DNA of 36,217 nt from a virus. Below are positions 1-36,217 of this stretch, in pieces. Position numbers and translations under genes: made by a program. The DNA is taken from positions 1 to 36,217 of IMG/VR virus record IMGVR_UViG_3300035659_000062; one strand, written 5' to 3'. How positions within the stretch are numbered: position 1 is the stretch's first letter; each line of letters begins with the position of its first letter. Under the pieces are notes generated by a model. It was not told the DNA's origin, searched no databases, and saw nothing but the letters and a program-made list of their open reading frames with translations.

Positions 1-2
1 AC

Positions 3-164
3 ACGCAAGCGTTGAGCGAACGCGTGCATTTCCTCGATGGCCGGTGGGTGAGCATCGACCTGCGGCACGACGCAATCGCACGCGCAGCGGAAGCCAGCAA
101 GCTACAGGTTCCGAGCGGTATCAGCAAAGCAGGCAACCCAGACTTTCCGATCTCAAAGCGTTGA
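3..164 (+). CDS. C-terminal end of an unidentified protein (partial)
   Basis: An open frame runs into the window from the left and ends at TGA 162-164, giving 53 residues (TQALSERVHFLDGRWVSIDL, then a helical stretch, ending PISKR). The composition is protein-like (Leu/Arg/Asp pattern, no runs of rare residues), unlike the competing frame over the same bases, which is Arg/Ser/Pro-rich. The start lies outside the window. No family recognised. Confidence 0.5.
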   Translation, partial: TQALSERVHFLDGRWVSIDLRHDAIARAAEASKLQVPSGISKAGNPDFPISKR

Positions 165-178
165 ACGGTCCGCCGTCT

Positions 179-196
179 CTCGCGTCGAGTCGCGAG
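179..196 (+). terminator. possible hairpin after the first gene
   Basis: CTCGCG at 179-184 and CGCGAG at 191-196 form a perfect 6-bp stem with a 6-nt loop, 15 nt after the stop of the partial gene. No T-tract follows, so a Rho-independent terminator is only a possibility. Confidence 0.25.
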
Positions 197-212
197 CTAG
201 TTCACGAACGCT

Positions 213-235
213 TGAACCCTGAACCAACCCTGAAC
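213..235 (+). promoter_or_regulatory. TGAAC direct-repeat array, copy 1
   Basis: TGAAC occurs at 213-217, 220-224 and 231-235, the last two 11 bp apart and both inside CCTGAAC or CCCTGAAC. The array sits immediately before the ribosome-binding site of the gene starting at 248. Similar arrays lie before the genes at 1442, 3102 and 34618(-). Confidence 0.5.
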
Positions 236-247
236 ACGGAGCTACAC

Positions 248-613
248 ATGCTGACGCAATCTCAGATCGATGCAATCCGCGAACACGTCGCGCTCGACGA
301 CCACACCCAGGAGCTGATCCGGCTCGCCACGTGGGATCTCTACGAAGGCCCGAGCGGCGCGAGCGAGGAGTCCGACTATCCCGGATTCAGCGCTGCCGTC
401 GACATGATCAGCAAGGCGATCGAGGTGAGCGATCTCTACATCGACGTGGAGATCGACGAAGTCATCGGCGACACGGAACCCCACTGGCACGGCGATTGTT
501 CCTGCGACGAGACCACCGACGTGGTTGGGTACTACCCGGACACGGTTCTCCACGTCGACTCTCGCGAAGTGGTGCGCGCGCTCGTGGGTCGCGAGCTTGC
601 GGAGTACGTCTAG
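248..613 (+). CDS. acidic hypothetical protein, 121 aa
   Basis: Starts at ATG 248 just after a CGGAG ribosome-binding site (236-240); a longer reading of this frame from position 44 has non-protein-like Arg/Ser-rich composition and is rejected. The protein begins MLTQSQIDAIREHVALDD and is strongly acidic, with a central amphipathic helix and a CSCDET cluster near residue 80 that could bind a metal. It heads a run of five genes that are close together or overlap. Family and function unknown. Confidence 0.75.
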   Translation: MLTQSQIDAIREHVALDDHTQELIRLATWDLYEGPSGASEESDYPGFSAAVDMISKAIEVSDLYIDVEIDEVIGDTEPHWHGDCSCDETTDVVGYYPDTVLHVDSREVVRALVGRELAEYV

Positions 614-616
614 GCC

Positions 617-904
617 ATGCGAGTCACCCGCACACACACTGTCAGCATCCCGATCGATGCCACGTTCAGCGAGTTGTATCAACTCACGATCCAAGAGTTG
701 CAAGCGCTGCCGACGTTGTCATCCGGGCAAGACAGCGATCTGAAGTACGAGTCCGAACGCTACCGCGTGTGGTGCTCGCGCATGAGCATCCACGACTACG
801 ACGGCAACAACAAAGCCTACAGCGATGAGCGGATCCAGATCGAGGAGCTGATCGACGGACGATGGGAAATGCTCGATCGCTACGGGAAGCGTGTGCACCC
901 GTGA
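617..904 (+). CDS. hypothetical protein, 95 aa
   Basis: Follows the previous stop by 3 nt. The N-terminus (MRVTRTHTVSIPIDATFSEL) looks like a beta-strand followed by a helix; the C-terminal half is charged, with DGRWEMLDRYGKR near the end. Its TGA overlaps the GTG start of the next gene by 4 nt, suggesting translational coupling. Not recognised. Confidence 0.75.
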   Translation: MRVTRTHTVSIPIDATFSELYQLTIQELQALPTLSSGQDSDLKYESERYRVWCSRMSIHDYDGNNKAYSDERIQIEELIDGRWEMLDRYGKRVHP

Positions 905-1098
905 AGCGCAAACCACTCGACGTCGGCGACATGCCACTGAATCGCGTGCTCGGCGTGCTCGGTTTCACTCACAAATCGTCGCAGCAACCAAACGGTCTCC
1001 ACAAGCACGACGTGCTCGATGCCGATGATCGTGTCGTGTTCACGGGCAACGCAGGCGATGTGTGGGCATGGTTGCGCGAGACCAAGAGAATCAAATGA
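901..1098 (+). CDS. hypothetical protein, 65 aa
   Basis: GTG start at 901 chosen because it overlaps the upstream stop (GTGA), the arrangement used throughout this window. Small mixed alpha/beta protein ending GDVWAWLRETKRIK; the piece HDVLDADDRVVFTGNAGDVWAWL resembles short phage proteins that pair a beta-hairpin with one helix. Function unknown. Confidence 0.7.
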   Translation: MKRKPLDVGDMPLNRVLGVLGFTHKSSQQPNGLHKHDVLDADDRVVFTGNAGDVWAWLRETKRIK

Positions 1099-1352
1099 GC
1101 ACACCACGACAGTGGTCGAAATACACGCTAGGCACGTACGCGCGTGGCTCTCGCGTTCAACTCTGCGAACGCTGGAACCAGCGTGTCGGCATGAAGATGC
1201 CAGGCCCGTGGGTGATCGTCGTTAGCAACTACGCGAGCACCACGGGTGTGATGGTCGTGCGGCACGAGCTGAACCGCGCGATCTTCGAGATCGATGGGAG
1301 GCATCCTCTCTTCGAGGTCGACCCTCTCACCCTGACGCGTGAGCATCAGTAG
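1095..1352 (+). CDS. hypothetical protein, 85 aa
   Basis: ATG 1095 overlaps the previous stop (ATGA). Basic N-terminus (MSTPRQWSKYTLGTYARGS), then beta-rich sequence with VIVVSN and VMVVRHEL. It is the last gene before the promoter region at 1353-1441. Function unknown. Confidence 0.7.
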   Translation: MSTPRQWSKYTLGTYARGSRVQLCERWNQRVGMKMPGPWVIVVSNYASTTGVMVVRHELNRAIFEIDGRHPLFEVDPLTLTREHQ

Positions 1353-1364
1353 TGGCTCAACAGT

Positions 1365-1398
1365 TAGTGTTGACAACGTCACCACTAGCGATTAAGCT
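1365..1398 (+). promoter_or_regulatory. sigma70-like promoter with inverted-repeat operator
   Basis: TTGACA at 1370-1375, a 17-bp spacer and TAAGCT at 1393-1398 make a sigma70-type promoter for the AAA+ gene. The -35 box lies inside an inverted repeat with 10-bp arms (1365-1374 and 1378-1387, one mismatch, 3-bp centre AAC) whose core is GTTGAC-AAC-GTCAC. The same core recurs at 3047-3061 and 11066-11080, which suggests a shared repressor. Confidence 0.6.
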
Positions 1399-1406
1399 CC
1401 TACGTA

Positions 1407-1427
1407 GAACCTGAACCCATCCTGAAC
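1407..1427 (+). promoter_or_regulatory. TGAAC direct-repeat array, copy 2
   Basis: GAAC at 1407-1410, then TGAAC at 1412-1416 and 1423-1427 (11-bp spacing), directly upstream of the GGAGG ribosome-binding site of the gene at 1442. With transcription starting near 1405 the repeats would lie in the mRNA leader. Confidence 0.5.
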
Positions 1428-1441
1428 CGGAGGTCTCGAAG

Positions 1442-2977
1442 ATGAATGCCGAATCAGTCAACAAGGACATCACAGCGCTACTGCGCGCGCGCCACACGCT
1501 CCTGTGGATCACATCTCGCGAGGAACTGCGCGTGGAGCGCGCGCTCATCGATGCGGCAGCCGGTGCCAAGTACGAGGTGCGCTACTGGGATTGCGCCACG
1601 GGACTCACCGACGCGTTGGGTAACACCGTCGAGCGGAGCCTGAACGACCCGAGCGCGATCCTCGCATACATCCGCAGCAACAAAACACGCTTCGTATACG
1701 TGCTGCGCGATCTCCACAAGTGGTTCGATCCGGTCGTTCTCCGCACGGTGCGCAGCCTCGCGCGTGATCTACAGGTCGCGGCAGCGAACGAGGCGCGCGC
1801 GATCATCATCCTCACGCCGAGCAGCGAGGTGCCACCCGAGTTGCCCACGGCCACGGTGATCGAGTACCCAATCCCGGAGCGTGCCGAGGTCGCACGCATC
1901 CTCGACGACGTGCTCTCAGCGCTGCCCAAGGAGATCCGCGAGAACGCCGCTCCGAACGGCGAGCGCGACAAGGCGATCGACTCGGCGGTAGGTCTCACGG
2001 CAGACGAGATCGCGAACTGCTACGCGCGCTCGCTCGTCACCTCAAAGACCATCGACCCGGTGCTCGTGGCCGGCGAGAAGAAGCGCGTGATCAGCGGGAT
2101 CCCGGGCGTCACCTGGTACGACGCGGACCCACGTGGACTCGACGCCATCGGCGGCAACGGTGAGCTGAAGTCATGGTGCCTCAAGCGTCGCAGCGCGTTC
2201 TCCAAGCGCGCGCGCGAGTACGGGCTCCCATCGCCCAAAGGCGTGCTGCTCGTGGGTCCTCCGGGCACGGGAAAGAGCCTCACGGCCAAGTGCGTGGCAA
2301 CTGTGTTCGGGATGCCGCTCCTGCGGTTCGATATCGGTGGCACGCGCTCCAAGTTCGTGGGCGACAGCGAGACGAACATCCGCCGCGTGCTCAAGCTCGC
2401 GGAGACGGTCGCGCCGTGCGTGCTCTGGATCGACGAGATCGAGAAGGCGCTTGCCGGCGCCAGCGGTCCGCAGGGTGACGGTGGTGTGGCGGCTGATGCG
2501 CTCGGCACGCTGCTCTCCTGGATGCAGGAGCACACCGCTCCGGTGTTCCTGGTGGCGACCGCTAACGACGTGCGTGCGTTGCCGCCCGAGCTTCTCCGCA
2601 AGGGCCGCTTCGATGAGTTGTTCTTCGTGGACCTTCCTACCCAGAGTGAGCGCGTCGAGATCCTCGCGGCTACGCTCGTGAGTCACGGGCGCACCGCGAA
2701 CGGGATCGACATGATGGAGATCGCGCGCACCACGGATGGTTTCGTGGGTGCGGAGATCGCGGCGCTCGTGCCGGATGCCCTCTTCACCGCGTTCGCGGAC
2801 GAGGAACGTGCCCTCACCACGGATGACCTGAAGACCGCCGCGGCGAGCGTGGTGCCGCTTTCTAAGACCGCAAGCGAGCGCATCACGGCGCTGCGCGAGT
2901 GGGCGAAGGGTCGGGCTCGCCCTGCCAGCCTGCCCGAGAAGGTCGACCCGAATGCAGTGCGCTCGCTCGATCTGTAG
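1442..2977 (+). CDS. Ycf46-like AAA+ ATPase
   Basis: A 511-residue AAA+ ATPase. Residues 1-210 match the N-terminal domain of the Ycf46 family in pattern (LLRARHTLLWITSREELRVERAL). The ATPase core carries Walker A GPPGTGKS (272-279), Walker B VLWIDEIE (327-334), sensor-1 ATAND around 372-376 and an arginine finger in RKGRFDE (386-392), followed by the small helical lid. All catalytic residues are present. Family members are presumed to remodel a protein partner; the substrate is unknown. It has its own promoter and operator-like repeat upstream (1365-1398) and is followed by a probable terminator, so it is a separate transcription unit. The two genes at 3102 and 3935 may be partners. Confidence 0.9.
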   Translation: MNAESVNKDITALLRARHTLLWITSREELRVERALIDAAAGAKYEVRYWDCATGLTDALGNTVERSLNDPSAILAYIRSNKTRFVYVLRDLHKWFDPVVLRTVRSLARDLQVAAANEARAIIILTPSSEVPPELPTATVIEYPIPERAEVARILDDVLSALPKEIRENAAPNGERDKAIDSAVGLTADEIANCYARSLVTSKTIDPVLVAGEKKRVISGIPGVTWYDADPRGLDAIGGNGELKSWCLKRRSAFSKRAREYGLPSPKGVLLVGPPGTGKSLTAKCVATVFGMPLLRFDIGGTRSKFVGDSETNIRRVLKLAETVAPCVLWIDEIEKALAGASGPQGDGGVAADALGTLLSWMQEHTAPVFLVATANDVRALPPELLRKGRFDELFFVDLPTQSERVEILAATLVSHGRTANGIDMMEIARTTDGFVGAEIAALVPDALFTAFADEERALTTDDLKTAAASVVPLSKTASERITALREWAKGRARPASLPEKVDPNAVRSLDL

Positions 2978-3002
2978 TAGACAGCGCCGTCGGGACCGCC
3001 CG

Positions 3003-3045
3003 GCACTCGCCTCATGCGGCGAGCGGTGCACCGTGTCTTGATTAT
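3003..3045 (+). terminator. probable terminator after the AAA+ gene
   Basis: CTCGCC (3006-3011) pairs with GGCGAG (3018-3023) around a 6-nt loop; the stem can extend through GCA/TGC (3003-3005, 3027-3029) across a 3-nt bulge. A T-rich stretch (TTGATTATTG, 3039-3048) follows after a short gap. It separates the AAA+ unit from the promoter at 3048. Confidence 0.4.
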
Positions 3046-3046
3046 T

Positions 3047-3076
3047 GTTGACAACGTCAACGTGAACCGCTACACT
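3047..3076 (+). promoter_or_regulatory. strong sigma70-like promoter with palindromic operator
   Basis: TTGACA (3048-3053), an exact 17-bp spacer and TACACT (3071-3076) form the best promoter in the window. The -35 box is embedded in the perfect inverted repeat GTTGAC-AAC-GTCAAC (3047-3061), so a bound dimer would block RNA polymerase. It drives the gene at 3102. Confidence 0.65.
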
Positions 3077-3082
3077 ACAACC

Positions 3083-3101
3083 TGAATCGGAGACCCTGAA
3101 C
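3083..3101 (+). promoter_or_regulatory. TGAAC repeat array, copy 3 (degenerate)
   Basis: CCTGAAT at 3081-3087 and CCTGAAC at 3095-3101 flank the CGGAG ribosome-binding site of the gene at 3102; another TGAAC lies at 3063-3067 between the promoter boxes. Spacing (20 and 14 bp) is looser than in the other copies. Confidence 0.35.
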
Positions 3102-3932
3102 ATGAGCAATGCATCCACCATCCGCCCCGGCCTCCTCGTCAACGTCAAGTCCACCGTCGTGGGTGGCGTGAGCTACCAGCGCATCGACCTCGAAACCGGC
3201 AAGCCTCCGGCCGATGATGCCGAGGTGACGCGCTGGGAGACCACGCGAGTCATCGAGGACAAGGAGGAGCACGAGCGCGCCACGAAGTGCCGCTCGAACG
3301 CGCTCTCCCTCATCCGCCGCGTGTGCAGCGCCACCACGTTCGGACTGCTCTGCCCGAATGAGCAGGAGGGCGCACTCGATGCAGCGGTCAAGGCAGCACG
3401 CCAGCTCGTGGACAATCACAACGAGAACGCGCAGCACACGCGCGTCGGGATCTACGTGCTCAAGGGTCGCGTCGCCAGCGATGACGCCGAGGCGGCACGC
3501 GCCATTACCCAGGAGATCGCAGAGCTGACTGTGAAGATGGACGCCGGGATCAAGAACTTCGATCCCAAGGCCATCCGCGACGCCGCGAACCGCGCGCGAG
3601 AGATGAGCAGCATGCTCAGCGAGAGCGCGCAGACGAAGATCAACGGCGCGATCGAGCAAGCTCGCAAGGCGGCACGCCAGATCGTCAAGCGCATCGAGAC
3701 GGAGGGTGAGGACCGCTCGGTGGTGCTCATGGACATCCAGCGTGGTCAGATCGAGAGCGCGCGCATCGCGTTCCTGGACATGAGCGGCGAGACGACCGCG
3801 GACGGCGAAGTGTCGCCATCGGTTCAGCCGCAGCGCTTCGCGGATCTCGACATCGAGACGAACGATGCCACGTGTGCTCCCAGCAAGTCCGTCAACGTGC
3901 CGGCCATCGAGCTGGCGGAAGGGAGCAAGTAA
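3102..3932 (+). CDS. conserved-looking helical protein, 276 aa
   Basis: Starts at ATG 3102 behind a strong promoter. Residues 1-60 are mixed strand and charged helix (NVKSTVVGGVSYQRIDLETG); residues 60-215 are long amphipathic helices rich in Ala, Glu and Arg (for example QEIAELTVKMDAGIKNFDPK and INGAIEQARKAARQIVKRIE), likely coiled coil; the last 60 residues are Pro/Ser/Thr-rich and probably disordered. No enzymatic motif is visible. The strong promoter suggests abundant early synthesis. It lies between the AAA+ ATPase and the 3935 gene and could be their partner, but this rests on position alone. Confidence 0.85.
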   Translation: MSNASTIRPGLLVNVKSTVVGGVSYQRIDLETGKPPADDAEVTRWETTRVIEDKEEHERATKCRSNALSLIRRVCSATTFGLLCPNEQEGALDAAVKAARQLVDNHNENAQHTRVGIYVLKGRVASDDAEAARAITQEIAELTVKMDAGIKNFDPKAIRDAANRAREMSSMLSESAQTKINGAIEQARKAARQIVKRIETEGEDRSVVLMDIQRGQIESARIAFLDMSGETTADGEVSPSVQPQRFADLDIETNDATCAPSKSVNVPAIELAEGSK

Positions 3933-3934
3933 CC

Positions 3935-4276
3935 ATGCCGTGCGATACCCAGCTCAAGCAGAACGAGACGGTGGCTCAGCGCAAGGAGACCATCAATAAG
4001 GCCCTGACCCAGCTCGAAGCCGCGCTCACCCAGGGCCAGGCGAAGGTCGTGATCGGCCCCAACGGAGCCGTCGCCTTCCAGGGCTGGAAGCCCGACGACC
4101 GCAACGGAGTCACGGACGTCTGCGCGGTGCGCACGCTCACCGCGAGCAACTCGTGGGCTCTGCGCCAGGCCATCGCGAAGGCGGAAGTCTCGCAGGGCCG
4201 CAAGGTCAACCCGGCCGCGGTCGCCGCAGGCACCCACAGCCACGATCAAGGAAAAACGTGGAATAAAGGTCACTGA
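3935..4276 (+). CDS. phage protein of the MPCDT type, 113 aa
   Basis: ATG 3935 with GAAGGGAG upstream; the frame could extend to 3872 but that would overlap the previous gene without a ribosome-binding site. The protein begins MPCDTQLKQNETVAQRKETI, has VVIGPNGAVAFQGW in the middle and ends with HSHDQGKTWNKGH. I associate this pattern with uncharacterised phage proteins of about 110 residues, but no function is known. Its stop shares one base with the start of the HNH remnant. Confidence 0.8.
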   Translation: MPCDTQLKQNETVAQRKETINKALTQLEAALTQGQAKVVIGPNGAVAFQGWKPDDRNGVTDVCAVRTLTASNSWALRQAIAKAEVSQGRKVNPAAVAAGTHSHDQGKTWNKGH

Positions 4277-4545
4277 TGTACTCGATCGATCGCTACCCAG
4301 ATCGGGATGGCAACTACAAGCCAGGCAACGTGCGATGGGCAACCCGCACCGAGCAGAATCAGAACACCAGCCGCAACGTGAGTCTCACGTTGCAAGGTCA
4401 AACTCACTGCATATCGGAGTGGGCTCGCATCACAGGTATCGGCAAGAAGACGATCGCTGACCGCATCAAGCGCGGGTGGACAGCGTACGCAGCTCTCACC
4501 GTAAAGCCTGTCAAGACTCGCGACTACTCTCGAAAGGATCGCTGA
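4276..4545 (+). pseudogene. HNH endonuclease remnant (C-terminal half)
   Basis: Encodes 89 residues that align with the second half of the intact HNH protein at 14325: YSIDRYPDRDGNYKPGNVRW matches HSLERMKNGKGYKPGNVTW there, followed by the C-terminal helix-turn-helix (SEWARITGIGKKTIADRIKR, GWTAYAALT). The N-terminal ~60 residues, including the YRAW...NYGGRGI part and the first histidines of the HNH fold, are missing, and no frame upstream supplies them. It is probably a deletion remnant of a homing-type endonuclease, unless the DNA-binding part has been kept for regulation. A clean TGATG junction lets ribosomes still enter it. Confidence 0.7.
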
Positions 4546-4799
4546 TGCGCACCACCCTGCTATCGCTCCTCGTCGCGTGCACGGACCCGAACCCGTACGA
4601 GCCAGTCGCGTGCAAGATCACTGACCACGTAACCACGTGCGACGCGGCGTGCGTCCCGGACGCGCGCTACCAGCAAGCCGGCGGCGCGTGCATGGCCGAC
4701 AACTTCATGTGCGTGAGCACCGTGGTGTGGAACGGCTGGCGCGGGTGCTGCGACTACGACGCCGATCTCAACATCCTGTGGCACGGGTGCGCACCATGA
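4545..4799 (+). CDS. small Cys-rich putative lipoprotein, 84 aa
   Basis: ATG 4545 overlaps the preceding stop by one base and has AAAGGA upstream. MRTTLLSLLVAC is a very short signal with a lipobox-like LVAC, so Cys12 could be lipidated. The mature part has eight further cysteines (CKITDHVTTCDAAC, GACMADNFMC, GCC, HGC), consistent with disulphides outside the cytoplasm. Lysis (Rz1-like) and surface-exclusion roles are known for phage lipoproteins, but nothing here decides between them. Confidence 0.6.
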   Translation: MRTTLLSLLVACTDPNPYEPVACKITDHVTTCDAACVPDARYQQAGGACMADNFMCVSTVVWNGWRGCCDYDADLNILWHGCAP

Positions 4800-4990
4800 C
4801 CTGCAAGTGGTGTCAGCGTCCGAAGGGTTGCTGCGACTGCCAGGACCGCATCGACTGTCCGAAGCGCGGACAGCTCCTGCACTGGATGTGCGGGTGGTGC
4901 AACGAGTGCGACGTGCCGATGTTCCAGTGCACGAAGCAGCACTGGCAGCCCAAACCGCAACGCAAACTCGTCTACACGGAGGTCACGTGA
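4796..4990 (+). CDS. small Cys-rich zinc-binding-like protein, 64 aa
   Basis: ATG 4796 overlaps the lipoprotein stop (ATGA). Eleven cysteines in 64 residues are arranged as CKWC, CCDC, a single C, CGWCNEC and a last C, plus His residues: enough for two zinc-binding knuckles. No membrane segment or signal. Function unknown; it may bind nucleic acid or protein. Confidence 0.65.
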   Translation: MTCKWCQRPKGCCDCQDRIDCPKRGQLLHWMCGWCNECDVPMFQCTKQHWQPKPQRKLVYTEVT

Positions 4991-5163
4991 TCGACGCCAA
5001 GCAGATCATCGCGGACATCAACCACCGCCTCACGCTGACGACCGCGGGACGACAGCAGATCGACCCACGTGAGCACATGGCGCCCGTGTACCACGCTGTG
5101 ATCGAGACGATCGTGGACCACATCAACAGAGCGCTCGCGTCGCTCAAGAAGGAGGTCACCTAG
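4987..5163 (+). CDS. hypothetical helical protein, 58 aa
   Basis: GTG 4987 overlaps the previous stop (GTGA). Entirely helical by appearance (DAKQIIADINHRLTLTTAGR and VYHAVIETIVDHINRALASL). Too short to classify. Confidence 0.6.
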   Translation: MIDAKQIIADINHRLTLTTAGRQQIDPREHMAPVYHAVIETIVDHINRALASLKKEVT

Positions 5164-5165
5164 CC

Positions 5166-5468
5166 ATGCCGACCATCAACATCACGTTCACCATCGATGA
5201 GCTGTTCTCCGCCGCAGTCGGACAGGCGCGAGAGATGAGCGACCGCATCCTCAAGCTCGCCGACATCGACAAGACTCCGCTTACGCCCGGCGAGAGCGTC
5301 GACAACCGTCGTCACCAGATCGCCAAGATGGGGAAGCTCCTCGCTCAGGCGTTCATCGCGATCGACGATCTCATGAGGGCCGCGGCTGAGGAGCGCGAGC
5401 GTGCACACGCGAGCACGAACGACGTCACCGCAGACGCGCCCAAGCCGATCGATCCGGAGGCCAACTAA
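5166..5468 (+). CDS. hypothetical protein, 100 aa
   Basis: Starts 2 nt after the previous stop; upstream GAAGGAGG is a strong ribosome-binding site. An N-terminal strand (MPTINITFTIDEL) is followed by two long amphipathic helices and a disordered Thr/Asp/Pro tail (TNDVTADAPKPIDPEAN). Not recognised. Confidence 0.7.
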   Translation: MPTINITFTIDELFSAAVGQAREMSDRILKLADIDKTPLTPGESVDNRRHQIAKMGKLLAQAFIAIDDLMRAAAEERERAHASTNDVTADAPKPIDPEAN

Positions 5469-5469
5469 C

Positions 5470-6060
5470 GTGCTAGTCACAGCGACCATCGACGACGTCG
5501 AGGTGAAGACCGCGCCTGCGGAGTCAGTCGTGTCACCAGCATCGATGTACGCGCGTGCCCTAGTGCTGTGGGATGTGCTCATCGAGCATGACCTGAAGGT
5601 GCGCGCGATGCTGCCGGAGCAGATCACTGATCTGCGCGAGGTGTGCAAGTTCGCGGCGGAGAACCGGCTCCGCCGCCACCATGAGGTCCTCCTCTACACG
5701 AAGTCGCGTCAACGCGGCTGGCTGTCAGATGGTGGCGTCGCGTGGCAGCACGCGCGCGGGTTCTTTCTCATCTCTGAGACTGAGAAGAAGCTCAACGCGA
5801 GCATCCTCAAGGGTGACATGACGGACGACCACCGCATGATCAGCCACCGAGTCTACAAACCCATCAATGTCCACGTCGCGTTCCAGGCTGTGGAGTGTGC
5901 ATTCTGCGCTCTCCTCCTGCTGCCAGCACAACATACCCGCGAGAACACGCGAGCGAAGAACACGTCGTTCTACTGGAGTGACTGGAAGCTCGCCGTGTGC
6001 CGCGCGCACACCGACCGTTGCGCGCTCCGCTACCTCATCCGCCAAGGAGTCTCCAAGTGA
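5470..6060 (+). CDS. hypothetical protein, 196 aa
   Basis: GTG 5470 is chosen over an upstream ATG at 5401 because GGAGG lies 9 nt before it and it follows the previous stop by one base. Helical N-terminal half (ALVLWDVLIEHDLKVRAMLP), then a Cys/His pair region (VECAFCALLLLPAQHTREN, later VCRAHTDRC) that could form a zinc site. No family recognised. Confidence 0.75.
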   Translation: MLVTATIDDVEVKTAPAESVVSPASMYARALVLWDVLIEHDLKVRAMLPEQITDLREVCKFAAENRLRRHHEVLLYTKSRQRGWLSDGGVAWQHARGFFLISETEKKLNASILKGDMTDDHRMISHRVYKPINVHVAFQAVECAFCALLLLPAQHTRENTRAKNTSFYWSDWKLAVCRAHTDRCALRYLIRQGVSK

Positions 6061-6464
6061 ATCAACCAGAGATCGATGCACTCATCCTCGGTGCAAGCGC
6101 GGGTGTCACGGTTGGCACCGTGATCGGCTACGCGCTGCGCGGCCTCCGCGAGAGTGTTCGCGACTACCGCACCAGTCACATCACCAAGCGCGACATCAAG
6201 ATGTCCTATGGACATGACACCGTGACCAGCGTGAAGCCTGCAATGCCGGCGTTCGTGTCGCTACCGAAGCACGAGCAGCGCACCCGACGATTCGAGCCTG
6301 ACCCGCTGCCAGATCCGGACCGCGACGACGTCGTCGCGGCGCTCTGCCGGTCCGGCTACAAGAAGGTCGTGGCGGTCACCGCGACAGACGCGTGCGTTGC
6401 CAACGAGCGCGCCACGGTCGAGGCGTGGACCGTGGCCGCTCTCCGTCGCGCGAGCATGAAGTGA
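6057..6464 (+). CDS. membrane-anchored protein with RuvA-C-terminal-like tail
   Basis: GTG 6057 overlaps the preceding stop. Residues 7-27 form one glycine-rich transmembrane helix (LILGASAGVTVGTVIGYALR). A basic linker follows, and the C-terminal 50 residues (DDVVAALCRSGYKKVVAVTA, then helical to the end) resemble RuvA domain III, the small three-helix domain that contacts RuvB: compare the family pattern D-V-x-x-A-L-x-x-L-G-Y. RuvB is encoded 183 nt downstream. The likeness is short and made by eye, so the RuvB link is an inference; the tail could also be a generic UBA-like helical bundle. Confidence 0.55.
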   Translation: MNQPEIDALILGASAGVTVGTVIGYALRGLRESVRDYRTSHITKRDIKMSYGHDTVTSVKPAMPAFVSLPKHEQRTRRFEPDPLPDPDRDDVVAALCRSGYKKVVAVTATDACVANERATVEAWTVAALRRASMK

Positions 6465-6477
6465 AGAAGGAAAGGCC

Positions 6478-6651
6478 ATGAAGATCTGGGAGTATAGCCA
6501 CGTCAACCTAGGTCCCGGTGAGAACTACTTCCAGACACTTCGCATCAACGGTGAGATGGGTTGGGAAGCTTGGCACATGGAGCGTGCCGACAATGGATGG
6601 CGATCGATCTTCTTCAAGAGATGCCACCCGAGAACGAAGGAGAGAACATGA
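6478..6651 (+). CDS. small DUF4177-like protein, 57 aa
   Basis: ATG 6478 is preceded by AAGGAAAGG and the TGA overlaps the RuvB start (ATGA), so the two are probably translated in step. The protein (MKIWEYSHVNLG, GEMGWEAWHMERADNGWRSI, FFKR) has the strand-helix-strand layout and G-W-E pattern of DUF4177-type small proteins. Function unknown. Confidence 0.65.
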   Translation: MKIWEYSHVNLGPGENYFQTLRINGEMGWEAWHMERADNGWRSIFFKRCHPRTKERT

Positions 6652-7634
6652 AAGACAACGACGTCAGGCCATCATCGTTCGACGAGTACATAGGACAGAA
6701 GGACATCCTCGCCGTGATGCGGCGCGTGGTGGTGGCAGCTCGCCACAACGATCGCGCGTGCGGTCACCTCTTGCTCGCCGGCATGCCTGGGTGTGGGAAG
6801 ACCACGCTCGCGCAGATCGTCGCGGCCGAGATGGGCTCGCGCCTCACCGCCACGGTGTGCCCGGCCATCGAGCACAAGGGCGAGCTGACCGCGATGCTCA
6901 CCGGGCTCGGTCCGAAGGACGTACTGTTCCTGGACGAGATCCACGGGCTCGACAAGAAGATGCAGGAGCTGCTCTACACCGCGATGGAGGACGGCGTGGT
7001 GGACATGAGCGCCGGCAAGCGCATGCTCCGCATCCCGTTGCAGCCGTTCACGCTGGTGGGTGCCACCACGCGAGCGCACCTCCTGACGGGTCCGCTTCGT
7101 GACCGCTTCTCATACACGTTCAACCTCGGGCACTACTCTGTGCCAGACCTCGCGACCATCGCGAAGCGCACGATGGACCGCCTCGGCATCCGCACGACCG
7201 TGTTTGGCAAGGACCAGGCCGACGCGATCGGACGTCGGAGCCGCGGCACGCCTCGCGTCGCCAACCGCCTCGTCCGTGCGTGTCGCGACTTCATGGAGTC
7301 GGCCGGCGAGCTAGAGCTGACGCTCGACATCTGCGACGCCACGTTCGACGCGCTCGGGATCGACTCGCTCGGGCTCGATGCACAGGACCGCGCGTACCTC
7401 GGCGTTCTGTGCGAACGCGTCGGCGCACCGGTCGGCGTGACCACGATCGCTGCGCAGCTCGGGATCGAGCGCGGCGTGATCGAGTCGATCATCGAGCCGG
7501 TGCTGATGGAGAGCGGGCTCATCCGCCGCACCCAGCAGGGCCGCATCGCCATGCCTGCGGCCGTCGCCCACCTGCAGGCGAACCCAGCACGCAACGGTGA
7601 CCAGGAGCTGCCATGTGAGGAGCTGTCGTCATGA
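6648..7634 (+). CDS. ruvB: RuvB-like Holliday junction branch-migration ATPase
   Basis: A 328-residue protein, close to bacterial RuvB (about 330-350). It starts MKDNDVRPSSFDEYIGQKDI, the typical RuvB entry. Walker A GMPGCGKT (45-52), Walker B VLFLDEIH (92-99), sensor-1 GATTR (138-142) and the arginine-finger segment PLRDRF (149-154) are all intact. The C-terminal winged helix is present (VGVTTIAAQLGIERGVIESI, then LIRRTQQGRIA). ATG 6648 has AAGGAGA upstream. RuvB hexamers pump DNA through a RuvA-held four-way junction. No complete RuvA is seen here; a host RuvA or the adjacent RuvA-tail-like protein could serve. A whole ruvB in a phage is uncommon. Confidence 0.93.
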   Translation: MKDNDVRPSSFDEYIGQKDILAVMRRVVVAARHNDRACGHLLLAGMPGCGKTTLAQIVAAEMGSRLTATVCPAIEHKGELTAMLTGLGPKDVLFLDEIHGLDKKMQELLYTAMEDGVVDMSAGKRMLRIPLQPFTLVGATTRAHLLTGPLRDRFSYTFNLGHYSVPDLATIAKRTMDRLGIRTTVFGKDQADAIGRRSRGTPRVANRLVRACRDFMESAGELELTLDICDATFDALGIDSLGLDAQDRAYLGVLCERVGAPVGVTTIAAQLGIERGVIESIIEPVLMESGLIRRTQQGRIAMPAAVAHLQANPARNGDQELPCEELSS

Positions 7635-7837
7635 GAGGACGCAAGCGCGCGGAAGACGCGACCATCAAGTTCCACAAGAATGGCAAGGTAGTTGTGTCGG
7701 TCCCAAACAAGAAGCCGTACATCAGCAGGCGCACCGACCCAATCGGATCGACGGCATGGTTCATGTTGCACATCCTCGGCCTGACGTCGAATGACGGTGA
7801 CACGTTCATCATCACCGCAGAGAGGACCAACAAGTGA
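7631..7837 (+). CDS. small basic hypothetical protein, 68 aa
   Basis: ATG 7631 overlaps the ruvB stop (ATGA). Basic N-terminal half (MRGRKRAEDATIKFHKNGKV) with beta-strand pattern, then a short hydrophobic helix (STAWFMLHILGL). Position suggests co-expression with ruvB; function unknown. Confidence 0.65.
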   Translation: MRGRKRAEDATIKFHKNGKVVVSVPNKKPYISRRTDPIGSTAWFMLHILGLTSNDGDTFIITAERTNK

Positions 7838-8124
7838 GGAGTCACATCCCGAAGGTCGACACCGGCGACGACTACGACTTCATGTGTGGGACCTGCGCAT
7901 TCGGCGCGATGATCAGCGCACGAGATCTCTGTCAGAGCTGCACCAAGCGGACACTGGAGATCGTGGAGCTGCTCGCCGATGCGTACGACGAGCTGAAGCC
8001 GATGGTAGACGCCGCGCGCAACGCTAACCATCCGGCTACGCGGAGACGGCGAGCGCTGCTCAGGCAGATCGACAACGCTCTCGGGAAGCGCCCGATGGTC
8101 GACTACGCGACGGAGGAGTCATGA
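7834..8124 (+). CDS. small zinc-finger-like protein, 96 aa
   Basis: GTG 7834 overlaps the previous stop. A Cys4 knuckle (CGTC at 27-30 and CQSC near 43-46) is followed by a helical, basic C-terminal half (ATRRRRALLRQIDNALGKR). Possibly nucleic-acid binding; no named family. Confidence 0.65.
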   Translation: MRSHIPKVDTGDDYDFMCGTCAFGAMISARDLCQSCTKRTLEIVELLADAYDELKPMVDAARNANHPATRRRRALLRQIDNALGKRPMVDYATEES

Positions 8125-8468
8125 AGGCGCTAGCGCTCACAGCAGCTCTCCTGCCCGCGTGCGTCGGTTGGTCCAAGGCCAACACCGCGATGGAGGTCGC
8201 GTTCATCATGGAGCAGGTCATCGACTACAGGCAGACGAGCGAGGCGGTCCCATACGGTGCGGAGGCGAACACGATCATCGGCGCGCACGGAGAGAACGTC
8301 TCGCCGCAGGCGTACTTCCTGACGACCTCACTGATCCACGCCTTCGTGGCCTCCGCGCTGCCGCGCTACTGGCGCGAAGCATTCCAGGGCGCGACGCTCA
8401 CCACGCAGGGCTACAACATCTACGGCAACGTTAAGGCGTTGCGGTTCAACCGGGCCAACGGCCACTAG
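8121..8468 (+). CDS. putative lipoprotein or exported protein, 115 aa
   Basis: ATG 8121 overlaps the previous stop. MKALALTAALLPAC is a short signal with a lipobox-like LPAC, Cys14 being the candidate lipidation site. The rest (VDYRQT-like turn, GAEANTIIGAHGENVSPQAY, then a hydrophobic helix LTTSLIHAFVASALP and a terminal YNIYGNVKALRFN) recalls phage membrane proteins of the DUF5658 type, with GAEANTIIGAHG as the shared turn. The function of that group is not known. Confidence 0.6.
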   Translation: MKALALTAALLPACVGWSKANTAMEVAFIMEQVIDYRQTSEAVPYGAEANTIIGAHGENVSPQAYFLTTSLIHAFVASALPRYWREAFQGATLTTQGYNIYGNVKALRFNRANGH

Positions 8469-8477
8469 GAGTCATCG

Positions 8478-8723
8478 ATGTTCGGTGAACGCAAGATGAT
8501 CGCGTCCGGCTACCGCTGGGACGTGTTCGCGTGGTTCCCGTGCAACGCGAGCGGCGTGCGTGTGGCAACTCGCAAGACGCTACGCGACGCGGTTCGATTC
8601 GCCAACTGGTTCAGCAAGACCAACCACGTCGACACCGGGTACAAAGCTGCGGCACGACACGCTGGAGGCAGCGCCGTGAAGCAGCAAGATAACTTCTCGA
8701 AGCGAAGGACGCGTGCAGCATGA
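8478..8723 (+). CDS. hypothetical protein, 81 aa
   Basis: ATG 8478 with AGGAG at 8468-8472. Beta-rich start (GYRWDVFAWFPCNASGVRVA), one helix, and a Lys/Arg-rich tail (KQQDNFSKRRTRAA). Not recognised. Confidence 0.6.
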   Translation: MFGERKMIASGYRWDVFAWFPCNASGVRVATRKTLRDAVRFANWFSKTNHVDTGYKAAARHAGGSAVKQQDNFSKRRTRAA

Positions 8724-8899
8724 ACGTCGACAAGCTCAAGCAAGCTGCATTCGTCATCGAGGCAGTTCGACGAAATGGCAGCAACGCGACCGATGTGAAG
8801 CAGATCAACAAAATGCTGACCGGGTGTCCGCATTACAAGAAGAAGAGGAGCAGCAAAAGAAGCCATGATCGACTGGTTCACCACGATGCCGAACCCTAA
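8720..8899 (+). CDS. small basic protein, 59 aa
   Basis: ATG 8720 overlaps the previous stop (ATGA). One helix (NVDKLKQAAFVIEAVRRNGS) and a Lys/Arg/Ser-rich stretch (HYKKKRSSKRSHDRLVHHD). It overlaps the next gene by 35 nt, unusual here, so either this end or the start of the next gene may be wrong. Unknown function. Confidence 0.45.
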   Translation: MNVDKLKQAAFVIEAVRRNGSNATDVKQINKMLTGCPHYKKKRSSKRSHDRLVHHDAEP

Positions 8900-9191
8900 G
8901 GTCGTCGACCACTCGGTCGACTCTGGACAACGAGGCTGGCGAATCCATGCGGTCGACATCGAGGATGACAAGACGACGCTCGGCGAGATCCGACTTGCCA
9001 CAGCAGCATGCGGTCTCGTGCCCGGACACGGGTGGTCTGTGGACCTCTTCATCGGAAGAGGTGGCTACGACCAACGATGCAAGCGCTGCGTGCGCGCACT
9101 CGCGAAGCACGGCATTCACCCACACCCATTCCAGCGTCTCACCGAGAAGGACGGACGCTACATACCACTCGCAGAGAGGACCAAGAGATGA
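8865..9191 (+). CDS. hypothetical protein, 108 aa
   Basis: ATG 8865 is assumed; ATG 8886 (MPNPKVVDHS) is an alternative that would cut the overlap with the previous gene. A CGLVPGHGW segment followed by CKRC and later His residues suggests a metal site. Ends RYIPLAERTKR. Family unknown. Confidence 0.65.
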   Translation: MIDWFTTMPNPKVVDHSVDSGQRGWRIHAVDIEDDKTTLGEIRLATAACGLVPGHGWSVDLFIGRGGYDQRCKRCVRALAKHGIHPHPFQRLTEKDGRYIPLAERTKR

Positions 9192-9937
9192 GCAACAAGG
9201 AGATAGACGAGCTTCGCAAGAGGCAGGAGATCGCGAAGGCTGCCGAGCTGAAGGCGAAGCTCGACATGGTGGAGTTGCGCGACAAGCAGACGTATGGCAG
9301 ACCACCGCGCAAGATCGGAGAGATGATCTGCGACACCGGGATCAAGAACGGCCATCGTCAGGAGACCGCGAAGTTCGTGCTGCGGCTCGATGAGAAGGCC
9401 GGCGACTTCATCGCCGAACACGGCGACTTCATGTACGTGTCGAAGTCCCGCGAGGCCCTGCAAGCGAAGATGGATGAGGTCGCGCGCATCACGCTGGACC
9501 TCAAGTGGACGCGCTACCTCAGGGTCGAGTACAAGGCCGAGGTTCCGTACTACAACTCGTGGCAGAGCACGACCACCCTAGACGTCGACGACGACCGCAA
9601 GAAGAAGCCGATCTTCGGCATGACGCTGGTGTGGGAGGTGGTCGACTACAGCGACTCGTTCCGCCTACCAGGTGACGACGAGGACCGCTACATGTGCCGC
9701 GATGTCGATGAGGATGGCAACGCGAGCAGCACGCAGGAGACCGTCAAGACGCTGCCGCCCGGCCTGGTCCCGCACACCAAGGAGCGCGAGGACCTGTTCA
9801 AGTCGATCCGCGAGGCATTCAACTCCATCGACAAGAAGATGTGCGAGCTGCTGAAGGGTTCACCCGCGCAGGTCGCCAAGCGACTCGACGCCGTGCAAGG
9901 ACCACTGCTGCTCACCACGCCCAAGGAGAAGAGATGA
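9188..9937 (+). CDS. hypothetical protein, 249 aa
   Basis: ATG 9188 (overlapping the previous stop) is used rather than the frame's earlier ATG at 9008, which would bury half of the previous gene. Residues 1-35 form a charged coiled-coil-like helix (SNKEIDELRKRQEIAKAAEL). The middle is strand-rich with aromatic residues (RYLRVEYKAEVPYYNSW, FGMTLVWEVVDYSDSFRLP) and an acidic DDEDRYMCRDVDEDG loop; the last 50 residues are helical. No known motif. One of the longer unassigned proteins of the + arm. Confidence 0.8.
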   Translation: MSNKEIDELRKRQEIAKAAELKAKLDMVELRDKQTYGRPPRKIGEMICDTGIKNGHRQETAKFVLRLDEKAGDFIAEHGDFMYVSKSREALQAKMDEVARITLDLKWTRYLRVEYKAEVPYYNSWQSTTTLDVDDDRKKKPIFGMTLVWEVVDYSDSFRLPGDDEDRYMCRDVDEDGNASSTQETVKTLPPGLVPHTKEREDLFKSIREAFNSIDKKMCELLKGSPAQVAKRLDAVQGPLLLTTPKEKR

Positions 9938-10092
9938 GCGACTTCGAGAGTGCCATGTTCGACCTCGTCTCGTACGCGCTCGACCGGTTCCTGCGCGCGT
10001 ACAAGGCGAAGCCACGACGCGGTTCCGAGCTTGACCGCCTGAAGCTCGTCGAGCAGGCCAAGAACTGCATCGACGCCGCGAGGCTCAAGTGA
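9934..10092 (+). CDS. small hypothetical protein, 52 aa
   Basis: ATG 9934 overlaps the previous stop. Helical (FESAMFDLVSYALDRFLRAY) with a basic second half. Unknown. Confidence 0.55.
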   Translation: MSDFESAMFDLVSYALDRFLRAYKAKPRRGSELDRLKLVEQAKNCIDAARLK

Positions 10093-10259
10093 ACAAGGAT
10101 ATCAACAAGCTCGTGAAGAACTACGCTGACTGCGATCCGAGCGACACGTTCGTCTCCTACAACGACGCGATCATGCTAGCGCGAGAGGTGCGACGGCTCC
10201 GCGACGTCGTCGCGAAGCTCAAGCGTCTCGGTTCTCCCAAACGGAAGGTGAAGCGGTGA
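10089..10259 (+). CDS. small hypothetical protein, 56 aa
   Basis: GTG 10089 overlaps the previous stop and its TGA overlaps the next GTG. Two short helices (DINKLVKNYADCD and AIMLAREVRRLRDVVAKL) and a basic tail (KRKVKR). Supported by the overlaps on both sides. Unknown. Confidence 0.55.
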   Translation: MNKDINKLVKNYADCDPSDTFVSYNDAIMLAREVRRLRDVVAKLKRLGSPKRKVKR

Positions 10260-10834
10260 AGAAGAAGGAGAAGAAGTTCGGCTACCACACGGTGTGGACA
10301 CCATTCGTGCGCTGCGACCACACGCGGGACGCGCACGGCGAGAGCCACCCGATCCCGGACACGATGGTCGTACTGCGGAACAACGTCTACACCGTAGCGG
10401 TCGAGGGATGCGATGTGCCTCCTCCGATGGGTCCGGTGGCATGGCTGTCGATCAAGCGCAACGACCGCCAGACCATCCACGACTGGCGCGACCTGCAGCG
10501 CATCAAGAACCTCGTCATGGGCGAGGAGTGCGAGGCGGTCGAGATGTACCCGGCGGAGAGCCGCGTCACCGACACGGCGAACCAGTACCACCTGTGGTGC
10601 TTCGCGCCGGGCTACAGGCTGCCGTTCGGTTACGCGGAGCGCTTCGTGGCGGATGAGACGAACGACCCGACGTCGCCGGACGGCAACGCGAAGCAGCGCG
10701 CCTTCTCACCGGACAGCAAGCCGGAGGACTGCCTGCGCGGCTCTGACCTGCCGAAGATGTACGGCGCCGACCCGACGCTCGGCACCAAGCTCGTGCACCG
10801 TCGCATGATCGCAGAGAGGAAAAAGGTGAGCTGA
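10256..10834 (+). CDS. DUF7694-like protein, 192 aa
   Basis: GTG 10256 overlaps the previous stop. Residues 45-120 have the DUF7694 pattern: VAWLSIKRNDRQTIHDWRDL, then QRIKN and EAVEMYPAESRVTDTANQYH. These proteins occur in phages and have no established function. The C-terminal 70 residues (TNDPTSPDGNAKQRAFSPDS onward) look disordered. Confidence 0.75.
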   Translation: MKKKEKKFGYHTVWTPFVRCDHTRDAHGESHPIPDTMVVLRNNVYTVAVEGCDVPPPMGPVAWLSIKRNDRQTIHDWRDLQRIKNLVMGEECEAVEMYPAESRVTDTANQYHLWCFAPGYRLPFGYAERFVADETNDPTSPDGNAKQRAFSPDSKPEDCLRGSDLPKMYGADPTLGTKLVHRRMIAERKKVS

Positions 10835-11061
10835 TGATGAAGTTCAACGGCGTGAAGGTTTTCAGCGCCACGATGTTCCAGGACCGCGACCAACTCGGCG
10901 AGAAGATCACGAGATGGCTTGCCGACCACCCGACCTATGAGCTGGTCGAGATCACCCAGACGCAGTCGAGCGACCACTCGTTCCACTGCGTGGCGCTCAC
11001 CGTTTGGTACCTCGACCCGGCAGCAGCGGCCAGGACCATCCCATCGAAGCCCAAGACGTAG
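10834..11061 (+). CDS. Cse60-like small protein, 75 aa
   Basis: The start shares one base with the previous stop; ATG 10837 is an alternative. VKVFSATMFQDRDQLGEKIT, RWLADHP and VALTVWY follow the strand-helix-strand pattern of the Cse60 family of small proteins found in Bacillus and phages. Role unknown. Confidence 0.6.
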   Translation: MMKFNGVKVFSATMFQDRDQLGEKITRWLADHPTYELVEITQTQSSDHSFHCVALTVWYLDPAAAARTIPSKPKT

Positions 11062-11065
11062 GAGT

Positions 11066-11095
11066 GTTGACGATGTCAACAAGAACTGTTACAGA
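11066..11095 (+). promoter_or_regulatory. palindromic operator-like site at the start of the RHH gene
   Basis: TGTTGAC-GAT-GTCAACA (11065-11081) repeats the inverted repeat seen at 1369 and 3047. TTGACG (11067-11072), a 17-bp gap and TACAGA (11090-11095) give the same -35/-10 geometry, though the -10 is weak. The site covers the ATG at 11073, so a bound protein could block transcription or translation start of its own gene. Confidence 0.5.
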
Positions 11096-11297
11096 TCAGG
11101 ACATGGCCGAGAAGAAGAAGCGGAAGTCGGGACGACCCAAGGTCCTGGCGCCTGGTCTCGACACGCGGTTCCAGATCCGGTGCTCCGAGAAGGACGTCGA
11201 GCTGTGGAAGGAGCGCGCGGTCGCGGCCGGGTTCGGCGACGCGAGCACGTGGATCCGCAAGGTCATCAGCGATGCCCTCAAGCAGCCGGTACGATGA
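11073..11297 (+). CDS. ribbon-helix-helix DNA-binding regulator, 74 aa
   Basis: ATG 11073 has AGGAG 8 nt upstream; ATG 11103 (MAEKKKRK) is the alternative if the internal promoter is used. A basic arm with an AT-hook-like KSGRPK (18-23) precedes the strand TRFQIRCSEKD (31-41) and two helices (VELWKERAVAAGFGD and ASTWIRKVISDAL). That is the ribbon-helix-helix layout of Arc/CopG/MetJ-type dimeric repressors. The palindrome over its start codon and at two other promoters makes it the likely binder, with autoregulation inferred from the sites alone. Confidence 0.75.
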   Translation: MSTRTVTDQDMAEKKKRKSGRPKVLAPGLDTRFQIRCSEKDVELWKERAVAAGFGDASTWIRKVISDALKQPVR

Positions 11298-11713
11298 GCG
11301 AACGCGACGACATCGATCCTCGGTTAGAAGCCGAGGCGCAGATCGCTCGCGCCCTGCAGATCGTCATCGACGCGAGCGACCCGGCGATAGACGATCCAGA
11401 CTCGTGCCGAGATTACACGGCAGAGGAGCTGGAGACGTTGTTCTTCGCGCTCAGCATGGCGATGATCCAGCTCAGGAAGGTGCCAGGTGGCAAAGAGGCG
11501 AGAGACCGCTTCTACGAGAAGGCCAAAGACACGCTGCTCAAGCGTGGACGGGACGACCTCGTGGCGAGGTCTATGCTCCCACCCAAGGTCAACGACGCCG
11601 TCGACGAGATCGACGCCCTGCTGAGCTGGGCCAGGGAGGGCGACAAGTCGTCCCTCGATGCGCAAGTTGTCGGCGGTTACCTGCACCGCGCGCGGAACTA
11701 TCTGCTCAAGTAG
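11294..11713 (+). CDS. hypothetical protein upstream of terminase, 139 aa
   Basis: ATG 11294 overlaps the previous stop; earlier starts in the frame are shadow sequence. All-helical and acidic at the N-terminus (SERDDIDPRLEAEAQIARAL), later FALSMAMIQLRKVPGGKEAR and GYLHRARNYLLK. It directly precedes the large terminase, the usual place for a small subunit, but no DNA-binding helix-turn-helix is evident. Confidence 0.75.
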   Translation: MSERDDIDPRLEAEAQIARALQIVIDASDPAIDDPDSCRDYTAEELETLFFALSMAMIQLRKVPGGKEARDRFYEKAKDTLLKRGRDDLVARSMLPPKVNDAVDEIDALLSWAREGDKSSLDAQVVGGYLHRARNYLLK

Positions 11714-11717
11714 AGCG

Positions 11718-13472
11718 ATGAAGATCAGCGACCTCATCGACTCGACGCCGGAAGCAACCACGATGGCCGGCCTGGAAGCCGTCGCCGACAGGGACCCGGT
11801 GGTCTGGTCTGCACTCAACCGTCGCGTGAAGGGCGAGCCGCTCGTCTACGACAACTCGCGCAAGCTCTCGCCAGGGTCGCTCGGCGAGATCAAGAAGACG
11901 CTGCTCATGTCCGACTATGAGAAGGAGCTGCACTCGCGGCTGCTCCACCACAGGGCATTCCACAAGGAACCGCTGCGCGACCAGCACCCGTACAAGGTCT
12001 ACGAGAAGGGACGCCAGGTCGGCGTCACCGAGCTGTCCGCGACCGAGGTGTTCCACTTCCTCGCCACGCACCCGGGCACGAAGTGGATCACGACGTTCCC
12101 GCGCGACAAGCAGCTCACCGACTTCTCCAACACGCGCGTCGCTGCGGCGTACGCGGAGACGTCGCGGATGGCCGCGCTCGCCGGCACGCCGAACCAGGTG
12201 TTCACGAGGCGCGTCGGCGACAGCTACTGGATCTTCCGAAGCGCGTGGGAGGCGAACCTCGGCGAGGGCGTCGACGCGGACGGCGTCACGCTCGATGAGA
12301 TGGACCGCATGCGCGACAAGATCGAGTTCGCGTTCAAGGAGTCGCTCAAGTCGTCGAAGCACGGCCTGTTCCGTGCGATCTCCACGCCCACGATGCCAAA
12401 CCGCGGCATCGACGTGCCATTCCGCGCGAGCGACCAGCGCGTGTGGATGGTGAAGTGCGAGCGGTGCAACGAGTGGCAGGAGATCACGTGGAACGAGAAC
12501 ATCGTCCAGGTGAAGGACTTCCCGCTCGGCACGAAGGAATTGCCGCCGGAGAGCTACGACTACCTGTGCCGGAAGGTGACGTGCCGCGGAAAGCTCGACC
12601 GCGTGTTCTCTGGCCGCTGGGTGGCGCGCTACCCAGACCGCAACCACATCCGTGGCTACCACATGCCGCAGCTCATCGCGCCGTGGATCTCGGCGACGCG
12701 CGTGATGCAGGACAAGATCGACATGCGGTTCCTGGAGCTGTGGCTCTGTTACGTCTGCGGCGTCCCGGCTGCTGGCGAGCTGGAGATGATCACGGACGAG
12801 GACTGCGAGGCGGCGTGCTCGGGACACGCGCTGTTCACGTCGCGCACCAAGGACTACTCGCTCGTGTCGGTCGGCATCGACTGGGGCACCTTGAACTGGG
12901 TCGTGGTCATGGGTCGCAACTCGATCAACTCGCGGCCATACGTCCTCGGCATCGGCATCTTCGAGGACACGGCGAAGGAGCTGGAGAGCGCCGAGATGGT
13001 GTGGAGGTTCATCCAGCCGTTCGTCCCGGACATCACGATCGCGGACGCCGGCTACGGCAAGGATCGCAACTCGTACCTGATGCGCCGGCTATGCCCGACC
13101 GGGATCGAAGGCAGATTCTACGCGCAGTGGTACAACCCGTCGCTCAAGTCGAGCCGCACGTTCATCCCGGAATGGTCGGAGCCGCAGAGAGCCCGCGTGC
13201 TCGTGGACCGCACGCTGACGCTCAAGAACATCTGCCGCGCCGTCAAGGAGCGTGAGTTTGGCATCCCGAACCTCAGCATCGACAAGGTGCAGCTCCTGAT
13301 CCGTCACCTGAAGAACCTCGCGCCATTCAGGGAGCTGGACGAGGAGACCAAGGAGATCGTCGAGACGGTAAAGAGCGCCGGCGACGACCACCTCGCGCAC
13401 GCCCTCGCGTCCGCGCAGCTCGGCATGGAGAAGCTGTCCAAGACGAGCAAGTTCGGTTTCAGTTTCGAGTGA
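11718..13472 (+). CDS. terL: terminase large subunit (packaging ATPase/nuclease)
   Basis: A 584-residue packaging motor of the GpA-like type. The ATPase half has a deviant Walker A, KGRQVGVTE (97-105): the usual C-terminal lysine is valine (103) and a lysine stands at the front, as in lambda gpA. Walker B is GVTLDEMD (189-196) with the catalytic Glu194. A Cys cluster (CERC 247-250, then 284 and 289) forms a probable zinc knuckle. The RNase-H-type nuclease half has acidic residues in GIDWG (386-390), IADAGYGKD (441-449) and DDHLAHA (556-562). Start ATG 11718 lies 4 nt after the previous stop. It would cut concatemers and pump DNA into proheads. The nuclease and ATPase motifs look functional. 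Confidence 0.92.
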   Translation: MKISDLIDSTPEATTMAGLEAVADRDPVVWSALNRRVKGEPLVYDNSRKLSPGSLGEIKKTLLMSDYEKELHSRLLHHRAFHKEPLRDQHPYKVYEKGRQVGVTELSATEVFHFLATHPGTKWITTFPRDKQLTDFSNTRVAAAYAETSRMAALAGTPNQVFTRRVGDSYWIFRSAWEANLGEGVDADGVTLDEMDRMRDKIEFAFKESLKSSKHGLFRAISTPTMPNRGIDVPFRASDQRVWMVKCERCNEWQEITWNENIVQVKDFPLGTKELPPESYDYLCRKVTCRGKLDRVFSGRWVARYPDRNHIRGYHMPQLIAPWISATRVMQDKIDMRFLELWLCYVCGVPAAGELEMITDEDCEAACSGHALFTSRTKDYSLVSVGIDWGTLNWVVVMGRNSINSRPYVLGIGIFEDTAKELESAEMVWRFIQPFVPDITIADAGYGKDRNSYLMRRLCPTGIEGRFYAQWYNPSLKSSRTFIPEWSEPQRARVLVDRTLTLKNICRAVKEREFGIPNLSIDKVQLLIRHLKNLAPFRELDEETKEIVETVKSAGDDHLAHALASAQLGMEKLSKTSKFGFSFE

Positions 13473-13522
13473 TCAACAAGAGGAGCAAGACGATGAGCTA
13501 CGCAGAAGACACGGAGAAGCTA
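13473..13522 (+). repeat. 50-bp direct repeat, copy A
   Basis: Identical over 50 bp to 13877-13926, offset 404 bp. It covers the ribosome-binding site AAGAGGAG and the first ten codons (MSYAEDTEKL). A degenerate third copy of 21 bp lies near 13553-13573 (three mismatches). Confidence 0.9.
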
Positions 13523-13900
13523 CTACCCTGGGTCTACAAGCTTTACCTGCGGCGCCGAAGACATGGAGAAGCGATGAAGGACAAGGAGATGCTAGCTGCG
13601 TACAAGGCAAAAGCAGACCAGATGTTCGTTCCGCTGCAAGACGTCTTGCTGGATCAGATCAGGATGCTTGAGGCTGCGGTGCGTCGCCTCAAAGAAGAAG
13701 CAGCGAAGGATATCGAGGCGATGGAGCAGAAGGACCGCGTGGTCGTCTCAGCGAAGGCGTGGCAGGAGTGGTTCATCGTTGGACAGGAGGATGGTCTCCG
13801 CAAAGCAAAGAACCCCAACGGTGATCTGGTGCGCGCTGTCGATGCCTACGTGGAGTGGTGCTATCCGGGGATCACGTCAACAAGAGGAGCAAGACGATGA
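13493..13900 (+). CDS. hypothetical protein with duplicated N-terminus, 135 aa
   Basis: ATG 13493 and its ribosome-binding site belong to repeat copy A. The first ten residues (MSYAEDTEKL) are identical to those of the next protein; after that the sequences diverge. The rest is helical and charged (KDKEMLAAYKAKADQMFVPL, IRMLEAAVRRLKEEAAKDIE), ending with WQEWFIVGQEDG and VEWCYPG. ATG 13574 may be the original start, before the duplicated start region was placed in front. Function unknown. Confidence 0.7.
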   Translation: MSYAEDTEKLLPWVYKLYLRRRRHGEAMKDKEMLAAYKAKADQMFVPLQDVLLDQIRMLEAAVRRLKEEAAKDIEAMEQKDRVVVSAKAWQEWFIVGQEDGLRKAKNPNGDLVRAVDAYVEWCYPGITSTRGARR

Positions 13901-13926
13901 GCTACGCAGAAGACACGGAGAAGCTA
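13877..13926 (+). repeat. 50-bp direct repeat, copy B
   Basis: Perfect copy of 13473-13522 including the ribosome-binding site and first ten codons of the next gene. The repeat pair brackets the gene at 13493, marking an insertion or duplication. Confidence 0.9.
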
Positions 13927-14289
13927 GAGACGGAACTTCGCGACCTGTCGACGCGGCTGGAGGCGGACAAGCTTCGCTTCCAGCAGGTGCGCGGCGAGCT
14001 GGCAGCCCGGCACGCGAAGGGTGGTGATCAACCTCCACCGAGGATGATGACCGAGGATCAGATGAGGCAGGAACTGCGTGATGCGGCAGCTCGGCAGGAT
14101 GGCGCGCTCATCAACAAGCTGATCGCGATGGAGCTGGAGCAGGCGAAGCTCGTGGTCGAGGCTGAAGTCGCCAAGGCCGCGACGAAGGAAGCCCAAGACA
14201 GGCTCACCATCATCGCGAAGGTGTTCAAGACCAACTTCGACGCCGCAGAGGCTCGCATCAAAGAGGCGCTCGGCACGCAGCAGAGCTGA
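13897..14289 (+). CDS. coiled-coil protein, 130 aa
   Basis: ATG 13897 overlaps the previous stop (ATGA) and uses repeat copy B as its start region. MSYAEDTEKLETELRDLSTR and the following residues are a long heptad-like coiled coil; a Pro-rich break (GGDQPPPRMMTEDQ) separates it from a second helical region (LIAMELEQAKLVVEAEVAKA). The N-terminus continues the heptad pattern smoothly, so this is probably the original gene. Function unknown. Confidence 0.75.
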   Translation: MSYAEDTEKLETELRDLSTRLEADKLRFQQVRGELAARHAKGGDQPPPRMMTEDQMRQELRDAAARQDGALINKLIAMELEQAKLVVEAEVAKAATKEAQDRLTIIAKVFKTNFDAAEARIKEALGTQQS

Positions 14290-14324
14290 CGAGTCTATGA
14301 AGTTCGTGATACACACTTCAACCG

Positions 14325-14777
14325 ATGACATCAGATCTGCAGCGTCGACGAACTTCCGAAGCAAATACGACGCACGGAGAGAGTCAAAGCGTCGAGTATC
14401 GCGCCTGGGCTTCTATGAAGGCTCGCTGTAGCAATCTCAACCATCCGCAGTACAAGAATTATGGTGGGCGTGGCATCAAGGTCTGCAAGCGTTGGCACGA
14501 CAGCTTCGAGAATTTCCTTGCTGACGTTGGGTACCGCCCATCACCAAAGCACAGTCTCGAACGCATGAAGAATGGCAAGGGCTACAAGCCCGGCAACGTC
14601 ACGTGGTCGACCAACAAGAAACAAAGCAGGAACAAACGCACGAATCGCTTCTACACGTTTCAAGGCAAGAAGCTCTGCCTTACGGATTGGGCAAAGAAGT
14701 TCAGCCTCAAAGAACCAACTCTCAGACACCGTCTCGATGTTGGCTGGTCGTTGGAAAGAGCCCTTACCACACCGTGA
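14325..14777 (+). CDS. HNH homing-type endonuclease
   Basis: A complete 150-residue HNH protein of the phage type. It has YRAWASMKARC and YKNYGGRGIKVCKRW at residues 30-60, HSLERMKNGKGYKPGNVTW (the HNH core with the N-containing turn) near 85-105, and a C-terminal helix-turn-helix (LTDWAKKFSLKEPTLRHRLD, GWSLERALTTP). Such enzymes nick DNA and spread into intergenic or coding sites of related phages. A 44-codon frame from 14297 (MKFVIHTST) that it interrupts may be the remains of the gene it entered. It is a full-length relative of the remnant at 4276. Confidence 0.85.
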   Translation: MTSDLQRRRTSEANTTHGESQSVEYRAWASMKARCSNLNHPQYKNYGGRGIKVCKRWHDSFENFLADVGYRPSPKHSLERMKNGKGYKPGNVTWSTNKKQSRNKRTNRFYTFQGKKLCLTDWAKKFSLKEPTLRHRLDVGWSLERALTTP

Positions 14778-14836
14778 AACTCAAACTAATAATCCGCGAT
14801 CGCAACAAGCGCCTCAGGCGCAGAGGAGAGAAGCAG

Positions 14837-15469
14837 ATGTCGATTAAGACGATGACGACCGAACAACTCCGTGGTGACCTCGACGCGCTGGCCCGAACGT
14901 GGCCCGGAGGGATCCCGCCGGAGCAGACGGACCGCGTGAACGCGCTCAAGGGTGAGCTGAAGCGCCGCGGCGAGGACGCGGCGCAGCGCACCCCGCGCGA
15001 GGAGACCAGATCGAAGAACCTGCTCGATATGACGGATGACCAGCTCGCCGCGGAGTTGCGCGTGCTGTCGGACCGCATCGGGAAAGACGGCAAGGATGAG
15101 GAGGCGCAGGAGCGCTTCGCGAACGTCCGCTACGAGATGCGCAAGCGTGCCAGGAAGGCGGAGTCCGACACGCCTCCGACGCGTGCTCCGCTCCCACCAC
15201 GCGCCATGGAGATCCCAGACGAGGTCGTCACGCCAGTGCAGGAGACGCGAGCGGTCGGCGGTCCGACGTCGAGCGAGCCGACGCCGAGCGTCATGTCACC
15301 GAGGAGCTACACCGCGGGCACCGCGGGAAGCGGAGTCATCCTCAAGTACACGATGCAGACCGGAGACTCGATCGTCCAAGTCGCATCCTCGTGGTCGATC
15401 GACGAGGCCGAGGCATTCATCACGATGGTCAAGGAAGCCATCGCGAAGGCGAAGGCTTTCGTCAAGTGA
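14837..15469 (+). CDS. hypothetical protein, 210 aa
   Basis: ATG 14837 has AGAGGAGAG 6 nt upstream; the frame is open further upstream but that part overlaps the HNH gene. Residues 1-55 and 60-110 contain two similar helical units: MTTEQLRGDLDALARTW and MTDDQLAAELRVLSDRI, each followed by an Arg/Lys-rich helix (NALKGELKRRGED, VRYEMRKRARKAE). A Pro/Thr linker (110-165) leads to a C-terminal strand-helix domain (ILKYTMQTGDSIVQVASSW, IDEAEAFITMVKEAIAKAKA). The internal repeat is visible by eye; no function assigned. Confidence 0.75.
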   Translation: MSIKTMTTEQLRGDLDALARTWPGGIPPEQTDRVNALKGELKRRGEDAAQRTPREETRSKNLLDMTDDQLAAELRVLSDRIGKDGKDEEAQERFANVRYEMRKRARKAESDTPPTRAPLPPRAMEIPDEVVTPVQETRAVGGPTSSEPTPSVMSPRSYTAGTAGSGVILKYTMQTGDSIVQVASSWSIDEAEAFITMVKEAIAKAKAFVK

Positions 15470-16143
15470 CCGACGAGTGGCACGAGGATCCGTTCAAGAA
15501 GTTGGATGAGATGCCTGCCGACTCCGATTTCCACCGCGTGGCTAGAGAAGCGTACGAGGCGAAGATCGCAGAGGCACCAACACGGAAAGCACTCATGGAC
15601 CTGATCCTCCCTTCACCAGAACAGAAGATCCAGCGCACGCTCGCGAACATCCACGCACTCGCCAAGCACCTGCTCGTGGTGCACGAGGTCGACGCGATGC
15701 GGCTGTTCGTGGGCGTGCAGCCGCTCGGCAACGGATGGCGCGTGCAGGTGAGCTACTCCGACTTCAACATGGAGGTGAAGACGGACAAGCTCGACGATGC
15801 ACTCGATGACATGCTGCGGAAGCTGATGAACCATGTGTCGCGTCGACTCGAAGAGGGCACGCGCATCGTCTCGGCACTCGGGCCTCACCCGTCGAACAGG
15901 GCCACCGAGCAGGCGATCCACGACGCGGTGTGCACCGTGCGCCTCGTTGGTGCCGTCAAGATCGTGGATGGCACAGAGCCCGGCATCGTGAACGTGATCG
16001 TGACACCGGAGCGAATCACCACGCTCGACGAACGCGATGAGATGTGCGTGAGGATCGGCGCGGTGCTAGAACGAGTACGCGCTGTGCCGATCAGGTTCAA
16101 GGTCGAGATCAACGGCTTCGTGTGGCCTCGACTACGATCGTGA
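15466..16143 (+). CDS. hypothetical protein, 225 aa
   Basis: GTG 15466 overlaps the previous stop. Acidic N-terminus (TDEWHEDPFKKLDEMPADSD), helices through residue 75, then strands (RLFVGVQPLGNGWRVQVSYS) and another helical block; the C-terminus is strand-rich (VKIVDGTEPGIVNVIVTPER, RFKVEINGFVWP). No motif recognised. Confidence 0.75.
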   Translation: MTDEWHEDPFKKLDEMPADSDFHRVAREAYEAKIAEAPTRKALMDLILPSPEQKIQRTLANIHALAKHLLVVHEVDAMRLFVGVQPLGNGWRVQVSYSDFNMEVKTDKLDDALDDMLRKLMNHVSRRLEEGTRIVSALGPHPSNRATEQAIHDAVCTVRLVGAVKIVDGTEPGIVNVIVTPERITTLDERDEMCVRIGAVLERVRAVPIRFKVEINGFVWPRLRS

Positions 16144-16147
16144 GGCC

Positions 16148-16360
16148 ATGCTGTTTGGCATGAAGCCGCGACCACCACACGTCACGTTCAAGATCCGCGG
16201 CTGCTTCACGTTCGATCAACTCACTGACATCGTGCTCGTGCTGCCGTTTGGTGGCAGCGAACCGACCATGGAGAGATTGAATGTCATCACCGCGTTCGAT
16301 CGGAGAGGCTCGTCTGATTCGAGCTGGTGCACCGAGGTCGACGCGATCGTGATGACCTAG
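16148..16360 (+). CDS. hypothetical protein, 70 aa, last gene of the + arm
   Basis: Starts 4 nt after the previous stop. Strand-rich start (PPHVTFKIRGCFTFDQLTDI VLVLP region). Its TAG stop shares the bases CTAG (16357-16360) with the stop of the converging gene on the other strand. Not recognised. Confidence 0.6.
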   Translation: MLFGMKPRPPHVTFKIRGCFTFDQLTDIVLVLPFGGSEPTMERLNVITAFDRRGSSDSSWCTEVDAIVMT

Positions 16361-17229
16361 CGTTCGTTAACGGAGGCGAGGAGCGGCTGCAGCTTCTCCT
16401 GCTTCTCCTGCTTCTCATGCTCGACCAGCTCGTCCAGGAACGAACCCTCCATCAGGGCTCGCTCGGTGACCGCCACGAGCGCGTCATCCGCCCGGCCTGG
16501 GTCGATCTCCTCGGCCTCTGGGTCCACTCCCATCTTCTTCATCGCGCCGTTGATGAACGCCTTGAAGCTGACGTCGACCGCGCCCTTGTGCTTGTGCTGG
16601 ACCACGCCATGGACGTTGACATCGACGCGCTGCTTGTCGAGCCCGTAGATCTCGTCCTCGCGGCGGCTGTTCTCGCGAAACTCCTGCAGCCAGTCGCGCG
16701 CGGCGAGCCGCGTCCCGAGGTCGTCCTTGCCATCCTCGGCCAGCTCGATCGCCTTGCCGATCATCTTGGTGGCGAGCTGCTCGGCCTTGTCGGTGAGCCG
16801 CACGGTCTGCATGGTGCGGCGCTGACGCGACGCCTTGAAGCGCGAGACATTCTCCTCGTAGAGGCGCTTCTCGAACCGCTCGTCCTCCAACCACCTGGCG
16901 ACGGTGTGACGGTCGCGAGTCAGCTCCATCGCGATCTGGTGCTGCGGGATGCCCTGGAGCACCATCTGGAACGCGGCCTCACGCTCAGGGTTCCACCACG
17001 GGTCCTGTGGTGGAGGTTGTTCCCCGTCCTGCAGTGGTTGTGGTGGCGACTCCATCGGAGGCGGAGGCGTCGCGGCGAGCTGCGCGTCCATCACTCGCAT
17101 GCCCTTCTTTGGCTTGGTCGGCAGCCTGAACTTGGCCTTCGGCGGCGTGACGTCCTTCGACAGCTTCGCCCGACTCGGGCGCGAGCCTTGTCGTGGCGCG
17201 GTGGTGCGGTCGCCCTTGGCGACGCTCAT
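16357..17229 (-). CDS. terminase-small-subunit-like HTH protein
   Basis: A 290-residue protein starting at ATG 17229 (overlapping the previous stop); an upstream extension is a shadow. Residues 1-75 are basic and Pro-rich, probably disordered. Residues 82-115 (AAFQMVLQGIPQHQIAMELT, RDRHTVARWLED) form a helix-turn-helix of the kind found in small terminase subunits and phBC6A51-type homeodomains. Then come long helices (TDKAEQLATKMIGKAIELAE) and a helical acidic end with a Lys/Glu/Gln repeat (EHEKQEKQEKLQ). A small terminase would bind packaging-site DNA and recruit the large subunit. Being on the opposite strand about 3 kb from terL is unusual, so a regulatory role remains possible. Confidence 0.6.
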   Translation of the reverse strand: MSVAKGDRTTAPRQGSRPSRAKLSKDVTPPKAKFRLPTKPKKGMRVMDAQLAATPPPPMESPPQPLQDGEQPPPQDPWWNPEREAAFQMVLQGIPQHQIAMELTRDRHTVARWLEDERFEKRLYEENVSRFKASRQRRTMQTVRLTDKAEQLATKMIGKAIELAEDGKDDLGTRLAARDWLQEFRENSRREDEIYGLDKQRVDVNVHGVVQHKHKGAVDVSFKAFINGAMKKMGVDPEAEEIDPGRADDALVAVTERALMEGSFLDELVEHEKQEKQEKLQPLLASVNER

Positions 17230-17429
17230 GGCTTCACCGGCGGACCGAGCAACGTTCGAGTGTCGCGTCGTGCCGGTGAGGGCAGCCCGAGGTCGGGCTC
17301 GATCTCGGTCGCCGGCTCCAGCATCAGGAGCCACCCGCTGTTGCTCTGCTTCTTCGCGAGCGCCACGGCGCGCTCGTGGTTGTGCTTGTGCATGATGACG
17401 CCGGTCGGCATCTTTACGAAGCTGCTCAC
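17226..17429 (-). CDS. hypothetical protein, 67 aa
   Basis: GTG 17429 overlaps the previous stop (GTGA) and its own TGA overlaps the next ATG. N-terminal strand-helix (FVKMPTGVIMHKHNHERAVA), WLLMLEPATEI, then a Pro/Arg-rich tail. Coupling on both sides supports it. Unknown. Confidence 0.6.
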   Translation of the reverse strand: MSSFVKMPTGVIMHKHNHERAVALAKKQSNSGWLLMLEPATEIEPDLGLPSPARRDTRTLLGPPVKP

Positions 17430-17686
17430 GCTGCCCTCCGGGCGTCTTGAATGGCCGTCACGATCTGATCTCGATAGCGCTCAGGAAGCTGTAGGACGCG
17501 CCTACGCAGCTCGGCGACCGCGTAGTCGTGGTTCATCAGCTGGCGCCAGTACAGCTCCGTGGTGCGCGAGATGCCGAGCCTCGCGGCCACGTAGGAGGGC
17601 GGCATGCCGTTGGCCACGAGCCACTTCGCCTTGGCGAAGAGGTCGGGCTTCACGACCGGCTTCCTGCGGCGTCTGCGCCTGCTCAC
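17426..17686 (-). CDS. small HTH DNA-binding protein, 86 aa
   Basis: GTG 17686. The N-terminus is a run of arginines (SRRRRRRKPVVKP). A helix-turn-helix follows (AKAKWLVANGMPPSYVAARL, GISRTTELYWRQL), like small terminase or Xre-type readers, then a C-terminal helix. A -10-like TAGACT lies 7 nt upstream and there is no ribosome-binding site, so translation may be leaderless. It heads the three-gene unit with the terminase-small-like gene. Confidence 0.65.
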   Translation of the reverse strand: MSRRRRRRKPVVKPDLFAKAKWLVANGMPPSYVAARLGISRTTELYWRQLMNHDYAVAELRRRVLQLPERYRDQIVTAIQDARRAA

Positions 17687-17692
17687 GTGTCC

Positions 17693-17721
17693 AGTCTAGC
17701 GTGACAAGATGGCGCATACAA
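17693..17721 (-). promoter_or_regulatory. candidate promoter before the small HTH gene
   Basis: On the - strand TTGTAT (17721-17716), a 17-bp spacer and TAGACT (17698-17693). Transcription would start at or next to the GTG at 17686. The matches are modest (3/6 and 4/6). Confidence 0.35.
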
Positions 17722-17739
17722 TCCCTGCCTGGAGCGTCG

Positions 17740-17751
17740 ACAGGCGCCTGT
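17740..17751 (-). terminator. palindrome in the 17687-17808 gap
   Basis: ACAGGCGCCTGT is a perfect 12-bp palindrome in the longest gap between genes of the left part of the - arm. On RNA it could only form a short hairpin and lacks a U-tract on the - strand, so an operator is as likely as a terminator. Confidence 0.25.
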
Positions 17752-17808
17752 TTCTGAGCATGTAGGTGGGTCGCGCGGATGCACCCTCGGCGCACCTCAG
17801 GCGTCCAG

Positions 17809-18087
17809 CTATCGCTGCCCGTTGGTCAGGAAGTCGATGTCGCACTTCAGCTGCGTCTTCTTGCAGGCCGTCCACGCGATGCGCCTGATCGCGTCCGCGT
17901 TGGCGCCCTCGTTGCCGAGCGCCAGGCCCATGTCGCGGTGGTCGACGAACACCGTGAACACCACGCGCTTCGGCATGACGTCGCAATCGACACGCACGCA
18001 GTCCTCGTGCTCCACGATCGCCCGAACGTTCGACTCCACGATGCCGCGGAGGAACTCCACCTGCTGGTCTGCTGGTTTCTGCTTCAT
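17809..18087 (-). CDS. KhpA-like KH-domain RNA-binding protein, 92 aa
   Basis: ATG 18087 overlaps the previous stop. The sequence follows the KhpA/YlqC (UPF0109) pattern across its length: an N-terminal helix (EFLRGIVESNVRAIVEHEDC), strands VRVDC and VVFTVFVDHRDMG, the KH GxxG loop G-N-E-G (58-61) and a helix ANADAIRRIAWTACKK, ending in a last strand. KhpA is a single-KH protein of about 75-80 residues that binds structured RNA in bacteria. A phage-encoded version may modulate host or phage mRNAs. Family call is by eye. Confidence 0.65.
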   Translation of the reverse strand: MKQKPADQQVEFLRGIVESNVRAIVEHEDCVRVDCDVMPKRVVFTVFVDHRDMGLALGNEGANADAIRRIAWTACKKTQLKCDIDFLTNGQR

Positions 18088-18557
18088 GCTGGCTCCTTGA
18101 ACGCGTGTCGCTCGACGTCATCGATCCAGAACCCACGCACGTAGAGGTCATGCCTCCGCGTCCACTCTTCCCACAACACGTCTAGCTTTCGCTGCAGGTC
18201 GTCGAGCGGTGCTCGCTGCCGCTTGGTCTTGTCGGGGAAGACCTTGTCCCGCCACGTCTCCATCATCGCCTCGCCAAACTCCTCGTTCTCCGCGCGATCG
18301 CACGCGTTCTCGGCATCGAGTTGGTTGGGCATCGCCATCATCTCGTTGCGGAGGTAGCCGGTCTGGAACGTGTCGCCGTCGGTCCAGCCGACATCGGTAC
18401 GCCCGCACTTGATCGCCTCCTCACGCGTATCGAACACGTCAGTGAACGTGGCGTGCTCCGGCTCATCGAGGCCGGTGCCGCAGACCCACCCGTCCACGAA
18501 CAGCGCACGCTTCTTGACCTTGCGCGGGTATGGAGCCTTCTTCCGCTTGCGTTTCAT
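18084..18557 (-). CDS. hypothetical protein, 157 aa
   Basis: ATG 18557 overlaps the previous stop. Very basic start (MKRKRKKAPYPRKVKKRALF), then an acidic, aromatic body (WVCGTGLDEPEHATFTDVFD, TREEAIKCGRTDVGWTDGD) and helices rich in Glu and Arg near the end (LDVLWEEWTRRHDLYVRGFW). No motif recognised. Confidence 0.7.
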   Translation of the reverse strand: MKRKRKKAPYPRKVKKRALFVDGWVCGTGLDEPEHATFTDVFDTREEAIKCGRTDVGWTDGDTFQTGYLRNEMMAMPNQLDAENACDRAENEEFGEAMMETWRDKVFPDKTKRQRAPLDDLQRKLDVLWEEWTRRHDLYVRGFWIDDVERHAFKEPA

Positions 18558-18835
18558 TTCGACCGCCTGCGGAGGTCCAGCTCACAGGCGAGGGCATGAC
18601 CGTGCGGGAAACCGTCAGGCAGCACGACCTCGACCTCCTGGTCGATCCCGATGATGCGCGACTCGCGATCCACCATCACCGTCACGCGCCACAGCTTCGC
18701 GTCGGACTTCAGCTCCCCGGTAGAGACGCGTACCTCCGAGGGCCGCAGGGCATGGACGAAGGCGCGAGCGACGTCGTCCCATGGCTGTCCGTTGAGGAAC
18801 GTCAGGACCTCGATGCTCAGGTACCCGAGTCTCAT
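18554..18835 (-). CDS. hypothetical protein, 93 aa
   Basis: ATG 18835 overlaps the previous stop. Strand-rich second half (LWRVTVMVDRESRIIGIDQE, VEVVLPDGF) with an amphipathic helix before it. Function unknown. Confidence 0.65.
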   Translation of the reverse strand: MRLGYLSIEVLTFLNGQPWDDVARAFVHALRPSEVRVSTGELKSDAKLWRVTVMVDRESRIIGIDQEVEVVLPDGFPHGHALACELDLRRRSK

Positions 18836-19233
18836 CTCACACCTCCAGTGCCTTCCATCCCGTGCTTCTTGAACAGGGCGCGCTCGCGGTCGACCGCCTC
18901 GTCGCGACCCTGCCGTCGCCAGTGGTCGTCCTGACGCTTCTCCAGGCGCTCGCGCTCACGCTCGTTGTAGTCGCTGTTGCCCTTCACGATGGTTATGGGC
19001 GGCGGGATGCCGTTGATCTCGCGCGGCGTCATCTCGAACGTGCACGGCTCACCAGCCTTGCACTCAGGCTTGCCATCCTGGTCGAGGTGTCCGCCGTCCT
19101 CGGTGAGCATCCTGCCGCACCCACGGTCTTCACCGAGCGCCGGGTACCCGGTGTCCGTGTCCACGTAGACGAAACGCGTCTCGAAGTTGCCGCAGTTCGA
19201 GCAGTCAAAATCTATATAGCGTAGTTGCTTCAT
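18832..19233 (-). CDS. FmdB-like zinc-ribbon protein, 133 aa
   Basis: ATG 19233 overlaps the previous stop. The N-terminal zinc ribbon is MKQLRYIDFDCSNCGNFETR with a second Cys group further on (GCGRM, then ECKAGEPC). The layout strand-CxxC-strand resembles FmdB-type putative regulators. The C-terminal half is a charged helix (NERERERLEKRQDDHWRRQG). Likely nucleic-acid or protein binding. Confidence 0.65.
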   Translation of the reverse strand: MKQLRYIDFDCSNCGNFETRFVYVDTDTGYPALGEDRGCGRMLTEDGGHLDQDGKPECKAGEPCTFEMTPREINGIPPPITIVKGNSDYNERERERLEKRQDDHWRRQGRDEAVDRERALFKKHGMEGTGGVR

Positions 19234-19463
19234 CGCGTTGCCTCCTTCACACAGTCACCACAGCGGACCTTCTCGACGTCGACGGCCTCGCCACAGTCCC
19301 TGCAGTTGAACTTGCCGTGGGTAGAGACGATCGCCTCCGTGACCTTGGCCTGCACCAAGGTCGACAGCTCGACGAGACTCATGATGGAACCAGGCACGAG
19401 ATGGTCACGCACGAACTCGTGCACGTCATCCGCGACCTGCTTTGCTGCTTCGGTGGGGTTCAT
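19230..19463 (-). CDS. small zinc-ribbon protein, 77 aa
   Basis: ATG 19463 (overlapping the previous stop) is used; the longer frame to 19586 is a shadow. Helical first half (NPTEAAKQVADDVHEFVRDH), then one Cys4 ribbon near the end: CRDCGEAVDVEKVRCGDC. Function unknown. Confidence 0.7.
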   Translation of the reverse strand: MNPTEAAKQVADDVHEFVRDHLVPGSIMSLVELSTLVQAKVTEAIVSTHGKFNCRDCGEAVDVEKVRCGDCVKEATR

Positions 19464-20059
19464 AGCTTCTTCAACTCCTCGGCGATCGCCTCGAACCTGT
19501 TCATGGGTCGTGCTGGCTCGGTTGTCTTCAATGGTCGTTGTGTTGGCGTGATGTAGCACGGACACTCGCAACCCCAGATGGCACATGCATGGTCGCGATC
19601 GCGACCATGCATGTTCGATGGGTGACCGCAGTCGCGAGCGGCACAGCGAAAGTCGTTCTCTGCTGCGAGTCTGAGCGCCTGCTCTCGCGTCATCGGTATC
19701 CCGGCGAGCGCTGCAGCACGATCGAGATCAGTTCCGGTCGCTGTGGACATGTCGAGCTTGTTGAGCAGATCGGCCGGCATCCCATAGATTGCTGCCGCGG
19801 CCTGCTGGGTCTGGTCGATGAACTTCTGGTAGCCCATCAGACCTTGCTGCCGCAGTATCCGCTCGCGGAGCTGCTTCGAAAGATCGAAGAGTCGTCGACC
19901 AACTTCCTCATACGGCGTCCGCACGTCGACGATGGTGGACAGGTACTCGCCGCTGAACCGCATCCGCACGGTGTAGCCGGCCAGACCGGACGCGACCTCG
20001 ATCTCGTCGACGCCGAGCAGGTCGGCCATCTTCTGTCGAGCGGTGGCATCCATCTTCAT
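19460..20059 (-). CDS. uncharacterised protein, paralogue of the 20259 gene, 199 aa
   Basis: ATG 20059 overlaps the previous stop. The N-terminal 50 residues (KMADLLGVDEIEVASGLAGY, TVRMRFSGEYLSTIVD) resemble those of the protein at 20259-20705, and both end in nearly the same peptide (RFEAIAEELKKL here, RFHAIMEELKGL there). A Cys/His-rich block around residues 148-178 (CAARDCGHPSNMHGRDRDHA, then CAIWGCECPC) probably binds zinc and is absent from the paralogue. Function unknown. Confidence 0.75.
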   Translation of the reverse strand: MKMDATARQKMADLLGVDEIEVASGLAGYTVRMRFSGEYLSTIVDVRTPYEEVGRRLFDLSKQLRERILRQQGLMGYQKFIDQTQQAAAAIYGMPADLLNKLDMSTATGTDLDRAAALAGIPMTREQALRLAAENDFRCAARDCGHPSNMHGRDRDHACAIWGCECPCYITPTQRPLKTTEPARPMNRFEAIAEELKKL

Positions 20060-20262
20060 CGGAACTCCAGACCCTCTGCCTCGGCCCAAGCTCTGCCCGC
20101 GACCGTCGCCTCCTCAGGCGTGTCGTACGATCCTGCGCTGCTCTGCCACGGTTCCCAGAAGCCGTTGTGGTCTGGATTCCACCAGACCATGACAGCGAAC
20201 CACCCTCGCATCCCGCGCGTGATGGTGATGTGTCGCGCCTTCTGTGCGTTATCGTTGCTCAC
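20056..20262 (-). CDS. hypothetical protein, 68 aa
   Basis: GTG 20262 overlaps the previous stop; the longer frame to 20412 is inside the paralogue gene. Aromatic strands (HITITRGMRGWFAVMVWWNP, GFWEPWQSSAGSYDTPEEAT) and a terminal helix. It lies between the two paralogues. Unknown. Confidence 0.65.
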   Translation of the reverse strand: MSNDNAQKARHITITRGMRGWFAVMVWWNPDHNGFWEPWQSSAGSYDTPEEATVAGRAWAEAEGLEFR

Positions 20263-20705
20263 AGGCCCTTCAGCTCCTCCATGATCGCGTGGAATCTGCT
20301 GGGCATCGAGTTGGACACGGCGGGCTCCGGTGACGTCGCAGGAGGTGGTTGCTGGACGCGAGGCGACGTCTCGGTTCGTTGGATCAGCTGGTAGCCACCG
20401 ACGTCCTTCCACGACAGCATGCCGCCGCGTTGACGAGCCGCCTCGTCGGCCTGGAGCGCCGCGCGTGTCGCCATGTCGGCCTTACGAAGGTCCTCGCCAC
20501 GGCGGATCTTGTGGACATGAGCATCAGCGAGGAACGCGAGGTGCTTCGCGATCGTCTCCAGCCGGTTCTCGTGGAGGTCCTCATTGTCGATGGTGGTGCT
20601 GTGCCACGACTTCTCGATGCGCACGTGCACGGCCACACCCTTCGGGCCGTGCATGAGCGACACCTCGTCGACGTAGAGGATCTTGGCCAGCTTCTCCAGG
20701 CTCAT
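20259..20705 (-). CDS. uncharacterised protein, paralogue of the 19460 gene, 148 aa
   Basis: ATG 20705 overlaps the previous stop. N-terminal strands (YVDEVSLMHGPKGVAVHVRI), a helix (ENRLETIAKHLAFLADAHVH), a Pro/Ser linker (PRVQQPPPATSPEPAVSN) and the shared terminal peptide RFHAIMEELKGL. The conserved tail after a flexible linker looks like a docking helix. Function unknown. Confidence 0.75.
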   Translation of the reverse strand: MSLEKLAKILYVDEVSLMHGPKGVAVHVRIEKSWHSTTIDNEDLHENRLETIAKHLAFLADAHVHKIRRGEDLRKADMATRAALQADEAARQRGGMLSWKDVGGYQLIQRTETSPRVQQPPPATSPEPAVSNSMPSRFHAIMEELKGL

Positions 20706-20926
20706 TTCTTCCTCCGCAGCGGAACGTCGAGATCGAAGTCGTTGGTGCCATCGATCTTCGACCCTCCTCCGGCAACCTTGAGAGCGATGCCGTGCATGTC
20801 GATGACATCCTCGGCACCATCCTTGTGGAAGGCGTGCTCGTAGCCGGCCTCAGCGAGCAGCTCGCGGATCGAGGCGTAGACTTCCGGCGTGACCTCCAGG
20901 ATCGCGTACGTGCGCGTCGACATCAT
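20702..20926 (-). CDS. hypothetical protein, 74 aa
   Basis: Two adjacent ATGs (20926 and 20923); GGAGG at 20936-20932 fits the second better (8-nt spacing), while the first overlaps the upstream stop. Strand-helix-strand start (STRTYAILEVTPEVYASIRE), then HGIALKV and an acidic turn before a basic end (PLRRKK). Unknown. Confidence 0.65.
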   Translation of the reverse strand: MMSTRTYAILEVTPEVYASIRELLAEAGYEHAFHKDGAEDVIDMHGIALKVAGGGSKIDGTNDFDLDVPLRRKK

Positions 20927-21669
20927 GATGACCTCCGGTAGTTCTTGAGACCTTCCGGGACCGGCGTGAGCATCAGGAAATCCGACAGCAACATCACGAT
21001 CACATTGTCGTCGTCGGCCTCGCAGTTCGCGAGCTTGAAGATCGACGGAGGTGACAACGCCGGCCGGTGCTCGCTCAGCTCGCGCACCATCACGAGCCAA
21101 GGCTGGCGGTTACGGCGGAACACGAGCATCGGTTCCTTCTTGAGCTTGGTGTACCCGTTCTTTCCGACGATCTTCGGACACGTCTCCCAGCACTGCTCCC
21201 ACCACTTCACGATGCTCTTGTCGTGGTCGGAGCGAGCGCCGGTGACGAGGTCGTCGAGCACCCAACCCTCGCGATGCTTGCATTCGACGTGGAACGGGAA
21301 CGCCTTCTTCTTGCAGATGAGATCGGCGGTCGTGCCAAAGTCCTGCGAGCCACCCCAACCACCCGAGCCCGGCGTTCGACGCACGTGCTCTCCGCACCAC
21401 TTCGAGAACGCCTCCGCCACGTCCAGCTCGCCGCGGTTGCCCTTGCGGCGGCTGTTCTTGCGGCCACGGTCCTGCTCGACCTTCGCGATCGACGTGTGCG
21501 GCTCGCGCAACGCCTTCATGCGGCTCGGACCCTTACCGGACTTCTCGCGCAGCTTCTCCTTCGTGCGAGTGAGCTTCGCCTGGCGACGCTCCTCCAGACG
21601 CTGCACGTGGTACGGGTCGTACTCCGAAGCCTTGCGGTAATCGGTCGGATCTGGAGGCGGGCCGATCAC
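20923..21669 (-). CDS. PD-(D/E)XK nuclease, Holliday-junction-resolvase-like
   Basis: GTG 21669 overlaps the previous stop; 248 residues. Residues 1-75 are basic and helical. The nuclease core follows: RRKGNRGELDVAEAF (74-88, with Glu81), RRTPGSGG (98-105), ADLI with Asp116 and the ECK triad Glu129-Cys-Lys131 (FHVECKHREGW). This order (E, D, ExK) is that of Hjc/VRR-type PD-(D/E)XK nucleases that cut four-way junctions. The C-terminal 110 residues are family-specific. With RuvB, RecA and SbcCD it completes a recombination route; its substrate is inferred. Confidence 0.7.
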   Translation of the reverse strand: MIGPPPDPTDYRKASEYDPYHVQRLEERRQAKLTRTKEKLREKSGKGPSRMKALREPHTSIAKVEQDRGRKNSRRKGNRGELDVAEAFSKWCGEHVRRTPGSGGWGGSQDFGTTADLICKKKAFPFHVECKHREGWVLDDLVTGARSDHDKSIVKWWEQCWETCPKIVGKNGYTKLKKEPMLVFRRNRQPWLVMVRELSEHRPALSPPSIFKLANCEADDDNVIVMLLSDFLMLTPVPEGLKNYRRSS

Positions 21670-21863
21670 TGCCGCGTGCCTCCGGGAAGCGAGTAGTTCG
21701 CCGTGTCGGAGAGCGCGTCGCGGTTCTTTCGCAGCTCGCGGTTCTCCTCGATGAGCAGGCCGAGCAGCCCGACGGCGACGCAGATATCCCGCGGCGCCTG
21801 GTACTTGTTGAGCAACTCCGTTGCGTCGATGAAGATCTGACGTGCGTGTTCGAGGTTCGTCAC
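21666..21863 (-). CDS. hypothetical protein, 65 aa
   Basis: GTG 21863 overlaps the previous stop; the upstream extension to 22124 is shadow sequence. One helix (TNLEHARQIFIDATELLNKY), a second hydrophobic one (ICVAVGLLGLLIEENRELRK) and a polar tail. Unknown. Confidence 0.65.
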   Translation of the reverse strand: MTNLEHARQIFIDATELLNKYQAPRDICVAVGLLGLLIEENRELRKNRDALSDTANYSLPGGTRQ

Positions 21864-22189
21864 GGCACCCTCTCGGCCTTGAACGCGGGCTGCTCCGTGT
21901 TCACGAAGTGCCCACCCTTGAGCGTGTCGCGCAGGTGCACCGGCGTGCTCTCCGCCTGGAGGAAGGTGATCAGCTCGTCGGGGTAGTCCCAGACGACCGA
22001 CACGCGGTTGTTGTTCGCTGTCACCACGCGCAGCTTGATCAGGTACGCCTGGTGGCACAGGAACGCCTTGCCGCCGGCCATCCCGACGTCGGCGGGGATC
22101 TTCTCGATCTCGGCGACGAGCCACGCGACGTGCTCGTCGAGCTGCTGCCGCGCCTGCTCCATCAGTCTCGTGGTCTCGTTCTCGCTCAT
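21860..22189 (-). CDS. hypothetical protein, 109 aa
   Basis: ATG 22189 overlaps the previous stop. Helix (TTRLMEQARQQLDEHVAWLV), then strands (KLRVVTANNNRVSVVWDYPD) and a charged end. Not recognised. Confidence 0.65.
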   Translation of the reverse strand: MSENETTRLMEQARQQLDEHVAWLVAEIEKIPADVGMAGGKAFLCHQAYLIKLRVVTANNNRVSVVWDYPDELITFLQAESTPVHLRDTLKGGHFVNTEQPAFKAERVP

Positions 22190-22299
22190 CGATTGATCCT
22201 CAACTTGAATTCGTGGACACCGGGATGCCCGAATGGCAGTTCGCAGTATTTCGAGTCACACGGGTCGTGAAACTGCACGCGCAGCTCCTTGACGGTCAT
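22186..22299 (-). CDS. very small protein, 37 aa
   Basis: Placed by 4-nt overlaps on both sides: ATG 22299 with the methyltransferase stop and TGA with the next ATG. Sequence MTVKELRVQFHDPCDSKYCE with a C-x5-C-x-pattern ending HEFKLRINR. The CxxxxxC...H...H arrangement is typical of the tiny zinc-binding proteins in phage genomes. Unknown. Confidence 0.55.
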   Translation of the reverse strand: MTVKELRVQFHDPCDSKYCELPFGHPGVHEFKLRINR

Positions 22300-22922
22300 C
22301 GCAGCTCCTTGCCGACGCAAGTCCAGCCCTCGCGACGGCGACGAGCGAACAGTTCCAAGTAGGGACCGTGGGCGAGCTTCTCCATGATGTCGTAGAACTC
22401 TTCCGGCTTCTTCGAGTGGATGGCTCTGCCCTTGCTGTCCGAAGGAGCCTTGGCGTCGAACGTCGACCGGATGTTCTTCGCCTTGATCAGCTGCGAGTAG
22501 CGACCACGCGTGGCGAGGATCGCGGTCTCGTGCTCGCCGCGCACGAGGCGCCCCATCCCGAAGTGACGCTTCCCGTTCTTGGTGCGCTTGCACCACACGA
22601 TCTCTGCTTTGGGGACGAAGCCCCAGGCACGTGCCACCTGGTATGCTTCCTCAACCATCGCACCGACGCGCCAGAGCGCCAGGATCGCGTCGTCGGCGAC
22701 GTTGTGCCTCAGAAGGTCTCCGCCCTCGAAGTCGAACCCTGCGACCTCTGCGATGGTGAGCAGGTCGTAGTTCTTCTCCGCGCCGCGGCTCGCGCCTGGT
22801 AACGAGTCCTTGAATGGCCACGGCACGTCGGCGCACACGACACTGAACGGGCGTTGGTCGTCCAGCGTGAACGACGCGCCGCCGGTGAAGGCCAGCACGC
22901 GAGAGAGGACATTCGGCGTCAT
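22296..22922 (-). CDS. MT-A70 family adenine methyltransferase
   Basis: ATG 22922 overlaps the previous stop; the longer frame to 23474 is a shadow. A 208-residue MT-A70 protein: catalytic motif ADVPWPF (31-37, D-V-P-W instead of the usual D-P-P-W), EIVWCKRTKNGKRHFGMGRL (around 107-126), EHETAILATRG, and HSKKPEEFYDIME, the usual KP segment for S-adenosylmethionine binding. It would add a methyl group to N6 of adenine, most likely in DNA in a phage setting, which could protect phage DNA from host restriction. No restriction partner is seen. Confidence 0.85.
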   Translation of the reverse strand: MTPNVLSRVLAFTGGASFTLDDQRPFSVVCADVPWPFKDSLPGASRGAEKNYDLLTIAEVAGFDFEGGDLLRHNVADDAILALWRVGAMVEEAYQVARAWGFVPKAEIVWCKRTKNGKRHFGMGRLVRGEHETAILATRGRYSQLIKAKNIRSTFDAKAPSDSKGRAIHSKKPEEFYDIMEKLAHGPYLELFARRRREGWTCVGKELR

Positions 22923-23398
22923 GGCTTGGGTTCCTCCGGCAGCTTTGGTTGGAGCCACTCCTTCATCGAGTCCGAACGGAATGAGAAGCTGACATCCTCG
23001 TCGGTTGGCAACGTTACTACGACGTGCGACTCGCCGCTCGACCTGCTCGTAGCGGTCACCGAGCAGAGGCTGTAGTAGTCGTTCTTGAACCTGGTCGGAC
23101 TCTCCGGCGTGCGCGCGAACCACCGGTAGGCGACCTTGCGATCGGACTCCCACTCGAAGACGAGAGCGCGCGCGTCGCAGTAGCTGAGCGCACGGCAGAT
23201 CGCAGGACCACTCGTCTCCCAGAACGCTGGTCCGGGCGCGAACTTTCCTCGGAACGGATCCGTCCAGTGATTCAGCCAGCTCGTGTACTGCGCGAACATG
23301 TTGACGGCGACGCGGATCGGACCTCGCGACTCCTGCCACGTGACGATCGGCTTCTCGTGGAAGTCGGTGAACTCCGGCTTGTAGACCTCGACGATCAC
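22919..23398 (-). CDS. hypothetical protein, 159 aa
   Basis: GTG 23398 overlaps the previous stop. Strand-rich with many aromatic residues (VEVYKPEFTDFHEKPIVTWQ, YTSWLNHWTDPFRGKFAPGP), DARALVFEWESDRKVAYRWF, and a terminal helix with Pro-rich end. No family recognised. Confidence 0.7.
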   Translation of the reverse strand: MIVEVYKPEFTDFHEKPIVTWQESRGPIRVAVNMFAQYTSWLNHWTDPFRGKFAPGPAFWETSGPAICRALSYCDARALVFEWESDRKVAYRWFARTPESPTRFKNDYYSLCSVTATSRSSGESHVVVTLPTDEDVSFSFRSDSMKEWLQPKLPEEPKP

Positions 23399-23652
23399 GA
23401 CTTCTTGCCCTTCTTCTCGAATGATGCGTAGTAGGCGGGACGGTCGATGCAGTAGCCGACACCGTCGAGAGCATCCATGAACTTGTCCTGCCAGCGTCCG
23501 ATGGTCTTCTTGTTCTTGGTGTCGATCATCATCCCGCCGCCGCGAGCCATATGCTTGTGGTTGTTGAGCGCGAACAGCACGCACTGCGCGAGTTTGACCG
23601 TGACCTCGCGTGGAATCGGTGTCGGTCGCTTGCGCTTCTTGGTCTTCTTCAT
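23395..23652 (-). CDS. small basic protein, 85 aa
   Basis: ATG 23652. Basic start (MKKTKKRKRPTPIPREVTVK), then QCVLFALNNHKHMARGGGMM and a helical end with a Lys-rich tail (EKKGKKS). Upstream AGGAGCAAG is a ribosome-binding site. Likely nucleic-acid associated, but unassigned. Confidence 0.6.
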   Translation of the reverse strand: MKKTKKRKRPTPIPREVTVKLAQCVLFALNNHKHMARGGGMMIDTKNKKTIGRWQDKFMDALDGVGYCIDRPAYYASFEKKGKKS

Positions 23653-23662
23653 CGCTTGCTCC

Positions 23663-24028
23663 TCATGGCCACACGTAGACTCCATGTCCGCACTTCGGAC
23701 ACTTCGAGTGAGATCCGTTCCGCTTCTCACGTTTGATGCCCTTGTGGATGTCGCCGCACTCGCAGCACTTCACCACGTCTGATGCTCCGAGCACCTTCGT
23801 GCTTCCGACCCGGCGGCAGCGCGCGCAGATCCGACACTGATCCCATCGTCCGGTGTCACCGATGGCCTCGAACTCGTGGTCGCACACCTTGCGGAACGCG
23901 ACGTCGCGCGTCGCCCATGCCTCGCCGATGACGCGACCTTCCTTCGCGGCCAGGGAGACCGCATACCGCGCGCGTGCACGAGCACAGTGCTCTGCCCGCA
24001 TACGGCGGATCGCTTCATCTCTAGTCAC
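23663..24028 (-). CDS. double zinc-ribbon protein, 121 aa
   Basis: GTG 24028 with GAGGAGAAGAGG upstream. Helical basic start (TRDEAIRRMRAEHCARARAR), then two Cys4 ribbons: CDHEF...CRICARC in the middle, and CCECGDIHKGI...CPKCGHGVY at the end. The second resembles zinc-ribbon domains of transcription factors. Nucleic-acid binding is likely; target unknown. Confidence 0.65.
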   Translation of the reverse strand: MTRDEAIRRMRAEHCARARARYAVSLAAKEGRVIGEAWATRDVAFRKVCDHEFEAIGDTGRWDQCRICARCRRVGSTKVLGASDVVKCCECGDIHKGIKREKRNGSHSKCPKCGHGVYVWP

Positions 24029-24080
24029 GGGTATCCTCTTCTCCTCTTGATGCTCGCTGCCCTACTAACACGCTTCGCTG
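24029..24080 (-). other. short intergenic gap
   Basis: Fifty-two bases between two - strand genes; holds only the ribosome-binding region of the gene starting at 24028. No hairpin or promoter seen. Confidence 0.4.
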
Positions 24081-24551
24081 CTACTTGACCAGGATCTCGC
24101 ACTCGCTCTCGATGTGGTCGAGCAGGTCCTTGATCGTCTCGATGCCAAACTCCTTCGTCAGGTAGATCGATGTGATGAGTGCCCACGCGCTGCGGTACTC
24201 ACGAAGCAGCTTGCACGGCCATCGTGAGCACGTCGGTCGGTCGCATACGCATGCTGCGTTAGGCTTCCGCTTCCGCCACGTCCTGTACACCACAGCCTGG
24301 CGACCCGAACGTGTCTTGCGTGTTCGTTGGGTCGGGTAGATCCACCCACGTAGGACCAGCTCGCGCACGCGAGCGCTCAGCGTCTGGTGACGGATCCCGG
24401 AGTAGTGCTCCAGCTCGTCACACGTCGCTCCACGTTTACCGCAGTCCTTGATCCAGAGCTTCACCTTCGTCTGCAGCTCGGTGAGGTGCGGCTCGATCGA
24501 CTTAGCCGCAGCCTTCGACGTGGCGCTCTCCTTGATGTATGGAGCGGTCAT
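24081..24551 (-). CDS. winged-helix DNA-binding protein, 156 aa
   Basis: ATG 24551 overlaps the previous stop. Residues 25-95 form a winged helix: TKVKLWIKDCGKRGATCDEL, EHYSGIRHQTLSARVREL, then the wing (RGWIYPTQRTRKTRSGRQAV, VYR). A Cys-rich piece follows (CVCDRPTCSRWPC) and a C-terminal helix. Same design as phage and host MarR/GntR-like helix-turn-helix regulators with added zinc site. It may regulate phage genes; the target is unknown. Confidence 0.7.
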   Translation of the reverse strand: MTAPYIKESATSKAAAKSIEPHLTELQTKVKLWIKDCGKRGATCDELEHYSGIRHQTLSARVRELVLRGWIYPTQRTRKTRSGRQAVVYRTWRKRKPNAACVCDRPTCSRWPCKLLREYRSAWALITSIYLTKEFGIETIKDLLDHIESECEILVK

Positions 24552-24823
24552 AGCTCGATGACTTTCCACTCCTGCCGCACCTCAGCGACGAGTCGACCCT
24601 GCTTCGCGTAGTGGTCAAAGTAGTTGTTGACCAAGCTGTAGCACTTCACCTCGATGCCATCCCTAACGTCGGTCCTCTCCAAGACCTTGCCAGCCCACCC
24701 GTTGCGCATCGCTTCAAGCGTGCATTCTCCGAGCGTCGGCGACCCATGGCATGTACAACCGTCGTGCCAGTGCAGGTGCTTCCGGTTGACCTGAGACAGT
24801 TGACTACTATCTACACGCGTCAT
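24548..24823 (-). CDS. hypothetical protein, 91 aa
   Basis: ATG 24823 overlaps the SbcC-like stop; the frame beyond it is a shadow. A CTCHGSPTLGEC segment with His residues before it (HLHWHDG) could bind metal; the rest is a helix and two strands (VKCYSLVNNYFDHYAKQGRL). Unknown. Confidence 0.65.
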   Translation of the reverse strand: MTRVDSSQLSQVNRKHLHWHDGCTCHGSPTLGECTLEAMRNGWAGKVLERTDVRDGIEVKCYSLVNNYFDHYAKQGRLVAEVRQEWKVIEL

Positions 24824-26679
24824 GTTGCCTCCACCGACGAGAATCCGTCCTTCTTCACGATGCGCAGCGTGGCAGGGAACCATGCCTTGAGGTCTTCATT
24901 GTGGCTGACGACGAAGACGCTGTCCTTGTCGATCTCGGACAGCACCTCGATCACGCGTTCGTGAGCAGCAGAATCGAGATGGTCGAAGACCTCGTCCAGG
25001 AAACAGAGGTTGAACGATGCCGACGACCGTGACGCGACGAGCTTCTGGAGCGCAAGCCCGACGCACAGGTCGACCTTGGCCTTCTCGCCCGCGCTGTTTC
25101 CCTGGTAGCTGCCCGCTCCGTGCTTGTTGTCGACCTTGACCTCGAAGCGGTCGATCGTCTTGCCCGACTTGAGGTCCGACGTCGCGGAGAACTCGACCGC
25201 GATCGTCCCGCCGGTGAGCGCGCGCGAGACGCGGTCGGCCTCCTGGTTGAGGAGCGGCAGCGAGCTGTCGAGAAGGAGCGATCGCAAGCCACGAGCCCCG
25301 AACGCCTTGACCCAGAACTCGACGAGCGCGAGCCGAGCCTCCTCGGCGGTAAACTGCTCGGTCAGCAGCTCGGCCCCCTTCTTGTGCTTCTCGTACTTCG
25401 CCTGCGCCTTCTTCGCGAGCGCCGCGTACGGGTTGGTCTCCGCCTCCAGCTCCTTGATGCGCGTCTCGTGGTCCGCGGCTCGTCGACGCCAGGAGGCGAC
25501 GTCAGCCTCGGCACCGACGCCCTCGTTAACTGCCTTCTGCGCTGCCACCGCCGTGGATCGCGCGTCCTTCAGCTTGCGCTCCGCGCCGGCGAGCTGCTCC
25601 TCGATCTCAGCGACCGCGACGTCGACCTTCTCCAGCGCCTTGGCAGCGAGGGTGAGCTTCTTCTTGAAGTCGCCGACCACGCGTTCGCGCTGCAGGTCAT
25701 CCACGTTCTGACCGCAGGTCGGACAGTCACCGGTGAGAGCTTCGTGACGCTTCACGTGCGCGCGTAGCTCGTCGACCTTCGTCTTGGCGCCGCCTCGCAG
25801 AACCTTCGCCTCCGTGACCGCCTTGTTGCAGACGCCGACCGCCTTCTCGTTCGCGGTCACGTCCTGCACAGCCTTGTCGAACATGACCTTGAGCTTGGTG
25901 GTGTCGACCTTGGTGTTCTTCTTGACCCACTCCTTAGCCTTGCGGAGCTTCTCCTTCTCGGCCCCGAGCTTCGTCTCGTGCTCGGACTCGTACTGCTTGT
26001 CCTTCTTCCTGAGGTCGACAGCGTCTGCGTCCTCGGCATCACGAGCTTCCTCCACCCTCTCCAGGTCACGTTTCGTGATGTCGACCGTCGTGCCGATCAC
26101 AGCCGCCTTGGCGCGGGCCACGTTGCACGCGACCGCGAAGCGCTCCACGCCGAGAACCTCGTCAAGGATCTCCTTTTGCTCCTTATCGGTGAGCGAGCTG
26201 AACCGGTATGCGCGGTCCTGCCCGAACACGACGCTCGACAGGAACGTGCGCCTGGAGCAGCCGAGCAGCTCGTCGACGACCTCCTGCGTCTCCGACGTGC
26301 TCGGCCTGCTCAAGTCGGTCGAGTCGCCGCCCTGGTCGATCTCAGACACGATGAGCGCGTTCTTCGACTTCTTGTGCTTGCGGAAGCGCATCACATCGTA
26401 GGCCGCGCTGGTGTCGTTCGGGACCAGGCGGACGGTGACGACGCAGTCCTCGCCGACCTTGCGGTGGACGACCTCGTCGTTCTCGTAGCCACGCAGTGTG
26501 GTCCCGAACAGGCACCACACGAGGGCATCGATCATGGCGCTCTTGCCGCTGCCGTTGGAGCGCGCGCTCTCGTCGTCCTGGTTGTCGCCCTCGACAAGCA
26601 CGAGACCTTGGTCCTCGAAGTCGAAGCGCGCCTTCCCAAAGCTCAAGAAGTTCTCCACCGTCATCGAAGTGATCTTCAT
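24820..26679 (-). CDS. sbcC: SbcC/gp46-like recombination ATPase
   Basis: A 619-residue SMC-like ATPase, the size of T4 gp46 (about 560), much shorter than E. coli SbcC (1048). ATG 26679 overlaps the previous stop. It begins MKITSMTVENFLSFGKARFD; the P-loop SNGSGKS is at 41-47, a Q-loop region follows, then long coiled coils broken at the zinc hook C-P-T-C (319-322). The signature NSAGEKAKVDLCVGLAL and Walker B LCFLDE (558-563) come after the second coil, and the H-loop SH near 592. With the SbcD-like nuclease it would process DNA ends to start recombination. All key motifs are intact. Confidence 0.93.
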   Translation of the reverse strand: MKITSMTVENFLSFGKARFDFEDQGLVLVEGDNQDDESARSNGSGKSAMIDALVWCLFGTTLRGYENDEVVHRKVGEDCVVTVRLVPNDTSAAYDVMRFRKHKKSKNALIVSEIDQGGDSTDLSRPSTSETQEVVDELLGCSRRTFLSSVVFGQDRAYRFSSLTDKEQKEILDEVLGVERFAVACNVARAKAAVIGTTVDITKRDLERVEEARDAEDADAVDLRKKDKQYESEHETKLGAEKEKLRKAKEWVKKNTKVDTTKLKVMFDKAVQDVTANEKAVGVCNKAVTEAKVLRGGAKTKVDELRAHVKRHEALTGDCPTCGQNVDDLQRERVVGDFKKKLTLAAKALEKVDVAVAEIEEQLAGAERKLKDARSTAVAAQKAVNEGVGAEADVASWRRRAADHETRIKELEAETNPYAALAKKAQAKYEKHKKGAELLTEQFTAEEARLALVEFWVKAFGARGLRSLLLDSSLPLLNQEADRVSRALTGGTIAVEFSATSDLKSGKTIDRFEVKVDNKHGAGSYQGNSAGEKAKVDLCVGLALQKLVASRSSASFNLCFLDEVFDHLDSAAHERVIEVLSEIDKDSVFVVSHNEDLKAWFPATLRIVKKDGFSSVEAT

Positions 26680-27023
26680 GCTGACGGGTCTTTCTTCTTC
26701 GCCTGGTTGTCTTCCCACCGCCGGTACGACGCGAGCGTGTCCATGAACAGCTTCGCGTCGGCGTCGACACTCTGGAGCACTGGCACACGCTCGTCGACCG
26801 CACGTCCTGCCATCCAGCCGCTGACATACCCGAGCTGGACCTTCTTCGTCATCATGACCATCGCCTGCTCGAACGCGAAGGCGAGCCTATCGAGGTCGGT
26901 CTTGATCTTGGTGCGCTCCGCTGCGATCTGATCGATCGCCTCCTCGAACGTTATCGCGCAGAAGATGAGCGTGGCGACCTGCTCCTGCAGCTCCTCGATC
27001 TTGTCGGTGGCCCACTCGCTCAT
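26676..27023 (-). CDS. helical hypothetical protein, 115 aa
   Basis: ATG 27023 overlaps the previous stop and its TGA overlaps the sbcC start. Almost wholly helical (TDKIEELQEQVATLIFCAIT, DLDRLAFAFEQAMVMMTKKV), ending with Asp/Lys-rich residues. It may act with SbcC, but only position suggests it. Confidence 0.65.
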   Translation of the reverse strand: MSEWATDKIEELQEQVATLIFCAITFEEAIDQIAAERTKIKTDLDRLAFAFEQAMVMMTKKVQLGYVSGWMAGRAVDERVPVLQSVDADAKLFMDTLASYRRWEDNQAKKKDPSA

Positions 27024-27319
27024 GATGTCGTCGACTCCGATTCCAGCCGCAGTCTGACGAAGTCGAAAGTGCGGCGGATCTCTTCCTGCGTGAGGGTGAT
27101 CGTTGGCGCGTTTGCGCGGTCATCTGCCACATCATTCCAGGGCCTGATACGGAGCAGGTTCTGCTGCGTCCACACGACGGTCCCACACACGTAGCCGGTG
27201 ACGAACGACGTCATCGACACCATCGCGTGCATCTCGCGGACCTTGTCGATGCCGCCGAGGTCCTTGATGGTGTGCTCGACGATCGGCCCGAGGAACGCCT
27301 TGAACTTGTCGTTGTTCAT
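27020..27319 (-). CDS. hypothetical protein, 99 aa
   Basis: ATG 27319 overlaps the previous stop. Helices with a weakly hydrophobic middle (MVSMTSFVTGYVCGTVVWTQ) that could be a membrane segment or buried core. Unknown. Confidence 0.65.
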   Translation of the reverse strand: MNNDKFKAFLGPIVEHTIKDLGGIDKVREMHAMVSMTSFVTGYVCGTVVWTQQNLLRIRPWNDVADDRANAPTITLTQEEIRRTFDFVRLRLESESTTS

Positions 27320-27744
27320 GACAGCTCTGGAACTCGACCTTCGATGAACGCGGCGACCATTGCGCCGAGACGATGCGAGTTATCGGACATGAACTTATCA
27401 CCCGCGGCATAGTCGAGCCACGCGATGTCCTTGTGCGTCGCGACGGCGTACGCGATCTCGCGCGCGGTCGACTGACCGACGTACCCGCCGACGTTGACCA
27501 CGTAGATGCCATCCGACGCGTCGATCTTGCGGAAGTGAAGCTGGTCGAGGGCCTTCTTCTGCTCGTCGCTGATCGGCGTCTCCTCCGAATGCATGAAGAA
27601 ACCGACCGACAGCACGATGCGACCGTCGCGTGTCAAACGAGCATTCGCCGCGTGGAACTCGTCGCGAAACTTCGTGCTGCCGCAGAGTGTGATGATCGTC
27701 GGGATGGTGTCGTGGAACGTGATGGTCTTGGTCAGCTTCTTCAC
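27316..27744 (-). CDS. nucleoside 2-deoxyribosyltransferase-like protein, 142 aa
   Basis: GTG 27744 overlaps the previous stop. The N-terminal strand and turn TIITLCGSTKFRDEFHAANA, the middle VVNVGGYVGQSTAREIAYAV and the spacing between them match nucleoside 2-deoxyribosyltransferase-like (Rossmann) proteins; Gly-Ser-Thr binds the nucleotide, and the S-T-A-R-E-I piece carries the likely catalytic Glu. In phages such enzymes may salvage or alter nucleosides. Substrate not known. Confidence 0.7.
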   Translation of the reverse strand: MKKLTKTITFHDTIPTIITLCGSTKFRDEFHAANARLTRDGRIVLSVGFFMHSEETPISDEQKKALDQLHFRKIDASDGIYVVNVGGYVGQSTAREIAYAVATHKDIAWLDYAAGDKFMSDNSHRLGAMVAAFIEGRVPELS

Positions 27745-28046
27745 ATGGCTCCTTTCTTGTCTGGGAACGCGTGCTCCAGCGCCATCTTGAAGGCGAGGCG
27801 CTGCTCCAGCACGACGTACTCCTCGGTGAACCGGTAGAACGTCTCGAATGACATCCACGCCTGGTCGTAGACGCCGTCGCCGGCAGCGTCATTGTTGGGT
27901 GCGTGCTTGTCGAGGATCCGCTTCAGCAGCTCCGGGTTCAGCTGGTTCGCGCTGACGTAGGGGCTGAGCATCTTGGCGGTCTCCTTCGCCTGCTCGGCGG
28001 CGCGTTGTGCGCGTCTGATGTCGGCTTCACTTGGTCCGTCGGCCAT
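27741..28046 (-). CDS. hypothetical protein, 101 aa
   Basis: ATG 28046 with AAGGAGA upstream, 27 nt after the tRNA; the frame runs through the tRNA but that part is not coding. Helical, rich in Ala, Glu and Arg (EADIRRAQRAAEQAKETAKM), then VYDQAWMSFETFYRFTEEYV. Function unknown. Confidence 0.65.
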   Translation of the reverse strand: MADGPSEADIRRAQRAAEQAKETAKMLSPYVSANQLNPELLKRILDKHAPNNDAAGDGVYDQAWMSFETFYRFTEEYVVLEQRLAFKMALEHAFPDKKGAM

Positions 28047-28073
28047 GTCCGTTCTCCTTGGTTTTTCGAGCAG

Positions 28074-28145
28074 CGTCCCTGGTTGGAATCGAACCAACGT
28101 CGTCCGATAGAAGGTCGGACATTCTTGCCGCTGAACTACAGGGAC
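28074..28145 (-). tRNA. tRNA, anticodon TTC by position (Glu), atypical loop
   Basis: A 72-nt cloverleaf is read from 28145 to 28074. Acceptor stem GTCCCTG/CAGGGAC is perfect; D arm GTTC/GAAT has loop AGCGGCAA; anticodon stem TCCGA/TCGGA has a 7-nt loop CCTTCTA; T arm GTTGG/CCAAC has TTCGATT. The discriminator is G and CCA is not encoded. By position the anticodon is TTC (Glu), but base 33 is C rather than the near-universal U and base 37 is U rather than a purine. A one-base shift would give TCT (Arg). It lies inside the - strand operon. Confidence 0.75.
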
Positions 28146-28260
28146 TAGGCGCGACTTTGAAGTGATAGTCGCCATCACGGGATCCGCGCGACGGTTGCAC
28201 GTCGCCGGACCATGTCTAAGCGAACCTGCTCATGCAACTACCGAGCGGGCCGCCAAGAAA
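28146..28260 (-). other. 115-bp non-coding stretch before the tRNA
   Basis: No gene on either strand. Two perfect hairpins are visible: GCGACG (28188-28193) with CGTCGC (28200-28205), and GCGACT (28151-28156) with AGTCGC (28167-28172). Neither has a T-tract. They may be processing signals for the tRNA transcript or part of a small RNA. Confidence 0.45.
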
Positions 28261-28587
28261 TCAATCCATGTCGAACCACCTCAAAAAGCGGTGCCACAGA
28301 GAAGCAGGGCGCGTCCGCGCTTCTGGGATCTGTGGCTCGCCAGCACCAGGCATGTGGGTCGGAGGTGGTCGCGTTTCCTCGTAGGTCACCTCGACCATGT
28401 CGTTCAGGAAGTACTTGCATGGGACCCACACGTTTTGCACCGCGCTGTACTGCTCGGTGACCTTCATCTTGACGTCGGACTTCATAACGATGTTGCTGTC
28501 GGCCATGCGGAGCGTCGCGCCCTTGTCGAACCTCCTCACGACCGTGCGGAGGTCACCGTCCTTGAAGCTGTCATACAACTTGCTCAT
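28261..28587 (-). CDS. hypothetical protein, 108 aa
   Basis: ATG 28587 overlaps the previous stop. Strands (GDLRTVVRRFDKGATLRMAD, NIVMKSDVKMKVTEQYSAVQ, KYFLNDMVEVTYEET) suggest a beta-barrel-like fold; the last 40 residues are Pro-rich with a terminal helix (SLWHRFLRWFDMD). Unknown. Confidence 0.7.
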   Translation of the reverse strand: MSKLYDSFKDGDLRTVVRRFDKGATLRMADSNIVMKSDVKMKVTEQYSAVQNVWVPCKYFLNDMVEVTYEETRPPPTHMPGAGEPQIPEARTRPASLWHRFLRWFDMD

Positions 28588-28844
28588 CGCTTCGCGACCT
28601 CCTCGGCGACGGCTTCCCAGTAGTCGCGCAGCTCCAGCGCGGCCACCACGTTGGGTTGATTGCCGACGTACGACGAGCGTTCCGCGCACAGGTGCGCGAG
28701 CATCGTCTCGATGACGACGAGGCGTGCGCTGTCGACCATCCCACCCGTCGGGCCGGTCATGTTTGGCCCGTAGAACTTGCGAGCGGCAGCGTGCGCCTTG
28801 CGCTTCGCCGCCTCAACGGCGTCGATCGCTTCTTCCATCGTCAC
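28584..28844 (-). CDS. hypothetical protein, 86 aa
   Basis: GTG 28844 is chosen for its 4-nt overlap with the previous stop; GTG 28853 and ATG 28838 are close alternatives. Helical throughout (EEAIDAVEAAKRKAHAAARK, VDSARLVVIETMLAHLCAER). Unknown. Confidence 0.6.
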   Translation of the reverse strand: MTMEEAIDAVEAAKRKAHAAARKFYGPNMTGPTGGMVDSARLVVIETMLAHLCAERSSYVGNQPNVVAALELRDYWEAVAEEVAKR

Positions 28845-29047
28845 AGCTTCCACTCCTTGAGCTTCTGGTAGATGCGGACCATCGCGACGACGTCACCCTC
28901 GATCATCGCCTTGCTCGCCGCATCGAGGTCGTAGCGCATCAGAGCCACCGTGAACATGGCACCTGGACCGCACTCCATGTAAGCGGGAATCAGCACGTCG
29001 CGGACGCGCGCGATCTCTCGTGGCAGGTCATCACCGAGAGTCGTCAC
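28841..29047 (-). CDS. hypothetical protein, 68 aa
   Basis: GTG 29047 overlaps the previous stop. Helical, mildly hydrophobic (DVLIPAYMECGPGAMFTVAL, MRYDLDAASKAMIEGDVVAM). Unknown. Confidence 0.6.
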   Translation of the reverse strand: MTTLGDDLPREIARVRDVLIPAYMECGPGAMFTVALMRYDLDAASKAMIEGDVVAMVRIYQKLKEWKL

Positions 29048-29760
29048 AGCTCGTCCTCGTAGCCGACGCCGGAGCCGGGGTCTTTGACGGTGATGCAGCT
29101 GTCGATCTCCTCCTGCGTCGCCTTGCGCCCGACCTCGCCGTTGCGGTCCTTGACGACGATGTCGTCGCAGTCGATCACCAGCTCTGCCCTGGCGTTGCGC
29201 TCGAAATCGTCCTGAATGATCCGGTCAGCATACTTCACGCGAAGAGGTCGATCATCGGGTTGGTCGATGGGCTGGTCCGCAAGTCCGAGCTTCTTCTCCG
29301 CCTCGGTGACGCCTTCCTCGACGACCTGCTTCAGGCCGTGATCGAGCGTCTCGATCATGGCCTCGATGGCGATGGCGACATCTGGTCGGTCCGGGTCATG
29401 AGCTGATCGGATGACGATTTTGCCGTCACCGATCAAGACCAGCAGCGTTCCGGTCGCCTGGAGGTCCTCGCACAGGCACGCCGTGAGTTGGTCTGCGGTC
29501 ATGAGCTGGCGGTGGTAGTTGCCGACGAGCGGCTTCATCGTCGCGACGTAGTCGGTCGGCGAGAGCTTCACGACGTCTTCGAGCGTCGGCCGGTCCGCGA
29601 ACGCGGCCATCTCGTCGAACAGCTTGCGCAGCTCGATCCACGAGTCCTGCGCCTCGTCGTTGGCAGGAGTCATCGGCTCTATCGTGCTCAGGTACTTCTT
29701 CAGGACACCCATCTCGGTGTGGATGGCCTCGACCAGCAATCGAACGCTCTTGTACGCCAT
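29044..29760 (-). CDS. hypothetical protein, 238 aa
   Basis: ATG 29760 with GGAG upstream; the longer frame to 29820 overlaps the previous gene. Helical N-terminal half (VRLLVEAIHTEMGVLKKYLS and onwards), LLVLIGDGKIVIRSA strand pair in the middle, then an acidic C-terminal half (ERNARAELVIDCDDIVVKDR). Ends GSGVGYEDEL. No motif recognised. Confidence 0.75.
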   Translation of the reverse strand: MAYKSVRLLVEAIHTEMGVLKKYLSTIEPMTPANDEAQDSWIELRKLFDEMAAFADRPTLEDVVKLSPTDYVATMKPLVGNYHRQLMTADQLTACLCEDLQATGTLLVLIGDGKIVIRSAHDPDRPDVAIAIEAMIETLDHGLKQVVEEGVTEAEKKLGLADQPIDQPDDRPLRVKYADRIIQDDFERNARAELVIDCDDIVVKDRNGEVGRKATQEEIDSCITVKDPGSGVGYEDEL

Positions 29761-29768
29761 GGGGTCTC

Positions 29769-29975
29769 CTACTCTCCTGCCAGGATTTTGATGTCTTCGA
29801 GGAACTGGTCGATCTCCCACGACGGTCCGACGTGCCCGGTACCATCGGGCGCCTTGCTGATGATGGCCATGCGGATCTCACCTGGGTGCTCCAGCTTGAG
29901 CGCGTTGACCATGACATGGAGGATCGGGTAGAGCGCCGCCACGCGGGCCAGCGCCAGTTGTTGCTTCTCGTCCAC
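29769..29975 (-). CDS. hypothetical protein, 68 aa
   Basis: GTG 29975 shares one base with the previous TAG and has AGAGGAGAAC upstream. Helix (ALARVAALYPILHVMVNALK), a strand (EIRMAIISKAP) and an acidic helix. Unknown. Confidence 0.6.
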   Translation of the reverse strand: MDEKQQLALARVAALYPILHVMVNALKLEHPGEIRMAIISKAPDGTGHVGPSWEIDQFLEDIKILAGE

Positions 29976-30277
29976 TATGTTCTCCTCTCTGCTGCGCGCT
30001 CGGCTCTGATGCGCGCCATACGGAGCTTCGCACCCGCGACACGGTTGCACTCCTTGATCTGCTTCCAGACCGCGTCTGACTCGTTTGGGGCCATCACCGC
30101 GATGTGGTCGGCCAACCAGAGGGTCAGCGTCTTCGCGGCGCCACGCAGCAGCGCAGCGGTCTCGTGGAGCTTGCTCGCGCCCTTGTCGTCAGGCTTGTGG
30201 CAATACGTGCAGGCGCCGCGGCGGTAGCGATGCATGCCCTTCATGCCAGGACTGCACGGGAAAGTTTTCTTCTTCAC
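29975..30277 (-). CDS. small basic protein with possible zinc site, 100 aa
   Basis: GTG 30277 overlaps the SbcD-like stop. Basic start with Cys/His residues (KKKTFPCSPGMKGMHRYRRG, ACTYCHK), then a helix (KLHETAALLRGAAKTLTLWL) and an Arg-rich tail (RMARIRAERAAERRT). Unknown. Confidence 0.65.
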   Translation of the reverse strand: MKKKTFPCSPGMKGMHRYRRGACTYCHKPDDKGASKLHETAALLRGAAKTLTLWLADHIAVMAPNESDAVWKQIKECNRVAGAKLRMARIRAERAAERRT

Positions 30278-31392
30278 TTCGTTGCCTCCTCGATCAGGCT
30301 GAGCCCGACACGCAGGAGGTCCTCGCGCTCTGATGGATCCACGGCGATGTGCTCCAGGTACTTCTCCAGGAGCTGACGGTCTCCCATCGTGAGATCGACC
30401 TGCAGACGCGACGACTTCGGTAGTGTCGCGGCCTGAGTCGGGCACGCGCGCGTGCCGAGCGCACCGAGTCCGCGCAGCACACCCTCGATCGATTCCCACG
30501 GCATCGGCAGCTCGTCGAACACGACGTCGACGAAGTTGCCCTTCACGTGCTCTCGCATGTCGAAGTCTTCGTCCACGATCTGCTCGGGCGTGAGCTTCAC
30601 GAAGCGTGGCAGGTCGAGAGTGACGCGCTTGACCTTGCAGAGCTTGCCGGTGTCGAGCACGAGGAAGCCCTTCGGTGAGGTCTCACCGCGCACGAACTCC
30701 ATCGGCGAGCCGACGTACCACGCGTTGCCTCTGGTGCCGATCTCCTGGTGCGCGTGGTAGTGCCCGGACAGCATCCAGTCGAATGACTTCGCATATAGGT
30801 CCGCGTCGGCGTCCTCCTTGACGACGTACTCCAGTGACGTGCCGACACGAGCACCGCGGAAGCCGTGATGAAACAGGCCGATCGTCAGGACGACACCGCG
30901 GCCCTTCTCCTGCTCGCGCATCGCGAGCGCGATGTCGGTCCGCCGACGCAGGGTGTCGGCGTCCGGGCAGTACGACACCGCGGTGATGACGACCTCCGTG
31001 CCGTCCTCGCCCTCGATGTGCCAGTTCGCCCACCCGTCATCGTCGACCGTGCGGAGCAGCTCCGCGCTCTCCAGCGCCTGCAACGAGTGGATCTTGCCCT
31101 TGCGATCGGCGGAGTCGTGGTTGCCGACGTTAGCGAGCAACGTGAGGCCGGCACGCTTCCACTGTGCCAGCTCCGCGACGACGAGGTTGTACGGCAGCGT
31201 GTAGAGCACGCCGCGCTTGTGGAACAGGTCTCCGCCGAAGAGGACGAGCTTGATCCCGTTCACCACGCAGTGCGCGCGGACCTGCTGCAGCACCGAGAGG
31301 TTGTGCTTCAACCGGCTCGGCACTCCGCCATCGTCGTGGGAGTGCTCGGCCCACGCGTGCACGTGAGCATCGGAGAAGATCGCTATCTTCAT
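30274..31392 (-). CDS. sbcD: SbcD/gp47-like recombination nuclease
   Basis: A 372-residue calcineurin-like phosphoesterase (T4 gp47 about 340). Metal-binding motifs: D8-A-H10 (SDAHVH), GGD at 53-55 (GGDLFHK), GNHD (90-93), HH (175-176) and GHYHAH (210-215). ATG 31392 overlaps the previous stop; the C-terminal 100 residues probably bind SbcC. With the ATPase at 24820 it forms an end-processing complex; the two genes are 3.6 kb apart here, separated by small genes and the tRNA. Confidence 0.93.
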   Translation of the reverse strand: MKIAIFSDAHVHAWAEHSHDDGGVPSRLKHNLSVLQQVRAHCVVNGIKLVLFGGDLFHKRGVLYTLPYNLVVAELAQWKRAGLTLLANVGNHDSADRKGKIHSLQALESAELLRTVDDDGWANWHIEGEDGTEVVITAVSYCPDADTLRRRTDIALAMREQEKGRGVVLTIGLFHHGFRGARVGTSLEYVVKEDADADLYAKSFDWMLSGHYHAHQEIGTRGNAWYVGSPMEFVRGETSPKGFLVLDTGKLCKVKRVTLDLPRFVKLTPEQIVDEDFDMREHVKGNFVDVVFDELPMPWESIEGVLRGLGALGTRACPTQAATLPKSSRLQVDLTMGDRQLLEKYLEHIAVDPSEREDLLRVGLSLIEEATK

Positions 31393-31583
31393 CCTGCCCT
31401 CCGGTTCACCGCCGCGGCATACCCAGCTTCGAACGCAATAACCTTCCGATCATCAACGTCGTCACCAACCCATGACGTTTGCGCGATATAATCCTGAGCC
31501 AGCTCGCGCACCGTGCGCTCTCTCGGAGGCTCCATCGGCACGCTACCGTCGCCACCCTTCTGCAGGTCCTGAGATGCTCGCAT
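31389..31583 (-). CDS. small hypothetical protein, 64 aa (start uncertain)
   Basis: Ends by 4-nt overlap with the sbcD start. ATG 31583 overlaps the end of the upstream gene by 41 nt; TTG 31592 and ATG 31535 are alternatives, none with a good ribosome-binding site. RTVRELAQDYIAQTSWVGDD and VIAFEAGYAAAVNRRAG suggest a helical protein. Unknown. Confidence 0.45.
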   Translation of the reverse strand: MRASQDLQKGGDGSVPMEPPRERTVRELAQDYIAQTSWVGDDVDDRKVIAFEAGYAAAVNRRAG

Positions 31584-31872
31584 GAGTGTCAACGAAGCTC
31601 GTTCCAGCGCCCGTCGCCTTCCGATGGCGCACCACGAGCACCGACAGCATTTCCGGGACCGTGCGATTGAGGAGGAACAATTCGTAACCCACCACCCTCT
31701 TCTTCACCGGCTTCGCTTCGACCTGCTTCTCCACCGATAACTTGCCGACCGCGATCAGCTCGTAGACTCCGATCGGTTCGTCGGCGTACTCCTCGGAGAT
31801 CTCAGACACACCGATGAAGTCGTCGTCCACGCGCAACGCGAGGAGTGTCTTCGGCCACCTCTTCTTCGCCAT
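31543..31872 (-). CDS. hypothetical protein, 109 aa
   Basis: ATG 31872 shares one base with the previous stop. Basic start (AKKRWPKTLLALRVDDDFIG), strands (IGVYELIAVGKLSVEKQVEA) and VVGYELFLLNRTVPEMLSVL. Not recognised. Confidence 0.65.
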   Translation of the reverse strand: MAKKRWPKTLLALRVDDDFIGVSEISEEYADEPIGVYELIAVGKLSVEKQVEAKPVKKRVVGYELFLLNRTVPEMLSVLVVRHRKATGAGTSFVDTHASISGPAEGWRR

Positions 31873-32117
31873 CACTTCACCTCGCGTACTTGACCGTGGC
31901 TGATGACGTAGTCGGTTGCCTCGACCGCGTCCAACTCGGTCACGTCCATGATGGCCTGGCAAAAGTTCGCCAGGTTCGGCTTGACGTCGTGGAGCACGAG
32001 GGTGAACTCCGTGCCGTCTCCGCACTCCTTCATCTGGTCCTTGAGCAGCGACTTCGAGCTGCCGGCGATCTTGATCGGCGGGTCGACGTCTGTCCGGTGC
32101 GCAACGTAGAACTTCAT
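31872..32117 (-). CDS. hypothetical protein, 81 aa
   Basis: ATG 32117 with GAGGAGG upstream. Strand-turn-helix (MKFYVAHRTDVDPPIKIAGS), strand (GTEFTLVLHDVKPNLANFCQ) and a terminal helix. Unknown. Confidence 0.65.
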   Translation of the reverse strand: MKFYVAHRTDVDPPIKIAGSSKSLLKDQMKECGDGTEFTLVLHDVKPNLANFCQAIMDVTELDAVEATDYVISHGQVREVK

Positions 32118-32129
32118 CTTGATCCTCCT

Positions 32130-32396
32130 CTACTTCTTGAGCATCGGTTTCTGACGCTCGCTCTTGGTGAACGGAAACTTCGTCTTCCTGAAGCGCTCGT
32201 GGAATGCCTTCCCGATGCTCGGGGCTGTGATGACGAGAGCGAAGGCAGCGATCGGCACGTTCTCGTAGCGGTAGACGATCTCGGGTGTCGACTTGAACAC
32301 CACTTCCATCGCACCGAACTGGATGCCCTTGTAGGTGTTGTTGTCGAACCCGATCGACTCGATGATGTCGCTGTCGGTGACGATCAGGTGGCGCAT
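32130..32396 (-). CDS. KTSC-domain protein, 88 aa
   Basis: ATG 32396 shares one base with the previous stop; the frame beyond it is a shadow. SDIIESIGFDNNTYKGIQFG, then AMEVVFKSTPEIVYRYENVP and ITAPSIGKAFHERF follow the KTSC pattern (S-x-x-x-x-x-x-G-Y/F-D, a repeated strand V-x-F-x-x-x-x-x-Y-x-Y-x-x-V-P, and a serine-glycine-lysine near the end). KTSC is common in phages, sometimes fused to lysyl-tRNA synthetase; its own role is not settled. Confidence 0.8.
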   Translation of the reverse strand: MRHLIVTDSDIIESIGFDNNTYKGIQFGAMEVVFKSTPEIVYRYENVPIAAFALVITAPSIGKAFHERFRKTKFPFTKSERQKPMLKK

Positions 32397-32653
32397 CAGG
32401 GCACCATCCTGCACATGATAGTGCGTTGGTCGACTACCACGGGTCGGTCTCGATCGTTGCAGTAGATGACTCCGAAGATCTCTCCGGGCTGGAATGGGCC
32501 GTCTGCGGTGTCTCTCCTGCAGCTGTAGCTGCCGTCTCGCCTGACGCCCTCGTTGTGCCATCGATCTGGGCATCGACCAGCGTGTGGACGCAGCACCAGC
32601 GACGACATAAGCACGAGCAGCGTGACCGCGACATAGACGCCTCCGTCAGTCAT
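32396..32653 (-). CDS. membrane-anchored or exported Cys-rich protein, 85 aa
   Basis: ATG 32653 overlaps the end of recA by 8 nt; GTG 32662 is an alternative. A hydrophobic segment at 8-24 (VYVAVTLLVLMSSLVLR) acts as signal anchor or signal peptide. The outer part has four cysteines (RCPDRW, YSCRRD, IYCND, IMCRM) that may pair. Unknown function. Confidence 0.6.
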   Translation of the reverse strand: MTDGGVYVAVTLLVLMSSLVLRPHAGRCPDRWHNEGVRRDGSYSCRRDTADGPFQPGEIFGVIYCNDRDRPVVVDQRTIMCRMVP

Positions 32654-33641
32654 CGGCGCCACCGAAGTCCGGGTCGCCGTAGACCTTCGCGAACCCGCGG
32701 TTCGGCTGTAGGTCGCAGTAGACGTCGCGGAACGGAGGAGCCACCTTGTTCTTCACCGTACGCACCCGGATGCGCCGGCCGGTCACACGGTCACCCTTGC
32801 GTTGGGTCTTCATGTTCGTCAGCTCGAACCTGACGCTCGCGTAGAACTTGAGCGCCTGACCACCCGACGTTGTCTTCGGGTTCCCGAACCGGACGCCGAT
32901 CTTGATCCGGATCTGGTTGATGAAGACCAGGAGCACGTCGCGCTTCGCGACGGTACCGGTGAGCACGCGGAGGGCACGAGACATCAGCGCGGCCTGTCGT
33001 GCCGGCTGCTGGTTCTCCTCGAAGTCCACGCCGGCCTCCATCTCCGCCTCCGGCACGAGCGCGGACACCGAGTCGACCACGATGCACCCGAACAGGCCGC
33101 TGTCGGCCAACGAGTTGACCACCGTCAACGCACGCTCACCGCCGGAGTCCGGCTGGGAGAGCTTGAGCGTCGACAGGTCGACGCCCAGCTTCTTCGCGTA
33201 CCGGACGTCGAGCGCGTGCTCGGCGTCCACGTACGCGCACGTGTGGCCTGCCTTCTGGAAGGCCGCGACGATCTGGAGCGCCATGCTGGTCTTGCCGACG
33301 CTCTCCTCTCCGAAGATCTCGATGATGCGCCCACGCGGCCAGCCGAGCCCAGAACCAGGGACCGTGCGAGCTTCCGAGTCGGTCTCGCCGGTGATGAGGT
33401 CGTCCATCTCCTGCCAGCCGCTCGGCACGACGCTGATGTTCGTCGCGCGAGAGCCGCTGGCGATCGTGGTGAAGACGTCGTCCTTGTACTTCTTCTTCAG
33501 CTTGTCGAAGAGGACGGCGAGCTTCTTGTCCTTCGCCTTGTCGACCTTCGGAGGCTCCACCACCGTCACAGACAGCTTGCTGTGAGCAATGCGCATCGCG
33601 CGGATCTCCTGGTCCCTGGTCTTGGGCTTGGCTTTTGGCAT
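32646..33641 (-). CDS. recA: RecA/UvsX-like strand-exchange recombinase
   Basis: A 331-residue RecA-type recombinase. ATG 33641. A 60-residue N-terminal extension rich in Lys is followed by the core: Walker A GEESVGKT (111-118), YVDAEHALDVRYAKKLGVD, VVDSVSALVPEAE (Walker B), and the DNA-binding loops in INQIRIKIGVRFGNPKTTSG. The C-terminal acidic end (GDPDFGGADD) is short. It forms filaments on single-stranded DNA and drives strand exchange. Sequence is closer to bacterial RecA than to T4 UvsX by these motifs. SSB, UvsY-like and SbcCD genes nearby support the role. Confidence 0.95.
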   Translation of the reverse strand: MPKAKPKTRDQEIRAMRIAHSKLSVTVVEPPKVDKAKDKKLAVLFDKLKKKYKDDVFTTIASGSRATNISVVPSGWQEMDDLITGETDSEARTVPGSGLGWPRGRIIEIFGEESVGKTSMALQIVAAFQKAGHTCAYVDAEHALDVRYAKKLGVDLSTLKLSQPDSGGERALTVVNSLADSGLFGCIVVDSVSALVPEAEMEAGVDFEENQQPARQAALMSRALRVLTGTVAKRDVLLVFINQIRIKIGVRFGNPKTTSGGQALKFYASVRFELTNMKTQRKGDRVTGRRIRVRTVKNKVAPPFRDVYCDLQPNRGFAKVYGDPDFGGADD

Positions 33642-33643
33642 GG

Positions 33644-34618
33644 CTACCAGCGATCGCCCTTCTGGTTCCGCTTGGAGGCGAGCTTGGACTTCTTGACCTT
33701 CACCGGCTCGTCCTCGTCGTCATCGGAGTCCTCGTCCTCGTCGTCGTCGCTACGCGTGCGGCGCTTCTTGCTTCCGCTGTTGCTCGAATCATCGTCGCTG
33801 TCCTCATCGTCATCGTCACCGTCGTCGGAGCCCTTGTTGAGGTCGATGCCCTTCATGATGGCGATGACCTCCTCCTTCGAGTACGCCTTGCCGGGCGCTT
33901 GTTCGAGGTCGTGGAGCGCCTCCTTGATGTCGTCCCATGCGTCGGAGATGTCCGTGATCTTGTCCGCCGGGAACACCTTGTACTCGATGTTGCGACGGTC
34001 GCGACCACCCTTCTTCTCCTTCTTGATGTTCATCCACCGACCACTCTCGGGATCGGTGAAGTCACCGATCGCCGTGTCGTCGCCGACGTAGTAGTTCAGA
34101 AGCTGGCTCCAGACCTGCGTGCCGAACGCGAGGATCTTCACCTCGGCGTCACCGTCGTCGTCGAGCACGAGCACGTTCGAGTAGTACTGGTGGCGCGGGA
34201 CGTACTTGTCCTTCATCCGCTTCCACTCGTCGCGGCCGTCCTGGTCACCCTTCGCGTACTCGCTGTTGATGCGGGCCTGCTCGCGGAGGAACTTCTTGCA
34301 CAGCGGACACTTCGTACCGGGCTCCGGCAGCCCACGCTCCTCGTTGATGTGGTCCTCGTCGATGCAGCGCACCGCGCGCTGGTTCGGGCCGATGTTGAAG
34401 TGCGTCCAGCCCTCCGTGTAGAACTTGCGCTCGCCGGGGCGCGGCAGGATGCGCCGCATGTTCTTGCCGTCGCCGAGCTTGTCCCAGTCGGTCGCGCCGC
34501 CACCTCCGCCCTTCGAGCGGGTCTTGTGCTTGCGGAACGCCTCGCGCATGTCGTCGAGGTCTTCCTCGTTGTCTTGCTTCTTCTTGCTCGTCTTGCTCGT
34601 CTTGTTCATCTTCGCCAC
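33644..34618 (-). CDS. gp32-like single-stranded DNA-binding protein
   Basis: A 324-residue protein just upstream of recA. GTG 34618 has AAGGAG 6 nt upstream, better than ATG 34609. Lys-rich start, then a gp32-like core with a zinc site (C85, H90, C104, C107 in RCIDEDH and CPLCKKF), aromatic strands (RKFYTEGWTHFNIGPNQRAV, HQYYSNVLVLDDDGDAEVKI) and a helix. The tail from about residue 255 is extremely acidic (Asp/Ser/Glu), as in gp32, but ends with a basic peptide (KVKKSKLASKRNQKGDRW). It coats single-stranded DNA; the acidic tail usually recruits partners. The CCTGAAC repeats in its leader may regulate it, as gp32 is autoregulated in T4. Confidence 0.8.
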   Translation of the reverse strand: MAKMNKTSKTSKKKQDNEEDLDDMREAFRKHKTRSKGGGGGATDWDKLGDGKNMRRILPRPGERKFYTEGWTHFNIGPNQRAVRCIDEDHINEERGLPEPGTKCPLCKKFLREQARINSEYAKGDQDGRDEWKRMKDKYVPRHQYYSNVLVLDDDGDAEVKILAFGTQVWSQLLNYYVGDDTAIGDFTDPESGRWMNIKKEKKGGRDRRNIEYKVFPADKITDISDAWDDIKEALHDLEQAPGKAYSKEEVIAIMKGIDLNKGSDDGDDDDEDSDDDSSNSGSKKRRTRSDDDEDEDSDDDEDEPVKVKKSKLASKRNQKGDRW

Positions 34619-34631
34619 AGGTAGCTCCTTC

Positions 34632-34657
34632 GTTCAGGTTTGTTCAGGATCGTCAGG
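34632..34657 (-). promoter_or_regulatory. TGAAC direct-repeat array, copy 4 (SSB leader)
   Basis: On the - strand CCTGACG starts at 34657, CCTGAAC at 34648 and CCTGAAC at 34638; spacing 9 and 10 bp. The last unit ends just before the AAGGAG ribosome-binding site of the SSB gene. Occurs in a 56-bp gap (34619-34674), one of the few gaps in the arm. Confidence 0.5.
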
Positions 34658-34674
34658 CCAACACGGCTCGTCGA

Positions 34675-35037
34675 TCACATTTCGATTTCGTCATCGTCAT
34701 CGTCATCGATATCATTGGATGGCACGACGTTCTTAGCCATGCGCTCCATCTGCTTCGCCGCGTCCTTGAATCCAGCGACTTGGAGATCAGCGGCTAGCGA
34801 CGTCATGCGCTCGCGGACCGAGACGATGTTGCTGACCGCGGTGGTGACGCGGATATGTTCCGATTCGAGCGCAGCGCCGATTCGCTTCGCGAAGTCGCCC
34901 GGCATCTCGCCGTCGTTCATCGTCAGCTTCACGATGCTGATGCGACGCTTCCGTTCATATCTCTTCCTGGCGTTCTCGTCGATGAGGTGGGTGATGATCC
35001 CTACCTCAGTCTCGATGCCGTTCTTAGCACTGGTCAT
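34675..35037 (-). CDS. small protein with acidic tail, 120 aa
   Basis: ATG 35037 with GAGGAG upstream. Helical protein (DENARKRYERKRRISIVKLT, DFAKRIGAALESEHIRVTTA) ending in a run of aspartates (DIDDDDDDEIEM), similar in style to the SSB tail. Located between the UvsY-like and SSB genes; it may be a recombination accessory factor, but only context supports this. Confidence 0.7.
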   Translation of the reverse strand: MTSAKNGIETEVGIITHLIDENARKRYERKRRISIVKLTMNDGEMPGDFAKRIGAALESEHIRVTTAVSNIVSVRERMTSLAADLQVAGFKDAAKQMERMAKNVVPSNDIDDDDDDEIEM

Positions 35038-35058
35038 ATGTCGTCTCCTCTTAGTTGC

Positions 35059-35511
35059 CTACATCGAATCTTTGGTACCGCGCTCCATCAGCGCAGTCTT
35101 CGTCAGCCCCATCAGGCTCCATCGCTTCTCTGCAATCGCCTCGACGGCGCTCTTGAGCCTCTGGTGCATGGTCTCCGCGTCCATGCGCTCGCGGTACGCC
35201 TTGCGCATCCTCGGTTGCTTCTTCACCGCCATCTTGATGGTGGTCTCGGTGGCCTTCGGGTTCTTCTCGCGCAGCTCGCCGTAGAGGTCCTCCTCCGCGT
35301 TGTGCTCGTCGTGCATAGCCTCGCGCAGGCGAGCACCCGCGTGGTCGCGCAGCGCCATGTACCAGCTCAGGAGGGCTGGCAGGCGACGCAGCTCCTTGTC
35401 GAGGTCGGAGCTGATCTTGGCATCGCGCTGCGGGTCCACCTCGATGACCTTGTTGGTCGACGGGTGGATCGCCTGGATCGGGCCGGAGGTTCGCCTCTCC
35501 CAGAACTTCAT
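35059..35511 (-). CDS. UvsY-like recombination mediator candidate, 150 aa
   Basis: ATG 35511 overlaps the receiver-gene stop. After a short N-terminus it is one long helical bundle: DLDKELRRLPALLSWYMALR, DHAGARLREAMHDEHNAEED, LYGELREKNPKATETTIKMA, and a final helix LKSAVEAIAEKRWSLMGL. Size, helix content and the L-S-W-Y-x-x-L pattern match UvsY-type mediators, which load UvsX on SSB-coated DNA. The position next to SSB and recA supports it. Identity by sequence is weak. Confidence 0.55.
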   Translation of the reverse strand: MKFWERRTSGPIQAIHPSTNKVIEVDPQRDAKISSDLDKELRRLPALLSWYMALRDHAGARLREAMHDEHNAEEDLYGELREKNPKATETTIKMAVKKQPRMRKAYRERMDAETMHQRLKSAVEAIAEKRWSLMGLTKTALMERGTKDSM

Positions 35512-35903
35512 GACGCCGAGCCTCGCACAGGGATCTGACGTCGGGATTCCAGCAGCTCGTCCAGCGTCTTGAGGATCTTGCTGTTCCACACCGGCTTCTC
35601 CAGCCAAGGCACGTGATCAGCGACGTCGGGTTGAGTGCCGGACACGAACAGGAACCGATTCTCCAAGCCTGGCTGCATCGACTTCGCCAGCTCGTAGACC
35701 TGCCCACCATTGCCTCCATCCCCGAGGTCCCAGTCGCTCACCACAACATCGAACTGGAACGTCTCCAGCGCGATGCGAGCACGCGTGACGTCAGGGACGG
35801 AGGTCACCTCGTAGCCACCGATCTTGAGACCGCGTGTCACCGGTCCGCGGACCTTGTCGTCATCCTCCACGTACAGGAGGTGGTAGCCGTCGTAGTCCTT
35901 CAC
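35508..35903 (-). CDS. stand-alone response-regulator receiver domain
   Basis: GTG 35903 overlaps the previous stop; 131 residues with only a receiver domain. All family positions are present: acidic pocket YVEDDD (11-16), phosphate-accepting Asp57 in VVVSDWDL (53-60), Ser88 in LFVSGT (85-90) and Lys103 in LEKPV (101-105). No DNA-binding or enzyme domain follows. It could be phosphorylated by a host histidine kinase and act as a CheY-like or phosphate-sink protein. Confidence 0.85.
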   Translation of the reverse strand: MKDYDGYHLLYVEDDDKVRGPVTRGLKIGGYEVTSVPDVTRARIALETFQFDVVVSDWDLGDGGNGGQVYELAKSMQPGLENRFLFVSGTQPDVADHVPWLEKPVWNSKILKTLDELLESRRQIPVRGSAS

Positions 35904-36217
35904 GATTGCTCCTTGACCTTGAAGGTCTCCGACGTGACGTGGTCCTCCATCCAATACCCGCCAAGCTCGTCGGCCATGTTCACGGCCATCTGCTTGGCGA
36001 CATCCCCATTCTCTGCCTCGACCTCGACGACCGCGCGATGCTCGATCTCGCGAGTGATCGTCACCTCATACTTACGCAGGGCATTCACCGGCTTGTTGGG
36101 TGACACGTCAGCCACAACTGCATCAGCGAGCGCCTCCTGGATGTACTTCATGGCTTGCTTCACCGTGCAGCCGAGCTTCAGCGCGATCCAGTCCGCCTTG
36201 CTTGTTCGGGTCTTCGA
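35900..36217 (-). CDS. DpnD/PcfM-like protein, N-terminus outside window (partial)
   Basis: The frame is open to the right edge; the first visible residues (SKTRTSKADWIALKLGCTVK) suggest a helix-turn-helix upstream of the part starting at ATG 36151. The C-terminal half (KYEVTITREIEHRAVVEVEA, ENGDVAKQMAVNMA) resembles the DpnD/PcfM small-domain pattern. Stop overlaps the receiver start. Role unknown. Confidence 0.6.
   Translation of the reverse strand, partial: SKTRTSKADWIALKLGCTVKQAMKYIQEALADAVVADVSPNKPVNALRKYEVTITREIEHRAVVEVEAENGDVAKQMAVNMADELGGYWMEDHVTSETFKVKEQS

Follow-up and report, generated by a model that had tools for sequence, protein, structure and literature searches.

The small gene gA of the phage analysed here was probably gained recently, when 354 bp of foreign DNA carrying it were inserted at the start of the neighbouring gene gB by an illegitimate recombination event that duplicated the 50-bp start region, a reading to which we give a probability of roughly 0.6. 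Irrespective of the mechanism, the succession of repeat, unique insert (U) and repeat represents an insertion that duplicated 50 bases of its target. The window, i.e. the whole analysed stretch of 36,217 nucleotides, comes from a single contig assembled from a metagenome, on which the junctions described below rest. Phages constantly gain small genes of unknown function, and the junctions created in this way are mostly too old to be read. The gA insertion is a clean example of this familiar type of event, ordinary as a way for phages to gain genes but with a scar that is unusually easy to read: it is fresh enough to reveal the target, the insert, how long the duplication is and in what way the neighbour remained intact, and it suggests a route by which a newcomer gene can acquire a ribosome-binding site at once.

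Two identical copies of a gene start

The direct repeats R1 (13473-13522, plus strand) and R2 (13877-13926, plus strand) are 50 bp long each and identical, and their identity breaks off abruptly, the flanking bases being A and G on the left and C and G on the right. The initial annotation had described perfect 50-bp direct repeats bracketing a gene, and the pair is indeed exact, sharp-ended and the longest exact repeat of the window; when R2 is omitted, the longest exact repeat measures 16 nt, within the 14-17 nt obtained from 20 first-order Markov sequences of equal length. Both copies contain the Shine-Dalgarno sequence AAGAGGAG, an ATG and ten codons (MSYAEDTEKL), so that the ribosome-binding site and the first ten codons are the same twice, again as annotated. 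The ATG of R1 is located at 13493, 20 nt past the stop codon of the preceding terminase gene. At up to two mismatches the start-signal pattern has two sites in the window, R1 and R2 themselves, with 0.01 expected; the same signal is thus not spread over many genes of the window, as it is in the case of start-associated sequences, and no further IMG/VR record carries it. The start signal had also been called promoterless, which is consistent with our scan for sigma-70-like promoter sites: neither a promoter-like site of this type nor a terminator stem-loop was found at the repeats.

The annotation had further reported a degenerate 21-bp third copy between the repeats. This copy, at 13554-13574 (plus strand), corresponds to the last 21 bases of the repeat with 3/21 mismatches and goes beyond chance, as none of 400 dinucleotide shuffles of the 354-bp U matched any 21-mer of the repeat at three or fewer mismatches. 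Its frame is +1 with respect to that of gA, and the peptide encoded by the repeat is therefore not duplicated within gA.

Exact repeats of at least 20 nt were also surveyed in 20 stretches from 7 of the 15 relative records described below (one of which was covered in part). Among the best six repeats per stretch, all belonged to other elements, except for a 20-nt word comprising a Shine-Dalgarno sequence and ATG that occurs exactly at three gene starts of record G008 (locus L049; 11390, 12389 and 15073, minus strand). GC-rich repeats of 66-89 nt, which are not gene starts, were seen in L045 (record G007; 1903, 2285 and 5283) and L054 (record G003; 3187, 3553 and 5110).

The probable insert and gene gA

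The unique insert U (13523-13876, plus strand) is 354 bp long and has a GC content of 0.573 vs 0.625 for the window. Read from R1, the open reading frame of gA extends from 13493 to 13900 (plus strand; 135 codons), and its TGA stop codon overlaps the ATG of R2, for which reason gA and gB may be translationally coupled. Codon use shifts within U. The gA core (13574-13876) is coding-like and resembles the phage's own genes (score 0.393; third-position GC 0.72), whereas 13523-13573 is not coding-like: scores as low as that of this stretch, which with its 17 codons is a small sample for codon statistics, occur in 1 of 587 equal-length windows of the terminase gene, in none of 85 of the gA core and in 12 of 134 of the alien HNH gene located downstream. 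Because of these codon statistics and of the GGAG of the third repeat copy, 5 bases before the ATG at 13574, we infer that gA originally began there; the native frame suggested in this way runs from 13574 to 13900 (plus strand), with the R1 start adding 27 codons to it. The start that the two genes share is thus probably a second copy of the gB 5' end that now leads into gA. The earlier description of two adjacent genes with the same start holds for the DNA as it stands, but probably not for the native start of gA, which codon statistics suggest is the internal ATG.

No relatives of gA were found in IMG/VR, phage records, plasmids or genome contigs (where the core served as query) at the sensitivity used, and neither a nuclease-like domain nor a transposase family was recognized in its product by Pfam and PHROGs. 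A structure model predicted without an alignment has a mean pLDDT of 68.8, and the products of gA and gB are both predicted to be long-helical. The scan of 13300-14950, which covered promoters of the sigma-70-like type, revealed no promoter or terminator of gA's own. U does not have the features of an insertion sequence or transposon, as gA has no transposase match and no pair of inverted repeats is present at the ends of U. For a transposon target duplication, 50 bp would also be long.

The long-helical prediction for both products, together with one suggestive local alignment of gA to the gB of the window, might point to gB having been duplicated in tandem, as the initial annotation had considered, with the first copy then diverging fast everywhere except at its start, but this explanation is close to refuted and gA is ruled out as a diverged gB paralogue, since its scores lie among those of its own shuffles both against the gB profile (20th of 252, the gA core 53rd of 252) and in pairwise comparisons (with none of the 11 family members does Z reach 3, the best being 2.67 for L003, reached by 3/200 shuffles).

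The terminase-gB junction in related phages

The gene upstream of R1 (11658-13472, plus strand) encodes the terminase large subunit (phrog_675, E 1.1e-116; Pfam GpA_ATPase, E 4.4e-15). Downstream, gB (13897-14289, plus strand; 130 codons) encodes a conserved small helical protein, recognized by tblastn and alignment. Its structure model is confident (pLDDT 84.9) and consists of two plain helices, for which Foldseek gave a single match (E 9); homologues of gB were absent from phage records. Fifteen relatives were compared, 14 of them obtained by a terminase search of IMG/VR and one (L018) by a profile search; they are not all independent, as L003/L004 and L009-L012 are near-identical among themselves, and the terminase identity of the closest known relative is no higher than 83%.

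A gB homologue directly follows the terminase gene in 11 of 14 loci (tblastn), and in 11/15 relatives a single gB start is found with its ATG 12-42 nt past the terminase stop, a range that includes the 20 nt of the R1 ATG. In L010 the gene start is the same as that of L009, after which the contig ends; in L002 and L006 the gene gC occupies this position and gB is absent. In L018 an unrelated open reading frame of 73 codons (5777-5998), without a Pfam match, lies ahead of a gB-like gene, and this different small reading frame at the terminase-gB junction is counted in favour of insertion there. The gene gA itself is present in 0/15 relatives. No match was obtained at E <=10 in their whole records, although this search had no positive control and its empty result shows little; the best tblastn match across the 14 terminase loci had an E of 0.69. 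The initial annotation had proposed a recent insertion and a comparison with related phages, and the comparison agrees with it, gA being absent from the relatives and the native terminase-gB junction present in them. The same arrangement with diverged repeats in distant phages, which had been named as a refutation of it, was not encountered in the 15 relatives.

The alignment of nine gB proteins links R2 to its present gene. The residues T7, E8 and L10, inside the repeat, and E11, L14 and L17, just past it, are invariant, and because invariant residues lie on either side of the right border of the repeat, R2 is in its native gB context. As the left flank of R1 and the right flank of R2 are both native, the addition amounts to 354 unique bp plus one repeat copy. 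The exact repeats at the borders and the single gB start of the relatives are what a target duplication leaves, the empty site being known from diverged relatives only; an empty site bearing the identical repeat sequence was not seen, because the closest relative reaches only 83% terminase identity.

The N-terminus of gB differs widely among the relatives, so that the terminase-gB junction is generally changeable. The N-terminal extensions of L009-L012 and L015 differ; in L015 the extension contains a CxxC...CxxC pattern (Zn_ribbon_LapB, E 0.038, which does not reach the cut-off). The possibility that the left part of U (13523-13574) continues an N-terminus that was longer in the ancestral gB, as it is in L013 and L014, was rejected, as local alignments were no better than those of shuffles (P 0.22 and 0.39 for L013 and L014; range 0.22-0.99 over six relatives). 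We also rejected as repeat donor the gene of L002 and L013 that has a similar start signal, as nothing homologous to it occurs in the window (best E 0.20). In L013 (92-2635) the terminase homologue is split by an in-frame insert of ~350 residues that starts with Cys, Pfam matching the terminase domain only. The insert looks like an intein.

The HNH endonuclease gene and the gB-gC junction

The next junction downstream is occupied by a gene for an HNH endonuclease of the homing type (14325-14777, plus strand; phrog_3377, E 4e-51), the stop codon of which overlaps the GTG at 14774. From this GTG the reading frame of gC is open (14774-15469, plus strand), with conservation beginning at an ATG near 14838; in the relatives gC is the next gene after gB. 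The HNH gene is found at the gB-gC position in 0/15 relatives, with a homologue elsewhere in two of them, and on this sequence comparison it is taken to be a second insertion, separating gB from gC. It is thus this neighbour, and not gA, that qualifies as a homing endonuclease insertion. The sequence ATGAAGTTCGTGATACA (14297-14313, plus strand), directly past the gB stop, matches the gC start of L002 at 14/17 positions; for the 14 bases after its ATG, at least 11 matches at one given position have a probability of 4e-5, a value in which the choice of L002 among the relatives is not yet taken into account. It is a possible relict of gC's native start. Since the present gC start, past the HNH gene, fits this putative relict at only 8/17 positions, we treat the parallel between the gA and HNH insertions as a suggestion. 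Elsewhere in the window, an 89-codon open reading frame (4276-4545, plus strand) matches the C-terminal part of phrog_3377 (E 2e-24) and probably represents a truncated homing endonuclease.

Proposed event and alternative explanations

According to the insertion reading, a foreign piece carrying gA would have entered between the terminase gene and gB, at the start of the latter. The gene gB would have stayed intact because R2 rebuilt its full start, as the exact repeat and the gB alignment suggest, while R1 would supply a Shine-Dalgarno sequence and an in-frame ATG reading into gA. The least certain part is how the ends were joined: a replicating or repaired end may have copied foreign DNA and rejoined its own template 50 bp upstream in one step. 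Such a step could be a template switch returning 50 bases upstream, or U could have been captured by staggered ends after their fill-in; the order repeat, U, repeat is predicted by both, and no datum singles out either. Recombination-based repair is plausible, given the SbcC- and SbcD-like proteins encoded by the record. Genes for a DNA methyltransferase-like protein and for SbcC/SbcD-like nuclease subunits lie at 22296-23474, 24820-26718 and 30274-31392 (minus strand). Recombination between R1 and R2 is predicted to delete gA exactly and to restore the terminase-gB arrangement.

A single clean insertion leaves the third diverged copy in U unaccounted for. It would require either that a related start already preceded gA in the donor of U or that copying of the gB start had taken place once before; the N-termini of L013 and L014 lend no support to such earlier copying. 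A wider idea, which we regard as doubtful, is that gene starts of this phage group serve as landing sites, at which newcomers (gA, the HNH gene and the small open reading frame of L018) would enter, the start would be rebuilt downstream so that the resident survives, and the old start would drive the newcomer. The perfect duplicate at gA, the putative relict of the gC start and the lack of any trace in L018 would then represent successive ages, and the third copy in U an older round.

An assembly chimera is an unlikely alternative to the insertion of gA. Two variants or phages would have been joined at a common 50-base start, the true genomes having terminase-gB or carrying gA elsewhere. In its favour, the virus contig is a product of assembly, no second record has the start signal, and exact 50-base repeats are typical words for assembler misjoins; but a plain misjoin at a common word yields one copy, not two flanking unique DNA, and 50 bases fall short both of the reads and of the longest words that assemblers normally use. 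That gA is in frame and that the composition of U is near that of the phage also argue against a chimera.

Still less probable is the capture of U at a break made by a homing endonuclease, for example that of the HNH gene 400 bp downstream, which would have cut or nicked both strands of the gB start ~50 bp apart, with subsequent fill-in. The HNH gene at the next junction, the possible gC-start relict ahead of it and the truncated HNH-like reading frame at 4276-4545 fit such a history. However, gA has no nuclease-like domain by Pfam or PHROGs, and a stagger of 50 bp far exceeds those known for homing endonucleases.

We consider it about equally improbable that the insertion is older and that gene conversion, or selection on a common signal comparable to start-associated sequences, has held the two starts identical. 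The leader GAGGAGCAAG followed by ATG does recur, at one more site of the window, at four in G008 and at one each in G007, L002 and L013, vs none in Markov sequences, but these recurring leaders have ~10-20 nt in common and not 50, and the identity of R1 and R2 includes the third positions of all ten codons and stops abruptly on both sides.

Comparison with known systems

Phage morons are extra small single genes located between conserved late genes, absent from relatives and somewhat lower in GC. Likewise, gA lies between conserved late genes, is absent from relatives (0/15 positive) and has a GC content of 0.573 vs 0.625. It differs in that the scan for sigma-70-type promoters and for terminators revealed none of its own; the start of its neighbour was copied instead. 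The best reading is that of a recent and moron-like insertion.

Repeated sequences at translation starts of unrelated genes are also known from Cluster K mycobacteriophages, in which a 13-bp start-associated sequence is re-used at many genes (PMC3203893); as described there, this is a short signal, whereas the present repeat comprises 50 bp including coding sequence at two adjacent genes. In T4-type phages, promoter early stem-loop cassettes shuffle genes (Arbiol 2010 and Comeau 2014, as cited in PMC4503421), and repeated expression signals at gene borders act as recombination sites, as the repeat at gB may have done, although no promoter or terminator stem-loop was found in it. Free-standing HNH genes are inserted at gene junctions of Cluster J mycobacteriophages (PMC3706429), and one junction is used by unrelated genes; the likeness lies in this intergenic insertion at junctions, and the differences in that gA is no nuclease by library match and that no 50-bp start duplication is reported in the relevant parts of that paper.

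The kayvirus 812h1 offers a further comparison, with a 2-kb insertion/deletion polymorphism whose borders are the direct repeat GGAGGTTAATTWATGAA (PMC6445280). In the portion of that paper describing it, the repeat measures 17 nt, six open reading frames are enclosed and both forms were seen, whereas here the repeat of 50 bp contains ten codons, a single open reading frame is enclosed and one form was seen. In both cases, genes lie between direct repeats whose letters read as a Shine-Dalgarno sequence and a start codon, and the presence of these genes varies among relatives (PMC6445280).

Follow-up and report, generated by a model that had tools for sequence, protein, structure and literature searches.

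KhpA (YlqC, UPF0109; PF13083) and KhpB (EloR/Jag) have been reported as RNA- and sRNA-associated proteins in several bacteria, including Gram-positive species in which little is known about general RNA chaperones, and in vivo crosslinking to RNA has been obtained for the B. subtilis KhpA (PMC12456014). KhpA of S. pneumoniae exhibits the KH-II order of secondary-structure elements with a GxxG loop, and Ile61 on its helix 3 makes a dimer contact, while KhpB carries further domains, including R3H (PMC6403258). The KH domains of S3 and the GTPase Era are likewise parts of larger proteins. Here, we examined a 92-residue protein encoded in a 36-kb virus record (36,217 nucleotides), the whole of which is referred to as the window. 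The protein shares its length, element order, G-x-x-G sequence and helix-3 dimer residue with bacterial KhpA, and is approximately 29% identical to actinobacterial KhpA. It differs from bacterial KhpA in approximately 10 additional N-terminal residues, one additional residue before the last strand, and a loop containing no Lys or Arg. Unlike KhpB, it consists of a KH domain alone, and it gave no Pfam match to the families of S3 and Era.

The open reading frame was confirmed at the position where a KhpA-like single KH protein had been predicted, on the minus strand, which the original prediction had left unstated (Table 1). The profile search that it proposed against KH/UPF0109 gave a single Pfam family, KH_KhpA-B (PF13083), at 41.7 bits (E = 1.1e-10), which exceeds the curated cut-off of 32.1; four syntenic homologues (G008, L200, L201 and L203) likewise exceeded this cut-off. 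The best NCBIfam matches were the two KhpA-type equivalogs PRK02821 and PRK00468, which at 31.2 and 24.4 bits fell far below the cut-off of 106, and no credible family was found for the protein in PHROGs v4. The rpsP/ffh/rimM/trmD adjacency seen at the bacterial khpA loci examined was absent, the neighbors of the KH gene in the window being phage genes. The protein has a net charge of 0 and a pI of 6.7. We regard it as a KH protein of the KhpA type with a variant loop. The gene starts with an ATG preceded by an AAGGAG Shine-Dalgarno sequence, and this start codon shares an ATGA overlap with the stop codon of the upstream gene, so that the two genes are probably co-translated. The 93-residue frame lying next upstream has no counterpart in the corresponding slot of G008. 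An antisense frame of similar length overlaps the KH frame; no support was obtained for it as a gene, and it is probably a by-product of high GC content. Bacterial contamination as the source of the window was also rejected, because the terminase and neighboring genes are phage-like and common to other viral contigs. Hints of the host conflict, as the terminase and AAA matches indicate different isolates.

Table 1. Positions of the features discussed, in the coordinates of the window unless residues are stated.
Feature	Position	Strand	Remarks
KhpA-type single KH protein, 92 aa	17809..18087 (stop codon included)	minus	PF13083 match; AlphaFold2 model; G008 orthologue
Predicted elements of the KH protein	residues: helix 5-24; strands 32-38, 41-48; helix 50-57; loop G58-N-E-G61; helix 59-75; strand 81-88		AlphaFold2
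Upstream gene, 157 aa, function not assigned	18084..18557	minus	phrog_1672; stop overlaps KH start (ATGA)
93-aa ORF, function not assigned	18554..18835	minus	
Conserved syntenic neighbor, function not assigned	18832..19233	minus	in most relatives, upstream of the KH gene or the empty slot
Small helix-turn-helix protein	17426..17686	minus	downstream neighbor, conserved among near relatives
HTH protein, probable terminase small subunit	16357..17334	minus	homologue in L201 immediately precedes TerL and hits terminase small subunit families
Terminase large subunit	11718..13472	plus	query for finding relatives; nearest isolates SPO1-like phages, 35-38% identity
PDDEXK / RusA-like nuclease	20923..21669	minus	conserved synteny marker at the opposite side of the slot
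Antisense ORF over the KH frame	17822..18100	plus	
MT-A70 family protein	22296..22937	minus	probable adenine methyltransferase, going by the Pfam name
tRNA-Glu (TTC)	28073..28145	minus	sole Rfam match within the window
Weak response-regulator receiver match	35508..35954	minus	26.2 bits against a cut-off of 30.2
CCTGAAC copies	218, 229, 1410, 1421, 3095; 34638, 34648	plus; minus	often doubled, spacing 10-11 bases

The KH gene occupies the same position, just before the terminase genes, in four relatives whose terminases are 51–65% identical to that of the window. In G008 (terminase 65%), an orthologue of 52% identity lies between the same two conserved neighbors and aligns over 87 residues without internal gaps, which makes the frame more than a chance occurrence and marks it as a genuine gene of the phage. 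In L200 and L201 (terminase 55%), the KH gene is approximately 33% identical and follows the order nuclease, homologue of the 18832 gene, KH, probable small terminase and large terminase, and in L203 (terminase 51%) it is located between SbcC and the small terminase. No KH match was found in the slot of G002, G006, G007 and G041, all of which cover it, nor was one found in G044; most of the contigs are fragments. Within each of the two main branches of the terminase tree, contigs with and without the gene were intermixed. An old gene followed by losses is the simplest reading of this patchy presence, which could also arise from repeated arrival of a KH gene at one slot. A KH tree, constructed from few columns, grouped the window, G008, L200 and L201 with good support and placed L203 separately. 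Peptide-pattern searches for close relatives gave G008 alone among viral contigs and none among genome contigs. The patchy presence, together with the changed loop and a dN/dS of approximately 0.58, which is rather high and estimated from a single pair, would fit an acquired bacterial khpA that is drifting without selection as a non-functional remnant. This we consider very unlikely, since the frame is open, has a good ribosome-binding site and is coupled through ATGA, the gene takes the same slot in each main branch of the terminase tree, and the gap-free G008 orthologue differs from the window gene mostly at third codon positions.

The fold of the KH protein was modeled with AlphaFold2 (pLDDT 89, pTM 0.78) using an input alignment of seven sequences, two from phages and five from actinobacteria, so that the model was partly guided by KhpA relatives. 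The predicted order of elements was H-E-E-H-H-E, which is the KH-II order; a KH-II fold is thus predicted, and the arrangement whose absence had been proposed as grounds for rejecting the assignment is retained in the model. The best matches among solved structures were the KH-II domains of S3, Era and KhpB/EloR (9lrg), all with a Z of about 10, and the KhpB/EloR entries 9lrg, 9lri and 3gku spanned 8.9–10.2. The Foldseek E-values were modest, with one passing 0.001, as is expected for such a small domain.

The loop that the original prediction had described as a retained RNA-binding loop was retained in part. Both glycines are present in the window protein (G58-N-E-G61), as they are in all five syntenic homologues, but the basic residue found in nearly all relatives is missing. 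Lys or Arg stands between the loop glycines in 48 of the 50 aligned bacterial and viral relatives, the exceptions being the window (GNEG) and G008 (GEGG); because the first search pattern required a basic residue at position 55, counts there are biased, although it left the loop itself free. What is new here, as read from the alignment, is this loop without the usual basic residue in the window protein and G008. The farther syntenic homologues L200, L201 and L203 carry GRDG, GRDG and GKEG, and since these retain Lys or Arg, its loss seems to have occurred in the branch leading to the window and G008, the only two sequences with the unusual loop. Certain KH domains of eukaryotes probably contain no basic loop residue either. 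A GDDG form of the loop, with two aspartates, abolishes binding of target RNA according to work cited in PMC6403258, and GNEG is a milder change than GDDG. As the loop contains no Lys or Arg, RNA binding of the window protein is not to be assumed and is less safe than had been predicted, and we reasonably infer from the loop sequence that it may be weak or altered relative to that of the host KhpA. Residue I70 aligns with the helix-3 dimer position of KhpA, where I, L or V occurs in all 50 aligned sequences, and is compatible with a KhpA-type dimer as far as the alignment indicates.

Our tentative proposal, to which we give somewhat less than an even chance, is that the protein is a small, dimeric phage-lineage version of KhpA that associates with short single-stranded RNA and thereby influences RNA events in infection. 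The dimer would be the working form, and the RNA would be held in the groove of helix 3 and strand 3, with a binding that may be weaker or of a different preference than that of the host KhpA; transcripts or RNA complexes would thereby be modulated during infection. The Pfam match, the predicted KH-II fold, the helix-3 Ile and the synteny in five phage contigs argue for a KhpA role. The loop without a basic residue, the net charge of 0 and the four near relatives with no gene in the slot count against it. In the window and G008 the basic loop residue is gone while the helix-3 Ile is kept, which would also fit a dimer decoy, in which the KhpA dimer face was kept and strong RNA contact was lost, so that the protein would pair with the host KhpA or KhpB and blunt or redirect the KhpA/KhpB RNA network of the host. 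Such a decoy accords with S. pneumoniae KhpA, for which dimerization is separable from RNA binding and which binds the KH-II domain of EloR (PMC6403258). However, L200, L201 and L203 keep their Lys or Arg, and the loss of RNA contact is therefore not lineage-wide; moreover, every KhpA in the alignment has a hydrophobic dimer residue, which is therefore no special sign. We regard the decoy as rather unlikely. A fuller version, in which the phage lineage turned an acquired KhpA into a decoy, retained the dimer face, lost the basic loop in one branch, and disabled or redirected the host KhpA/KhpB network, appears quite improbable.

A different function is suggested by the gene's surroundings. The KH gene resides inside a long minus-strand block that also encodes SbcC, SbcD, a RecA/UvsX-like recombinase, a single-strand DNA-binding protein and a nuclease, and other viral KH genes were observed near genes for DNA polymerase, helicase, exonuclease, SMC-like ATPase, thymidylate synthase and HU. 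The KH domain might thus bind single-stranded DNA or RNA primers in phage DNA metabolism, as a replication or recombination factor. These neighbors may, however, merely mark a block of early expression; they were picked by hand with no random set for comparison, and relatives that retain the same recombination genes do not carry the KH gene. This function is considered unlikely.

The KhpA-like protein had also been suggested to act on the phage's own leaders, at 1407 and 34632. The word CCTGAAC occurs in 10 copies in the window, 7 of which lie just before ribosome-binding sites, whereas 60 permuted control words averaged 0.73, the highest value being 4. It was likewise detected in the leaders of G004, G006 and G008, and may represent a leader or promoter element associated with gene starts. 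Among near relatives, the word and the KH gene coincide in part: both are present in the window and G008 and both are absent from G002 and G041, while in G007, where there is no KH gene, a single leader copy corresponds to the chance level. The word does not track the KH gene, as it is present in leaders of G006, the slot of which contains no KH gene, and absent from all leaders of G043, a 118-kb relative with a KH gene. A link between the two in one branch, for which the partial agreement among near relatives leaves some room, was not supported. The two leaders folded no better than shuffled sequences (z of −1.1 and −0.7, respectively), and Rfam detected a tRNA and no leader RNA element in the window. 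On these grounds, action on the phage's own leaders is not supported.

The literature gave no paper describing a phage KhpA-like protein. This agrees with the earlier statement that no characterized phage homologue is known, but uncharacterized viral homologues are fairly common: KhpA-like proteins were also found in the isolated jumbo phage Tunturi_5 and in more than 30 IMG/VR contigs. Tunturi_5 gp147 (XOB77590.1), from a Tunturiibacter phage, was the one credible match among annotated isolates in the phage record collection. It is also of the KhpA type, is annotated as hypothetical, and goes unmentioned in the paper on this phage (PMC11924767). It differs from the window protein, to which it is 26% identical, in its canonical GKQG loop and unrelated gene context. 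Six further KhpA matches in this collection were inspected, of which three (L119, L120 and L122) had Ffh and S16 nearby, one (L124) had S16, and two had neither in the stretch read, these neighbors being named from sequence; the first four, deposited as phage, are probably bacterial DNA carrying the khpA locus. All 26 IMG/VR contigs found by a KhpA-type pattern exceeded the Pfam cut-off, and a terminase match was present in 11 of them. None had Ffh, S16, RimM or TrmD near the KH gene, though some of the stretches covered were short on one side, while three bacterial control loci did carry neighbors of this type. A second pattern, matching the DMGL form of the window, gave approximately 10 more contigs, including L168 and L181, which are relatives of the window phage. 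No PHROG family (PHROGs v4) was matched by the viral homologues tested, and such homologues have therefore probably been overlooked in annotation. The presence of a KhpA-type protein at a constant position in a phage family suggests that the KhpA/KhpB RNA network matters in infection, and the natural variants with and without the basic loop could help to show which part of the protein is responsible for its activity. Among the viral contigs, L134, L136, L141 and L149 share the gene order around KH; its neighbors in L134 are thymidylate synthase ThyX, Hsp20 and HU by Pfam, and those in the other three are similar by sequence. In L143, another viral contig with a KH gene, an MT-A70 gene lies nearby, as in the window.
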